The notes beneath the pieces were generated by a model. The model had not been told where the DNA came from, did not search any database, and saw nothing but the letters and a program-made list of their open reading frames with translations. From positions 39,458-103,457 of the forward strand of contig QCID01000004.1 in assembly GCA_003216895.1 (NCBI GenBank): a stretch of 64,000 nucleotides of DNA, given 5' to 3'. The translations under genes and the position numbers were made by a program. This DNA comes from Prochlorococcus sp. AG-402-K04. Lineage in GTDB: Bacteria; Cyanobacteriota; Cyanobacteriia; PCC-6307; Cyanobiaceae. Below, one piece after another: positions 1-64,000 of this stretch (the first letter of the stretch is position 1; the number at the start of each line of letters is the position of its first letter).

Positions 1-1
1 A

Positions 2-871
2 CTTCACATTAGTTATGTTCATACACCTGTCAGATACGCATGGGATCAAATGAATATATATTTGAAACGATCTTTTTTGAGAAGAATTGGTTTGGGACCA
101 TTAATTAGATGGCAATTGCATAATTTGAGGCAGTGGGATCAATTAAGTAGCACAAGAGTAGACTATTTCCTGGCGAATTCAAAATTTACGGCAAAGAGGA
201 TTTGGAAGTATTGGGGAAGGCGCTCAGAGGTTTTACATCCACCCGTAAATGTACATCGTTTTGAGTGGAATAAGCCTAGAGAAGATTTTTATTTAAGTGT
301 CTGTAGATTGGTTCCTAATAAAAGGGTTGATTTACTTGTTAGGGCTTTTAATAAGCTCAAATTACCTTTACTGATTGTTGGCGATGGAGTTGAAAAAGCT
401 TATTTAAAAAACCTTGCTGGACCAACAGTTCAAATTCTTGGTTTTCAAAGTAAAGAGAATATTGAAAATCTAATGAGCAGATGTAGAGCCTTTGTTTATG
501 CTGGCATTGAAGATTTTGGAATTGCTCCTGTTGAGGCAATGGCTTCAGGAGCGCCTGTTATTGCTTTGGGAAAAGGAGGGATTTTGGATACAGTGAAATG
601 CTTTAACTCTAATTCAGTTAAAGGAGCAACTGGACTGTTGTTTCCTGCTCAGACAGTCAAGTCTTTGGTTGAGGCAATTGAATTTTTTAAGGAAAAACAA
701 CTTTGGAGAGATTTAAATCCTGAGATAATTAGAACTTGGAGTAATTCTTTTTCTCAAGATTCATTTAAAAATAGATTTGAGAAAACCATAAATAGAGCTT
801 GGAGGGAGCATATCAATTCTTGTGACATTGCGACTAGTGACCTTATTTCTACATCAAAAAATCCTAATTAA
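2..871 (+). CDS. Group 1 (GT4) glycosyltransferase, 5' truncated by window edge
   Basis: ORF 50..871. The same frame is open to the window start and reads LHISYVHTPVRYAWDQ, a GT4 HTPxRYxWD motif; C-terminal GIEDFGIAPVEAMASGAPVIALGKGG is the GT4 donor-site motif. Confidence 0.9.
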   Translation, partial: LHISYVHTPVRYAWDQMNIYLKRSFLRRIGLGPLIRWQLHNLRQWDQLSSTRVDYFLANSKFTAKRIWKYWGRRSEVLHPPVNVHRFEWNKPREDFYLSVCRLVPNKRVDLLVRAFNKLKLPLLIVGDGVEKAYLKNLAGPTVQILGFQSKENIENLMSRCRAFVYAGIEDFGIAPVEAMASGAPVIALGKGGILDTVKCFNSNSVKGATGLLFPAQTVKSLVEAIEFFKEKQLWRDLNPEIIRTWSNSFSQDSFKNRFEKTINRAWREHINSCDIATSDLISTSKNPN

Positions 872-916
872 GTAGGGTGTAATTTTGAAGTCTTGAGCAT
901 ACTAACTCAATAATTT

Positions 917-1669
917 GTGCAAACTAATCCTAGAAAATCCTTATTGCGATGGTCTGAGTTCCGTAAAGGCTCTCCAAAAATTCCGTTTGAAGTTATTTCA
1001 AAAGAGCCTTCTTCTTTACTAGCTGTAGAAATAATTAGAAATCAAAGTCGTTATGGACGTACATTAAAAAGAATAGGAGATGTTATTTTTTCTTTACTAG
1101 TTTTAACTCTAGGCTCACCAGTATTTATATTAATTGGAATATTAGTAAAGTTAAGTTCTCCAGGATCTATTTTTTATATTCAAAAAAGAATAGGAAGAAA
1201 CTACAGAGAATTTGGATGTATTAAGTTTCGCACTATGTATAAAAATGCTGATGAATTACTACCAAATCTACTAGAAAAATATCCTCTTATGAGGAAAGAA
1301 TTTGAAAAAGATTTTAAATTACGTAAAGATCCTAGAATAACAAATTTAGGTAGATTCCTCCGCCGATCCAGTCTAGATGAATTGCCTCAATTCTTTAATG
1401 TTTTAAGAGGAGAAATGAGTGTTGTTGGTCCAAGACCAATCGTTAGTAATGAAATAAATAAATACAGTCTTTTTATGGAAGAAGTTATATCTGTCAGACC
1501 AGGGCTAACAGGTTTATGGCAGGTTAGTGGTAGAAATAATCTTAGTTATAAAAAAAGGGTTGAATTAGATTTAGCTTATGCAAGAAATAGAAATTTTATA
1601 CTTGATCTGGAAATAATCATTCTTACTTTAGGTGTTTTAATCTTTCCTATGGATAGGGGTGCTTATTGA
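917..1669 (+). CDS. Undecaprenyl-phosphate sugar transferase (bacterial sugar transferase family)
   Basis: GTG start; KRIGDVIFSLLVLTLGSPVF, KFRTMYKNAD, RRSSLDELPQFFNVLRGEMSVVGPRPI, RPGLTGLWQVSGRN motifs. Confidence 0.93.
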   Translation: MQTNPRKSLLRWSEFRKGSPKIPFEVISKEPSSLLAVEIIRNQSRYGRTLKRIGDVIFSLLVLTLGSPVFILIGILVKLSSPGSIFYIQKRIGRNYREFGCIKFRTMYKNADELLPNLLEKYPLMRKEFEKDFKLRKDPRITNLGRFLRRSSLDELPQFFNVLRGEMSVVGPRPIVSNEINKYSLFMEEVISVRPGLTGLWQVSGRNNLSYKKRVELDLAYARNRNFILDLEIIILTLGVLIFPMDRGAY

Positions 1670-2619
1670 AATAGTATATTCATAAGTATAATTATCAAGT
1701 GAAAAACTAATAGCCAAGAGAATTGAAGTTTAAGACTTAGATTAAGTATCTTTTTGACAGAATTTATACTTGCAATTGGATAACCCTTTGCAATTATAGG
1801 TTTTATTTTTCTCTCTCCTTTGTAATAGTTTATTCCTCCCATCCTTACTTCTGCACAATAAGCAAATATTGCTTCAGAAATCCCTGAGTTAGGGGAAGAA
1901 TCACTAATTCCATCATGCCAGGAATCACTTATTGTTTTAAAAATTGACTGTTTTGTTTTGCAGCAAAAAGGAAGCGTTATTAATACAATTCTTGATGGAA
2001 TCCATACTAATAAATCATCCAGCTTTGCACCAGTGAAGCCAAGCCACTTTAATTTTCCCACTTTGTATCCAAGCATTGAATCAATAGTGCTCGATGCTTT
2101 AAAGCCCCAAGCCATTGCCAATGGTCCAGGCAAGAAATGATTGAATTGCCAGAAGATTGCTCCTGAAAACATCCAAAATAAAGGTGCAAAAATACCATCC
2201 ACAGAATTTTCACTTGCTGTTTCAGCTGTAGCTCTAAGAATTTCATTTATATCTAAATTTTCAACATCTCTTCCAACTATATGACTTAATTTTTGTCTTA
2301 TATTACTCAAATTATCAATAAGATCATCTTTGCTTATTAAATTTAGAATTTCTAAAATACTTTTATTTAGACTTCTTGAAGCAAGCGAACTACTTAAAAT
2401 GAAAGCAAATAAGAATGTACTTAAAATAGGATTTTTTATTTGAAAAAATAAAAATAATCTTTCTATAAGCCATCCTGATACGCCACTTAATGATACGACT
2501 ATAAATGTAATTAATAAGCCTCCAATATATAACTTGGATTTATTTTCTTTCGCAATTCCCTCAGCTAATCCTTTCAAAAAAATAATAACCACACCCATAA
2601 ATTGTACTGGGTGTGGCAA
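1663..2619 (-). CDS. cbiB: Cobalamin biosynthesis protein CobD/CbiB; N-terminus probably extends upstream of 2619 (see findings)
   Basis: PHPVQFMG and ATAETASENSVDGIFAPLFW motifs of CbiB. Confidence 0.9.
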   Translation of the reverse strand: MPHPVQFMGVVIIFLKGLAEGIAKENKSKLYIGGLLITFIVVSLSGVSGWLIERLFLFFQIKNPILSTFLFAFILSSSLASRSLNKSILEILNLISKDDLIDNLSNIRQKLSHIVGRDVENLDINEILRATAETASENSVDGIFAPLFWMFSGAIFWQFNHFLPGPLAMAWGFKASSTIDSMLGYKVGKLKWLGFTGAKLDDLLVWIPSRIVLITLPFCCKTKQSIFKTISDSWHDGISDSSPNSGISEAIFAYCAEVRMGGINYYKGERKIKPIIAKGYPIASINSVKKILNLSLKLQFSWLLVFHLIIILMNILFQ

Positions 2620-2681
2620 TTTTTTTGGATCGCCTATTAAAAGGTCAAGAATAACGGCAACTAAGATTAAGTTAGTGATAT

Positions 2682-3701
<1,020 letters not shown>

Positions 3702-3806
3702 TTAAGGCTGAGCTTACGAAATAGAGTGCTATCGAAACTACTTTCATTGATAAATTTTTTTTACTATCAAGACAATTTAATGAATAAGAACAGCAAACTT
3801 TTCATT

Positions 3807-4409
3807 TTAGCTTTCACTTGGATGTGTTATTACTCGGTCGATTAGGCCATAATTTTTTGCTTCTTCCGCGCTCAAAAAGTAATCACGATCAGTATCTTTT
3901 TCTATCTTTTCATATGTTTGTCCCGTCATCTCTGCCATGGATTTATTCAGCATTTCTTTAATTCTAAGAATTTCACGTGCTTCAATCTCTATGTCACTCG
4001 CTTGTCTTTGAGCAGTACCGCCAAGAGGCTGATGAATCATGATTCTACTGTGAGGTAGAGCAAGCCTTTTGCCTTTTGTTCCTGCAGAGAGCAAAAAAGC
4101 ACCCATTGAGGCCGCCAATCCAACACAAATGGTTACAACGTCACTTTTTACGTATTTCATCGTGTCATAGATAGCTAAACCCGCAGTTACAGAGCCTCCA
4201 GGACTATTGATATATAAATAGATTGGCTTGCTGCTGTCTTCAGAATCAAGGTAAAGCATTTGTGCTACAAGGCTATTGGCAATGCCGTCATTTACTTCTT
4301 GACCAAGAAATAAAATTCTCTCCGCACCAAGTCTTGTATATATATCGACCCATCTTTCGAATTGACTTCCAGGAAGACGGTATGGAACGCTTGGAGTACC
4401 TATAGGCAT
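3807..4409 (-). CDS. clpP: ATP-dependent Clp protease proteolytic subunit (ClpP3-like)
   Basis: Catalytic Ser in [14 protein letters not shown] and His in [11 protein letters not shown]. Confidence 0.96.
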
Positions 4410-4471
4410 GGCTGATTTGATGTTTTGTAGTTGGGGATAATGATTTGAAAAAAGTTTGGAGAATTATTTGT

Positions 4472-5146
4472 TTATGAGGGCAATACTTTCTCGCCGGGTA
4501 AGTCTTTTCTACTAGTAAGAACTCGATCTATAATCCCATACTCAACTGCTTCATGAGGGTTAAGATAGCTCATTCTATCTGAGTCTTTGGATAATTGATC
4601 TACTGATCTCCCAGTATTAAGGCTAAGGATTTCTAGCATTGCTTTCTTGTTGTGAATAACCTCATTTGCTCTGATTTGGATATCAGTTGCTTGGCCTTGC
4701 GCCCCACTTCTAGGTTGATGAAGGACAATTGATGCATGAGGTAGTGCTGCACGTTGACCTTTTGTCCCGGCCGAAAGTATTACTGCTGCAGTTCCCATGG
4801 CTTGCCCTATGCAAATAGTATGCACTGGAGGCTTTACGTATCTGAGAGTATCGCAGATTGCAAAGGCTTCAGTCTCAAACCCGATTGCATCTCCTGTATA
4901 CCAACTTGTTCCAGTTGAGTTAATGTAAAAATAAATAGGTTTCTCAGAATTATCAAATTCCAGAAATAGAAGTTGGGCAATAATTAGTTCAGTTACATCC
5001 ATTCCAAGTTGCCTTTTGGCATCATCATCGGAAAATAGTGGTAAGCCTAAATAAACTATCCTCTCTTTAAGAAGAAGTGATGGTAAATCAGGAGGTGGAG
5101 TTCTCATTACGGCGGAATCGCCATAATACGGGGAAGATGCAGTCAT
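4472..5146 (-). CDS. clpR: ClpP-like inactive subunit ClpR
   Basis: ClpP family, but the nucleophile region reads GQAMGTAAVILSAG, lacking the ASMGA serine. Confidence 0.85.
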   Translation of the reverse strand: MTASSPYYGDSAVMRTPPPDLPSLLLKERIVYLGLPLFSDDDAKRQLGMDVTELIIAQLLFLEFDNSEKPIYFYINSTGTSWYTGDAIGFETEAFAICDTLRYVKPPVHTICIGQAMGTAAVILSAGTKGQRAALPHASIVLHQPRSGAQGQATDIQIRANEVIHNKKAMLEILSLNTGRSVDQLSKDSDRMSYLNPHEAVEYGIIDRVLTSRKDLPGEKVLPS

Positions 5147-5184
5147 ATGAAGTTAAGTCTTCTTGGATTCGAGCCTAGCTAGAT

Positions 5185-6294
5185 CTAGCCTTGAGATGCT
5201 TTTGTTTTTTCAAATTTGTTCGGGGGCTGATCATTTGAAGCTTTACTAAAAACCATTCGGCCCGTCGGTGTTTGTAATGCTCCAGTCACAACTACTTCTA
5301 TTCTTTTACCAATCCATTGGAGACCCTCCTCGATCACTACCATTGTGCCATCTTCAAGATAAGCAATACCTTGTGAGTTTTCCTTTCCTTCTCTAACTAC
5401 TTTTAAATTTAACTTCTCACCAGGTTGAACTTCAGGTCTGACAGCAAGTACTAGATCACTTAAATTAAGAACTTTTATCTCTTGGACTAGAGCTACTTGA
5501 GATAAGTTGTAATCTAAAGTGATTAATATGCCTGAAAGATCTGAGGTTAATTTTAAAAGAATTTCATCAGTACCTTCTCCTTCGTATTTTGTACTATTTA
5601 TAACTAATCTTCTTCCATAACTTTCTCTTAATTGGTTAAGTAATTTTAACCCTCTTCTTCCTTTCCCTCTTTTTTCGTTGTTACTTGAATCAGATAGTTT
5701 TTGTAGCTCATCCATAACTGATTGGGCCACGATTATTTGTCCTTCTATTAGTCCAAACCTAAGTAGGGATTGAATGCGACCATCAATTATTACACTTGTA
5801 TCTAACACTTTTGCAGTGGCTGGAGTTAGAATCCCATCAGCCATTAACAAAGATTCATTGTTATTGGGATTGAAAAGACGTAAAACGGTTCGACCATGAA
5901 CATCGGCAAGGTTATATCCAAGTACTCCAAAAAAAATGTTACTAAGTACAGCGAAAATAGGCTTTACAAAAAATAATTCAGTGGGTAAAGGTAGAAGGAG
6001 AACAGGTACTAATAAAAGGGTTGCTATGACAAGTCCGAGAACTATGCCAACAGATCTACTCACAAGTAGATCTGTTGGCATAGTTCTTATTCTTTTAGTT
6101 AATTTATTTCTAAATTGCTGAAAAAGGAAGGCTATTAAAAGTCCTACAAGAGCTGTTAACCCTGATAGGGCAATTTTTAAATTCTTTAGATTAGTTATAT
6201 GATTTAAAGTCTCTTCAGGTAACCAATTCACACCAATCCATCCGGTTATTGCACCTGATACAAGAAATAAAACCAGAATAACTAAGTCTGCCAT
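5185..6294 (-). CDS. PIN/TRAM-domain membrane protein (YacL-like)
   Basis: N-terminal TM segments, PIN motif KVLDTSVIIDGRI, C-terminal TRAM domain. Confidence 0.9.
   Translation of the reverse strand: MADLVILVLFLVSGAITGWIGVNWLPEETLNHITNLKNLKIALSGLTALVGLLIAFLFQQFRNKLTKRIRTMPTDLLVSRSVGIVLGLVIATLLLVPVLLLPLPTELFFVKPIFAVLSNIFFGVLGYNLADVHGRTVLRLFNPNNNESLLMADGILTPATAKVLDTSVIIDGRIQSLLRFGLIEGQIIVAQSVMDELQKLSDSSNNEKRGKGRRGLKLLNQLRESYGRRLVINSTKYEGEGTDEILLKLTSDLSGILITLDYNLSQVALVQEIKVLNLSDLVLAVRPEVQPGEKLNLKVVREGKENSQGIAYLEDGTMVVIEEGLQWIGKRIEVVVTGALQTPTGRMVFSKASNDQPPNKFEKTKASQG
6038..6087. repeat. Perfect 23-bp inverted repeat with 4-nt loop, inside the PIN/TRAM CDS
   Basis: AGAACTATGCCAACAGATCTACT-CACA-AGTAGATCTGTTGGCATAGTTCT, all 23 pairs checked by hand. 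Confidence 0.98.
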
Positions 6295-6402
6295 ATATTC
6301 AGGTTATGCTTGCTTCTCGTTTTTGACTAAAGCTTTATTTATTTTCAAAGATTTGGATTGTAAAAGTGACCATTTATTTGGGTTTGTATATCTAGAGCTC
6401 AA

Positions 6403-7632
6403 ATGGTAGCTCCACCAAGAAGTGCATATTTGCATATACCCTTTTGTCATAAAAGATGTTTTTACTGTGATTTTTCTATTATCCCTTTAGGTGATAGCGC
6501 TCAAGCTCCGGGTAGTCCAGGGATAAGTTCTATTAACGCATATTTGGATTTGCTTCATAGAGAGATTTCAATTAGCCCAAAAGCTCCTGCTTTATCAACA
6601 ATCTATTTGGGCGGCGGGACCCCTTCTTTATTGAAAAAAAATGAAGTAGGTGATTTGTTGAAAGATCTTCAAAGAAAATTTGGATTTCAAGATGGTGCTG
6701 AGATAACTATGGAGGTTGACCCTGCAACATTTTTTGAAAATGATCTGAATGGATACATAGAGGTTGGAATAAACAGATTTAGCTTGGGAGGTCAGTCATT
6801 TGATGACAGTACTTTGGCTTTGATTGGTAGAAAACATAATCGCTCACAATTAATTGAGGCTTGTGATTTGGTAAATAATTTATTTAAAAAAGGAATGCTA
6901 AAAAGCTGGAGCCTTGATTTGATTCAAAATCTTCCAGGATTAAATTTGTCTAAGTGGATTACAGAGTTGGAACAAGCCATTCATACGGAAGCTCCTCATT
7001 TATCCATTTATGATTTAACTATTGAACCAGATACTGTTTTTGGGAGGATACACAAAAAAGGTAAGTTGAATATCCCTATTGCATCTGAAGCTCAAAAAAT
7101 AGATTTTGAAACCAATAGATTTTTAAAAAGTAGGGGTTTCTCGAGATATGAGATTTCAAGTTATTCATTGCCTGGACATCCATCTAGACATAATCGTGCG
7201 TATTGGAGTGGTTCTGGTTGGTGGGGTTTTGGAATGGGGGCAACAAGTGCTCCATGGGGGGAGAGATTCTCTAGACCAAGAACAATCGCTGGTTATAAAA
7301 AATGGCTTGACCAGCAAGAGAGTCAATTATTAGAAAGAACTTTGTCATATGAAAAGTCAAAACCAATGCCATTGGATGAACTAATAATGATTGGTCTCAG
7401 AAGAAGAGAAGGTGTTCATTTGGAGGAACTTGCTAAAAATGCGGGATGGACGCAAAAAGAATGCGATAAGAATCTAGAATTACTGGAGAAATTCTGGCTA
7501 AATTCTTTAAACGAAGGATCTCTATTAAGAAATAATGGAAGGTATTTTTTAAGCAACCCTAATGGGATGCAAATTAGCAATCAGGTCTTGATTCAGATGT
7601 TTATGTGGTGGGATTCACTTGGTCTGGATTAG
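6403..7632 (+). CDS. Radical SAM HemW-like / coproporphyrinogen III oxidase family protein
   Basis: [16 protein letters not shown] cluster motif, [19 protein letters not shown]. Confidence 0.93.
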
Positions 7633-8392
7633 TAGATTTAATCCATTTTCTTAGTGCTTCGATGCAAAGTTGGCGACCTGAAAGTAAAGGTTTTGCAAAT
7701 GGAGGCTGTGAAATTGAAAGACCAAGAATATCAGCTGTAACTCTTACCTGCCCATCGCAATTACTACCTGCCCCAATGCCAATTACGGGAATATCTAAAT
7801 GTTTCTTTAATCGGCTGGCGATTTCTCCGGGGATATGTTCTAGAACTATTGCAAAACATCCTGATTCTTGAAGATTTTTTGAATCTTTGAAAATTTTATC
7901 TTGACTAGCTTTATCCCTAGCTTGTGATTTATATCCAAGTTGATGAACTGATTGCGGAGTTAGGCCAAGATGCCCCATTACTGGGATTCCCATTCGAATA
8001 AGTCTTTGAATTACCAATAATGTCTCAGGTTCAGCTCCTTCAATTTTCACTGCTGAAGCAGAGGAATTTTTAAGGAGAGTTCCAGCGGCTTCAACAGCCT
8101 TATCTTCTCCACATTGATAACTTAAAAAAGGGAGATCACAAACTACTAATGGTTGTTCGGACAAGGGTTTGCAAAAACCTCTACAAACAGCCTTTGTATG
8201 GTGCAGCATTTGATCAAGTGTTACCGGAAGTGTAGTTGCATGTCCCAAAACAACCATTCCAAGTGAATCTCCCACTAGAACAACGTCAGCTCCTGCGGCC
8301 TCGACTATTGAGGATGAGATCGCATCCCAAGCCGTTAATACAGTTATCTGTTTGCCCAACTTTTTAAAATGAACCAATTCTGTGGTTTGCAT
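7601..8392 (-). CDS. panB: 3-methyl-2-oxobutanoate hydroxymethyltransferase
   Basis: [49 protein letters not shown]-like, [14 protein letters not shown]. Confidence 0.97.
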
Positions 8393-8434
8393 TTAATTCT
8401 TAATAACGTGTTTAGATATTGCTAGAATATTATT

Positions 8435-8528
8435 GACTCGGCCCCATGCGGCTGTGACACCCAAACCTGGTCAGGACCGGAAGGTAGCAGCCATATGGGA
8501 TGCTCAAAGCAGGCGTGGACTCCGGGTC
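8435..8528 (+). ncRNA. ffs: Signal recognition particle 4.5S RNA
   Basis: Conserved CCTGGTCAGGACCGGAAGGTAGCAGCC core; terminal stem GACTCGG/CCGGGTC. Confidence 0.93.
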
Positions 8529-8555
8529 ACCTTATTTTAATTAAGTTGATAAGTC

Positions 8556-9665
8556 TTAACGATTTTGTCTTAGACGTAAAAACTCAGGAATCGAAGCTCC
8601 TGCCTCCCTACTTTCTGATTGTTCGTAAAGTGCTTGAGGTGAAAGTCTTGCTCTATTTCTTTCATTTGAATAAATCTGATTACTGTCGAATCCTGTAGCA
8701 ATCACGGTTACCTGAATCTCCCCTTCAAGTTTTTCATCAACAACTGTACCTACAATGATGTTAGCTTCTGGATCTACAACGTCGGATATGACCTCAGATG
8801 CAGATGTCATATCTTCAAGAGTCATATCTTTACCTCCAGTTATGTTTATCACACATCCTTTCGCTCCATCTATTCGAGCAGCTTCTAAAAGAGGACTATT
8901 AATAGCAGCTTGAGCTGCTTCTAGAGCTCTTGATCTTCCTGATCCTAAGCCAATCCCTAAGAGCGCAGTACCTGCTTCCGTCATCACAGAGCGCACATCG
9001 GCAAAATCTACATTCACCAATCCAGGACATGTAATTATATCGCTTATTCCTTGCACTCCTTTCATGAGAACATCATCAGCACTTCTAAAGGCTTCTTGCA
9101 ATGGTGCGCCTGAAATTACGTCTTTTAGTCTGTCGTTTGGAATAACAATTAACGTATCAACATTCTCTGCAAGCCTTGCGATACCTTCATCAGCCTGTCT
9201 TAAACGACGTTTGCCTTCAAAACTGAATGGTTTGGTAACTATTCCTACTGTTAGAGCACCACTTTCTTTCGCGACTTGAGCAACGACAGGGGCTGCTCCT
9301 GTTCCTGTACCTCCTCCCATACCAGCGGCAATAAATACTAGATCTACTCCTTCTAGAGCTTGTTGAAGATCAGCTCTGGATTCTTCGGCTGCCTTTTGCC
9401 CAATACTTGGATTGCCGCCTGCTCCAAGACCTCTAGTTAAGCTTTGACCAAGCTGAACTCTATGAGTAGCGGATGATTGGATAAGAGCTTGAGCGTCTGT
9501 GTTGAGTACACGATATGTCACTCCATCAAGATCACTATTAATCATTCTATTGACGGCATTACTGCCGCCGCCCCCAACGCCAATAACCTCAATACGTGCA
9601 GATTGACTGGGTAGGATTCCTTCATCCATGTTGAAACTAGATTTGTTTCCCATTCCCATCACCAT
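8556..9665 (-). CDS. ftsZ: Cell division protein FtsZ
   Basis: [12 protein letters not shown], tubulin signature [10 protein letters not shown]. Confidence 0.99.
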
Positions 9666-9822
9666 ATTCAGGATTAGAACTCGTTTTGGGCATTATGAAC
9701 ATCATCCATGAATTCTGTTGGCTTATAGGTTCAAATTGATTAACAAATTAATTTACATGATTGACCCGAAATCGCTGTCAATATACTAATCATTCTTAAA
9801 ATATTTAGTCATAGAAAGGCTT

Positions 9823-10683
9823 TTACTGCTCGGTCTTCAATATTTTTTCTATTTTTAATTCTGGTTTGGTTGGATCTTTAAGATCCACGATTTTTACTTT
9901 TGTGTTGATTAAAAGATTTGGCAATGATTTTTGTAGTTGGTTGAGTTTATTAATTTGCTCGATTAACCGATCAGTTCCTGAACCTAAAAGGACTACATCG
10001 AAGTGCTCGGTTTTAAGACTGATTTCTTGAAGAGGATTTATTTTGATTTTTTGAATAGGGCTTTGAAAAATAAATCTATTTTTTATTATTAATATAATTT
10101 CTTTTTTTTTATTTGGATTCCAATTTTCAATAGACAATTTTATTTGATCTTGTTTTGATTTATTTACAAATCGCAGTGGTATCCAAGATCCTTCAATATC
10201 AATCATTCCTTTTTCAATTTTGTTTGAAAAACCTCTACTTGCAAACGCGATTGGCTCTCTTTCTAAAAAATTTAGATGAATTTCGGGAGGGAAAAACTTT
10301 CGGCTAGCTGAAACCCCTTTGATAGGAAGCTTTTTAATTAGATAAGATTCAATTTCTTTTGGATTTAACTCCAACAAATTTTTCGGATAAAAAATACTAG
10401 TGGTTTCTTTGATATCGTTTTTTGTTATTCCAGATAAGCCTGTGATTTTAGTTTGATCAAAACTTATTGGCTTCCAAGCCTGGTTTAGAAATACAATAAT
10501 CAGAAAAATTGAAGTGCTTGAGAAAAAAAGTAAATGCCAAAATTCAATTAGTAAATTTTTATTTTTTTTGATAAACGAGACTTTTTTGGCTGATATTAGA
10601 TTTTTCTTGCTTGATTTTCTGTTTTTTCTATTATTTGATTTCAAAGGTCGCATCTTGCTCTGGACATAAGTTTGTCCATCCAT
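9823..10683 (-). CDS. ftsQ: FtsQ-type POTRA domain cell division protein
   Basis: Basic N-terminus, single TM, POTRA-like domain, position directly upstream of ftsZ. Confidence 0.75.
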   Translation of the reverse strand: MDGQTYVQSKMRPLKSNNRKNRKSSKKNLISAKKVSFIKKNKNLLIEFWHLLFFSSTSIFLIIVFLNQAWKPISFDQTKITGLSGITKNDIKETTSIFYPKNLLELNPKEIESYLIKKLPIKGVSASRKFFPPEIHLNFLEREPIAFASRGFSNKIEKGMIDIEGSWIPLRFVNKSKQDQIKLSIENWNPNKKKEIILIIKNRFIFQSPIQKIKINPLQEISLKTEHFDVVLLGSGTDRLIEQINKLNQLQKSLPNLLINTKVKIVDLKDPTKPELKIEKILKTEQ

Positions 10684-11051
10684 TGACGCGCTCGTTCAGC
10701 ATCAGAAAAAGGCACATCTATCTCTCTCCCTGAACCAACAAGTCTGAGTCGACAACGTCCTTCAGATTCTTGCGTTAATGGTGCTTCCCCTGAACTGAGT
10801 GCCATTAGCTCAACCATTTCTAGTTGCTTAACTTCGAAAGTTGCTTCCTCCTTAAAACTACCAGCCTCAAAGCTGCTCCAGCATAAAATTCCAGCTTTTA
10901 ATCGAGCAGCTCCAGTTCCATCAAGCTTTGCTAGCTCTGAACCTTTAGCCCAAATCAAATAAAGATTCTGCCGCCTTCTCTCTATCCAGCCAAGAGAAGC
11001 TATAAGAATAAAAGCCATCAATAATGGCAACCAAAGGAGACCGTGAATCAT
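10641..11051 (-). CDS. Conserved hypothetical protein with N-terminal TM
   Basis: 136-aa ORF in the ddl-ftsQ-ftsZ run. Confidence 0.75.
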   Translation of the reverse strand: MIHGLLWLPLLMAFILIASLGWIERRRQNLYLIWAKGSELAKLDGTGAARLKAGILCWSSFEAGSFKEEATFEVKQLEMVELMALSSGEAPLTQESEGRCRLRLVGSGREIDVPFSDAERARQWMDKLMSRARCDL

Positions 11052-11087
11052 TTTTTGAAAAAGAGATCTAAAAATGTCATGGTTAAT

Positions 11088-12149
11088 TTATTTTGTAGCT
11101 GTTTCTATGAGACTAGCAACAAGTTTTTCGAGTTTTAATCCAGAAGCTTCCCATAACATTGGATACATGCTTGTTTTAGTGAATCCTGGCAAGGTATTAA
11201 CTTCATTTAGATAAATCTGTTGAGTGCTTTCTTGATAAAAGAAATCGACTCTCGCCAAACCACAAGCATTAATAGCTTTACATGCCTCTATAGCCAGCTT
11301 TTGTATCTTCTTAGCTATGTCTATATTCAAATCAGCTGGGATAATTGTACTGCTTAGATTCTCATCGTATTTCGAATCATATGTATACCAATCAGTTTGA
11401 AATTTAACTTCGCCAACAACTGATGCTTTCATTATGGACTTTCCTAATACTCCACATTCAAGTTCTCTACCTTCAATATTTTTTTCTATGATGATTCTCT
11501 CATCATATTTTGCTGCAATTTTAATCCCATTAATCAGTTCTTGTTTTGAGTATGCTTTGGTTATGCCAATAGAAGAACCTAGGTTGGCTGGCTTAATAAA
11601 ACATGGATAGTTTATTATTTTTTCTATTTTATCAAAAACAGATTTCATAAATAATTTATTAAGTAAATTCTCTTTGAGCAAATAAATATATGGAGTTTGT
11701 GGAAGATTAAATGATTTAAAAATCGATTTCATTGCTATTTTATCCATACCTAAAGATGAACCAAGAGTTCCTGATCCAACAAAAGGTTTTCTTGTTAATT
11801 TAAACAACCCTTGAATAACTCCATCTTCTCCATTGGGACCATGTAATGCGGGAAACCATACATCAACTTTGTTGCTTTCTGTTGGGAAATTTATCATATT
11901 ATTTATAAAATTTTTATTACTTTTTATTGGTTTAGTTAATTCCTTATCGCCAAATAAAATTGATTTTGAGTATTCTGAATCTTCCCAGAAACCATGCTTG
12001 TCTATATAAATTGGATTTACAATAAAGCGCTCACGGTTATAAGGATGAGATAAGGCGTCGTAAATTGCTTTGGCTGATTTGATGGAAACCAAATGTTCGC
12101 TTGATACGCCACCAAATACAAGTCCTATAATCAGTTTATTTTTCAACAT
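11088..12149 (-). CDS. ddl: D-alanine--D-alanine ligase
   Basis: GGVSSEHLVSIKSA, LHGPNGEDGVIQGLF, YLNEVNTLPGFTKTSMYP. Confidence 0.97.
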   Translation of the reverse strand: MLKNKLIIGLVFGGVSSEHLVSIKSAKAIYDALSHPYNRERFIVNPIYIDKHGFWEDSEYSKSILFGDKELTKPIKSNKNFINNMINFPTESNKVDVWFPALHGPNGEDGVIQGLFKLTRKPFVGSGTLGSSLGMDKIAMKSIFKSFNLPQTPYIYLLKENLLNKLFMKSVFDKIEKIINYPCFIKPANLGSSIGITKAYSKQELINGIKIAAKYDERIIIEKNIEGRELECGVLGKSIMKASVVGEVKFQTDWYTYDSKYDENLSSTIIPADLNIDIAKKIQKLAIEACKAINACGLARVDFFYQESTQQIYLNEVNTLPGFTKTSMYPMLWEASGLKLEKLVASLIETATK

Positions 12150-12201
12150 GTCTGTTTTATTTCGATTATTCTATAAGGTGATTTATTGAATTTATCAAAA
12201 C

Positions 12202-13593
12202 TTATGAAATGCTTCCAGTTAATGAAAATGGACGTATTTCATTGATTTTTATATTCACTATTTCGCCTGGTTTATGTGATTTGCTAATGCTTTTGGGCCT
12301 GGGAAAAAACGTTAGTCGATTTGTTCTAGTTCTTCCCATAAATTGGGAATTATCTTTAGAATTTATATTCTCAATGAGTATTTCCTGTAATGTATCTTTA
12401 TACCTTAAATTTCTTTCTTTGGCAGTCTTCTCCACAAGGGAGTTGACTTCTCTTAGCCTATTAATTTTTATTGTTTCAGACAATTGATTAGGCCATGTAG
12501 CAGCTGGCGTATTTGGTCTAGGAGAGTAGGCTGCAGTATTAACAAGATCAAATTTAACATTCTCTATAAGTGAGAGTGTTTCCTCGAATTCATCTCTCGT
12601 CTCTCCAGGAAAAGCTACAATTGCATCAGAAGTAATAGATGACTCAGGCATTATTTGTTTGATATAATTTATAATCTCTTTATAGGTTTGAACAGTATAC
12701 CCTCGACCCATATTTTTGAGTACTTTATTACTTCCACTTTGGAACGGGATATGAAAGTGTTCACAAACCTTAGGAAGTTTGGCACATACATCTATTAACT
12801 CTTTCGTGAAATATCTTGGATGACTTGTGGCAAATCTAATACGTTCAATCCCCTCAATATCATGTATGAACTCTAATAAATATGAAAGTGTTAATTGTCC
12901 AGATTTATTAAATTCATAAGCTTTAAAGTCTCTGCCATAAGCATCTATATTTTGCCCTAAAAGGGTTATTTCTTTGTATCCAATTCTAGCTAATTCTTCT
13001 ATTTCATTTTTAATAGCTTGCGGTGTTCTTGATTGTTCTTTTCCCCTAACCGAGGGGACTACGCAATAAGTGCATCGCTCATTGCATCCATAGATAATGT
13101 TGACCCAACCGCAGATGGCGCTCTCTCTTCTTGCTGTTGCTATGTCTTCGTAGATGTGCTGTTCATCGGTCGCTAATACTTGGTGACCGTTATCAACTTT
13201 ATTAAGAAGAGTCTCCAGTCGATTTGCATGCTGAGGCCCCATTACAAGATCTATCTCGGGAACTCTTCTTAATAAGGTTTCACCTTCTTGTTGAGCTAAG
13301 CATCCTGCAATAATGATTTTTAAATGGGGATCTGATTTTTTTCTTATAGCTTGTCTTCCCAAATAGCTATAAACTTTTTGCTCAGCATTATCACGAATAG
13401 TACAAGTGTTGTAGAGAATTAAATCCGCTTTAAGTTCCTCTTCAGCAAGTTGATATCCCATTGCTTGCAATATGCCTGACATTCTTTCTGAATCAGCTTT
13501 ATTCATTTGACATCCAAAAGTGGTAATCCAATAGCTTCCCCTGTTGGTCTTTAAAGATGTGCGTTGTTTATTAGGAGCTATGAATGCAGTCAT
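12202..13593 (-). CDS. miaB: tRNA-2-methylthio-N6-dimethylallyladenosine synthase
   Basis: [39 protein letters not shown] track start 13713 lies inside tRNA-His; the in-frame ATG at 13593 ([10 protein letters not shown]) is preferred. Confidence 0.96.
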
Positions 13594-13654
13594 CGAGGAT
13601 TTATTTTTTCCTTGGGAAAAAAGATTTTTGAGATTGATTCCAAAAATGTTCAAG

Positions 13655-13728
13655 GGCGAGCGAGGGGATTCGAACCCCCGAATAGCGGCGCCACAAGCCG
13701 CTGCCTTAACCACTTGGCGACGCCCGCC
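13655..13728 (-). tRNA. tRNA-His (GTG)
   Basis: Reverse complement folds as a cloverleaf; loop TTGTGGC on stem GCGGC/GCCGC; G-1:C73 pair typical of tRNA-His. Confidence 0.95.
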
Positions 13729-13931
13729 TTGTGCTTTTAATCTTCCAATGATTTGTCATTTTGAGACTCCAAAATGATTTTGGTAAAAAAATTAGCTTGC
13801 TAATATTGTAGATAGTAAGGATTAATTTTTTAACTTTTTATATTTTGATCACAACGCAATTGAAAGGTATTGAAGTTACTTTGTACTTAGAACCCCGAAT
13901 AATAAAAGATCGGGATTAAAATCTATTCAAA

Positions 13932-15248
13932 GTGAACTTCGCAAAAAATGTTGAATTGATTGCAAGTCCTCCAAAGTCTGGGCGTGTAGATGTCCTGGTT
14001 CCAAGATGTTTGATTGGCAATGGTCAGGATGTATTAAGAACACCAATTGATCAAGAAGGCTTGTCCTCTGTTCAAATTGAGTGGAGTGATGGAACTATTA
14101 CCTCAATTAAGGGTTTAAATGAAATATCTAAAGTTCCTGAGGAAATCCTTCTGCCAAGATTCGCGGAACCTCATGCACATATAGATAAAGCTTTCTCATG
14201 GTCTCGTTCAACTAATTTGAAGGGTACTTACCAAGAAGCCTTGGCAGCGAATCTAAGTGAATATGAATTAAGGTCCAGTGATCAATTAATTTTCAGCGTT
14301 GAAAAGTCTCTGAATCTAGCTCTTGTTAATGGGATAAGGGCAATTAGATCGCATATTGATAGTTTTGGAAAAACTGCAATGAGAGATTGGGAAATCTTGG
14401 AAAATGTTAGAAAAAAATGGCAAGAGAAAATTTTCTTACAGTTCGTAGCTTTGGTTCCATTAGATTTTTGGGAAACTTATGAAGGTGAGCTTTTAGCTCA
14501 AAGAGTTGCTTCCAACGGAGATCTTTTAGGTGGGGTTATAGCTCCGCCTTTTAATAAGAGGAAGACTTTTAAGTCCTTATTACATTTAGTGCGACTTGCT
14601 AATAAACTTAATTGTGATATCGATCTACATATTGATGAGTCTCAGTATTGCTCGGCTGAAGGATTGAAATTACTTCTAGAGGTATTGAGTCAAGTTGAAA
14701 ATGAGATATCAATAACTTGTAGTCATTTAAGCAGCATGGGATTGCTAAGAGAAAAGGCGATTTCAAATTTGGCAAAAAAAATGGCTAAAAGCAAATTAAA
14801 AGTTGTTGCCTTACCACTAACTAATTCTTGGCTTCTTGGACGAAAAGATCGTTCCACTTTAATTAAAAGACCACTGGCACCAATATTTCAACTTCAAAAG
14901 GCTGGAGTTGTTGTATCTGTAGGAGGAGACAATGTAAATGATGCATGGTTTCCTTTGTCTAGTTTTGATCCAATAAATTTAATGGCTTTCTCCATGCCAA
15001 TTGCTCATTTATCTCCCTGGGATAGATTGGGCCTTTCTCCGTTTACCTCGTCTGCAGCACAAGTGCTTAACCTTCAATGGGATGGCCTCTTTCAAAAGGG
15101 AAGTCCTGCCGATTTTATTTTGCTAAATTCAAATAGTTGGGTAAAAGCTTTGTCTGACAGACCTAAAAGAAGAGTGGTAGTTAATGGTGAATTCTTGAAT
15201 GAATTGCCTAAAAACAAAAATTCAACATCCAACAATTCTCATCTATGA
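13932..15248 (+). CDS. Amidohydrolase / cytosine deaminase-like metal-dependent hydrolase
   Basis: LPRFAEPHAHIDKAFSW, DLHIDES, VSVGGDNVNDAWFP motifs. GTG start. Confidence 0.85.
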   Translation: MNFAKNVELIASPPKSGRVDVLVPRCLIGNGQDVLRTPIDQEGLSSVQIEWSDGTITSIKGLNEISKVPEEILLPRFAEPHAHIDKAFSWSRSTNLKGTYQEALAANLSEYELRSSDQLIFSVEKSLNLALVNGIRAIRSHIDSFGKTAMRDWEILENVRKKWQEKIFLQFVALVPLDFWETYEGELLAQRVASNGDLLGGVIAPPFNKRKTFKSLLHLVRLANKLNCDIDLHIDESQYCSAEGLKLLLEVLSQVENEISITCSHLSSMGLLREKAISNLAKKMAKSKLKVVALPLTNSWLLGRKDRSTLIKRPLAPIFQLQKAGVVVSVGGDNVNDAWFPLSSFDPINLMAFSMPIAHLSPWDRLGLSPFTSSAAQVLNLQWDGLFQKGSPADFILLNSNSWVKALSDRPKRRVVVNGEFLNELPKNKNSTSNNSHL

Positions 15249-16597
15249 CTAATAAAGAGAAAGTAGAGTTACTTTTAAGTGAGCTAAAATCAGTACCTGA
15301 TCTAGAGATCTATCAAAAAACTAGTGATTTAAAAAGGTTTTCTAAAGATTTCTATGATTATTCACCGATATTGATTAATGAATTAAAAGATTGTTTAGCT
15401 GACATAGTCGTTCGACCGCTTTCTGTAGATGCAATTATTGTTGTGGCTCAAATGTGTAATAAGTATTCAACTCCTTTGACCCTTAGAGGCTCTGGAACAG
15501 GGAATTATGGCCAATGTGTTCCACTTGACGGTGGAGTCGTTATGGTTATGAATGGTCTTCGGAAAATTAGAAATTTCGATTCAAAATCAGGTGAAGTCAC
15601 AGTTGAATCTGGTTGTTTGCTTAGAGACATTAATGATGAGTTGATTAAACATGGTCGTCAGTTACGGTTGCTTCCTAGTACATGGAGAAGCGCTTCCATT
15701 GGTGGATTTATTGCTGGCGGTTCAGGTGGGATAGGATCCATTCGCTGGGGCTTCCTTAGAGATCCTGGGCATTTGCAGGCCTTAGAAGTAATAACGACTG
15801 AGGATTCACCAAGAAAACTTGAATTGAATGCAAACAATTCTGAAGCTTTAAATCATGCTTATGGAACTAACGGAATTATTACTGCATTGACATTAACAAC
15901 TGCTCCATATGTTGAATGGCAACAAATAGTAGTTGATTGTTTTGATTTGGATCAAGCGGTTGACTTGTTAAGCAAATTTAGTTCTGCAGCACTCGAGCTT
16001 TATTTGGGAACTTTGTTAGAGAAAGAAATTGTTACTTCTCTTCCCTTTGGGACTGGCAAACCTTCAAACAAACATAGAATTTTACTTTTGGTCTCACCTG
16101 ATGGTGTTAGTACCATTGAGCGACTTGCAAAATCGGTTGGCGCAGATTTTGATGACTTAGGTCCAGAAAATCTTAAGGCAGGGACAGGCCTTCGAGAGCT
16201 TTCTTGGAACCATACGACTTTACATATGCGTGGCATTGATCCCAATTGGACATATTTGCAAATGCTTCTTCCTCAGCCGGAGTTGGAAATGATGAAAAAA
16301 TTGAAATCCGATTGGGGATCAAATCTTTTATGGCATCTGGAATGTGTTTGTCAAAATGGAGTTCAAAGATTAGCTTCACTTCCTCTTGTTAAGTGGCAAG
16401 GTGAAGAAGCTATGAATCAATTAATCAGTCAATGCAGAGACCTTGGTGCAGTAATTTTTAATCCACATACAATCACTGTTGAAGATGGAGGCCTAGGTGT
16501 AATTGATTCTGATCAAGTGCAAGCTAAGAGTAACTTTGATCCAAAAGGGATTCTCAATCCAGGTAAACTCAAAGGGTGGAATCTAAAAGTAAATTAA
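15245..16597 (+). CDS. FAD-binding oxidase (GlcD family)
   Basis: PLTLRGSGTGNYGQCVPLDGGVV PCMH-type FAD domain; FDPKGILNPGK C-terminal motif; 4-nt overlap with upstream gene. Confidence 0.88.
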   Translation: MTNKEKVELLLSELKSVPDLEIYQKTSDLKRFSKDFYDYSPILINELKDCLADIVVRPLSVDAIIVVAQMCNKYSTPLTLRGSGTGNYGQCVPLDGGVVMVMNGLRKIRNFDSKSGEVTVESGCLLRDINDELIKHGRQLRLLPSTWRSASIGGFIAGGSGGIGSIRWGFLRDPGHLQALEVITTEDSPRKLELNANNSEALNHAYGTNGIITALTLTTAPYVEWQQIVVDCFDLDQAVDLLSKFSSAALELYLGTLLEKEIVTSLPFGTGKPSNKHRILLLVSPDGVSTIERLAKSVGADFDDLGPENLKAGTGLRELSWNHTTLHMRGIDPNWTYLQMLLPQPELEMMKKLKSDWGSNLLWHLECVCQNGVQRLASLPLVKWQGEEAMNQLISQCRDLGAVIFNPHTITVEDGGLGVIDSDQVQAKSNFDPKGILNPGKLKGWNLKVN

Positions 16598-16622
16598 TTT
16601 AATTGCTATATTTTTAAACAAA

Positions 16623-17861
16623 TTAACTTATCAATATTTTTCTTTGAAAAAGATCACCTATTAAATATAGCGATCCTGAAATGATAGGTGGTGGAGAAGG
16701 CCATCTATGCCGTTTTTTAAGTAATGACAAAACTTCTTCTACACTAAAGGCTTCTTTGATTTGGTCTTTATATTTAGGGCAAAAACTTAAAATTTGATCT
16801 TTTGACCAACTTTGTTGGCCTGGGACAGGAACTATCCAAGCTAAATCTTTCTCTCTAATGAGCTTATGCAAAATGCCTATCATGTCTTTTCTTTTTTGAA
16901 TCCCTAGTATCCAGATAATTCCACTTTCTTGACCAGTCCATGCGTCTCTTTCAATTGATAATTGCTTAGCCGCATGAGGATTATGTGCACCATCAACAAC
17001 TATTGGCATTCCTTCCCATTTTGTTGTTTGAAGTCTTCCAGGCCATTTAGCAAGAGATAAGCCTTCTCGAAGTTGTCCTTCAGAAATATTCCATCCAATA
17101 TTTTTTAAGGATTCAATGACCCCTTTGGCTACAGCTGCATTTTCTTTCTGTATCACTCCTGATAGGCCGAGTTCCCAGCCTGATGGAATTGGATCTACCC
17201 AATGAATGACTGCTTGTTTCCTCTTGGCAGTCTCTTCGAAAACTCTTTTTACGATATTGTGTTGAGTAGCTGTAATGACAGTACTCTTTGTCGTTATTAC
17301 AGCTGCTTTCTCAATAGCTACTTTTTCTAGACTATTGCCTAAGTATTCACAATGATCAAGCCCAATAGCTCCAAATGCAATGATAGGTCTATATTGATGC
17401 GCGGTCGTTGCATCAAGTCTACCTCCAAGCCCTACTTCGAGGATAAGAAGTTCAACTTCCTTTAATGTGAAATATTTAAGTGCTATTGCAATAACACATT
17501 CAAAAGGTGTCAAGCTATATTTTTTTGCAATTGGAAGAAGAGACAGACTTAATGATTGAAATTCTTCTTTAGATATTGGAGTCTTGTTGATACATATTCT
17601 CTCGACCCAATCAACTAAATGTGGAGAAGTGGTAACTCCAGTTTTAATATTTACTAAGCTAAGAACACTATTAATAAAAGCGCTAATAGAGCCTTTCCCA
17701 TTTGTTCCTGCTATGTGAATAGCTGGTGTCTCTTTGCAGGGATCTCCCATGGCATGAATAGCTAATGACATACGATCTATGCCCAGATTCATATCTTTAT
17801 ATTCTTTACGCGTGCTTTCGAAAATGAAATTCGATTGTGCTATGAAAGTTTCATCAGACAT
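16623..17861 (-). CDS. folC: Folylpolyglutamate / dihydrofolate synthase
   Basis: IHIAGTNGKGSISAFINSVL, TTSPHLVDWVERI, DGAHNPHAAKQL. Confidence 0.95.
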   Translation of the reverse strand: MSDETFIAQSNFIFESTRKEYKDMNLGIDRMSLAIHAMGDPCKETPAIHIAGTNGKGSISAFINSVLSLVNIKTGVTTSPHLVDWVERICINKTPISKEEFQSLSLSLLPIAKKYSLTPFECVIAIALKYFTLKEVELLILEVGLGGRLDATTAHQYRPIIAFGAIGLDHCEYLGNSLEKVAIEKAAVITTKSTVITATQHNIVKRVFEETAKRKQAVIHWVDPIPSGWELGLSGVIQKENAAVAKGVIESLKNIGWNISEGQLREGLSLAKWPGRLQTTKWEGMPIVVDGAHNPHAAKQLSIERDAWTGQESGIIWILGIQKRKDMIGILHKLIREKDLAWIVPVPGQQSWSKDQILSFCPKYKDQIKEAFSVEEVLSLLKKRHRWPSPPPIISGSLYLIGDLFQRKILIS

Positions 17862-19021
17862 TTGTCTAGTCTCGATAAAAGTTCGTTGATTTCTTTTTTT
17901 GCAATAGTTAAAGGAGGGACTATTCTTAATACTTTTTTACCAGCTGATACTAGAAGTAATTTCTCTTCTAAGGCGGATTTGACAATATCAAAAGATGTTA
18001 TTTTGATATTGTCTTTTATAACGAGACCTTGAATAAGCCCAACGCCTCGAGTGGAAATAAATATGTCTGAATATTTATTTGAAAGTTTAATTAATCCTTC
18101 TTTTAATTGAGCACCTCTCTCGATGACTTTATTGAGGAGGCCTCTTTTTTGTATTTCCTTCCCAACGGTTAGAGCTGCTCTGCAAGCGAAAGGATTCCCT
18201 CCAAAAGTGCTGGCATGATCACCGGGCTGAAAGACATCAGCCAATTGATTAACCAATAGCGCTCCAATGGCATGACCTCCACCAAGCCCTTTGGCTAGTG
18301 TGAAAACATCAGGTTCAATACCTAGTTGTTCATATCCCCAAAGAGTACCTGTCCTTCCCATTCCAGTTTGGACTTCGTCAAATATCAATAAAACATTGCT
18401 GTGGGTACATTTTTTTCTTAAGAGCTCAAAAAATGATTTTTTTCCAATATTTATTCCCCCCTCACCTTGTATAGGTTCAATAAACACAGCTGCAATTTGT
18501 GGACCTGTCTTTTCTAAATCATCAAATAGATTTACAAAAGATTCACTGTCGTTATAAGTAAAAAACTGAAATCCTTGAACCATTGGCTCGAAACCTTTGT
18601 GGTATTTCGGTTGGCCTGTAGCACTTACAGCTGCGAGTGTTCTTCCGTGAAAGCTTTCCTTTGAGCAAAGAATGACTGGATTGTCGATATTACGTTCAAT
18701 ATGTCCATATTTTCTTGCCAATTTAATTGCAGCTTCATTTGCTTCAGCACCGCTATTGCAAAAGAATACACTCTTGGCAAAACTTTGTGCAGTTAACCAT
18801 TGAGCTAGTTCTTCTTGCTCTGGTATCCCGTAAAGGTTAGATACATGTTGAAGTCTTTTTAATTGTTTTGATAAGGATTTAATTAATGCTTTATCACTGT
18901 GGCCTAGTGAACAAGTTGCAATGCCAGCTACAGCATCAAGATATTTCCGGCCTTTTTTGTCCCAAACCCATGAACCTTTACCCCTAATGAGGTCTAAGGG
19001 GAAACGATTGTAAGTTTTCAT
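17840..19021 (-). CDS. argD: Acetylornithine aminotransferase
   Basis: PLP class III: LIFDEVQTGMGRTGTLWGYEQ, LAKGLGGGHAIGA. Start placed at MKTYNRFPLDL; the longer ORF reads through tRNA-Leu. Confidence 0.95.
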   Translation of the reverse strand: MKTYNRFPLDLIRGKGSWVWDKKGRKYLDAVAGIATCSLGHSDKALIKSLSKQLKRLQHVSNLYGIPEQEELAQWLTAQSFAKSVFFCNSGAEANEAAIKLARKYGHIERNIDNPVILCSKESFHGRTLAAVSATGQPKYHKGFEPMVQGFQFFTYNDSESFVNLFDDLEKTGPQIAAVFIEPIQGEGGINIGKKSFFELLRKKCTHSNVLLIFDEVQTGMGRTGTLWGYEQLGIEPDVFTLAKGLGGGHAIGALLVNQLADVFQPGDHASTFGGNPFACRAALTVGKEIQKRGLLNKVIERGAQLKEGLIKLSNKYSDIFISTRGVGLIQGLVIKDNIKITSFDIVKSALEEKLLLVSAGKKVLRIVPPLTIAKKEINELLSRLDKCLMKLS

Positions 19022-19029
19022 CAATGAAG

Positions 19030-19111
19030 TGGGAGCGGTCGGACTTGAACCGACAAACCCGAAGGTGCCGCATTTTGAGTGCGGTGCGTCTACCAATTCC
19101 ACCACGCTCCC
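19030..19111 (-). tRNA. tRNA-Leu (CAA)
   Basis: Class II tRNA with long variable arm; anticodon stem CCGCA/TGCGG, loop CTCAAAA; acceptor GGGAGCG/CGCTCCC. Confidence 0.95.
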
Positions 19112-19150
19112 ATATGTTTATTTTATGTCAAAACTAGCAAAAATATGAAA

Positions 19151-20527
19151 TTAAGCTGCGTTTTTTTGAGTATCAATATTGTCTTCATTAATTATTTTGC
19201 TAGAGAAAGAACTTTGAGATGTTGTTTGATCAAATTTTCTAGAAATAATAGAACCTGCATTAGTTAATTTTTCTTCAAATTTTTCATAGCCTCTATCTAA
19301 GTGTTCGAGGCCCGTGAAAATACTATTACCTTGAGCAGAGAGACATGCAAGGATAATGGCAGCAGAGGAACGTAAATCTCCTCCCTCTACATTTGATCCT
19401 ACAAGTTCTTTTACTCCTTTTATATAAGCAATATTGTTTTCTAGATAAATACAGGCGCCCATTTTATTTAGCTCTAAAACGTGTTGCATTCTCTTCTCAA
19501 AAACTCTTTCTTTGATTTTGCTTGAACCTTTAGCGGTGGCCATTAGTGACATAAATGGAGCCTGAAGATCAGTGGGAAAGCCAGGAAATGGACTTGTGAT
19601 TATGTCAACTCCTGAAATCTCTCTTGGAATGATTTTTAAATGATTATTCCCATTTTGAGATATTGAACAGCCACATTCTTTTAATTTTGAAATAACAGCG
19701 CCCAAATGATTTGGGATTACTGGACCAATAATGAGAGGCGAGCGTGTTATCGCTGCAGCAATAAGAAAAGTTCCTGCTTCTATCCTGTCGGGAATAACAC
19801 AATGAGAAGTCCCGCTTAAAGATCTCACTCCAAGTATTGTGATTTTTTTCGTTCCAGCTCCAAAAACCTTTGCTCCCATTGAATTAAGCATTTTCGCGAG
19901 ATCCTGGATCTCTGGTTCTCTAGCGGGATTCGATATTGTTGTTTTACCTAAAGCTAAACAAGAAGCCATCAAGATGGTTTCCGTAGCTCCAACGCTGGGA
20001 TATTTAAGAGTAATATTTGCTCCACGTAATCTTTTGTCTTTGGTTGAAACTTGAGCTTTTACAACATCATCTATAACTTCAACTTCCGCACCTAAAGCTT
20101 TTAGACCATTTATATGTTCATCAACAGGTCTTGCTCCAATATTGCAACCTCCGGGTAAAGGCATTTTTGCTTCTCCAAGTCTTGTAAGTAAGGGGCCAAC
20201 ACAGAAAAAGCTTGCTCTTAGGCTATGAACTAGTTGATAGGGTAATTCAATGTTATGAATGGACTCTGAATTAATCTCGATAGAATTATTTGTTTTAGTT
20301 AACTTTGCGCCCAAATGACAGAGAATCTCTGACATGACTTCAATGTCCGTAAGTTGCGGGACATTTTTAATGAGGAGTTTTTCTTTCGTAAGAAGAGAAG
20401 CAGCCATTAAAGCTAGTGAAGAATTTTTTGCCCCACTAACTTTTAAGACCCCACTAAGCGGACGCCCTCCTTTTACCTCCAGATGTGGCGGAATAATATT
20501 CCTTTTCATTGTCGCCACACTACTCAT
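19151..20527 (-). CDS. murA: UDP-N-acetylglucosamine 1-carboxyvinyltransferase
   Basis: [57 protein letters not shown]. Confidence 0.98.
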
Positions 20528-20769
20528 ATTGGAGCGAACTGCTTACTCAGCCATAATGCCAAGTGGATTTCAAATAGTCCAGTCAACCGTATCGAAAATT
20601 TATGGGTTCAAATTAAATATTGATAATATTGAAAGTTTGAATAAAATTTTTAATATAGTTTTATTGAAGTTAATAAGAAAATTCAATGTTTATTTTAATG
20701 CAAGAAACTTTTCTGCTTTTTAAAAATTAAATAATTTGAGGTTGGAAAATTAATAATTCATATTCGCCA

Positions 20770-21606
20770 TTGATTACAAGTAAAAGGAACCCGTTGGTTA
20801 GGAAATTGAGGGGTCTTTTAAAAAAAACTGGACGTGAAGAGCATTCTTCTCTTTTGCTTGAGGGATCTCATTTGTTAGAAGAGGCTTTGAAAACAAATTT
20901 TTTGCCAACAGAAGTTATTGCAACTCCTGAATGGTGCTATGAGCATGAAGAGGTATTAAAAAAAATAGCTTCAAGATCTTTATTAACCCTAGTAACTACG
21001 AATGTTTTAGAAGCATCTTTGTCAACAGTGACGCCTGATGGTGTCGCAGCGATATTCCCAATACCAGGTTTGCCAAAACAGAGAAAAGCCCCAAAGCACA
21101 TTTTAGCTTTAGATAGGATTCAAGACCCTGGAAATTTGGGAAATTTATTCCGATCAGCCCTTGCTGCTGAATATGACGTTATTTGGTTAGCTTCTGGAGC
21201 AGATCCTCTAAATCAAAAGGTTTTAAGATCCTCAGTTGGCTCAGTTCTTCATTTACCTTTTGAACGGATTGGAGATTCATCTTCTTCAAGTATTGACATG
21301 CTTGTTTCAAAACTCAATATTGCAATTGATAATAATTACCAAGTAGTAGGAACAATTTCACCGAATAAAATTACTGATAAGCAAGTGAAACCTTATTGGG
21401 AATTAGACTGGGAACTCCCTACTGTATTGGTTCTTGGTAATGAAGGCTCAGGTGTTCATGCTTCTATTGAAGCCTGTTGTTCAGACTTTGTTACTTTGCC
21501 TCATAGCTCATTAGTTGATTCATTAAATGTGGCATCTGCGGCAGTTCCTCTATTGTTGGAGCGACAAAGAGTAAAAATGGTTAAGGGTATCCAAAAAAAA
21601 CCGTGA
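20770..21606 (+). CDS. TrmH/SpoU family RNA methyltransferase
   Basis: TTG start; LDRIQDPGNLGNLFRSALA, VLGNEGSGV, SLNVASAAVPLLLER. Confidence 0.95.
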   Translation: MITSKRNPLVRKLRGLLKKTGREEHSSLLLEGSHLLEEALKTNFLPTEVIATPEWCYEHEEVLKKIASRSLLTLVTTNVLEASLSTVTPDGVAAIFPIPGLPKQRKAPKHILALDRIQDPGNLGNLFRSALAAEYDVIWLASGADPLNQKVLRSSVGSVLHLPFERIGDSSSSSIDMLVSKLNIAIDNNYQVVGTISPNKITDKQVKPYWELDWELPTVLVLGNEGSGVHASIEACCSDFVTLPHSSLVDSLNVASAAVPLLLERQRVKMVKGIQKKP

Positions 21607-23045
21607 GTGAAATTTCTTTTGACTTTGACTTAATTGTTGTCGGAGCTGGATATGGAGGTTTTGATGCTGCTAAACATGCCGCAGAGGCTGGCTTGAAAGT
21701 GGCGATTGTCGAATCTAGAGATATGGGTGGAACCTGTGTCAACAGAGGCTGTGTCCCCTCTAAAGCATTATTAGCAGCCAGTGGGAAAGTTCGTGAGCTT
21801 GCAAATGTTCCTCATCTTGCTGAATTCGGTATACATTCAGCTCCGGTTAGATTTGAACGTAAAAAAATTGCCGAACATGCAAAAAACTTAGTTGAGACAA
21901 TTCGAAAAAATCTAACTAAAACATTAGAAAGATCGGGTGTTGAGATACTTAGAGGGGAAGGACGCTTAGAAGGTAATCAAAAGGTCGGTTTAAGAGAAAC
22001 AAATGGAGTTGATAGAATCTTTTCCGCCAGAGATATTATCTTGGCTACAGGCTCAGACCCTTTTGTACCGCCTGGAATTGAAATTGATGGACGAACTGTT
22101 TTTACAAGTGATGAGGCTATTAATCTAGAGTGGTTGCCAAGATGGATTGCAATAATTGGTAGTGGCTATATAGGTTTGGAATTCGCTGATATTTATACAG
22201 CTTTAGGTTGTGAGGTGACCATGATTGAAGCTCTTGATAAAGTAATGCCTACTTTTGATCCTGATATCACGAAAATTGCTTCAAGAAACCTAATTGATAA
22301 AAGAGATATTGAAACTCGAGCTGGAGTGTTCGCTACTAAAGTTAAGCCAGGTTGTCCCGTCGAGGTCGAGCTTACAGATGCAAAGAGTCGAGAAGTAATT
22401 GAGGAGTTGCAAGTTGATGCTGTTTTGGTCGCAACAGGCCGAGTACCTTCGACTAAAAATCTAAATCTACAATCCGTTGGAGTTGAAACAGCGAGAGGTT
22501 TTATTCCAATTGATGATCAGATGAGAGTATTGGTAAATGAAAAACCAATTTCTAATCTATGGGCGGTTGGAGATGTTACGGGTAAGTTGATGTTGGCCCA
22601 TACTGCTGCAGCGCAAGGGAGTATTGCTGTAGAAAACATTTTAGGAAAAGCAATAGAAATTGACTACAGAAGTATTCCTGCAGCGACTTTTACTCACCCT
22701 GAGATAAGTTCCGTTGGACTTTCGGAAGAAGAAGCAAAAGATCAAGCGAAAAACGAAGGCTTTGAACTTGGAATTGTTAGAAGCTATTTTAAAGCTAACT
22801 CTAAGGCCTTGGCTGAATTAGAAAGTGATGGAATTATGAAGTTGATTTTTAATAAAGAGACTGGAGAGGTCCTTGGGGCTCATATTTATGGATTACATGC
22901 GGCTGATCTTATTCAAGAGGTTTCTAATGCAATTTCTAGAAGAAAAAGAGTCAATGACTTAGCAAAAGAAGTTCATACGCATCCAACATTAAGCGAAGTT
23001 GTGGAGGTTGCATATAAACAGGCATCTTTACAAATAAAGAAGTAG
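21603..23045 (+). CDS. lpdA: Dihydrolipoamide dehydrogenase
   Basis: GTG start; GGTCVNRGCVPSKALL redox motif, two nucleotide-binding folds, HTHPTLSEVVEVA. Confidence 0.96.
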   Translation: MSEISFDFDLIVVGAGYGGFDAAKHAAEAGLKVAIVESRDMGGTCVNRGCVPSKALLAASGKVRELANVPHLAEFGIHSAPVRFERKKIAEHAKNLVETIRKNLTKTLERSGVEILRGEGRLEGNQKVGLRETNGVDRIFSARDIILATGSDPFVPPGIEIDGRTVFTSDEAINLEWLPRWIAIIGSGYIGLEFADIYTALGCEVTMIEALDKVMPTFDPDITKIASRNLIDKRDIETRAGVFATKVKPGCPVEVELTDAKSREVIEELQVDAVLVATGRVPSTKNLNLQSVGVETARGFIPIDDQMRVLVNEKPISNLWAVGDVTGKLMLAHTAAAQGSIAVENILGKAIEIDYRSIPAATFTHPEISSVGLSEEEAKDQAKNEGFELGIVRSYFKANSKALAELESDGIMKLIFNKETGEVLGAHIYGLHAADLIQEVSNAISRRKRVNDLAKEVHTHPTLSEVVEVAYKQASLQIKK

Positions 23046-23087
23046 TAAATCAAATTTCATTTTTATAGATCATTAATTATTTAAATC

Positions 23088-23975
23088 ATGCAAATCAGAA
23101 GAAGACCTCCTAACCCAAGTATAAAAGTAGCTAATTTAGAGTATGCAATCCCTCACCCAGATTCAAAACCTAAAAATATTTTGGAGGAAATTGTTTGGGA
23201 AAAACATCTGGAAGTTGAGATTGCAAGAAAAAAGGTTTCTCTTGAAGATTTAAAGAAAAAGATCAAGGATTTACCCAAAACAAAAAATTTTATAGATGCA
23301 TTAAGAAATAGTAATTTAAAACCAGCACTAATCTCAGAAATAAAAAAAGCCAGCCCAAGTAGAGGAATAATTAGAGAGAACTTTGATGCGAGAATGATAG
23401 GTAAAATGTATCAAGATGGAGGTGCTAACTGTATATCAGTCTTAACAGATAAAAAATTTTTTCAAGGTGGTTTTGATGTCTTAGTTGAAGTTAGAAAGGA
23501 GATCACAATCCCAATTCTATGTAAGGATTTTATTCTTTATCCCTATCAACTTTATCAAGCAAGAGCTGCTGGTGCTGATGCTGCACTTTTGATAGCCGCA
23601 ATCTTGACTGATTCTGATTTAAAGTATTTATCTAAGGTCGCTGAACATTTGGGATTGACAATATTAGTAGAGGTTCATGACTCAGAAGAACTTGAAAGAG
23701 TTCTAAATATTAATGTATTTCATTTAATAGGTATTAATAATAGAAATTTAAAGAGTTTTAAAACTGATCTTGAAGTTACAAAGAAGTTGGCTAAGAATTA
23801 TGCTGATCAAATCAAGGGAAATTCTATTACTTTGGTAAGCGAGTCAGGTTTATTTACTCGTGAGGATTTGGATTTAGTAAAGAGTTATGGGGCTGATGCT
23901 GTTTTGGTTGGTGAATCTCTTATGTCACAAGAAGATATATTAGGTGGAGTTAAAAAGTTAATTGGTAAGTTATAA
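23088..23975 (+). CDS. trpC: Indole-3-glycerol phosphate synthase
   Basis: [48 protein letters not shown] motifs. Confidence 0.97.
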
Positions 23976-24008
23976 ATTAAGAAAAAGATCTATACCAATC
24001 TCTTAAAT

Positions 24009-24386
24009 CTATTTAGAAAAAATTTTGTCTACTTTTCCAATGATTAAATCTAATTCAATTAAACCCAACTCTCTACTGTCAGTGCTTGAAAAGGAGTTGT
24101 CTCCTCTTAAATCAAATTTATTTTGATAAATTCTATGAATTCTTTTAATTATTAACTTATTTTTTGTTTTTGGATGAGTGGCAACGACGATATCGCCAAT
24201 CTCTAAGTCAATATTTTTTGGGTTTAACTTTTTATATGTTACTAAATCTCCCTCTTTAAGAGTTCTTTCCATAGAAGTACCGACAACACGTAAATGTTGT
24301 CGGTAACCGATTATTAAAGTAAATAAAGTAAATAAGTCTGGCTTGTGGAAAAGACTTTTGTCAGCTTGCGGTAACCCAGCTATCAC
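24009..24386 (-). CDS. sodX: Nickel-type superoxide dismutase maturation protease
   Basis: Signal-peptidase-like VVGTSMERTLKEGDLV, IKRIHRI, GDNSFSSTDSRELG; overlaps sodN. Confidence 0.88.
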   Translation of the reverse strand: MIAGLPQADKSLFHKPDLFTLFTLIIGYRQHLRVVGTSMERTLKEGDLVTYKKLNPKNIDLEIGDIVVATHPKTKNKLIIKRIHRIYQNKFDLRGDNSFSSTDSRELGLIELDLIIGKVDKIFSK

Positions 24387-24852
24387 TTCTACCTTTTGAA
24401 GACCAAAACATCGAGTGAATTTTTTGTACAGCTGCTAGTAATTCTTCTGCTTTGGTTTGATCAATATTTACCTTGCATGCACTACAAAGCTTTGCTGCTT
24501 TCCAAAAAGTGTCATGAAGATCTGGATATGTAGCTAAGTGTTCAGGCTTGAAGTAATCAGTCCAGAGGATTAGAAGTTCTTTTTTGGCCTTTTGTGATTC
24601 TTCTTCTTTAATCGCAACGAAGCGAGAAAAAGTGTTGTTATAAGCTGAAATGGAAGCTTGATCGTTGCTAGCAGGCGCTAGAGCAATAAGTTTTTTTGTC
24701 ATAGACAAAACTGCCTCTGCGGCAACTCTTGCAGAAGCAGGGTCATATACACCGCAAGGTCCGTCACAGTGAGCGTGAACAGAGTTTGCTGGAAGCTTAT
24801 TAAAGATTGATGTAAGTGTTTCTCTCAACATCTGAAAATAATTTGTGAACAT
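24361..24852 (-). CDS. sodN: Nickel superoxide dismutase
   Basis: Nickel hook HCDGPCGVYDPASAR after a leader peptide (VHA|HCDGPCG). Confidence 0.97.
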   Translation of the reverse strand: MFTNYFQMLRETLTSIFNKLPANSVHAHCDGPCGVYDPASARVAAEAVLSMTKKLIALAPASNDQASISAYNNTFSRFVAIKEEESQKAKKELLILWTDYFKPEHLATYPDLHDTFWKAAKLCSACKVNIDQTKAEELLAAVQKIHSMFWSSKGRSDSWVTAS

Positions 24853-24866
24853 TTTTTTTTACATTA

Positions 24867-24890
24867 ATGGCGTTTGTCAACAAACGCCAT
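24867..24890. other. 10-bp hairpin, 14 nt upstream of sodN start
   Basis: ATGGCGTTTG-TCAA-CAAACGCCAT. Confidence 0.8.
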
Positions 24891-24926
24891 AACTTTTTCT
24901 AGAGCTTTCTGAAAAATTTAAGAAAT

Positions 24927-25571
24927 TCACTTAACACCCAATAATTCCACTTCAAAAGTTAAAACTGAATTAGGGGGGATTGGACCTATCCCTCTGCTGC
25001 CATACCCCAATTCTGATGGAATGACTAATTTTCTTTTACCTCCAACTTTCATTCCTGCGACTCCCTCATCCCAACCCTTTATCACCATCCCTGCCCCTAA
25101 AGAAAATTCAAAAGGACCTCTTCCATAACTGCTGTCAAATTCTTTCCCATCATCGAGAGTGCCCTTGTAATTTACTGAGACACTTGTTCCTGGAGTGGCT
25201 TCTTGACCATCACCTAATACTAATTCAGTAATTTTTAGCCCACTTGAAGTTACTTGAGATTCTCCTATCTGACCTCCTCCGAGAGGAGCGTCGTTTGTAC
25301 TGGTTTTAACTGAAGCCATAGTAAAAAGTGATGGGTTTGGGTCTTCTGGGTCTAATTCAAATGGATTAGTTAAAGACTCGTTGGTTTTTGTGGATTGCCT
25401 TACATTTGCTTGGATTGGTTGGTCAATTTGTAAGGCATTCGTTGGAGTTGGTGAGATGATTTGGCTGATCACTGCAATCATCAAGCAGCTAAGGCAAACA
25501 GAAAAGCTAATTAAGATTTCTCTCACAGCAATATTAAGTAGTCGGAAATATTCTTGCAGATTAATACCCAA
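24927..25571 (-). CDS. FKBP-type peptidyl-prolyl cis-trans isomerase
   Basis: [61 protein letters not shown]. Confidence 0.97.
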
Positions 25572-25644
25572 ATTACATTTATTTAAAAGATAACTAACCA
25601 GAGCGTATGAATTTTGTCGGAGTATATTTTATTAAATTGGATTT

Positions 25645-27117
25645 ATGAATAATATCTATTCTCTTTTTATTAAAGCTTTTTCTGGCGGAGCTCTAGCAGG
25701 AATCTCCCTTAGTGAAGGCAATTATTTATTCATGCTTTTAGGAATATCTTTACTTTGGCCTGCAAGTAAAAATCCATGGGGAGGCTTTTGTTGGGGTGCG
25801 ATGGCTATTTTGTGGAGTCATAAGTGGTTGCTATCTTTGCATCCAATTAGTTGGGTAGGAATAAGTTCAAATTTAAGCTTACCTATTACCATTTTTATAT
25901 GGCTTTTTTGTGGAGCCTTTGGAGGTGGTCTGGTTCTTATTTGGTCAGCTTTGAGTGGCTTTTTGGCTCCTGGAAGACCGCAGTTTTCTAAATTAGAAAA
26001 TAAGTTTATTTATGCTGTTTTATTGTCAACAATATGGGGGCTTTCTGAAGAACTACTTTCTAGAGGCCCTTTGTTTTGGATGGGTGTTGGACCAAGTTTA
26101 TTACCACAAGATAGATATTTGGCTGGATTAGCAAGATGGATAGGTGCGGGAGGTTTGGCCTCTATCCATCTTTTAGCTGGATGGTGGATTTGGCAACTTT
26201 CAATTGCATTTCAAGCTAGAAAAAAACTCAAGAAATTGATTTTTCTTGGCCTTGCTTATTTTTCGTTAGCTCATTTAATTGGATTTATCTTGTTGTTGGA
26301 TTCTCCAACTGATTCGGCAGAAAAGGTTGCGATGTGGCAAACAAATATTCCAATAAGACAAAAATTTAGTCAGGAAGAAATAAATGCTTTGCCCTCAAAA
26401 GTAAATAGAGCATTGACTGATGCTATTGAAATGAATGCATCTTTTTTAATTGCTCCAGAGGGAACGTTGCCTCTGGATAGATCAAAGATCGGAGATTTTC
26501 CTATTAAATTTCTCTCTGGAGGTTTCAGAAAAATAAATAGTTCTCTACGAAGCTCACTATTAGTTTTTAATCCAGATGAAGAGTCTTTTTCGGGTGCATT
26601 GGACAAATCTAGATTAGTCCCACTGGGCGAATGGATTCCTGCATTGCCTAGCTTTCTGAAAAATGGTCTTTCTGCAGTAGGTGGAATAGAAAGTGGGAAT
26701 CAATCAAGACTTCTTGAATGGGAGGGCCCCTCTTTTGCGGGTGCTATTTGTTATGAGTTGAGTAATGGTAAAGCTATAGCTAAAGCAGTAAATCAAGGGG
26801 CTAAATGGATTTTAGTGATTGCAAATTTAGATCCCTATCCTATTTCTTTGCAGAGACAATTTTTATCTATTGCTCAATTAAGAAGTATTGAAACATCAAA
26901 AAATTTAATATCTGTCTCTAATACCGGTCCAACATCTTTGATTAAAAGTAATGGAAGAATCGATACCCTTCTTAAACCAAATAAAGAACTTGTTGAAATT
27001 GTTGACCTGGAATTAAATAGTAAGAAAACATTGTATACATTTATTTATGATTTTCCTTTGATTTCAGTAATTCTTATAAGTTTAATAGGCGTTTTGCGAT
27101 TGCATAAGTATGGTTAA
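25645..27117 (+). CDS. lnt: Apolipoprotein N-acyltransferase
   Basis: Multi-TM N-terminus plus carbon-nitrogen hydrolase domain (LIAPEGTLP, FAGAICYE, SVSNTGPTSLI). Confidence 0.92.
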   Translation: MNNIYSLFIKAFSGGALAGISLSEGNYLFMLLGISLLWPASKNPWGGFCWGAMAILWSHKWLLSLHPISWVGISSNLSLPITIFIWLFCGAFGGGLVLIWSALSGFLAPGRPQFSKLENKFIYAVLLSTIWGLSEELLSRGPLFWMGVGPSLLPQDRYLAGLARWIGAGGLASIHLLAGWWIWQLSIAFQARKKLKKLIFLGLAYFSLAHLIGFILLLDSPTDSAEKVAMWQTNIPIRQKFSQEEINALPSKVNRALTDAIEMNASFLIAPEGTLPLDRSKIGDFPIKFLSGGFRKINSSLRSSLLVFNPDEESFSGALDKSRLVPLGEWIPALPSFLKNGLSAVGGIESGNQSRLLEWEGPSFAGAICYELSNGKAIAKAVNQGAKWILVIANLDPYPISLQRQFLSIAQLRSIETSKNLISVSNTGPTSLIKSNGRIDTLLKPNKELVEIVDLELNSKKTLYTFIYDFPLISVILISLIGVLRLHKYG

Positions 27118-27119
27118 TA

Positions 27120-28334
27120 TTAATACTCTTTCGAAATAAGTCCTCCTCCTAATACATAATCACCCTTATAAAATACTGCTGCTTGTCCAGGAGTGATTGA
27201 AAATTGATCTTCTTCAAAATGAATATGACATTTATAACAATAGTTCTCTTTATAACTATCAATAATTGGTATTAGCTTTGCTTTTACTGCTTTACTTCTA
27301 TACCTAATTTGGACCTCAACTTCTATTGGTTGTTTAGGCGCTTCAATTGATACCCAATTTATATCTTTGACAATACACTCTGACTTACCAGAATCTTCTC
27401 TTGGGGCAACAACTACTCTGTTGAAAGAGGCATCAATTTCAACAACATGTAGAGGAACTTTCCATGCAACACCTAATCCCTTTCGTTGTCCTATCGTGAA
27501 ATGCTGTATTCCATTATGGGATCCTATAATTTGTCCGTTCTTAAGGACAATTTCTCCTTCCTTATGGGGTAAAAACTTATCAATAAATGCATTCATTGAT
27601 CCGTAATGTTCAGCAAGGCAAAGGTCTTGGCTTTCTGGTTTTTCGGCAGTTTTTAATGAATGTTTAAAAGCTTCTATTCGTGTTATCTCTTTAGTTAATT
27701 CTCCCAGAGGGAAAATTGTTTTTCCTAAAATTTCTTGAGGAAGATCATATAAAAAATAGCTTTGATCTTTGTTGAGATCTTTACCTCTTAAAAGCTTATG
27801 TCTTTTAATTCCATTACTAGGAAGATCATCTCTGTCAAAAGATTCATTTGCATACCTAATTCTTGCGTAATGACCAGTAGCGATCTTTTCGACTGTTTTA
27901 TTTCCTTTAACCCATTTCAGCATTTCTGAGAATTTGACTGATTTATTACAGCGAGAGCAGGGCAAAGGAGTAATTCCTTCTTCATATCCTTTTACGACAT
28001 TATTAATTATTTCCTTTTGAAAGATTTCTTTTGAATCGACTATGTGATGCTTAATTCCAAGTTGATCACATATTCCTGCAGCATCAATTAATCCATCTGA
28101 GCAGCAAGAACCTTTCCCTTTCATTAGCCACAAAGTTAATCCCACTACATCCCAACCAGCTTCACAGAGGAGAGCAGCCGTTAAGGAGCTATCCACTCCT
28201 CCAGAAAGCCCCACTACAACCGAATGAGTTCCAGAAACTGTTCGCAGTGTTTTTAATGTTTTTGCGATTGTTTCTTCTGAAGTCAAATGATTTAAAACTT
28301 TTTTTGTTTCTCTTGTTTCCACATTCATGGGCAT
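27120..28334 (-). CDS. mnmA: tRNA-specific 2-thiouridylase
   Basis: [20 protein letters not shown]-loop, [29 protein letters not shown]. Confidence 0.97.
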
Positions 28335-28378
28335 TGATAGTAGCTTCTATTGATAGTGGGTTTGGTTTCTTTTTGATT

Positions 28379-29926
28379 TTGAATTGGCCTCAATCTGATT
28401 CGGAACATTTGATAGTTTCTTCTGAGCAGATGCAAAACATAGAAAAAGAAATGTTTTCTATGGGTATGCCTGTTGAAGCTCTGATGGAAAAAGTAGGGAT
28501 TGGTATCTCTTCATGGATATTAGACAGACAAGGATTGATTGAAAATGGTGCAATCGTTTTAGTAGGTCCAGGTCACAACGGAGGAGATGGCCTTGTTGTG
28601 GCAAGAGAACTTTATATGGCAGGCGTAGATATCTCCATTTGGTGTCCATTCCCATTGAAAAAAGAATTAACACTAAAACATTTTCATTATGCAATTCAGA
28701 TTGGAATTGAAAACTTGGAGCATAAACCTAATTCGAATTCTAATTTGTTATGGATCGAGGCATTATTTGGATTAGGACAATCAAGAACTATTCCTGATGA
28801 AATAGTTCACTTATTGAATTCGAAGAAGGCATTTAGTCCTGATAGATTAATTAGTATTGATGTCCCTGCAGGATTGGACTCAGACAATGGAAATACCATA
28901 TCAAATACATCATGTAAAGCTAGTTCAACACTGTCTTTAGGCCTATTCAAGTCGGGGTTAATTCAAGATTCAGCTATTGATTATGTTGGCAATTTAGAGA
29001 GACTGGATATCGGTATTCCTGATAAAATTTTAGCTGGCTTCCCTGATACCCAGTCTCTAAGGATCTCTTTCTCGGATTTGTCTACTTTTGTTTGGCCTAA
29101 GCCAAGTAAAAGTAAAAGTAAATATCAGAGAGGAAGAGTTCTCGTGATTGCAGGAAGTGAGAAATACAAAGGAGCAGCATCCCTGGCTTTAAATGGAGCT
29201 TTAGCAAGTGGAGCTGGTAGTGTTAGCGCCTTTTTGCCTAATTCAATTTCATCTTATCTTTGGACTACTCACCCTGAAGTCTTATTGCTTGGAGATCTAA
29301 ATACCTTTCAGAATGGTTCTTCAGATTTTTCCAAAGTTTTAAATGAAGTTGATTTAAATAGGTTTGACTCGATTTTGCTAGGACCTGGATTAGGGATTGC
29401 AGAAGACAAAAATTGTTTTGGAACTGTATTGCAGGACTTCAAAGGACTGCTGATTCTTGATGCTGATGCAATAAATCGTCTGTCGATAACTGCTAAAGGT
29501 TGGAATTGGCTAAATGATAGGAAAGGTCCTACCTGGCTTACTCCTCATCTTGATGAATTTAAAAGGCTATTTCCTTTGATTGATTGCTCGAATCCATTGA
29601 AGGCTGGAATTGAAGCTGCAAAAATTTGCAGTGCTTCGGTCTTATTGAAATGTGCTCATAGTGTTATTTCTGACCCAGAAGGAAAAACCTGGCAAATAGG
29701 ACAAGCTAATTCAAGTGTTGCAAGAGCAGGTCTTGGCGATGTTTTGGCTGGTTTTGTCTCAGGGATGGGAGCTTTTGGCCTAGCAAGTAATAAGAGATTG
29801 GATACTGATTTGCTTGCCGCATCAGCATTGATACATGCATATGCTGGTGCAGCTTGCTCAAAAGGGAGCACCGCAAGTGCTATTTGTACTTTTCTTTGTG
29901 AATTAATAAAAAAAGAAAGTTCTTGA
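28379..29926 (+). CDS. nnr: Bifunctional NAD(P)H-hydrate epimerase / ADP-dependent dehydratase
   Basis: VLVGPGHNGGDGLVVARELYMAG epimerase and ILLGPGLGI / ARAGLGDVLAGFVSGM dehydratase motifs. Start uncertain; TTG 28379 used because ORF start 28247 lies antisense within mnmA. Confidence 0.9.
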   Translation: MNWPQSDSEHLIVSSEQMQNIEKEMFSMGMPVEALMEKVGIGISSWILDRQGLIENGAIVLVGPGHNGGDGLVVARELYMAGVDISIWCPFPLKKELTLKHFHYAIQIGIENLEHKPNSNSNLLWIEALFGLGQSRTIPDEIVHLLNSKKAFSPDRLISIDVPAGLDSDNGNTISNTSCKASSTLSLGLFKSGLIQDSAIDYVGNLERLDIGIPDKILAGFPDTQSLRISFSDLSTFVWPKPSKSKSKYQRGRVLVIAGSEKYKGAASLALNGALASGAGSVSAFLPNSISSYLWTTHPEVLLLGDLNTFQNGSSDFSKVLNEVDLNRFDSILLGPGLGIAEDKNCFGTVLQDFKGLLILDADAINRLSITAKGWNWLNDRKGPTWLTPHLDEFKRLFPLIDCSNPLKAGIEAAKICSASVLLKCAHSVISDPEGKTWQIGQANSSVARAGLGDVLAGFVSGMGAFGLASNKRLDTDLLAASALIHAYAGAACSKGSTASAICTFLCELIKKESS

Positions 29927-30084
29927 AATGTTTTCAAACAAACATTTAGGGTGCATTAAAGCGTCAATTTTGTGTCATTTGTTAACTAATTGTCATCAGA
30001 ATCTGAAGCCTTCTTGAAACCCAGGCCCTTTTTGCGATTTATGTAGGAAAGTCTTATCACTTTGAAGTATGGGGTCAAGAAACA

Positions 30085-31026
30085 ATGGTTTCATCTGCAC
30101 CCAAGCCTGCCGAATCACAAAAACGACGCAGCAGTGATCCAATTAGTTGGTACTTGTCTTCCATAGGACGAGTCCCTCTTTTAACGCCTGCGGAAGAAAT
30201 TGAACTAGGTAATCAGGTCCAAACCTTGATGAGTCTTACCGAGGATGGTCAAATCAAAGAAGAGAGCAAAGACTTTAATTCTCATCAAAGAAGATTGATT
30301 CGAATTGGAAGAAGGGCAAAGGAAAGAATGATGAAAGCCAACCTAAGACTGGTTGTCAGCGTTGCAAAAAAATATCAAGGGAAAGGTCTAGAACTTCTTG
30401 ATTTAGTTCAGGAAGGATCTCTTGGATTAGAAAGAGCGGTAGAAAAATTTGATCCTACACGTGGTTATAAGTTTTCTACTTATGCTTTCTGGTGGATAAG
30501 GCAAAGCATGACCAGGGCCATTGCTTGTCAGTCAAGAACAATTAGATTACCTGTTCATTTAAGTGAGAGATTAGCTACTATTAGAAAAGTAAGTTTAGAT
30601 TTGGCACACAAGTTAGGTGCAATGCCTAGCCGTATTGAAATAGCTGAGGCAATGGAAATTGAGGTAGAAGAACTTGATTCGATTTTGAGACAAGCTCTTA
30701 CTACAAGTAGCCTTGATGCTCCAGTTAATGGCGATGAAGGGCGTAGCTTTTTAGGAGATCTAATAGCTGACGGTTCTGGAGAAGAACCACTGGATAAAGT
30801 TGAACAAAAAATTCATCAAGAGCAACTTGGGAGGTGGCTCAGTCATCTAAGCGAACAAGAACAGCACGTTATTAGGCTTCGATTTGGTTTAGAGGGGAAT
30901 GAAAGACATACTCTCGCAGAGATAGGAAGACTTTTACAAGTTTCTCGTGAGAGGGTTAGGCAAGTTGAGTTGAAAGCTTTAAGGAAATTGAGAAACCTCA
31001 CCAGAAAGCTTCCAAGTGGAATTTAA
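30085..31026 (+). CDS. RNA polymerase sigma-70 factor (group 2, RpoD-like)
   Basis: DPISWYLSSIGRVPLLTPAEEIELG, YKFSTYAFWWIRQSMTRAI, C-terminal HTH RERVRQVELKALRKLR. Confidence 0.96.
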   Translation: MVSSAPKPAESQKRRSSDPISWYLSSIGRVPLLTPAEEIELGNQVQTLMSLTEDGQIKEESKDFNSHQRRLIRIGRRAKERMMKANLRLVVSVAKKYQGKGLELLDLVQEGSLGLERAVEKFDPTRGYKFSTYAFWWIRQSMTRAIACQSRTIRLPVHLSERLATIRKVSLDLAHKLGAMPSRIEIAEAMEIEVEELDSILRQALTTSSLDAPVNGDEGRSFLGDLIADGSGEEPLDKVEQKIHQEQLGRWLSHLSEQEQHVIRLRFGLEGNERHTLAEIGRLLQVSRERVRQVELKALRKLRNLTRKLPSGI

Positions 31027-31038
31027 ATTTTTATAACT

Positions 31039-32133
31039 TTAGTTCTCTGCCCAGATGTATTTGGTTAATTCATTTGGGTCAGGTTCTGGGGCATTTAGAG
31101 CAAATTCAACAGCATCATTAACTTCAAGATCAATTTCTTTCTCAACATTTTTTAATTCTTCATCAGAAATTAATCCAGAACTAGTTAAATCATTTTTTAG
31201 CTTTTTAATAGGATCTCTTTTAGACCAGAACTCTTTCTCTTTCTCTGACCTAAGTTCATCTGGATCAGCCAATGAATGCCCTCTGAATCTGTAAGTAAGG
31301 CACTCTATTAAAGTTGGCCCTTCTCCGTTTCTTGCTCGCTCTACGGCTCTTAGGGCGGCACCTCTTACTGCTAAAACGTCCATCCCATCAATTTCCTCTC
31401 CATGCATTCCAAAGGCTGAAGCCTTTCTCCATATTTCAGTCTCACTAGTTGCTCTATCATGGGCCATCCCAATTGCCCATTTGTTATTTTCAACTACAAA
31501 TATGATTGGTAATTTCCATAATTGGGCCATATTTAAACATTCATAAAACTGACCGATATTGCAAGTACCATCTCCAAAAAATGCTGCAGTTACAGAATCA
31601 CTTTGTTCCTTAAGAGCCTCTCTTTTGTATTTGCTGGTGAAAGCTGCCCCAAGAGCAACTGGAATACCTTCACCAATAAATGCATAACCTCCAAGTAGAT
31701 GATGTTCTTTTGAAAATAAATGCATAGATCCACCTCTCCCTTTACTGCAGCCTGTCTCTTTTCCGAATAGCTCGCTCATTACCTCTTTCGCAGGCACTCC
31801 AGCACTCAAAGCATGAACATGATCTCTGTAGGTACTGCAAAACCAGTCGTGTTTGCGTTTCATTGCACCAATAACACCTGTACTTATTGCTTCTTGCCCG
31901 TTGTAAAGATGCACAAACCCAAACATCTTGCCTCTGTAATACATTTCTGCGCATTTATCTTCAAATCGTCTTCCTAAAGTCATATCTTTGAAAAGATTTA
32001 AACCAATTTCTCTATTGATTTGAGCTGGTTTAATGTTGGCAAGATTGCTTAATCTGTCGGCGTGTTCCCTGTGCTGAAGAGGGTCTTTGCCGGTTTTGTC
32101 CTGGTCGTGAGAGATGACTTTGTTCATATTCAC
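31039..32133 (-). CDS. pdhA: Pyruvate dehydrogenase E1 component alpha subunit
   Basis: [29 protein letters not shown]-binding [17 protein letters not shown]...[10 protein letters not shown]. Confidence 0.97.
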
Positions 32134-32229
32134 TTATCAATCCTTTTTAGACTTTAAGCGTCAATGGATGCAAAATGGTTAAAACCCCTTACGATGCCTA
32201 GAGCTTTTTTCTGATTACCTAAGTAGCGA

Positions 32230-34284
32230 TTGGAATTACCTATTGATCATTTTCGCTTATTGGGGGTTAGCCCTTCTGCAAATGCTGAAGAAGTCCTCAG
32301 GGCTTTTCAGCTAAGGCTTGATCGCCCTCCCAAGCAAGGCTTTACTTATGAAGTTTTGGCTCAGAGATCTGAGCTGCTAAGACTCTCTGCTGATCTTTTA
32401 TCCAATCCTACTGATCGACAATCTTACGAACTTGCTCTTATTGAGGGTTCGTCAGGGCTTGAATTATCTTCAAATAGAGAGGTAGCTGGTTTACTTCTCT
32501 TGTGGGAATCTAATGCTTCTTTTCAAGCTTTTAAGCTTGCAAAAAAAGCATTGCAACCTCCGCAAGCTCCAGCTTTGGGAAGTGGCAGGGAGTCAGATTT
32601 AACACTAATAGCAGCTTTATCTTGTAGAGACGCATCTATTGAAGAGCAAGCTTGCAGAAGATACGCTTCAGGAGCTGATTTGCTTCAGGAAGGGATTCAG
32701 TTATTGCAAAGGATGGGAAAGCTTGTTGAAGAGAGAAAAACCCTTGAATCCGATTTAGAGACTTTACTTCCATACAGAATTCTTGATTTATTAAGTAGAG
32801 ATAAAGAAGATGAAAAATCTCATCAGGAAGGTCTGATGTTGTTGGAGGACTTTGTTAATAGAAGGGGCGGACTGGAAGGGAAAAGAAATTCAGAAAAGAT
32901 AGCAGGATTAAATCAAAATGACTTTGAGCTATTTTTTCTCCAAATTAGAAAATTTTTAACTGCAAAAGAACAGTCAAAAATTTACGTAAATTGGTATCGA
33001 AGGGGTTCTGAAGATGCTGGCTTTCTTGCTGCTTTTGCCTTGATTGCTTCTGGTTTTTCTTACAGGAAACCAGAACTTTTACAAGAAGCTCGTAAATACC
33101 TTCGAAATATCAATATCAATGGTTTTGACCCTATGCCATTAATTGGGTGCCTAGATCTTTTGTTGGGGGATGTAAAACAAGCAGAGTCTCGTTTTAGAAG
33201 TAGTTCAGATGAGAAATTAAATGACTGGTTAAATAACTATCCAGGAGAGACCTTGGGTGCCCTTTGCGACTACTGCAGAAATTGGTTGGAAAAAGATGTA
33301 TTAGTAGGTTTTAAGGATGTTGAAATAAAAGCTGTAAATCTTGATGATTGGTTCGCTAGTCAAGAAGTACAAATTTATATAGATCAGTTGGAAACAAAAG
33401 GGGCATTAGGAATTGCAAAAGCGGGATTTTCATTCTTATCGTCATTGTCCCCTGAGCAACAAATTAAGAATAATTCATTAAAAAACCTCGAGGAACAAGC
33501 GGATTTGGCAATGCCAGGTGGTGCTTTGGATGAAGTTTCGGAAGAAAAGTCTTTTAAATCACGATTACAAACTAAAGAAGCTTTCTTAAGATCTGAATTG
33601 GTTAAAAAGATAATTTCAAAATATTATTCAACATTTGAATTGATCAAAAAGTCAGATTTCAAATCTTTAATATTAAAACGACCAATTTATACAAGTGCTT
33701 TAGCATTTATTGCGTTATTTATTGTTGGAACAAGTTTGGGAATACTTATACAGAGAAAACCATCAGAAAGTAATGATTTAATTAATATCTCCAACTCTGG
33801 ACTTAATAACTCAAAAGATTTTAAAATTAAAGATAATGGATCAATTCAAAAATTTACTAATAAAGAAACACTAGATTTAGATAAATTAATTCCTCTAACT
33901 TCAGCAGAACCCTCAAAACAAGAAATTAAATTACTTATTGAATCTTGGTTAGCAGGTAAAGCTAATATCTTGAATGGTTCAGAAAGTAATATTCTTTCTT
34001 CTGTTGCTAGAGCATCCTTGTTAAATAGAGTTGATGAAGAAAGAAAGAAAGATAAATTATTAGGACAAAAACAGATTATTGATGCAAACATAACATCAAT
34101 CAATATTGTTGAAAGATCAGACAGACGAATTGCCGCTGATGTTGAATTAAATTATAAAGATAAAACTATTAGTCCTTCTGGTGAAATATTGACAGAAACG
34201 GTTATTCCTTCAATGAAAGTAAAATATATAATAGGTAAAAATAAAAAAACCTGGCTACTAGTTGATTATTATAGTAGATATTAA
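32230..34284 (+). CDS. Ftn2/ZipN/ARC6-like cell division protein
   Basis: N-terminal DnaJ-like ELPIDHFRLLGVSPSANAEEVLRAFQLRLDRPP, single TM near residue 490, C-terminal IMS/DUF4101-like region. TTG start. Confidence 0.88.
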   Translation: MELPIDHFRLLGVSPSANAEEVLRAFQLRLDRPPKQGFTYEVLAQRSELLRLSADLLSNPTDRQSYELALIEGSSGLELSSNREVAGLLLLWESNASFQAFKLAKKALQPPQAPALGSGRESDLTLIAALSCRDASIEEQACRRYASGADLLQEGIQLLQRMGKLVEERKTLESDLETLLPYRILDLLSRDKEDEKSHQEGLMLLEDFVNRRGGLEGKRNSEKIAGLNQNDFELFFLQIRKFLTAKEQSKIYVNWYRRGSEDAGFLAAFALIASGFSYRKPELLQEARKYLRNININGFDPMPLIGCLDLLLGDVKQAESRFRSSSDEKLNDWLNNYPGETLGALCDYCRNWLEKDVLVGFKDVEIKAVNLDDWFASQEVQIYIDQLETKGALGIAKAGFSFLSSLSPEQQIKNNSLKNLEEQADLAMPGGALDEVSEEKSFKSRLQTKEAFLRSELVKKIISKYYSTFELIKKSDFKSLILKRPIYTSALAFIALFIVGTSLGILIQRKPSESNDLINISNSGLNNSKDFKIKDNGSIQKFTNKETLDLDKLIPLTSAEPSKQEIKLLIESWLAGKANILNGSESNILSSVARASLLNRVDEERKKDKLLGQKQIIDANITSINIVERSDRRIAADVELNYKDKTISPSGEILTETVIPSMKVKYIIGKNKKTWLLVDYYSRY

Positions 34285-34323
34285 AAAAATAATTGTTTAA
34301 ATTATTTCTATAACTCTAAGAAA

Positions 34324-35787
34324 ATGTTTGAGGAACTAACAAATCAATTCGAAGATGCTGTTAAAGCCTTTAAAGGTGAAGCTAAAATTTCAGATGAAAA
34401 TGTTGATGAAGCACTTAAACAGGTTAGACGAGCTCTCTTAGAGGCCGACGTTAGTTTGGCAGTTGTGAAAGAGTTTATCGAAGAAGTAAGAGTCAAGGCT
34501 GTTGGAACTGAGGTTGTAAGAGGTATAAATCCTGGCCAGAAATTTATTCAAGTAGTTCATGAGCAACTAGTAAATGTAATGGGGGGGGAGAATGATCCCT
34601 TGGCAGATTCAGAGGAAAAACCAACTGTAATTCTAATGGCTGGACTTCAGGGTGCTGGGAAGACTACAGCTACAGCAAAACTTGGATTGCTTCTTAAAGA
34701 AAAAAATCAAAAGGCATTGCTTGTCGCTGCAGATACATACAGACCAGCAGCTATTGATCAATTGGTAACGCTGGGAAATCAAATTGGTGTAGAGGTTTTT
34801 AATTTAAGTTCAAATTCAAAGCCTGAGGAGATTGCAAGAAAAGGCCTGGAAAAAGCTAGGGAAGAAGGATTTGACACTGTTCTTGTCGATACTGCTGGGC
34901 GGCTACAAATTGATACCGAGATGATGGGAGAGATGGTTCGAATTAAAGAGGCCGTTCAACCCGATGAAGTTTTATTGGTAGTTGATTCAATGATTGGCCA
35001 AGAGGCCGCAGACATTACCAGAAGTTTTCATGAGAAAGTAGGAATAACGGGTGCGGTCCTCACAAAGCTTGATGGAGACTCAAGAGGTGGAGCTGCGCTT
35101 TCTATTAGAAAAATCAGTGGAAAACCGATCAAATTTATAGGAACGGGTGAAAAGGTTGAGGCATTGCAACCTTTTTATCCCGACAGGATGGCTAGCAGAA
35201 TCTTAGGGATGGGCGATGTTTTAACTCTTGTTGAAAAAGCACAGAAAGAAGTTGAAATCGCTGATGCGGAAATCATGCAAAAGAAGCTTCAAGAAGCAAC
35301 TTTTGATTTTTCGGATTTTGTAAAACAGATGAGGATGATAAAGAGAATGGGCTCTTTAGGTGGGCTGCTAAAAATGATTCCTGGGATGAATAAAATTGAT
35401 GATGGAATGATTAAAAGTGGAGAAGATCAACTTAAAAAAATTGAGGCAATGATTGGTTCAATGTCAGTAGAGGAAAGGAATAAGCCTGAATTATTGGCAG
35501 CACAACCATCAAGACGTCGAAGAGTTGCAAGTGGCAGTGGACATCAACCAGCAGACGTAGACAAGGTTCTCGCGGATTTCCAGAGGATGCGGGGTTTGAT
35601 GAAGCAGATGTCTACGGGTGGAGGACTTCCTGGAATGGATGGAGGACTTCCTGGTATGGGAGGACTCCCTGGCATGTCTTCACCAGGAGCTAATCCATAT
35701 CAGTCAAGGAAAGGAAAAGGAGGTCCAGGTTCTGCGCCCCGAAGACAGCGTCCAGTTAAGAAAAAGAAAGGTTTTGGTGATCTTTAG
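34324..35787 (+). CDS. ffh: Signal recognition particle protein Ffh
   Basis: GLQGAGKTTATAKLG, DTAGRLQID, C-terminal methionine-rich M domain. Confidence 0.98.
   Translation: MFEELTNQFEDAVKAFKGEAKISDENVDEALKQVRRALLEADVSLAVVKEFIEEVRVKAVGTEVVRGINPGQKFIQVVHEQLVNVMGGENDPLADSEEKPTVILMAGLQGAGKTTATAKLGLLLKEKNQKALLVAADTYRPAAIDQLVTLGNQIGVEVFNLSSNSKPEEIARKGLEKAREEGFDTVLVDTAGRLQIDTEMMGEMVRIKEAVQPDEVLLVVDSMIGQEAADITRSFHEKVGITGAVLTKLDGDSRGGAALSIRKISGKPIKFIGTGEKVEALQPFYPDRMASRILGMGDVLTLVEKAQKEVEIADAEIMQKKLQEATFDFSDFVKQMRMIKRMGSLGGLLKMIPGMNKIDDGMIKSGEDQLKKIEAMIGSMSVEERNKPELLAAQPSRRRRVASGSGHQPADVDKVLADFQRMRGLMKQMSTGGGLPGMDGGLPGMGGLPGMSSPGANPYQSRKGKGGPGSAPRRQRPVKKKKGFGDL
35618..35678 (+). repeat. Short tandem coding repeat in Ffh tail
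   Basis: Three copies of approximately GGAGGACTTCCTGGNATG giving GGLPGM repeats. Confidence 0.8.
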
Positions 35788-35874
35788 GTATATCAAAAGG
35801 CTAAATTAATCATCTGTGCAGTATTATTAAGTTGAAGAACTTTTGAGTTCAATCCATTTACAAATAAATCGAAG

Positions 35875-36207
35875 ATGATCAAGCTCCGCCTTAAGCGGTT
35901 TGGCAAAAAGCGTGAATCTAGTTTTCGTCTTGTTGCCTGTAATAGCACTTCAAGGCGAGATGGTCGCCCTCTACAAGAACTAGGCTTTTACAATCCAAGA
36001 ACCAAAGAAACTAGGCTCGATACAGAGGCTTTGAGAACTCGACTAGGACAAGGCGCTCAACCTACTGATGCTGTAAGAACTTTATTAGAAAAAGGAGGAC
36101 TCCTTGAAAAGAAAGTTCGACCAGCTGAAGTTTTAGGTAAGCAAAAACAAGAAAAAGAAAGATCAGAAAAGAAAAAAGATGCAGCTGCATCTGAAACTTC
36201 TAAATAA
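35875..36207 (+). CDS. rpsP: 30S ribosomal protein S16
   Basis: [41 protein letters not shown]. Confidence 0.98.
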
Positions 36208-36244
36208 GAAGTTTTGATGAGTATCAATAACTTCAAGAATATGT

Positions 36245-37222
36245 ATGTCTGAAGCAGCCACTGAAGGTCGCTTTTGTATAGATCTGCCTGATTCCGACGC
36301 TGCCACTGCCTTGTCAGGGACTGGTCAGACAACACTTCATAAATTGGAAACCCTTACCGGTGCAGCTTTTTCATTGAGAGGATTGCAGCTAGAAATAAAA
36401 GGAAATTCTTTTCAATTAGAGAGAGCTGCTTCTATTGTTGAATTAGTTAGGCCAATTTGGGAAGAAGGGCAAATTGTTTCAGCCGTTGATTTACATGCCG
36501 CTGCTAAAGCATTGGATATTGGAAAAAAAAATGATCACGCCAAATCAACAAATAAAGTTTTAGCTAGAAGTCAAAGAGGCAATCTTTTAAGACCAAGAAC
36601 AATTAGACAAAAATTCTATGTAGAGGCTATGGAGAAAAGTGATCTTACTTTTGCTTTAGGCCCGGCAGGAACAGGAAAAACATTCTTAGCGACTGTATTA
36701 GCTGTGCGAATGCTTAGCGAGAGAAAAATTGAAAAAATAATTCTAACAAGACCTGCCGTTGAGGCTGGAGAAAGATTGGGTTTTTTACCTGGAGACTTAC
36801 AACAAAAGGTAGATCCTTATCTAAGACCTTTATATGATTCTCTACACTCTTTACTTGGACAAGAAAAAACTAATTTACTTATTGAAAAAAACGTGATTGA
36901 AGTTGCTCCCTTGGCATACATGCGGGGCAGAACTTTAGAAGAATCTTTTGTGATACTTGATGAAGCTCAAAATACTACTCAAGCACAAATGAGAATGGTT
37001 CTTACCAGGTTAGGGGAAAGATCAAGAATGGTAGTCACTGGGGATGTAACCCAAGTAGACTTGCCATTCGGACAAATGAGTGGACTTATTGAAGCAGCAG
37101 ATTTACTCGAAAAGGTTGATGGAATTTCAGTTTGCAGGCTTACCTCAGCCGACGTGGTTAGACATCCACTTGTTCAAAGCGTCGTTGATGCTTACGCAGA
37201 ACTAGATAAAAAGAAACGATAG
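36245..37222 (+). CDS. phoH: PhoH-like ATPase
   Basis: FALGPAGTGKTFLATVLAV, VEAGERLGFLPGDLQQKVDPYLRPLYD, FVILDEAQNTT. Confidence 0.97.
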   Translation: MSEAATEGRFCIDLPDSDAATALSGTGQTTLHKLETLTGAAFSLRGLQLEIKGNSFQLERAASIVELVRPIWEEGQIVSAVDLHAAAKALDIGKKNDHAKSTNKVLARSQRGNLLRPRTIRQKFYVEAMEKSDLTFALGPAGTGKTFLATVLAVRMLSERKIEKIILTRPAVEAGERLGFLPGDLQQKVDPYLRPLYDSLHSLLGQEKTNLLIEKNVIEVAPLAYMRGRTLEESFVILDEAQNTTQAQMRMVLTRLGERSRMVVTGDVTQVDLPFGQMSGLIEAADLLEKVDGISVCRLTSADVVRHPLVQSVVDAYAELDKKKR

Positions 37223-37297
37223 GGTGATCCGCATTCACATTCATGGAGACTTATTTTTTTTGTGTCAAAATAGGTATTAATAATTATCTGGTGCGCT

Positions 37298-38053
37298 ATG
37301 CCAGCAAACAGCAATTTTCAACAAGCTATTCGTGAAGCACAATCAAGTGCGATAGTTGGTCCAAACGTTGTAGATAAAGCCCTGCCCTATGTGGGTGGGG
37401 GTATGGTCTGTACTGCAGTTGGAGTTCTTGGTGGACTTTCGATGCAAGGAAATATTGCAGAAGGTATCCTACCTAATCCCTTATTTCAACCTCTTTTTTT
37501 CGCGGCCTTCATTGCAGAGATAGTTCTTTTCTTTATGGCAAGTAGCGCAGCTAATAATGCTAACAATGCAAAAGCTCTTCCTCTTCTTACGGGTTTTAGT
37601 CTTCTAACTGGCTTTACATTAAGTGGAATAGTTGGTCTTGCTGTTCAGGTCGTAGGAATGGGTTCAATTGGAACAGCTGTATTTGCTACTGGAATAACTT
37701 TTGTTGTTGCATCTTATGCTGGACGTCGAATGAGCGACAGTGTAGGACAGGCACTTCAGGGTGCTGTTGGTTTAGGTCTCTTGGGCCTAATTATTGCCAT
37801 GGTCGTTCAATTTATTGGAAGTATGTTTGGAGGTCAATTGTTTGGTAATGGTCCTTTTGAATTAATGATTGCGGGCTTTGGAACGGTACTTTTTGTGGCA
37901 ATGTCTTTTGTAGATTTCTATACAATGCCAAGAAGATATAACGACGAGCAGTATTTAGCAGGGGCATTAGGAATGTACTTAACTTACATAAATCTCTTTG
38001 TTTTTGTTCTTCGTCTGATCATTGCCTTGCAAGGTGGTGGTAGAAGGAATTAA
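37298..38053 (+). CDS. Bax inhibitor-1 (YccA-like) family membrane protein
   Basis: Seven predicted TM segments; FYTMPRRYNDEQYLAGALGMYLTYINLFVFVLRLI. Confidence 0.9.
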   Translation: MPANSNFQQAIREAQSSAIVGPNVVDKALPYVGGGMVCTAVGVLGGLSMQGNIAEGILPNPLFQPLFFAAFIAEIVLFFMASSAANNANNAKALPLLTGFSLLTGFTLSGIVGLAVQVVGMGSIGTAVFATGITFVVASYAGRRMSDSVGQALQGAVGLGLLGLIIAMVVQFIGSMFGGQLFGNGPFELMIAGFGTVLFVAMSFVDFYTMPRRYNDEQYLAGALGMYLTYINLFVFVLRLIIALQGGGRRN

Positions 38054-38073
38054 TTTTTAAATAAAATTAAATA

Positions 38074-38107
38074 CATAAAGAAAGAGCCGAAAGGCTCTTT
38101 CTTTATG
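38074..38107. terminator. Bidirectional intrinsic terminator between convergent genes
   Basis: CATAAAGAAAGAGCC-GAAA-GGCTCTTTCTTTATG, 15-bp stem. Confidence 0.85.
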
Positions 38108-38615
38108 TTGCAACTTCATAAATACTTTCTGATATTGCATTGATTTGTTGATCGTTATAACCCCATTTATTCAGAAACTTCAAGTCCGTTCCCTTCCCTT
38201 TTGTTGCTTCAAGCAAAATATCTAGACGTTTTTTTACCTGATTTGAATCTAATAGTTTAAGTAATTCTATACACCTAATTTTTATTCTCTTTGATTGGAT
38301 TTCCTGAGGATCTTTATTATTTCGATGTGTAATTATCATTGCTGAACTCATGGCAAGATTCTTTACGGTTAAGTCAACAACAATTTCTCCAGAACTTCTT
38401 AATTGAAAAATTAATGCATCAGGAAATCTATCCATTAAAGGGCAATCTATTGAGAGACTTACAACAAAAAATCCTCTTGCTCCATCAACCGTTTTAATAA
38501 GCTCGCCAATTCGATCAGAAATAACTTCGTCACTTATTTCATCATTTTCCCAGCTTTTGCACCAAAGCATTGATGCTTGCATGGCCTCTTTAAAAGTTGG
38601 TTTCTTTTCATTCAT
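38103..38615 (-). CDS. Conserved hypothetical protein
   Basis: 170-aa ORF with coding-like composition, convergent with the BI-1 gene. Confidence 0.8.
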   Translation of the reverse strand: MNEKKPTFKEAMQASMLWCKSWENDEISDEVISDRIGELIKTVDGARGFFVVSLSIDCPLMDRFPDALIFQLRSSGEIVVDLTVKNLAMSSAMIITHRNNKDPQEIQSKRIKIRCIELLKLLDSNQVKKRLDILLEATKGKGTDLKFLNKWGYNDQQINAISESIYEVAT

Positions 38616-38665
38616 GGTTTTATTGCTCTTTTAGAGTAAGGCTATAGATAATCGTAGAGAAAAAA

Positions 38666-39607
38666 ATGTCTTTAGGAGATTTAAATCAAGAGGATTTTAA
38701 GTCAGGATTTATTGCATTAATAGGTAGACCCAATGTTGGTAAATCAACTTTTATAAATAAATTTATTGGTGAGAAAATAGCTATAACCTCACCGATTGCT
38801 CAAACCACGAGAAATCGATTAAAAGCAATTCTTACGAATGATAAGGCGCAGATTATTTTTGTAGATACTCCAGGTATTCATAAACCCCATCATTTATTGG
38901 GTGAAAGACTTGTTCAGAGTGCCAAGCGATCTATTGGAGAAGTTGATGCCGTTTTAGTTATTTTTGAAGCCAATCATGCTCCAGGTAGGGGTGATGCATT
39001 TGTTTTGAATTTGATTAGAAATTTACAAATCCCCGTGATAGTTGCCTTAAATAAATGGGATCTTTTAGAAATGAGTGAATTTAAAGAAAGAAAGAAAGAA
39101 TATTTAGACTTTTTCGAGGGTACAAATTGGCCAGTTTTTTGTTGTAGCGCTCTTACAGGACTGGGATGTAATGAATTGATCAATGAAATAGAAAAGAAAC
39201 TACCTATGGGCCCCCAGCTATATCCAAGTGATATGACTTGTGATCATCCTGAGAAGTTTTTGATGGCTGAATTTATTAGAGAACAAGTTTTAATTAATAC
39301 ACGTGAAGAAGTACCTCATAGTGTTGCAGTCTCTATTGATAAAATTGAAGATATATCCTCGAAAAAAAAATCTGAACATAGATCAAGAACAGGAATTCTT
39401 GCAACTATTTGTGTCGAGAAAAAAAGTCAGAAGGGGATTTTAATTGGTAAAGGAGGAAGCATGTTGAAGAAAATTGGTCAGGAATCAAGAATGCAAATTC
39501 AAACTTTAATCAATGGAAATGTCTATTTAGAATTGTTTGTTAAAGTTGTGCCTGACTGGAGAAGTAAATCTTCTCGACTTAATGAGTTTGGTTATGAAGG
39601 GAGCTAA
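38666..39607 (+). CDS. era: GTPase Era
   Basis: [44 protein letters not shown] domain. Confidence 0.98.
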
Positions 39608-39612
39608 TTCAT

Positions 39613-40839
39613 ATGAGTAAATTGAGGTTTGATGTAGTAAGCCTTTTCCCAGAAGCATTTGAACAATTTTTTAATCATGGACTTATAAAAAAGGCATTTG
39701 AAGAGAAGATTGCATCAATTCATATACACAATCCTCGTGACTATGCAAAAGACAATTATCGAAAAGTTGATGATGAACCATATGGCGGAGGCGCTGGAAT
39801 GGTCTTAAAGCCCGAACCTTATTTTTCGGTATGTGATCAAATTCAAAAGCTCAATAAAAAAAAGATACTTTTGATGACTCCACAAGGTAGAAAAATATCT
39901 CAATCTGATTTTTCAAGATGGTCAAAAGAAGATCAACTCATATTGATATGTGGTAGCTATGAGGGGTTTGATGAGAGGATTCGGTCTATAGTTGATGAAG
40001 AAATTTCAATTGGAGACTTTGTTCTTACTGGTGGAGAAATTCCTGCAATAACTGTTATTAATGGAGTAGTACGTCTATTGCCTGGAACTTTAGGCAGTGC
40101 AGAATCATTAAAAGAAGAAAGTCATAACGAGTTGCTTTTAGAACATCCGCAATACACACGACCCTCAGAATTCAAAGGTATGAATGTACCTGATGTCCTT
40201 CTAAGTGGTAACCATCAATTAATTAAAGAATGGAGGCAGAAGCAAAGAGAAATCAGGACGCAGTCCCGTAGACCTGATTTATTCGAACTTTGGAAGCTCG
40301 ACCAATTATCATTCGAGAATAGAGGTTCATTATTGAAAACTGAAGTGAGCTTACGCATAGGCAACGGTTATGATATGCACCGATTGGTTCCTGGTCGACC
40401 TTTAATACTTGGCGGGGTCAAGTTAAGCCATCCTGAAGGTTTAGGTCTGGATGGGCATAGTGATGCAGATGTTCTTACTCATGCAATTATGGATGCAATT
40501 TTAGGGGCATTATCTTTGGGTGATATTGGCAAGTATTTCCCTCCAGATGACCCTAAATGGAAAAATGCAGATAGTTTGATTCTTCTTGAACAGGTAATGG
40601 AATTAATTGAAAAGAAAGGTTGGCAAATTCAAAATATTGATACAGTTATTGTCGCTGAAAGGCCAAAGTTAAAGCCTTATATTGACGTAATGAAGGAGAA
40701 AATATCTAAGAAAATAGGAGTTGACATTAATGATGTAGGAGTTAAAGCCACTACAAATGAGAAATTAGGTGCTGAGGGAAGAGAGGAAGGTATATGTTGC
40801 CATGCAGTTGTTTTGATGAAAAGAAATGAAAACAAGTAG
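39613..40839 (+). CDS. trmD-ispF: Fused ORF: tRNA (guanine-N1)-methyltransferase TrmD plus 2-C-methyl-D-erythritol 2,4-cyclodiphosphate synthase IspF
   Basis: TrmD motifs [10 protein letters not shown] and [11 protein letters not shown], then Isp[11 protein letters not shown]...[19 protein letters not shown]...[12 protein letters not shown] in one uninterrupted frame. Confidence 0.93.
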
Positions 40840-41281
40840 AACGAAAAATTTTATTGAAAATTTTTTTAGGTTTCTTTTTGTTAGTTTGATTTTTCTTTCT
40901 ACTTTTTTGGGAAACGTGAAAAATATTCAAGCTGAGTCTTTATTGAAAGTGAACTTTCCAAAGGAATCTATTGTCGAGCACCTTAAACTTGATGTTCCGA
41001 AAAAATATAAAAATGCTTGGTTAAAAGCCGAAGAAGGAAGTTGGGAGCCATGGTTGTTGAAACAAGATGGTTTCTTAGGACGCCAACTTTTTTGGGATCC
41101 TAAAGTTCAGGAGGCAACTTTATTGATTGGTTGGGAGTCAAGAGAAGTTTGGAAAAGTATCTCTCAGACAGAAATAAATCTTGTCCAGCAAGATTTCGAA
41201 AAGATAGCCAGAAAGGAAACAGGTGAAACTAGTGGGAATCCTTTCCCATTGATTTTTGAAGGGGAATTAAATCCAGAGTAA
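40826..41281 (+). CDS. Conserved hypothetical, exported (TIGR03792-like)
   Basis: N-terminal hydrophobic signal-like segment; 14-nt overlap with ispF end. Confidence 0.75.
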
Positions 41282-41283
41282 AA

Positions 41284-41931
41284 ATGAATGAATCAATTAT
41301 TGATTTTCAGAGGCGAAGTCGACTCGGTGTGATTGAGGCTATATGGGGGGAGCATAAAACAATTGATCAAATTTCTCAAATATTGAAGAAATATCAACTT
41401 GAGTCTGAAACTGCTTTGGTGACAAGACTTTCTAAAGAGAAAGGAGAAAAACTTTTAGTTGAATTTCCTTCTGCAGAATTTCATGAGAAATCTGGTTGTT
41501 TAACTATGGGGAAGTTTAAGGAATGTACTTCTTCTGAGGAAGAAGTAATTATCTTGACTGGAGGAACAAGTGATGTAGGGGTGGCTTCAGAAGCAGAAAT
41601 AGCGTTGAACTTGCATGGAATAAAAACTAAATTGATGATTGATGTTGGCGTCGCAGGACTTCACAGGCTGCTAGATAGGCTGGAAGAAATAAAATTAGCA
41701 AAAGTAGTCATTGCCTGCGCCGGCATGGAAGGAGCGTTACCTACAGTACTCGCTGGATTAATTCCTCAACCAATTATTGGACTTCCTGTTTCAGTTGGAT
41801 ATGGGATTAGTGGGGGTGGAAAAACCGCTATGGAGGGAATGCTTGCAAGTTGTGCTCCAGGACTATTGATAGTGAATATTGATAATGGCTATGGTGCAGC
41901 TATGGCTGCCATTAGAATCTTATTAGTCTAA
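41284..41931 (+). CDS. larB: Nickel pincer cofactor biosynthesis protein LarB / AIR-carboxylase-like
   Basis: FDFQRRSRLGVIEAIWGEHKT-type N-terminus and GGTSDVGVASEAEIAL...DVGVAGLHRLL...ACAGMEGALPTVLAGL. Confidence 0.9.
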   Translation: MNESIIDFQRRSRLGVIEAIWGEHKTIDQISQILKKYQLESETALVTRLSKEKGEKLLVEFPSAEFHEKSGCLTMGKFKECTSSEEEVIILTGGTSDVGVASEAEIALNLHGIKTKLMIDVGVAGLHRLLDRLEEIKLAKVVIACAGMEGALPTVLAGLIPQPIIGLPVSVGYGISGGGKTAMEGMLASCAPGLLIVNIDNGYGAAMAAIRILLV

Positions 41932-42065
41932 TCTTTGTCTGAATTTATTTCTAGAACCTGTTCTAACCATAACTTCATAGAGTTAGGGAGTAGACCTTTC
42001 TCGTAACGGAAAATTGCTTCACTAAGAACCGGGGTGTTAATCCATTGAATAGCCTTTCTCCTCAT
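41928..42065 (-). CDS. Small ORF, 45 aa
   Basis: Hand translation MRRKAIQWINTPVLSEAIFRYEKGLLPNSMKLWLEQVLEINSDKD*; below the ORF-track cutoff; 4-nt tail overlap with larB. Confidence 0.55.
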   Translation of the reverse strand: MRRKAIQWINTPVLSEAIFRYEKGLLPNSMKLWLEQVLEINSDKD

Positions 42066-42131
42066 TAATCCTCTCTTCTTTCCCCTAAGTTGAACTATTA
42101 ACTCAAGGTGCGCAAGAGGGAATTTATAGTC

Positions 42132-42299
42132 TTAAGATTCTTGGTCATATTTGCTACCAAGTCTTGTTAGCTCATCACTATTGTTGCTCGATTCAACATC
42201 GAGAAGACGAGTGACTAATTCTGATAAATCTCTTTGAGCAAGCTCTCCAGAGCTTTCCCATTTCATTGAACGAGGTTCAGGTTGTGAAGAAGCCGACAC
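42132..42299 (-). CDS. Small ORF, 55 aa (GTG start) or 44 aa (ATG)
   Basis: Hand translation (M)SASSQPEPRSMKWESSGELAQRDLSELVTRLLDVESSNNSDELTRLGSKYDQES*. Confidence 0.5.
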   Translation of the reverse strand: MSASSQPEPRSMKWESSGELAQRDLSELVTRLLDVESSNNSDELTRLGSKYDQES

Positions 42300-42427
42300 T
42301 TCTGTTACGAATAAATAACTGTCACGGAATGCTAACTGTTATTTGTGTGTTTTTTGACGCTTGTTTACGTAAATAAGTTGAAAAAAATATAAAGAAATGA
42401 GGTTTTTGGTCACTTAGGCTACTTACT

Positions 42428-43393
42428 TTATAAATGTTTAAGATTTGGGTATTGAGTTATTAGTTCTTCTTCTCTCAAGGTCTCTCCTTCTCCGTCGGGT
42501 TGCCAGATAACTTCTAAAGCAATGAGGTCGTTTGAAGATATTGACCCTAAGAGTCTCAGAGCCTCTGTGATTTGTTCGTTGTTTGCGAAGTTCTTTAGTT
42601 TTAAGTCCTTTTTGGTCGCTACGAGAATAGTAATCGCGATGTATTCATTTGTTGAATCAGAATCGCCAGGGTTGGATTCATTATTTGTTGCTGTTGATAT
42701 TTGACCAGAATAGTTTGATGTTAGTTCTGCTTTTAATTTGCTTCTCTCAGTTATTGATATCCGATTAAATGTTGATTCTGCAGAGGCGTATGGAACAGAA
42801 CCTGTTTCTATATTTGAATAGACCCATAATTCAGGCTTCCTTAGTAAGGAGAGTGTTGAATCTTGAAGAATTTTTTGAAGTCCAGATGAAGTTGATGTAT
42901 TTGAAGAGGCAGCAAGCTTCCTAAGGTTAATTTGAATTTCTTTTGCACTTGCGAGTAAGCCAATCTGAAATTGTATTAAAGAAACTTTGGATGGGTTCGC
43001 AGATTGAGAAACTATTGAATTGTTATTTCCGTTCGAAAAATTTGAAGAGTTTTTAAATGAATTAACAATTACACCAACGATTGACATAAGTATTAAAAAC
43101 CCAAAAATCCCACCACCACCAAAGCCAAATATTGGCAATAAGAAAGGAAAACCAATACCACTACCTCTATAGCCACTTCCATAGCCTCTAAAATTATTGC
43201 CTCCATAGCCGCCATAATTTTGGCTTCGTGTTGAAGAGGGTGACTGAAAACTTCCTCCACCGATACGTCCTCCACTGGCCGCTGACGCAGTGTTGGGATT
43301 AATAAATAATAAAGAGGAAATTATCGAAGAAATAACAAGGAAAGAAAAAAAACTTTTTCTTGTAAACCAATGGAAGCGAATAAATTTGAACAC
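42428..43393 (-). CDS. DUF1517-like membrane protein, glycine-rich
   Basis: Signal, ASGGRIGGGSFQSPSS, Gly-rich TM, soluble C-terminus. Confidence 0.85.
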   Translation of the reverse strand: MFKFIRFHWFTRKSFFSFLVISSIISSLLFINPNTASAASGGRIGGGSFQSPSSTRSQNYGGYGGNNFRGYGSGYRGSGIGFPFLLPIFGFGGGGIFGFLILMSIVGVIVNSFKNSSNFSNGNNNSIVSQSANPSKVSLIQFQIGLLASAKEIQINLRKLAASSNTSTSSGLQKILQDSTLSLLRKPELWVYSNIETGSVPYASAESTFNRISITERSKLKAELTSNYSGQISTATNNESNPGDSDSTNEYIAITILVATKKDLKLKNFANNEQITEALRLLGSISSNDLIALEVIWQPDGEGETLREEELITQYPNLKHL

Positions 43394-43412
43394 TTATTTT
43401 TACAAGGATTTA

Positions 43413-43631
43413 TTAACTGTAGGAACCTCCACCAACAATTGTCACAACCTCTAAGGAATCGCCATTTTTTATTTTTGTATTAACCCAAACTTTTGGGTTG
43501 ATAATTTCACCATTTAACTCAACTACAACTAATTGAGGTTTGTAACCTAAGTTCTCAAGCAAAGCTTCAAGAAGTAATTCTTCATTGGAGTTATTGATGG
43601 TTTTAATTTCGCCGTTAATTTTTAATTGCAT
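43413..43631 (-). CDS. thiS: Sulfur carrier protein ThiS
   Basis: Ubiquitin-like 72 aa ending TIVGGGSYS. Confidence 0.9.
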   Translation of the reverse strand: MQLKINGEIKTINNSNEELLLEALLENLGYKPQLVVVELNGEIINPKVWVNTKIKNGDSLEVVTIVGGGSYS

Positions 43632-44674
43632 GTTAAAAATTTGATAAGTTCTTCAGTTTTTGAAAATGGGTCATTTGAATTAATGATTGCATTTGACACG
43701 GCTATGCGAAGATTATTGATCTGGTTTAATTTCTTGATATTTGAGTTATTAATTCCCCCGATAGCAAAAGCAGGAAGCAGAGTTTCACTGGATCCCTTTT
43801 TAAGGTGATCAATTCCAATTGGATTTAGTTCTTTTTTTGTTTCAGAGGAAAATATTGGCCCTATGCCAATATAGTCACAGCCTTCTTCTTCGGCATTTTT
43901 TATGTCTTCAAGGCAGTGCGTGCTTCGGCCAATGATTTTTTCAGCCCCCAGTAGCTCTCTCGCGATTTTTGTTGGTATATCTTCTTTCCCTAAATGAACC
44001 CCATCGGCGTCAACAGCAATTGCTATGTCGATACGGTCATTGACTATAAATAGTGAATTGTATTTTTTACAAAGAGAGGCTAAGCATTTAGCTTGTGAAA
44101 TTTTTTCATTATCATTTAAAAATTTCTCTCTGTATTGAACTATTTTTACACCAGCTTTTAGAGCCTGAAGAACAACCTCTTCGAGATCGCTTCTGTTTGT
44201 GGTTATTAAATATATGAAAGAATCTTGTAATATTTTTCTCTTATTTATACCTTCTGAGGAATTTAGTACTTTTATCTGGATCTCATAAGTTTCATATCTA
44301 ATTGTGGTGGCTATTTCACAAAGCGTTGGATCTGTTATTCGAGTAAATTCCTCTATTACTCTTAAGGCTTCTTGAACTCTTGATGAGTTCGCAATAAATA
44401 CAGCCTCTGGGGTTGATCTGACTTTTTGTAACTGATGTGAAACGCCCATGGCCGGGTCATTGGATGTAAGCCTTGCTTTTCGATAAATGCTGTGATGATG
44501 TAAACCTAATTGTTGCCTCCAGTCTTTGATTTGAATCGAAAAATCACTCCGTTTTAGACCAAATCTGCACCAATCTTCCATAACTCGAAGACCTTCTCTA
44601 GCGCGATCTAAGTTCGCGTCAATTAATTGAGCAATACGATTATCAGATGGAGGGGTGACAGACATTGATTTCAT
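43622..44674 (-). CDS. thiE: Thiamine-phosphate synthase ThiE with N-terminal extension domain
   Basis: NRIAQLIDANLDRAREGLRVMEDWCRFG N-domain; KIVQYREKF, VHLGKEDIP, GIGPIFSSETK, AIGGINNSN in the C-domain. Confidence 0.95.
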   Translation of the reverse strand: MKSMSVTPPSDNRIAQLIDANLDRAREGLRVMEDWCRFGLKRSDFSIQIKDWRQQLGLHHHSIYRKARLTSNDPAMGVSHQLQKVRSTPEAVFIANSSRVQEALRVIEEFTRITDPTLCEIATTIRYETYEIQIKVLNSSEGINKRKILQDSFIYLITTNRSDLEEVVLQALKAGVKIVQYREKFLNDNEKISQAKCLASLCKKYNSLFIVNDRIDIAIAVDADGVHLGKEDIPTKIARELLGAEKIIGRSTHCLEDIKNAEEEGCDYIGIGPIFSSETKKELNPIGIDHLKKGSSETLLPAFAIGGINNSNIKKLNQINNLRIAVSNAIINSNDPFSKTEELIKFLTCN

Positions 44675-44736
44675 GTCATCCTTTATTAGGTGATATGTGT
44701 TTAAATTTTATTGTGGAAAATGATTCTGAGAACAAT

Positions 44737-44829
44737 ATGAGTGTGCTGATTTGGGGCGTTTTTTTGTTAGGGGGCATTGGTTTATTTGTTGTGTGGGGAT
44801 TATCTAACGCTTATCCCACAATTACTTGA
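44737..44829 (+). CDS. Very small single-TM protein, 30 aa (longer with GTG 44713 or ATG 44695)
   Basis: Hand translation MSVLIWGVFLLGGIGLFVVWGLSNAYPTIT*. Confidence 0.6.
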   Translation: MSVLIWGVFLLGGIGLFVVWGLSNAYPTIT

Positions 44830-44831
44830 AG

Positions 44832-45785
44832 TTAGAGTTTTTTTGTCAATATTTCTTTGGCTAACATTGCGTCTAAGCTTATTTGTTTGCTTAGGTCCTC
44901 GATGCTTTTAAACTTTATTTGAAGTCTAATTCTGTGTACAGGTTCAATAATTAATTCATGTCCTAATAGGTCGATTTCTTTGTCTAGAAGGTGAACTTCT
45001 ACTGCTGAGGCTGTATTTTGATCAATAGTAGGTTGAGGGCCCAAATTCATAACTGCTGAAAAACGTTCTTTTTTGTTTGCTATTGAGGCCCAGGCGGCAT
45101 AAACCCCAATTGATGGAAGAAATTTACGCCCATCTATTTTTAAATTTGCTGTTGGCCATCCAATTGTTTTACCTAAACCTCTACCTTTCTGAACAGTTCC
45201 TCTAAAGGTATAAGGACGCTGTAAAAGATATTTAGCATGTTTTAAGTCACCGTCATTGAGTGCTTTTCGAACTCTACTGCTACTAAGTCGACCATGATTG
45301 TCTTCAAGGATAGGAATAATCGAAATTTTTATACCTAGAGATGCACCTATCTTTTTTAAAGTAGAAGTGTCACCTTCTCTATTGCGGCCAAACCTAAAAT
45401 TCTCACCAACCGCTATGTGTTTTGCATGAAGAGTTTTTACTAGAATTTCATCTACAAATGTCTCTGCACTTTTAGAAGCAAGAGTTTTATTAAAAGGAAC
45501 TAAAACTAACTGCTCTACTCCTAGTGGCTCAAGGAGGAATGTCTTTTCATTTGGTAAATCTAATCTTAATCTTGATTCACCAAAGAGAATTTCTCGTGGG
45601 TGAGGCCAGAAACTGACAACTGTTGGTACACCAATTTGCTCTTTTACGATGGCTTTTATTACTTTTTTATGACCTAAGTGAAGACCATCGAAACTTCCTA
45701 AAGCAAGTGCTGTAGGAAGTTTTGCGTTTTCAGGAGCACAGAGAGGGATCAATTTAAACGTGCAAGATTTATGCTTTGGTGGCAA
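44832..45785 (-). CDS. ribF: Riboflavin kinase / FAD synthetase
   Basis: ALGSFDGLHLGHKKVI, VGENFRFGRNREGD, GRGLGKTIGWPTANL. Confidence 0.96.
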   Translation of the reverse strand: MPPKHKSCTFKLIPLCAPENAKLPTALALGSFDGLHLGHKKVIKAIVKEQIGVPTVVSFWPHPREILFGESRLRLDLPNEKTFLLEPLGVEQLVLVPFNKTLASKSAETFVDEILVKTLHAKHIAVGENFRFGRNREGDTSTLKKIGASLGIKISIIPILEDNHGRLSSSRVRKALNDGDLKHAKYLLQRPYTFRGTVQKGRGLGKTIGWPTANLKIDGRKFLPSIGVYAAWASIANKKERFSAVMNLGPQPTIDQNTASAVEVHLLDKEIDLLGHELIIEPVHRIRLQIKFKSIEDLSKQISLDAMLAKEILTKKL

Positions 45786-45812
45786 GTTTGGTTTATCGCC
45801 TTATTAATCGAG

Positions 45813-46370
45813 ATGGCAGATCAACGCGACTTTAAATTGCTTTCTTTAGGAATGCGAAGAATTGGCTGGATTCGGTTCTGGATTCAAACAATTTTGGGTG
45901 TAGTAGTTGTAGGTGTTCTTGTAATAAGTAATGCATCCAGCTTAGCGAAAGAAGCAGAGAGCAGAATGGGTCTGGGACCAGGTTTGTCTGTGACAACCCT
46001 ATCTTTTATTTTATTACTATTTAGTCTTTGGCAAAGTTGGTTGATAGTAAAGACTGGTAGATCCCTTGATAGTGAGGCTCGCCCAAGTAGAGGAGAAACA
46101 AGCCGCTTGCTTAAAAGAGGATTGATTGCAGATTTGTTGGGCTTGGTTTTCGCTGTAATTGGTTATCAAGCATTAGCAGGTGCTTTGTTTATCCAAGCAT
46201 CAATGCAAACTCGTAGTGGCTTTAGTTCTGGGATGAGAGGGCTGCAAGATTATTCCATTACCCCTTTGGAAACACTTTCTGTTTTAAGTAATACCCAAGT
46301 ACTATTTGCTCATTTTTTTGGTTTGATTCTTTCTTTATGGTTATTGCAAAGGATCTTTAGGAAAAACTAA
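45813..46370 (+). CDS. DUF3611 family membrane protein
   Basis: Four TM segments; start placed at MADQRDF because the longer ORF overlaps ribF. Confidence 0.8.
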   Translation: MADQRDFKLLSLGMRRIGWIRFWIQTILGVVVVGVLVISNASSLAKEAESRMGLGPGLSVTTLSFILLLFSLWQSWLIVKTGRSLDSEARPSRGETSRLLKRGLIADLLGLVFAVIGYQALAGALFIQASMQTRSGFSSGMRGLQDYSITPLETLSVLSNTQVLFAHFFGLILSLWLLQRIFRKN

Positions 46371-46372
46371 TT

Positions 46373-47161
46373 TTATATCAATTTTGGCAAATCATCCAAA
46401 TCTCCTCTCCAAAAAAGATCAGGTTGAATTGGTGTTAAAGAGGGGGAACAAAGTGCTATTTGAGAAACATCACTGGGCCATTCTTTAGGTCCTTCTCCAG
46501 CTGATTGAAGATCTTTTACTGCTTCCCCAGCCATCCAAAAATAGGTGTTTCCTCTTGGATCGACCCTGCGAATGAATTGCTCTTCATATTGTCTGATTGA
46601 AAGTCTTGTCCAAACCAAATCTCCCATTTCTTTTTCTTCACAAGGAGGAATGTTTAAATTTAAGAGTAAGTTCTTTGGCCAACTTTGTTGAATTGCTTTC
46701 TCTGCAATATCTAAAGCTAGTTTCCCAGCGTAACTAAAACTTTTCCATTGAAAACTTGCAATGCTTACTGCAATAGATGGGATTCCATCCAAAGTCCCCT
46801 CAAGTGCAGCAGCAACAGTTCCTGAGCAAAAAATATCTGTACCAAGATTAGGTCCATGATTAATTCCCGAAAGGATTAAGTCTGGCTTTTGATCAAGAAG
46901 TTCATTAAGTGCGAGCTTTACGCAATCAGCAGGGGTACCACTACATCCCCAAGCTTTAATATTTTCCCCAAATAATTCGTCTGCTTTTTCAGCGCGGATT
47001 GGTGAATGTAAAGTTAATCCATGGCCGGTTGCTGATCTTTCTTGATCTGGACAAACAACAGTAACTTTATGTCCTCTGCTCGAGGCAGATGTGGCAAGTG
47101 TTCTTATCCCTTCTGCAAACACTCCATCATCATTACTAATTAAAATTCTCAAAGGTTTCAT
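46373..47161 (-). CDS. surE: 5'-nucleotidase SurE
   Basis: [43 protein letters not shown]. Confidence 0.98.
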
Positions 47162-47229
47162 TTTTTAGCTATTGGTTTTTAGAACTGGGACTGGTTGCCG
47201 ATTAAACTAATACTCGAGATTGGAATTCA

Positions 47230-48237
47230 TTGAGTTCAACATTGTCCCTAAAAGAGCTCATTAATGAGCTTGAGATTCTAGAAAGCGATGCGGCAAAGGA
47301 AATTGATGCTGCTGAAAATTCTGAATCAATCGAGAATTTAAGGTTGGGTTTTCTTGGAAAGAAAGGAAAACTCTCACTTCTATTAGGAGGGATGAAAAAT
47401 CTTTCTAGTGAGGAAAGACCTTTAATTGGTCAAAGAGCGAACGTCTTAAAAACTCAATTGCAAGAATTAATAAAAGAAAAGCTTGAGATTTTAAAAACGC
47501 AGGCTTTAAATAAGATACTAATAAATGAAACTATAGATGTTACAGCGCCTCCAACTGGTATTTCTCAAGGACATCGGCACCCGTTAATAACAACTACTGA
47601 GCAAATAATTGATCTTTTCTTAGGCCTTGGATATCAAGTTTCTGAAGGACCTGAAATAGAGAATGATTACTACAATTTCGAGGCCCTAAATATTCCACCT
47701 GACCATCCTGCAAGAGATATGCAAGATACTTTTTACTTGGGAGGTGAATACCTATTAAGAACTCATACTTCGCCGGTACAGATTCGTTGCCTTGAAAGCA
47801 AAAAGCCTCCTGTAAGAATTGTCTCTCCTGGTCGGGTTTATCGAAGAGATGCAGTTGATGCTACTCATTCGCCAGTTTTCCACCAGATTGAGGTCTTAGC
47901 AATTGATGAAAAGCTTGACTTTAGTCATTTAAGAGGAACAGTAATGGCTTTTTTAAAAGCGTTTTTTGGAGATCTTCCGATTCGATTCAGAGCTAGTTAT
48001 TTTCCATTTACGGAACCATCAGCAGAAGTTGATGTTCAATGGAGAGGTAAATGGTTAGAAGTTATGGGTTGCGGGATGGTAGATCCTGCTGTACTTGAAG
48101 AATTAGGTATTGACCCAGAAAAATATAGTGGATTTGCTGCTGGACTTGGTGTTGAAAGATTTTGTATGGTTCGTCACGGAGTTGATGATATTAGAAAGTT
48201 ATATACAAGTGATCTAAGATTTTTAGAACAATTTTAA
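47230..48237 (+). CDS. pheS: Phenylalanine--tRNA ligase alpha subunit
   Basis: [74 protein letters not shown] start. Confidence 0.98.
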
Positions 48238-48288
48238 AGTTAGACTTTTTTTGAATTAATCTTTAATTGTATTAAATAAAATTATTGA

Positions 48289-48315
48289 CAATTAATTGCT
48301 AATATCAATTAATTG
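48289..48315. repeat. Two copies of the palindrome CAATTAATTG, 17 bp apart, upstream of nadK
   Basis: CAATTAATTG at 48289-48298 and 48306-48315; nadK start at 48333. Confidence 0.85.
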
Positions 48316-48332
48316 TTTGTGAAGTATGATCG

Positions 48333-49241
48333 GTGCCCCGAGTAGGACTGATCGTTAATGACGGGAAAGAGCTTGCTGTTAAGACAGCAAAAACTTTTCA
48401 AAAGAAGCTAGAATGTTCTGGTTTTGATGTTGTCAGGGTTAGTAGCGCAGGCGGTTTATTAGGTTTTACTAATCCTGATCAATATATGAGTTCACAAGGA
48501 TACAACTCATGTATTCCCGATGGGTTTGATACTTCAATTTTGTTTGCAGTTGTTTTAGGAGGGGATGGAACTGTCTTATCTGCAGCAAGACAAACTGCAC
48601 CATTGGGTATTCCTATACTTACTGTGAATACTGGACATTTAGGTTTTTTGGCCGAGGCGTATCTTTCAGATATAGATAAAATTTTTAAACATTTAGTTGA
48701 AAGGCAATGGAATATTGAGAAGAGAACAAGCCTTGTAGTAAGTGTTATGAGAGGTGATCAATGTAGGTGGGAAGCTCTTTGCCTTAATGAAATGGCATTA
48801 CATAGAGAACCTATGACTAGTATGTGTCATTTTGAAATTTCTGTTGGTCGCCATGCTCCCGTAGATATTTCTGCAGATGGGGTGATTCTCTCTACCCCTA
48901 CTGGATCAACAGCTTATTCACTAAGTGCTGGAGGACCAGTAATTACTCCTGATTGTCCGGTTTTGCAGCTTACCCCTGTTTCTCCGCATTCATTGGCATC
49001 AAGAGCGCTTGTCTTTAGCAATGAAGAGCCAGTAACAGTTTTCCCTGCCACACCTGAAAGACTAATGATGGTTGTAGATGGTAGTGCAGGCTGTTATGTA
49101 TGGCCAGAGGATAGAGTTTTAATCAGAAAAAGTGATCATCCCGTTAAGTTCATTAGACTTTCAGATCATGAGTTCTTTCAAGTCTTAAGAAATAAATTAG
49201 GTTGGGGACTACCACATGTTGCGAAACCTGATAAAACATAA
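48333..49241 (+). CDS. nadK: NAD kinase
   Basis: [45 protein letters not shown] start. Confidence 0.97.
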
Positions 49242-49245
49242 AAAA

Positions 49246-50532
49246 TTATTGAATTACACATTTCAAAATAAAAACAGGATTTAAAGGAGATAATCTTATA
49301 TCTTCTCCAATACTTACACCTCTATATGATTGATGTTGACTAATACATAATTTGTGAACTTTAGGCTTTAAAATCGTCTCTAATTTTGATATGGATTTTA
49401 ATGATATTAATGGTATTACTAGTGTGCAAGTACTATTTATTAACTTCATTACTTCTTCAACAATTAAATGTGAGTTTGGTCCACCACCTCCGATAATAAC
49501 TCTGTCTGGATGTAAAAGACTAGGTATTATTTTATTTTCTTTGAATATATTTAATGCTTCATCTTCAATTATCAATGATGGTTTAACACCAGTTCTTCTT
49601 GCATTCTCTTTAATAATATTTTTACTACCAATCCTTTTATCAATAGATACTAATTTTAGATTTGGCGATATCCTTAATGCTTCTAAACCTATACTCCCAA
49701 CGCCACTACCTATGTCCCAAATTACTCCTTCTCTTGGGAGATTAAGTTCTGCAAGAAGTTGAACTCTAATTTCTCTTTTTGTCATTAACCCAGGGCAGTC
49801 TGGATTCTGAAGGAAAACTGAATCGTCGATGCCAAATAAAGGTAAATCTTTTGATTTTATTAGGGGCTCTTCTTTTTTAAAAAGAATGACAAGATGTAAT
49901 GGATCTAGATCTGCTGGAAAATCCTCAATTGAATTAATTTTTATGATTCTTTCATTTTGATATCCAAGCCTTTCAAAAGTCCAAAATTCATATTTCCCAT
50001 GAAGCCCAACTGAATAAAGTAATTGATAAACCTCTTTAGCACCTCCTCTATTTGAGTCAGTTAAAACCACAAGAGAAGAAGGCAGCTTTTTAATTGCTTT
50101 TTCAAATGGAAGCGGGTCTCTTCCATGAAGACTGATCCATTTTGTATTTTGCCAAGGTTTGCCAAGTCTGGAAAAAGCCAGTTGGAAAGAGGTAGCGGCT
50201 GGCTCAAAATAAAGTTTTGATAAAGGAAAGTTTTGAATTAATAATCTTCCAATCCCAAACCAAAGAGGATCGCCACCAGAAAACACAATTGTTTTTTTCT
50301 CTTCCTTTTTTAATAGATCTATAAAGTCATTTAGTTTGTCAGTTGCAATAAAATCAAACTTATTTATTTTTATATTTTTATCCTTTAACCAAGTTTTGAA
50401 TGAATCTAAAATTCTTTGGGGACCAGTGATTCTCTCAGCTTTAAAAATTGATTTTTTTTTAGCCTCAAAAAAACTTTCAATACTTGAAGTATCAATTCCT
50501 ATTACGAGTATCTGCTTTGACTCATTAGGCAT
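49246..50532 (-). CDS. cobL: Precorrin-6Y methyltransferase CobL (CbiE+CbiT)
   Basis: VFSGGDPLWFGIGR in CbiE; MTKREIRVQLLAELNLPREGVIWDIGSGVGSIGLEA in CbiT. Confidence 0.93.
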   Translation of the reverse strand: MPNESKQILVIGIDTSSIESFFEAKKKSIFKAERITGPQRILDSFKTWLKDKNIKINKFDFIATDKLNDFIDLLKKEEKKTIVFSGGDPLWFGIGRLLIQNFPLSKLYFEPAATSFQLAFSRLGKPWQNTKWISLHGRDPLPFEKAIKKLPSSLVVLTDSNRGGAKEVYQLLYSVGLHGKYEFWTFERLGYQNERIIKINSIEDFPADLDPLHLVILFKKEEPLIKSKDLPLFGIDDSVFLQNPDCPGLMTKREIRVQLLAELNLPREGVIWDIGSGVGSIGLEALRISPNLKLVSIDKRIGSKNIIKENARRTGVKPSLIIEDEALNIFKENKIIPSLLHPDRVIIGGGGPNSHLIVEEVMKLINSTCTLVIPLISLKSISKLETILKPKVHKLCISQHQSYRGVSIGEDIRLSPLNPVFILKCVIQ

Positions 50533-50630
50533 GATTTAAATAAATGGACTGAGAAAAATTTCTTTTTTATAGCTTTACTATTTTTTCGATGAAAATCAAC
50601 TAAAACTTCAATAGTTAGTTTGAAAGTTTT

Positions 50631-50918
50631 GTGAATCTTAAAAAAAATGAATCTCAGGAACACTTAGCTAGAAGATCCCGACTGCATGAAATTTTGATTG
50701 CTCTGATTAAGCAACAAAAAGATTTAGAATTAATGGACGATGGTGTTCAAGTCTTTGAAAATCCTATTCATTATTCAGAAAAATATGACCCCTCCAAAAC
50801 AGTTGAACATAATCAACGTATTATTAAGAAATATCAGTCACTCGTTCGCTCAGCAATAGCATTAGATGCACTACTCGAATCAGAAAATTACGATATTAGT
50901 CATGGAAGGATTTCGTAA
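50631..50918 (+). CDS. Conserved hypothetical, 95 aa
   Basis: ORF with coding composition; GTG start. Confidence 0.65.
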   Translation: MNLKKNESQEHLARRSRLHEILIALIKQQKDLELMDDGVQVFENPIHYSEKYDPSKTVEHNQRIIKKYQSLVRSAIALDALLESENYDISHGRIS

Positions 50919-51399
50919 TTTAGTTCGTCTAATAATTTCTTGCTTTTTGATTTGTTGTTGTTTTTTTTTTACTAGCGCAAACAAAAGTTATGCTGATTCA
51001 AGTATCAATTTAAATGATCAGAAAAAAGAGATTAAAAGAAGCTTAGAGAGCCTTAAAGACTTGGATTACCAAACTTGGCAAATTATTGTTTATCCAAGTT
51101 CCAAGGAGTCTAAGAATTTAATTTTAAGACTTGTGGGCTATCCAGGATCATTAAGGATTGATCATCCAACTAACTTGATAGTTAATTCAGGTAGAAAGAC
51201 TTGGGATCTAAAAGACATAACAAAAAACAGTAAAATCAACGTTGAGATCTTGAATGACTCTGCTGCTGAATTTGACCTAAGCACCTTGATTGCTGAATTG
51301 GATAAAAATAGACCCTTAAGACTCAGATTGCCTGGCTTGATAAATGATTTACCAATCCCGCCATACTTAGTAAGTGAATGGAGATCATTGGCTGAATAA
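50866..51399 (+). CDS. DUF3122-like exported protein
   Basis: N-terminal signal-like sequence; region immediately upstream of ribD. Confidence 0.7.
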   Translation: MHYSNQKITILVMEGFRNLVRLIISCFLICCCFFFTSANKSYADSSINLNDQKKEIKRSLESLKDLDYQTWQIIVYPSSKESKNLILRLVGYPGSLRIDHPTNLIVNSGRKTWDLKDITKNSKINVEILNDSAAEFDLSTLIAELDKNRPLRLRLPGLINDLPIPPYLVSEWRSLAE

Positions 51400-51401
51400 A
51401 A

Positions 51402-52496
51402 ATGATTAATTTTTCTAAGGATCAAAAAATATGGGTGCCATGGATGAGACGTGCAATTCAACTGGCTTTGTTAGCAGAGGGCAGAACAAGCCCTAATCCT
51501 CTTGTGGGAGCAGTTGTACTGGATTCGAGTGGAAGTCTTGTTGGGGAAGGGTTTCATACAGGCGCAGGAAATCCTCATGCTGAGATAGAAGCCCTTGCTA
51601 AGGCAGGAGAGAAATCAGTTAATGGAACTATTGTTGTAACCTTAGAACCTTGCTGTCATGAAGGATTAACCCCTCCTTGTACAGAAGCACTTATAAAAGC
51701 AGGTTTAAAAAGAGTTGTTGTTGGGATGGTCGATCCAGATCCTAGGGTTTCAGGAAATGGGATCTCAAGATTGAAAGACTCTGGATTAGAGGTAATAGAA
51801 GGAGTTTTACAACAGGAATGTGAATCAATTAATCGCGAATTTAGTTTTCGAGTTCGTCATGGTCGCCCTTGGGGAATTCTAAAATGGGCAATGAGTTTGG
51901 ATGGAAGAATTGGATTGCCGAATGGTTGTAGTAAATGGATATCAAATAGCTTCTCAAGGGATTCGGTTCATAAGATCAGATCTAAATGTGATGCTGTGAT
52001 AGTAGGAGGAGGAACAGTTCGCTTAGATAATCCACTTTTGACATCAAGGGGAAAAGCGAATTCTGAACCGTTAAGGGTCGTTTTTTCTAGAACTTTGGAC
52101 TTGCCTGAATCCTCAAAACTTTGGGATACGAAAATAGCTAAAACTTTAATTGCCTATGGCCCCGACGGTAATGAATCTTTCTTTTCGGATTTGCCAGATG
52201 GCCCAGAGAAATTGAGATTAAATTCCGATGATCCATCCGAATTGCTCAGCTCACTTTCAAAAAAAGGCTGCAATAAAATCCTTTGGGAATGTGGCCCTCT
52301 TCTTGCTACCAGTGCGATTGAGGCTAATTGTGTTCAGGAATTAGTGGTTTTTGTCGCTCCAAAACTTTTAGGAGGCGAAACCGCAATGTGTCCTCTGAAC
52401 AGTTTTGGATTTGAATCAATAGATTCAACCTACAAATTGCAACATTCTTTTCTTGAACGAAAAGGAGAAGATCTTAGTTGGAGTCTACTTTTTTAG
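51402..52496 (+). CDS. ribD: Bifunctional riboflavin deaminase/reductase RibD
   Basis: GRTSPNPLVGAVVLD, NPHAEIEAL, TLEPCCHEGLTPPCTEA, ILKWAMSLDGRIGL. Confidence 0.97.
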   Translation: MINFSKDQKIWVPWMRRAIQLALLAEGRTSPNPLVGAVVLDSSGSLVGEGFHTGAGNPHAEIEALAKAGEKSVNGTIVVTLEPCCHEGLTPPCTEALIKAGLKRVVVGMVDPDPRVSGNGISRLKDSGLEVIEGVLQQECESINREFSFRVRHGRPWGILKWAMSLDGRIGLPNGCSKWISNSFSRDSVHKIRSKCDAVIVGGGTVRLDNPLLTSRGKANSEPLRVVFSRTLDLPESSKLWDTKIAKTLIAYGPDGNESFFSDLPDGPEKLRLNSDDPSELLSSLSKKGCNKILWECGPLLATSAIEANCVQELVVFVAPKLLGGETAMCPLNSFGFESIDSTYKLQHSFLERKGEDLSWSLLF

Positions 52497-52595
52497 GGCA
52501 TTAATTTTTAAAAATTAGATATTCGTTCGGATCTCCCTCCAGTTAAAGAAGTCGTTTTTGCAAGAAAGTTGTTTAACTTGGTATCAATCTAGTTT

Positions 52596-54476
52596 TTGCT
52601 AATGCCAATACGACAGGATGAAAATCAACCCAATAGACGTTTCGGAATAATTAATTTAGTTCTTATAGGCTTTGGGGCGATTCTTCTTTTTAGTAGTTTT
52701 TTTCCAAGTTCAAGTACTCAAGTTCCTAGAGTTCCATACTCTCTTTTCATTAATCAAGTTGATGATGGAGAAGTTAAACGTGCATATATCACCCAAGATC
52801 AAATTAGATACGAACTTTCCACAGCAGAAGAAGGAGCACCATCAGTCCTTGCGACTACTCCTATTTTTGACATGGAGTTGCCACAAAGGCTCGAGAAAAA
52901 AGGTGTTGAGTTTGCAGCAGCTCCCCCTAAGAAACCAAATATTTTTACTACTATCTTGAGTTGGGTTGTACCACCTCTTATTTTTATTCTTGTTTTGCAG
53001 TTTTTTGCTCGAAGAAGCATGGGCGGAGGTGGAGCTCAAGGAGCTTTGAGTTTCACTAAAAGTAAAGCAAAAGTTTACGTACCTGATGACGAATCAAAAG
53101 TTACTTTCGAAGATGTAGCAGGAGTTGATGAAGCAAAGGATGAATTGACAGAAATAGTCGATTTCCTAAAAAGACCTCAAAGATATACTGATATTGGGGC
53201 GAGAATACCTAAGGGTGTTCTACTAGTGGGGCCTCCAGGAACAGGTAAAACTCTCTTATCCAAAGCCGTTGCAGGAGAAGCAGAAGTACCATTTTTCATT
53301 ATTTCTGGCTCAGAATTTGTTGAGCTATTTGTAGGTGCAGGTGCAGCAAGAGTAAGAGACTTATTTGAACAAGCCAAAAAGAAAGCACCTTGTATTATTT
53401 TTATCGACGAACTTGACGCGATAGGAAAAAGCAGATCGGGTTCTATGGGAGTTGTTGGTGGAAATGATGAGAGAGAACAAACTCTTAATCAGCTTCTCAC
53501 TGAAATGGATGGATTTTCTTCAACTGATAAGCCAGTTATTGTCCTCGCAGCCACAAACCAGCCTGAAGTATTAGATGCAGCCTTATTGCGTCCAGGTAGA
53601 TTTGATAGACAGGTACTTGTTGATAGGCCCGATCTTTCAGGTAGGAAAACAATTCTTGAGATTTACACAAAAAAGGTAAAACTATCTAATGAGATTGATT
53701 TAGATCGTATTGCTCAGGCAACTAGTGGGTTTGCAGGAGCTGACTTGGCTAATATGGTTAATGAAGCTGCTCTCCTCGCTGCACGTGGCAAAAGAACTTC
53801 AGTAGAACAAAAGGATCTCAATGAAGCAATTGAAAGAGTAGTTGCTGGATTAGAGAAGAAAAGCAGAGTTTTGCAAGATGATGAGAAAAAGATTGTTGCA
53901 TATCATGAGGTTGGCCATGCAATAGTTGGCCACCTAATGCCTGGAGGCAGCAAAGTTGCAAAAATATCAATAGTTCCTAGGGGTATGAGTGCATTGGGAT
54001 ATACTCTTCAATTGCCTACCGAGGAAAGATTTTTAAATTCTAAAGAAGATTTACAAGGTCAAATAGCAACTCTTTTGGGAGGTAGATCAGCAGAAGAAAT
54101 AATTTTTGGAAAAATCACTACAGGAGCATCAAATGACCTCCAGAGAGCTACTGACCTGGCGGAGCAAATGGTAGGAACATATGGTATGAGTGAAATCCTG
54201 GGGCCTTTGGCCTATGACAAACAGGGAGGAGGTCAATTCCTAGGTGGTAATAACAATCCAAGAAGAGAATTAAGCGATGCTACTGCTCAAGCAATTGATA
54301 AAGAAGTCAGAAGCTTGGTAGATGATGCGCATGAAAGTGCATTAAACATTCTTAAGAATAATCTTTCTCTTTTAGAAGACATTTCTCAGAAAATTCTTGA
54401 GAAAGAAGTAATAGAGGGAGATGAGCTTAAAGAAATGCTTTCGAGCAGTGTTATGCCTGAAAAAGTTTTGAATTGA
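52596..54476 (+). CDS. ftsH: ATP-dependent zinc metalloprotease FtsH
   Basis: VLLVGPPGTGKTLLSKAVAGEA, SRH region, HEVGH zinc motif. Confidence 0.99.
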   Translation: MLMPIRQDENQPNRRFGIINLVLIGFGAILLFSSFFPSSSTQVPRVPYSLFINQVDDGEVKRAYITQDQIRYELSTAEEGAPSVLATTPIFDMELPQRLEKKGVEFAAAPPKKPNIFTTILSWVVPPLIFILVLQFFARRSMGGGGAQGALSFTKSKAKVYVPDDESKVTFEDVAGVDEAKDELTEIVDFLKRPQRYTDIGARIPKGVLLVGPPGTGKTLLSKAVAGEAEVPFFIISGSEFVELFVGAGAARVRDLFEQAKKKAPCIIFIDELDAIGKSRSGSMGVVGGNDEREQTLNQLLTEMDGFSSTDKPVIVLAATNQPEVLDAALLRPGRFDRQVLVDRPDLSGRKTILEIYTKKVKLSNEIDLDRIAQATSGFAGADLANMVNEAALLAARGKRTSVEQKDLNEAIERVVAGLEKKSRVLQDDEKKIVAYHEVGHAIVGHLMPGGSKVAKISIVPRGMSALGYTLQLPTEERFLNSKEDLQGQIATLLGGRSAEEIIFGKITTGASNDLQRATDLAEQMVGTYGMSEILGPLAYDKQGGGQFLGGNNNPRRELSDATAQAIDKEVRSLVDDAHESALNILKNNLSLLEDISQKILEKEVIEGDELKEMLSSSVMPEKVLN

Positions 54477-54490
54477 AAGACTTGACTTTT

Positions 54491-54517
54491 ATATCCTTTA
54501 TCTCCGATAAAGGATAT
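54491..54517. terminator. 12-bp hairpin between ftsH and argF
   Basis: ATATCCTTTATC-TCC-GATAAAGGATAT. Confidence 0.6.
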
Positions 54518-54530
54518 TTGAGGCTTATTT

Positions 54531-55487
54531 ATGGCTTCAGCATCTTCTGGCTTAGCAGCAAAATTAACTTCTCTTAGTAAAAACAACTTCCTTTCTTCTT
54601 CTGATTTAAATAGTAATCAGATTTTGTCTTTATTTGAATTAGCTAAAGAGCTAAAAGTAGGTAACAGAAGAATAGATCTTGGGAACAGAGTCCTTGGATT
54701 GATATTCAAAAAAGCCTCTACTAGAACTCGAGTGAGTTTTCAAGTCGCAATGGCAAGACTAGGTGGCCAAACTGTTGATTTGAATCCACAAATAACCCAA
54801 CTTGGTAGGGGAGAACCTATTAAAGATACAGCAAGGGTTTTAAGTCGATATTGTGATGCCTTAGCAATTAGGACTTTTTCTCAGCAAGAACTGGAAGAAT
54901 ATGCAAAATGGTCTACTATCCCTGTTATTAATGCTTTAACTGATCTAGAACATCCTTGCCAAGCACTGGCTGATTATTTAACAATTCAGGAGAATTTTGG
55001 GGATCTTAAAGGTATAAATCTTTCTTACATCGGAGATGGCAACAATGTTGCCAATTCATTGATGATATGCGGAGCAATGTTGGGAGTTAATGTGAAAATT
55101 TGCTCTCCAGTTGGTTATGAGGCAGACTTCGAAATCATAGAAAAGGCGAAATCGCTCTCTGAATTCGGTTCAAAAATATCTATCTGTAATGACCCCTTAG
55201 ATGCCGTTAAAGGAGCTCAAGTGATTTACACAGATGTTTGGGCTTCTATGGGACAAGAGGAAGAACAGGTAAAGAGGAAAGAAATTTTTGAAAAGTATAA
55301 AGTTGATCAAAAATTAGTAGAGTTTGCACATGAAGAAGTAATTATTATGCATTGTTTGCCAGCTCATAGAGGAGAAGAAATTACAGAAGAGGTTTTAGAG
55401 GGACAAAATAGTCATGTTTTTGATCAAGCTGAGAATAGGCTTCATGTGCAGCAAGCCTTGCTCGCTGTTCAGCTTGGAGGGCTTTAG
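54531..55487 (+). CDS. argF: Ornithine carbamoyltransferase
   Basis: IFKKASTRTRVSFQVAMARLGG, DLEHPCQALADYLT, HCLPAHRGEEIT. Confidence 0.97.
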   Translation: MASASSGLAAKLTSLSKNNFLSSSDLNSNQILSLFELAKELKVGNRRIDLGNRVLGLIFKKASTRTRVSFQVAMARLGGQTVDLNPQITQLGRGEPIKDTARVLSRYCDALAIRTFSQQELEEYAKWSTIPVINALTDLEHPCQALADYLTIQENFGDLKGINLSYIGDGNNVANSLMICGAMLGVNVKICSPVGYEADFEIIEKAKSLSEFGSKISICNDPLDAVKGAQVIYTDVWASMGQEEEQVKRKEIFEKYKVDQKLVEFAHEEVIIMHCLPAHRGEEITEEVLEGQNSHVFDQAENRLHVQQALLAVQLGGL

Positions 55488-55510
55488 GGTTGCGATTATG
55501 AGATATTTTA

Positions 55511-55540
55511 GGTACATATGTATTGAAGGACATATGTACT
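55511..55540 (+). promoter_or_regulatory. Two SOS/LexA-box-like sequences upstream of lexA
   Basis: GGTACATATGTATT (55511-55524) and AGGACATATGTACT (55527-55540), each one mismatch from the cyanobacterial RGTACNNNDGTWCB consensus. Confidence 0.65.
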
Positions 55541-55552
55541 CAACCTATTCGA

Positions 55553-56161
55553 ATGTCAGAAGAAGCCCTAACTACTGCACAACAAGAGCTCTATGACTGG
55601 CTTGTAGATTTTATTGGAGAGCATCATCACAGCCCTTCTATTAGGCAGATGATGCAAGCTATGGGCCTTAGGTCTCCTGCACCAATACAAAGCCGACTTA
55701 GACATTTACAACAAAAAGGTTGGATAAAATGGCAAGAAGGTCAGGCAAGAACTCTGCAATTAATAGAGGAGAGTATTTCAGGCGTGCCTGTTTTGGGAGC
55801 AATAGCTGCAGGTGGTTTGGTTGAAACTTTTGATGATGTAAAGGAAACTCTAGACTTAAATTCAGTTCTTCAATTAAAGGGACTTTTTGCTTTGACGGTA
55901 AATGGAGATTCAATGATTGATTCTTTTATTGCAGACGGAGATATGGTTTTAATGGAACCTGTTAGTGAGCCTTCTCGTCTAAGAAATGGGACTATTGTTA
56001 GTGCAATGGTTCCAGGGTTGGGAACTACTTTGAAGCATTTCTTTCGTGACGGAAATTTAGTTCGTTTAGAAGCAGCTAATACATCTTATGAACCTATAGA
56101 AATTGATGCTGAACAAGTACATGTTCAGGGAAAGTTAGCAGCTGTGTGGAGGAAAACTTAA
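55553..56161 (+). CDS. lexA: SOS repressor LexA
   Basis: TTAQQELYDWLVDFIGEHHHSPSIRQMMQAMG wHTH, AIAAGG cleavage site, VNGDSMID catalytic Ser. ATG 55553 preferred to TTG 55523, which lies inside the operator. Confidence 0.95.
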   Translation: MSEEALTTAQQELYDWLVDFIGEHHHSPSIRQMMQAMGLRSPAPIQSRLRHLQQKGWIKWQEGQARTLQLIEESISGVPVLGAIAAGGLVETFDDVKETLDLNSVLQLKGLFALTVNGDSMIDSFIADGDMVLMEPVSEPSRLRNGTIVSAMVPGLGTTLKHFFRDGNLVRLEAANTSYEPIEIDAEQVHVQGKLAAVWRKT

Positions 56162-56186
56162 CTCTATAATCTAACTAATAAAACTA

Positions 56187-56405
56187 TTAATTAGTTTGCG
56201 ACTTCCATGAATTGAATAAAGATTTTCTATTTTTATCTTCGCTATAAACTAAATTATCTGCTGCAGCAAATGGAGTGTCACTAGCTAATAAAGGCTTTCT
56301 TATTAAAGTCCCCATTCCTTTTGCTTCTATATAAATACCACCATCCATATGTACTATTTGAAAGGTCCAATTTTTATTCCAATAAAGGCAGAAAGGATTC
56401 TGCAT
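56187..56405 (-). CDS. Hypothetical protein, 72 aa
   Basis: ORF with coding-like composition (MQNPFCLYWNKNWTFQIVHMDGGIYIEAKGMGTLIRKPLL...). Confidence 0.6.
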   Translation of the reverse strand: MQNPFCLYWNKNWTFQIVHMDGGIYIEAKGMGTLIRKPLLASDTPFAAADNLVYSEDKNRKSLFNSWKSQTN

Positions 56406-56803
56406 GTAATCACTATGGCTATAAATTATCCAATAATGGTTTCAAAGTCAGCAAAATAAATTAATTAAGTAATTAGCTTATTTCAAAACTTACTTTCAAC
56501 ATAAATAATTGAAATTAGTGTCTAATTAGTTTGTTTTTTTGAGAAAATACTCTAGGCAATGAAACTATCGAAGCTTTAGGCTTTAAGACAAATGATACTC
56601 TTGAAAAGGAATTGGCATTGCCAGCTAAAGAAGTTAAATGAGAGAAAATATGAACTAGCTATAATGGCTAGATTAGCTAGTGATAAGCTGATTGCTCTGG
56701 CTGAATTGTTTTTCTTTTAAGCTAAAAAATTTATATGCGTTACCAACTTATCTTTGATAATAAATAAAAAAATAAATAGCTCCTTTTGTTGTTTGATTTG
56801 GGT

Positions 56804-57023
56804 TTTTCCACTTTTCCACAAAACTCATGATTTTAAAAAAATCTCAACAGCGCTCATGTCAATTGAATAAGTGGATTAATTACAAAAAAATTGTTTTTCT
56901 GCAAATCTAGCTTGCCGCAGTTGATTTCAGTGATCTTGTATCTCTTGATACATTAAAAAGTTCGTGTCAAAATTCTAGGACAAAACTTTTTGTAATATGA
57001 GGAAAGGAGGAAAATGTGGAAAA
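56804..57023. promoter_or_regulatory. DnaA-box-like cluster
   Basis: TTTTCCACT 56804-56812, TTTTCCACA 56812-56820, TGTGGAAAA 57015-57023 (reverse complement of TTTTCCACA). Confidence 0.4.
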
Positions 57024-57206
57024 GTATCACAATGTACAACTATCTCTCTAAAGAGAACTCTTTGCGTTAACTATCGATAAATTTTTGCTTTTTTATTTAG
57101 GTTTCGTGAGTATTTTTTATGTGAATTTTTGTTATGAATAATTTTTTTTAGACAACTCATTGAAATGCCATTAAATTTTTGATCTACTAGAAACTTAATT
57201 CACGTA

Positions 57207-57359
57207 ATGAAGACATCATTGAAATCAAGAAAAACAAAACCGTCCTATGAAATCAGTTGGAGGATTCGCGAAATCTTTTCAGAAGCTGCTTTAGATAGTT
57301 TTTGGAATGAGATAGATAATAAATTGCTTGCGACAAAGAAAAAAGAAAATATATCTTAA
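57207..57359 (+). CDS. Small ORF, 50 aa
   Basis: Hand translation MKTSLKSRKTKPSYEISWRIREIFSEAALDSFWNEIDNKLLATKKKENIS*. Confidence 0.4.
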   Translation: MKTSLKSRKTKPSYEISWRIREIFSEAALDSFWNEIDNKLLATKKKENIS

Positions 57360-57427
57360 CTTGCTCTTAGTTTTTGTTAAAGCTTTAAAACTAATTTGAT
57401 TTTAATGGTGAACTTATGAAGTTGTGT

Positions 57428-57628
57428 TTATGCTTCAACTACATTATTGACACTGAAAGAGATTAAATCGCGAGTATTTTTATCTAACAATGTAGGTCCA
57501 TTTTTAGCTCTTAGATCACCTGCATAGTATCAAGTTCATTTTATTCTTAGATGATCTACATATTCAACAGGTGCTCTCATAAAATTTCTGTTGGCTGCTG
57601 GGATAACTAGCTTATAAATTTTTATGGT
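57428..57628 (-). pseudogene. Degraded minus-strand ORF with two in-frame stops
   Basis: TIKIYKLVIPAANRNFMRAPVEYVDHLRIK*T*YYAGDLRAKNGPTLLDKNTRDLISFSVNNVVEA*. Confidence 0.4.
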
Positions 57629-57826
57629 TTATATAAACTTGATAAAAATGGCGACGCCTAACATAGAAAAATTGTTAAATCTAACCGAATTAAAATGTGA
57701 AATTATATTTTAATTTATACGTTATTAGCTACTTTAATTATTATCTTAACTGGCTATAAGTTTGATCAAATTTATTGGCAGTAAAGATAAAATTATCTAG
57801 AAATTCTAAGAAATCCTCAAAATGAT

Positions 57827-58026
57827 TTAGCTCGTTAACTCTGATTTTTCAACTGTCTCAAAAGCAATGACTTCCTCCTTCTCTGTAATAGAAAAGAATC
57901 AATTTTAGGATCTAATGCTTTCTTTGGTTCCAGAATTGGCATTGTGTTTGCACATGCTCCATAGGGATTCGGCTCTTCATTGCATAGAGCTGGAATATGA
58001 AAAAAGCTAACTAAGAAGAGATGGAA
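57827..58026 (-). pseudogene. Minus-strand remnant, apparently start-less and frameshifted
   Basis: FHLFLVSFFHIPALCNEEPNPYGACANTMPILEPKKALDPKIDSF, with the adjacent frame continuing ITEKEEVIAFETVEKSELTS*. Confidence 0.4.
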
Positions 58027-58492
58027 TTAAGGTCGGTTTTTGTTGCTGACTTTTTAACTTAAGGTCATAGTCTCACCGTGGTAAAGACCCAGGCAACCGA
58101 AAAGTACAACTTAAGTAGAAGACAAGGTTGAAGAATTACTGCAAGGAAATGGATTTGATTGTTCAAGACTTCGTAGAGATCAATTTTGAGCGGCCGCAAA
58201 TGGCGGCAAAACTACCCGTAAATCTTGCATAAGAGATGGAACAAGGGCTTTTAAATAATCACCAATTGGCGTTGCTGCCTGAGCTAAGCAAATAATTTTA
58301 TTAGCTGGATTAACTTTGTACTTCAATAGAAAGAATCGCGTTAGGAAAATCTAGTAATCAATTCTTTAATAGAGATAATTTAAGAATTGGGAAATGTCCA
58401 TGATTTCAATCTATTTAGGGATCTGTGTTTGATGTGTTTTGTATGAATTTCAGCAAGATAAACTAGAAATTATTTTTATAGATGTTATCTAG

Positions 58493-59545
58493 ATGCAAAT
58501 AATAATCTCTTTAGATGATTATTGCAAAGCTTATAACTTGCAGATTGGTGTCTATAGACCTCTGATTTATTTTGTAGGTTCATCTGAACTTTCTAGTATC
58601 GCTAAAGAGTTTAAGCTTAAGAACGGAAGTTTTTACCCATTACCTATTTATTTGCCATTAAGAGATAAAAACTTATTGGATAAAGTTTCAGGAAAAAAAA
58701 TTGATCTGATTTATGAGAATGATTTAGTAGGTTTTATAGAAGTTTCAGAAGTTTATGAGCCAAATAAAGATGATTTATGTATTGATATATTTGGTACCAA
58801 AGATAAAGCTCATCCTGGTGTTAAATATTTTTTTGATGAACCAAAATACTTTATTTCAGGAAAACCTACTATTTTTAAAGCACCAAGTTTTGCAAATGAA
58901 AAGCATTTCATGTCTCCAGATCAGGTGAAAGCAGAAAAATTAAAAAGAGGGTTTAAAACACTAGCAGGATTTCAAACTCGAAATATTCCACATAGAGCAC
59001 ATGAACATCTTCAAAGGACTTCATTAGAAGTTTGTGATGGGATTTTAATTCATCCATTAGTTGGATGGAAAAAAGCAGGTGACTTTAATAAGGAGGCAAT
59101 TATAAGAGCCTACAAAATATTAATTGATAATTTCTATCCCAAAAATAATGTCATATTTTCATTGTTTTATTCTCCAATGTTTTATGCAGGTCCTAGAGAA
59201 GCATTATTTCATGCATTAGTTAGAAAGAATTTTGGTTGTACACATTTTATCGTAGGACGAGATCATGCTGGGGTTGGAAATTTTTATAAATTATATGAGG
59301 CACATGAAATGGCCTCTAATTTTGCAGACTTACTTGATATAAAATTCCTTCTTTTAAGAGAACCATATTACTGTAAAGTATGTGGAACTATAGTTTCCGA
59401 TAAACACTGTAGCCATAGTAAAAATATGATATGTAAAATAAGTGGTACTACTGTCAGGCAATCTATAATAAAAGGAAATATTATGCCTGATTGGTTAATT
59501 AGAAATCAAATAGCTAATGTTTTATCAAAACAAGATCTGATCTGA
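58493..59545 (+). CDS. sat: ATP sulfurylase (sulfate adenylyltransferase)
   Basis: FQTRNIPHRAHEHLQ, HPLVGWKKAGDF, YAGPREALFHALVRKNFGCTHFIVGRDHAGVG, YYCKVCGTIVSDKHCSH. Confidence 0.93.
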   Translation: MQIIISLDDYCKAYNLQIGVYRPLIYFVGSSELSSIAKEFKLKNGSFYPLPIYLPLRDKNLLDKVSGKKIDLIYENDLVGFIEVSEVYEPNKDDLCIDIFGTKDKAHPGVKYFFDEPKYFISGKPTIFKAPSFANEKHFMSPDQVKAEKLKRGFKTLAGFQTRNIPHRAHEHLQRTSLEVCDGILIHPLVGWKKAGDFNKEAIIRAYKILIDNFYPKNNVIFSLFYSPMFYAGPREALFHALVRKNFGCTHFIVGRDHAGVGNFYKLYEAHEMASNFADLLDIKFLLLREPYYCKVCGTIVSDKHCSHSKNMICKISGTTVRQSIIKGNIMPDWLIRNQIANVLSKQDLI

Positions 59546-59549
59546 GAAA

Positions 59550-60968
59550 ATGAGTAAATTAGTAGCGACAATTGGCCCAGCAACGGAAACCAAAGATTGT
59601 ATTAGAAAATTAAGTGAATTAGGTGTAAAAATTTTCAGATTAAATTTATCTCATAATAGTATTGAATGGCATGAGAAAATTATCAATAATATAAGAGAAG
59701 TAACACCATCAAGTTCTATTCTTGCTGATATTCCAGGAAGGAAGATTAGAACTACATTTAACATAAGTAAAGAGAAATTCGAGATTGGCCAAAGAATATA
59801 TTTAGTCTCAAATTATTCCACTAAAGATTATATAGATTCTAGTTTTATTTATGAAGTAAATAATAATATCTTGTTTAATATGGCAAAAAAGGGTATGGAA
59901 ATATTTGCTGATGATGGAAGACTTTCATTCTATGTCGAAGATGTATGTAATAAATACATTATTCTCGTAACAAAATGTGCTGGCTATCTTCGGGAATGTA
60001 AAGGTATAAATATACCTGACAGTTTCTTTGATGAAAAAGAATTAAATGAAAAAGATAAGTTTTTCTTAGATTTTTGTTGTGAAAATAAAATTGACTTTGT
60101 GGGAATTAGCTTTGTTGATAAAGCTGATTATCTGAAAAATATTCAACACTATATTGCAGAGAGACATCCCAAGGCAATTGCTAAGATTGAGAATGCCTCA
60201 GCTATTAAAAATCTATCAGAAATTCTAAAGATATCATTTGCCATAATGATCGATAGAGGCGACTTGTCGGTAGAAACAAATACAAACAGCATTGGTATTC
60301 TTCAAAAAGATATTCTATTTCAAGCTAATAAGTTTGGTGTTCCAGTTATTGTTGCTACAGAAATGCTTCATAGCATGCAGGAATCAATCCATCCAACAAA
60401 AGCAGAGTGTAATGATATTACTAATTCAGTATTAGATGGAGCTTCTTGTCTTATGCTTTCTGGTGAAACAGCTGTTGGTAAAAATCCTAATGAATCAATA
60501 ATAACAATGAAATCTATAATTAATTTGACTAATAACTATATTTTAAATAATAATCTTAATTCTTTAGAATTTATAGATAAGGAAGAATCTAGTCAGGCTG
60601 ATATTATGGCAGCTAGTGCTGTCTTGATAGCTTCTTCGAGAATATCTAAAGGATTGATATGTATTAGTAAAACAGGAGAGGGTGTACGATACCTTGCGAA
60701 ATATATCAATAAATATTTCTTTTGTATTACTGATTCATATGAAACATTAAGGCATTTAAATATTTTTAAAAATGTTACCCCAATACTTTCAAATGTAGTT
60801 TTTAATAAAGAAGATAGGACTCATGTTTATTCTATTGCAAGGCAGCTTATTGATAATGGATGGAATCCTGATGACTTGTATACATTTATATATGTTAGTG
60901 AAGGTGGTAAAGGTCTTAGATTAAATACAATCCAGGTGAACTATTTGAAATCATTAGCTAGTTTTTAA
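59550..60968 (+). CDS. Pyruvate kinase-like protein, divergent
   Basis: VATIGPATETKDCIRKLSELGVKIFRLNLSH, IAKIENASAI, IMIDRGDLSVE, VATEMLHSM...PTKAECNDITNSVLDGASCLMLSGETAVGKNP; C-terminal domain present. Confidence 0.9.
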   Translation: MSKLVATIGPATETKDCIRKLSELGVKIFRLNLSHNSIEWHEKIINNIREVTPSSSILADIPGRKIRTTFNISKEKFEIGQRIYLVSNYSTKDYIDSSFIYEVNNNILFNMAKKGMEIFADDGRLSFYVEDVCNKYIILVTKCAGYLRECKGINIPDSFFDEKELNEKDKFFLDFCCENKIDFVGISFVDKADYLKNIQHYIAERHPKAIAKIENASAIKNLSEILKISFAIMIDRGDLSVETNTNSIGILQKDILFQANKFGVPVIVATEMLHSMQESIHPTKAECNDITNSVLDGASCLMLSGETAVGKNPNESIITMKSIINLTNNYILNNNLNSLEFIDKEESSQADIMAASAVLIASSRISKGLICISKTGEGVRYLAKYINKYFFCITDSYETLRHLNIFKNVTPILSNVVFNKEDRTHVYSIARQLIDNGWNPDDLYTFIYVSEGGKGLRLNTIQVNYLKSLASF

Positions 60969-60969
60969 T

Positions 60970-61482
60970 ATGATTATATGGATTACAGGTTTACCTGGTT
61001 CTGGTAAAACAACTCTTGCTAAAAAACTTAAATGTGTATTAGAAAATAAATCTTCTAACAATATAGTTCTTTTAGATGGTGATAATATTAGAAGTATATT
61101 ACCTTATGAAATATCTTACTCTAATGATGATAGAATTAGGTTGGCACTCTTTTATAGCAAATTAGCGTTACTAATAGAGAAAAGTAATAGCATAGTAATT
61201 TGTTCTTTTGTTGCATTGTTTCACCATGTTCAGGAATATACACGTCTAAAAGCTAACGCTTATTTTGAGATTTTTCTTGACCCTAGTCTAGATGAATTAG
61301 TTAAAATTAATAAAAAGGGACTTTATTCAGAAAAATCAGATTATATGCTTAATCAATTAAGTATGCATGAATTTCCTAGAAATCCTGAACTAAGAATTAA
61401 TAGCATCGTAAACGGAATTTATCAAGATAATTTACCTGAGATTATAGAGAAACTATTTGAAGAATTTGAAATAAATTTTTGA
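60970..61482 (+). CDS. Adenylylsulfate kinase-like P-loop kinase
   Basis: IIWITGLPGSGKTTLAKKL, LLDGDNIRSIL, KINKKGLYSEK, FPRNPELRINS. Confidence 0.85.
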   Translation: MIIWITGLPGSGKTTLAKKLKCVLENKSSNNIVLLDGDNIRSILPYEISYSNDDRIRLALFYSKLALLIEKSNSIVICSFVALFHHVQEYTRLKANAYFEIFLDPSLDELVKINKKGLYSEKSDYMLNQLSMHEFPRNPELRINSIVNGIYQDNLPEIIEKLFEEFEINF

Positions 61483-61601
61483 CTAATAATATCTTCTAAA
61501 ATAATCATTTTTTAAATATAAAACTAATATAAATAGTTTAATCCGAATTTCTCATTTTTACAGTGATGAGTAGCTAAAATTAGATCAATATCATATTCAA
61601 T

Positions 61602-62042
61602 ATGAAGAAAATATTATATGTTGACATGGATAACGTCCTTGTTGATTTTACTTCTGGCATTGAGAAGACCCCTAAGCATATACAAATTGAATATGAAGGT
61701 AGATTAGATGAAGTGCCTGGTATTTTTGATTTAATGAAGCCATTGAAAGGCGCAATTATTTCATATAAAAAACTCACAGAAAAATATGATACCTATATTC
61801 TTTCGACAGCCCCTTGGGAAAATGCTAGTGCCTGGAGTGATAAAAATTTATGGGTAAGAAAATATTTAGGGGAGATTGCTCATAAAAGGCTTATTTTATC
61901 TCATCATAAAAATTTAAATTTTGGCGATTTCTTAATAGATGATCGAACAGCCAACGGTGCTAATCTATTCAAAGGTGAACATATTATTTTTGGGTCATAT
62001 GAATATCCTAATTGGGAAAAAGTTTGTAATTATCTTTTGTGA
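61602..62042 (+). CDS. HAD-family 5'(3')-deoxyribonucleotidase-like protein
   Basis: VDMDNVLVDF, LSTAPWENASAWSDKNLWVRKYLG, FLIDDRTANGANLFKGEHIIFGS. Confidence 0.88.
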   Translation: MKKILYVDMDNVLVDFTSGIEKTPKHIQIEYEGRLDEVPGIFDLMKPLKGAIISYKKLTEKYDTYILSTAPWENASAWSDKNLWVRKYLGEIAHKRLILSHHKNLNFGDFLIDDRTANGANLFKGEHIIFGSYEYPNWEKVCNYLL

Positions 62043-62146
62043 AGTATTAACAGTAATACTTTAAAGTAAATAATATATATAATCTTTAATTTGACTTTTA
62101 ATTTATTATATAAAATTTTTATGGCAATTTTATATGATTTTCTTTA

Positions 62147-62178
62147 GATCCCTTATATATATACCTATATAAGGGATC
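62147..62178. terminator. Bidirectional terminator between convergent genes
   Basis: GATCCCTTATATA-TATACC-TATATAAGGGATC, 13-bp arms. Confidence 0.8.
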
Positions 62179-64000
62179 ATTTTATCCATTTATTTGAATT
62201 TAAAAGTTCATATGCTCTTTGTGAGCTGCTACCTTGATAATTTATATTAAAAAATTCTTTCCTAAGTGATTGCATAATTGAATCGGATGGAGGATTATTT
62301 ATGCAATAATTACAAATAGATTTTAGATTATCTAATTTAGCAATTCTATCAGGAAAGAATGATTTTAAGTAATCTTCACTAGATAGTTCTCCTAAATATT
62401 TATTATTCTCTGATTCTGAATACATATCTAAAAATGCAAAATTCTTATTTAAGTAAAGAGAACCAAACATTGGACCTCCATAATCGAAAAACATTAGGTC
62501 TGCAAGTGCATATAATTGAACATTGTCATCTTCATTATCATCAATATAGTTGAAATCTGCAATAAGCAACTTTCTATAACTTTTTGGGTCATCATTTTTC
62601 ATCGATGGATGAGGTCGGACAACTATATTGTAATCGCTCATTAATGATGATATTGCATCCAAATACTTATCTATTGATGATAAGCTAGTCCATGTAGTTA
62701 GCCATACAATATTTTTCTTTTTAGGATCACATTTAAATTTTTGATTCAGATACTTTCTATCAAATCCAGGCTCGAAATACTTATCAAATCTTGGATAGCC
62801 CATCTGAGAAGTAGCTATATTGTGCCTTAATTTGAATTTGTTTTCGTGATATGGACCATAGCAGAGAATTCCATTGTAGTGTTTATTCCAAAAAGATGAA
62901 ATTGTATATTTATTTTTTCCTGCAGTATACATAAATCTTATATTTTTCTTACCAAATAATTTAATAACAGGTAAATTTATTTTTGATTGGTAATTATTAG
63001 TATCACCTGTATATTCTCTTGTTTCGGCGGCTGTATTAGAAATAAGTGTTTCGTATATTAAATTATTTTCTAAAAGCTCTCTTTGTGATCTAATTTTTAT
63101 ATATTTACCCTTTAAATTACTATAAATTTTTAGTATAGTATTTTTATCAAAATCGTCAGGAACTAGTATTTCAAAAATACTAGGATTAATTTCTATAATT
63201 GGCTTAAAGTGATTAAATATAGTATAGCTAAATACATAGAATGCTGTCTTATTTATTAACTTAACTTTCTCTAGATAAGATTTAAATATAGTATTAGAAT
63301 TGATAAGTTTAATAGCATTCCATTCATAGGAACTAGCTTCTTCTTGTTTCCCTAATTCATACAAGACTTCACCAAGTTTTCTATTAGCGGGAGCAGAATC
63401 AGGTTTGATTTCAACAGCTTTACGGAGTGAAAATTCTGCTTCTTTTCTTTTACCAATATTTAACAAAATGCCACCAAGATTTATATGAGCTTCTAATAAA
63501 TTAGGGTTGATTTTAATTGCTCTACGAGTGTATATTTCTGCTTCTTCGAATTTCTCAAATTCTCTTAATATGTTTCCTAAATTTGAGTTATCCTCAGCAG
63601 AATTTGGCTTGATTTCAATCGCTTTACGAAGGTATTTCTCTGCTTCATTATATTTAGAATCAGCCATATAAATACTTCCAAGAATTGAATACGCTTCAGC
63701 TATATTAGGCTTAAGCTCAATTGCTTTTCGTGTTGCTTTTTCTGCTTCCCTTAGGTTGCCCATATCTTTTAATATTTCTCCTAGATTTGAGTATGCCTCA
63801 GCGAACTCAGGTTTAAGCTTAATAGTTTCTCGTAGTGTTGATTCTGCTTCTTTTATTTTATTTTGTTTAAGTAGTATAAATGAGAGAAGATAGTGATAGT
63901 TATAAAATTTTGGCTTTATCTCTATTGATTTTCGAATATAGAATTCAGCTTCTTTTGCTTTCCCTAATTCATTTAAAACTCCTCCAAGCTTCATATAACC
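62177..64000 (-). CDS. TPR-repeat protein with C-terminal CDP-glycerol glycerophosphotransferase-like domain; 5' end beyond window
   Basis: About seven 34-aa TPRs (e.g. EAEKYLRKAIEIKPNSAEDNSNLGNILREFEKF) followed by VWLTTWTSLSSIDKYLDAISSLMSDYNIVVRPHPSMKND and DLMFFDYGGPMFGSLYLNK. Confidence 0.82.
   Translation of the reverse strand, partial: GYMKLGGVLNELGKAKEAEFYIRKSIEIKPKFYNYHYLLSFILLKQNKIKEAESTLRETIKLKPEFAEAYSNLGEILKDMGNLREAEKATRKAIELKPNIAEAYSILGSIYMADSKYNEAEKYLRKAIEIKPNSAEDNSNLGNILREFEKFEEAEIYTRRAIKINPNLLEAHINLGGILLNIGKRKEAEFSLRKAVEIKPDSAPANRKLGEVLYELGKQEEASSYEWNAIKLINSNTIFKSYLEKVKLINKTAFYVFSYTIFNHFKPIIEINPSIFEILVPDDFDKNTILKIYSNLKGKYIKIRSQRELLENNLIYETLISNTAAETREYTGDTNNYQSKINLPVIKLFGKKNIRFMYTAGKNKYTISSFWNKHYNGILCYGPYHENKFKLRHNIATSQMGYPRFDKYFEPGFDRKYLNQKFKCDPKKKNIVWLTTWTSLSSIDKYLDAISSLMSDYNIVVRPHPSMKNDDPKSYRKLLIADFNYIDDNEDDNVQLYALADLMFFDYGGPMFGSLYLNKNFAFLDMYSESENNKYLGELSSEDYLKSFFPDRIAKLDNLKSICNYCINNPPSDSIMQSLRKEFFNINYQGSSSQRAYELLNSNKWIK

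What the first reader, a model, noticed from the sequence alone, without database searches (positions are those of the whole stretch)
6038..6087. Perfect 23-bp palindrome with 4-nt loop inside a coding gene, coding nearly the same peptide on both strands
Seen: AGAACTATGCCAACAGATCTACT-CACA-AGTAGATCTGTTGGCATAGTTCT. The minus-strand CDS reads RTMPTDLLVSRSVGIVL; the + strand ORF 5936..6121 reads RTMPTDLLTSRSVGIVL. A 46-nt perfect stem inside a membrane-protein CDS is unexpected. Inference: template-switch conversion of a quasi-palindrome, or selection for an mRNA hairpin (RNase III site, translational pause after the first TMs).
Basis: partly seen in the sequence, partly recalled or inferred. Interest (0 to 1): 0.62.

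Follow-up and report, generated by a model that had tools for sequence, protein, structure and literature searches.

The report
Self-correcting coding palindrome in Prochlorococcus
A 50-base stretch of a Prochlorococcus membrane-protein gene is a perfect DNA mirror of itself, and across its genus both halves keep changing together, most likely because the copying machinery keeps using one half as the template for the other and not because the cell needs the hairpin.

Summary
In detail: 23-bp perfect arms with a 4-nt loop at 6038-6087, inside a minus-strand PIN/TRAM membrane-protein gene (5185-6294). It is not an artefact. The same hairpin occurs in about 30 separate assemblies of the genus, including single-contig genomes, with paired synonymous changes.

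Third codon positions pair with third codon positions. Ten alternative Watson-Crick pair types occur at six stem pairs. Seventeen double-changed cells compare with 4.2 in shuffles, and partner sites change on the same branch about six times more often than independence predicts.

The peptide PTDLLVSRSVG, conserved across the family, is intrinsically antisense-symmetric and gave an ancestral quasi-palindrome. In this genus a further cluster of changes (GLIL to GIVL, GGC opposite ATG) perfected it, as a template switch would. Outside the genus the perfect stem is absent.

Later maintenance shows no G·U preference, as many transversions as background, and several lineages with broken stems. A HlyD-like gene has a 17-bp coding palindrome that behaves the same way.

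Best reading: recurrent quasi-palindrome template switching. Selection for an mRNA hairpin is possible but less supported. This is a new, unusually clear member of a known kind.

The parts
5185..6294 (-). CDS, 369 aa: N-terminal hydrophobic segments (about aa 1-25, 38-61, 74-113) followed by a PIN domain (aa 163-277) and a TRAM domain (aa 289-338); first gene of a same-strand run with two clpP-family genes
   Evidence: Pfam PF13638 and PF01938; hydropathy and synteny with the next ClpP-family gene in 61 of 61 related loci
6038..6060 (-). 3' arm of the stem in the mRNA sense (codons 79-86, SRSVGIVL)
   Evidence: 23 nt, 100% complementary to 6065-6087
6061..6064 (-). 4-nt loop (TGTG in the gene sense); varies freely in relatives (AGTT, AATT, GGTT, TATA, TTTT)
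6065..6087 (-). 5' arm of the stem in the mRNA sense (codons 70-77, RTMPTDLL)
   Evidence: codon positions
5936..6121 (+). Antisense ORF of 61 aa; a by-product of the palindrome, not a gene
   Evidence: antisense matches in relatives carry a stop in one case and differ in length

Best explanation
The hairpin is a 'coding palindrome' made and kept by template switching during DNA replication. Step 1 (shown): the peptide PTDLLVSRSVG, conserved across the family, has codons whose first two bases are complementary across the centre (P/G, T/V, D/S, L/R, L/S), so the gene always carried a quasi-palindrome with third positions facing third positions. Step 2 (inferred from clustered changes): in the ancestor of this Prochlorococcus genus, a nascent strand folded back and copied the RTMP arm into the other arm. 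This replaced GLIL codons with GGC-ATW-GTT and extended the stem to about 23 bp. Step 3 (pattern shown, mechanism inferred): since then, mutations in one arm have repeatedly been copied into, or erased from, the other arm. The wobble positions therefore evolve in concert while amino acids stay fixed. No function of the hairpin is needed.
For: Concerted change: 6 pairs with changes on both sides, 17 such cells v 4.2 shuffled, 0 of 500 shuffles reach the covariation score, and slid controls are far lower. Same-branch changes 12.4 v 2.1 expected; shifted windows mean 2.2, max 10. Founding cluster: I84 preceded by GGC (opposite the ATG) occurs only in this genus and in L072 of another genus; the others have L. 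No pairing of this extent in other genera or other cyanobacterial families. DNA-level signature: non-pairs C.A 8, G.U 5, other 8; double Watson-Crick-to-Watson-Crick changes about 10 transversion v 5.6 transition, matching background 252:176. Not gene-specific: the HlyD-like 17-bp palindrome evolves in concert, including an N-to-S change coupled to Leu TTR-to-CTN. Coding inverted repeats of 12 bp or more: 16 v 2.7 in synonymous shuffles, phase 3 9 v 0.8; mirror repeats show no comparable excess. ExoI and SbcD not found in the genus. Precedents: PMC8794818, PMC8604942, PMC6649704.
Against: Shorter coding hairpins in the same genomes do not evolve in concert (double changes at about the control rate), so the process must depend strongly on arm length and loop size, or the two long hairpins are special for another reason. 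Fixation of both-arm changes is also what selection on a structure produces. The gene tree has short, weakly resolved branches and recombination may spread paired alleles, so event counts are approximate. No switch event was observed directly.
Confidence: 0.72

Rival explanations
1. A functional mRNA hairpin (RNase III site, stability or processing element of the clp gene run, or a translational pause before the third membrane segment), kept by compensatory selection.
For: Strong predicted fold, z -6.7; covariation in a coding region; conserved position upstream of a ClpP-family gene; the gene encodes PIN/TRAM domains that in other proteins bind or cut RNA (general knowledge), so autoregulation is conceivable.
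Against: No G.U preference (5 G.U v 8 C.A; 6 v 10 counted). Transversion doubles as frequent as background. Lineages with 15-18 of 23 pairs persist (L013, L027, L031-L033). Synonymous diversity in the arms is not reduced. No Rfam family reaches threshold. An unrelated gene behaves the same.
Confidence: 0.15
2. Mixed: template switching supplies the paired changes and weak selection (RNA or cruciform DNA) favours keeping the stem.
For: Only the two longest, tightest coding hairpins show clear concerted evolution; GGC is held in 29 of 30 genomes opposite ATG.
Against: GGC conservation alone is not exceptional: some other Gly codons are equally conserved. Nothing demands the selective part.
Confidence: 0.1
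3. Chance plus codon bias acting on an antisense-symmetric peptide, with shared ancestry explaining the rest.
For: The peptide explains about two thirds of the pairing in the core.
Against: Third-position pairs in the genus: 211 paired v 86 expected from codon usage, while other genera show only 107 v 91; repeated independent double changes.
Confidence: 0.02
4. Assembly or whole-genome-amplification chimera.
For: Many relatives are named as separately isolated Prochlorococcus assemblies, apparently single-cell genomes (titles), where inverted chimeras can occur (general knowledge).
Against: Single-contig genomes carry the stem, and variants with compensatory changes could not arise from one artefact.
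Confidence: 0.01

Closest known systems
Coding palindromes of Nematomorpha mitochondria (PMC6649704)
   Same: Perfect inverted repeats inside protein-coding genes, both arms encoding conserved residues; the authors suggest template switching for formation and concerted evolution; they define repeat phase, and this one is phase 3 (third codon positions mutually complementary).
   Different: Theirs are mitochondrial, up to 284 bp, and the longest are phase 1 or 2. This one is chromosomal, bacterial, 23 bp, phase 3, with synonymous covariation traced through a genus.
Template-switch mutations that create and maintain RNA hairpins (PMC8794818)
   Same: One event creates a perfect stem; later compensatory changes arise in one step.
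   Different: Theirs are RNA genes, where structure is selected; 61% of their one-step changes were of the transition type, against about 36% here. Here the sequence is protein-coding and no structural role is evident.
Template switching between inverted-repeat arms in S. cerevisiae coding genes (PMC8604942)
   Same: Arm homogenisation in coding DNA, parallel amino-acid changes, short spacers favoured.
   Different: Single events between yeast strains; here repeated homogenisation at one site through a bacterial genus.
Quasi-palindrome mutational hotspots in E. coli (lacZ reporters, PMC7202029; thyA hotspot and ExoI suppression cited in PMC6357072)
   Same: Mutations perfect the palindrome by using one arm as template.
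   Different: Those are laboratory hotspots; this is a natural site seen through evolution, in a lineage without detectable ExoI or SbcD.

Membership tests
Coding palindrome (perfect inverted repeat within a CDS, both arms encoding conserved residues) | Perfect inverted repeat wholly inside a CDS | tested here: met
Coding palindrome (perfect inverted repeat within a CDS, both arms encoding conserved residues) | Both arms encode residues conserved in relatives | tested here: met
   PTDLLVSRSVG conserved, with few substitutions, in 90 family sequences; weaker in other cyanobacteria
Coding palindrome (perfect inverted repeat within a CDS, both arms encoding conserved residues) | Arms evolve in concert | tested here: met
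Site maintained by quasi-palindrome template switching | Clustered changes in one arm that all match the other arm | tested here: met
   GGC-ATT-GTT against a GGA-TTA-ATT-like sister state
Site maintained by quasi-palindrome template switching | Double changes have the neutral mutation spectrum, with no G.U intermediate bias | tested here: met
Site maintained by quasi-palindrome template switching | Other inverted repeats in the same genomes also homogenise | tested here: inconclusive
   The HlyD-like site does and inverted repeats are in excess, but shorter hairpins show no excess of double changes
Site maintained by quasi-palindrome template switching | Measured correction of a mismatch in vivo | not testable with these tools
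   needs a reporter assay
Structured cis-regulatory RNA | Covariation consistent with a helix | tested here: met
Structured cis-regulatory RNA | G.U tolerated more than C.A in the RNA strand | tested here: not met
Structured cis-regulatory RNA | Reduced synonymous change in the element | tested here: not met
Structured cis-regulatory RNA | Match to a described RNA family | tested here: not met
   no hit over gathering score

The most novel reading that the evidence does not exclude
A selected RNA (or cruciform DNA) element is embedded in the membrane PIN/TRAM gene at the head of a clp gene run, possibly read by the gene's own PIN/TRAM product, with template switching supplying the compensatory changes.
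Probability: 0.15. Interest if true: 0.7.

Novelty: new member of a known kind. Interest (0 to 1): 0.45.

Why it matters
Covariation of paired bases is commonly read as proof of a functional RNA structure. Here a protein-coding stem covaries strongly with no sign of RNA-level selection, so it is a natural counter-example that RNA-discovery pipelines could mistake for a new element. It also lets the rate of palindrome self-correction be compared with the mutation rate in a wild bacterial genus: about as many concerted double changes as single unrepaired ones. And it shows how an amino-acid sequence can seed a DNA instability that then rewrites the protein (GLIL to GIVL).

Tried and rejected
Rfam at E up to 1 gave only sub-threshold chance hits. 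Antisense gene: the + ORF is a by-product of the palindrome. Family-wide structural constraint: only a weak excess of paired wobbles outside the genus, z 2.3 without phylogenetic correction, not relied on. Strong purifying selection on arm codons: diversity is like the rest of the gene. All coding hairpins evolving in concert: not so for the other stems compared, mostly 9-14 bp. SbcD loss as a genus-specific cause: a match over the cut-off is missing in most sampled Cyanobiaceae (15 of 71 pass), so at most permissive. Viral copies of the gene: none found. A first survey run was void because separator Ns paired with each other; it was redone.

Full report
OBSERVATION. The palindrome is exact: AGAACTATGCCAACAGATCTACT-CACA-AGTAGATCTGTTGGCATAGTTCT at 6038-6087 on the + strand, arms 23 nt with 100% complementarity and a 4-nt loop. 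It lies in the minus-strand CDS 5185-6294, which encodes hydrophobic N-terminal segments followed by PIN and TRAM domains. The stem spans codons 70-86, a basic loop and the start of the third hydrophobic stretch. The + strand ORF 5936-6121 does read nearly the same peptide. This follows from the geometry: third codon positions face third codon positions, so the reverse complement is in frame and encodes the mirror peptide.

DISTRIBUTION. The window genome's genus has 41 held genomes. Named relatives are Prochlorococcus assemblies, and the set includes single-contig genomes. Of 31 sequences in the crown of the genus, 16 have all 23 pairs, 12 have 20-22 and 3 have 17-18. Three sister sequences of the genus have 15, 16 and 20 pairs. 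Fifty-six sequences from other genera of the family have 10-18 of 23. Other cyanobacterial families have 7-14. The perfect stem is therefore a genus feature built on an older quasi-palindrome.

WHY A QUASI-PALINDROME EXISTS AT ALL. The peptide PTDLLVSRSVG is conserved across the family. Its codons are complementary at positions 1 and 2 across the centre: CCN/GGN, ACN/GTN, GAY/TCN, CTN/AGR, CTN/AGY. The protein thus dictates about two thirds of a 15-16 bp stem. Only wobble positions are free, and in other genera they pair about as often as codon usage predicts (107 against 91 expected, z 2.3 without phylogenetic correction). In the genus they pair 211 times against 86 expected.

FOUNDING EVENT. 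Other genera read G-L-I-L after SRSV. The genus reads G-I-V-L, written GGC-ATW-GTT-CT, the reverse complement of the AGA-ACW-ATG-CC arm. Compared with the sister sequences L032 and L033 (GGA-TTA-ATA/ATT), the change is a cluster of about four substitutions, all towards complementarity, with two amino-acid replacements. Isoleucine at this position occurs only in this genus and in L072 from another genus; apart from L027, which has GGG, it is preceded by GGC opposite the ATG. Within the genus L034 has GIIL with an inner 17-bp perfect stem, and the distant L072 has GIIM. That suggests the conversion happened more than once. The template switch itself is inferred.

CONCERTED EVOLUTION. Across 24 distinct stems, six pairs show changes on both sides and 17 cells are double-changed against 4.2 in shuffles; the covariation score is 0.128 against 0.054, reached by 0 of 500 shuffles, with slid controls at 0.038 or less. 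Ten alternative Watson-Crick types are present (pair 3 G-C; pair 6 A-U and G-C; pair 12 C-G and U-A; pair 15 U-A, C-G and G-C; pair 18 C-G; pair 21 G-C), so about ten double substitutions are needed whatever the tree. On a tree built with the stem masked, partner wobble sites change on the same branch 12.4 times against 2.1 expected; 312 shifted windows of the same geometry averaged 2.2 with a maximum of 10. Event typing gave about 15.5 Watson-Crick to Watson-Crick double changes and about 15 single pair-breaking changes.

SELECTION OR COPYING? Four results favour copying at the DNA level. First, non-Watson-Crick wobble pairs in the gene sense are C.A 8, G.U 5, other 8; an mRNA helix under selection should tolerate G.U and not C.A. 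Second, double changes are about 64% transversions, like 4-fold sites elsewhere in the gene (252 of 428), whereas compensation through G.U intermediates favours transitions (PMC8794818 reports 61% transition-type among one-step changes in RNA stems). Third, synonymous diversity in the arms is not lowered and several lineages live with a broken stem (L013, L027, L031-L033). Fourth, the same behaviour appears in an unrelated gene.

OTHER SITES. A HlyD-like gene of the genus has a 17-bp, 4-nt-loop, phase-3 coding palindrome. Of 26 genomes 18 keep all 17 pairs despite changes at pairs 2, 3, 9 and 12, including an Asn-to-Ser change coupled to Leu TTR-to-CTN in the window's own genome (L230) and in L243; its mismatches are 6 G.U and 10 C.A (counted). 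In 1.02 Mb of coding sequence of G002, perfect short-loop inverted repeats of 10 bp or more number 68 against 22 under synonymous shuffling, of 12 bp or more 16 against 2.7, and phase 3 is most enriched, 9 against 0.8. Mirror repeats of 10 bp or more are not in excess (16 against 21). Other coding hairpins compared between three genomes do not show more double changes than shifted controls (31 of 371 changed pairs, 8.4%, against 20 of 265, 7.5%). The self-correcting regime therefore seems to need a long, tight stem, in line with the short spacers reported for yeast events (PMC8604942).

BACKGROUND. ExoI, which aborts template switching in E. coli (work cited in PMC6357072), has no match in 13 genomes of the genus; the only control genome with a match is E. 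coli. SbcD, part of the hairpin nuclease SbcCD (function from general knowledge), has no match in the genus, but a match over the cut-off is also missing in most other Cyanobiaceae sampled, so this is permissive at most. XseA (ExoVII) is present in all four genomes at least 90% complete.

VERDICT. A real coding palindrome, most likely created and kept by replication template switching acting on an antisense-symmetric peptide. It works like the sites in PMC8794818, PMC8604942 and PMC6649704 and meets the sequence-level criteria for a coding palindrome. The in vivo criterion for template switching could not be tested. An RNA role is not excluded, but several of its predictions were tested and failed.

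Noticed in passing
L230 (window genome G000:C6:8090-8404) and loci L222-L247: Second long coding palindrome of the genus: HlyD-like gene, NNNVTSFEVTLLL, 17-bp arms, 4-nt loop, arms evolve in concert, with an Asn-to-Ser change coupled to a synonymous Leu change.
   Followed up: yes
Loci L248-L277 (chorismate-mutase-like gene): A 15-16 bp coding palindrome (SRNNLIPDQIIS) of phase 3:1, nearly frozen across the genus except at its outermost pair.
   Followed up: partly
G002 coding sequence, 1.02 Mb: Perfect short-loop coding inverted repeats are 3-6 times more frequent than under synonymous shuffling, most of all in phase 3; mirror repeats of 10 bp or more are not in excess.
   Followed up: partly
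Genus-wide: No SbcD or ExoI match in the genus; SbcD over the cut-off in only 15 of 71 Cyanobiaceae genomes sampled.
   Followed up: partly
window 38073-38108: Perfect 16-bp hairpin with 4-nt loop between convergent ORFs, probably a bidirectional terminator.
   Followed up: no
L072 (G043, another genus): Independent approach to the same palindrome, with GIIM in place of GLIL and 18 of 23 pairs; a possible parallel template switch.
   Followed up: partly
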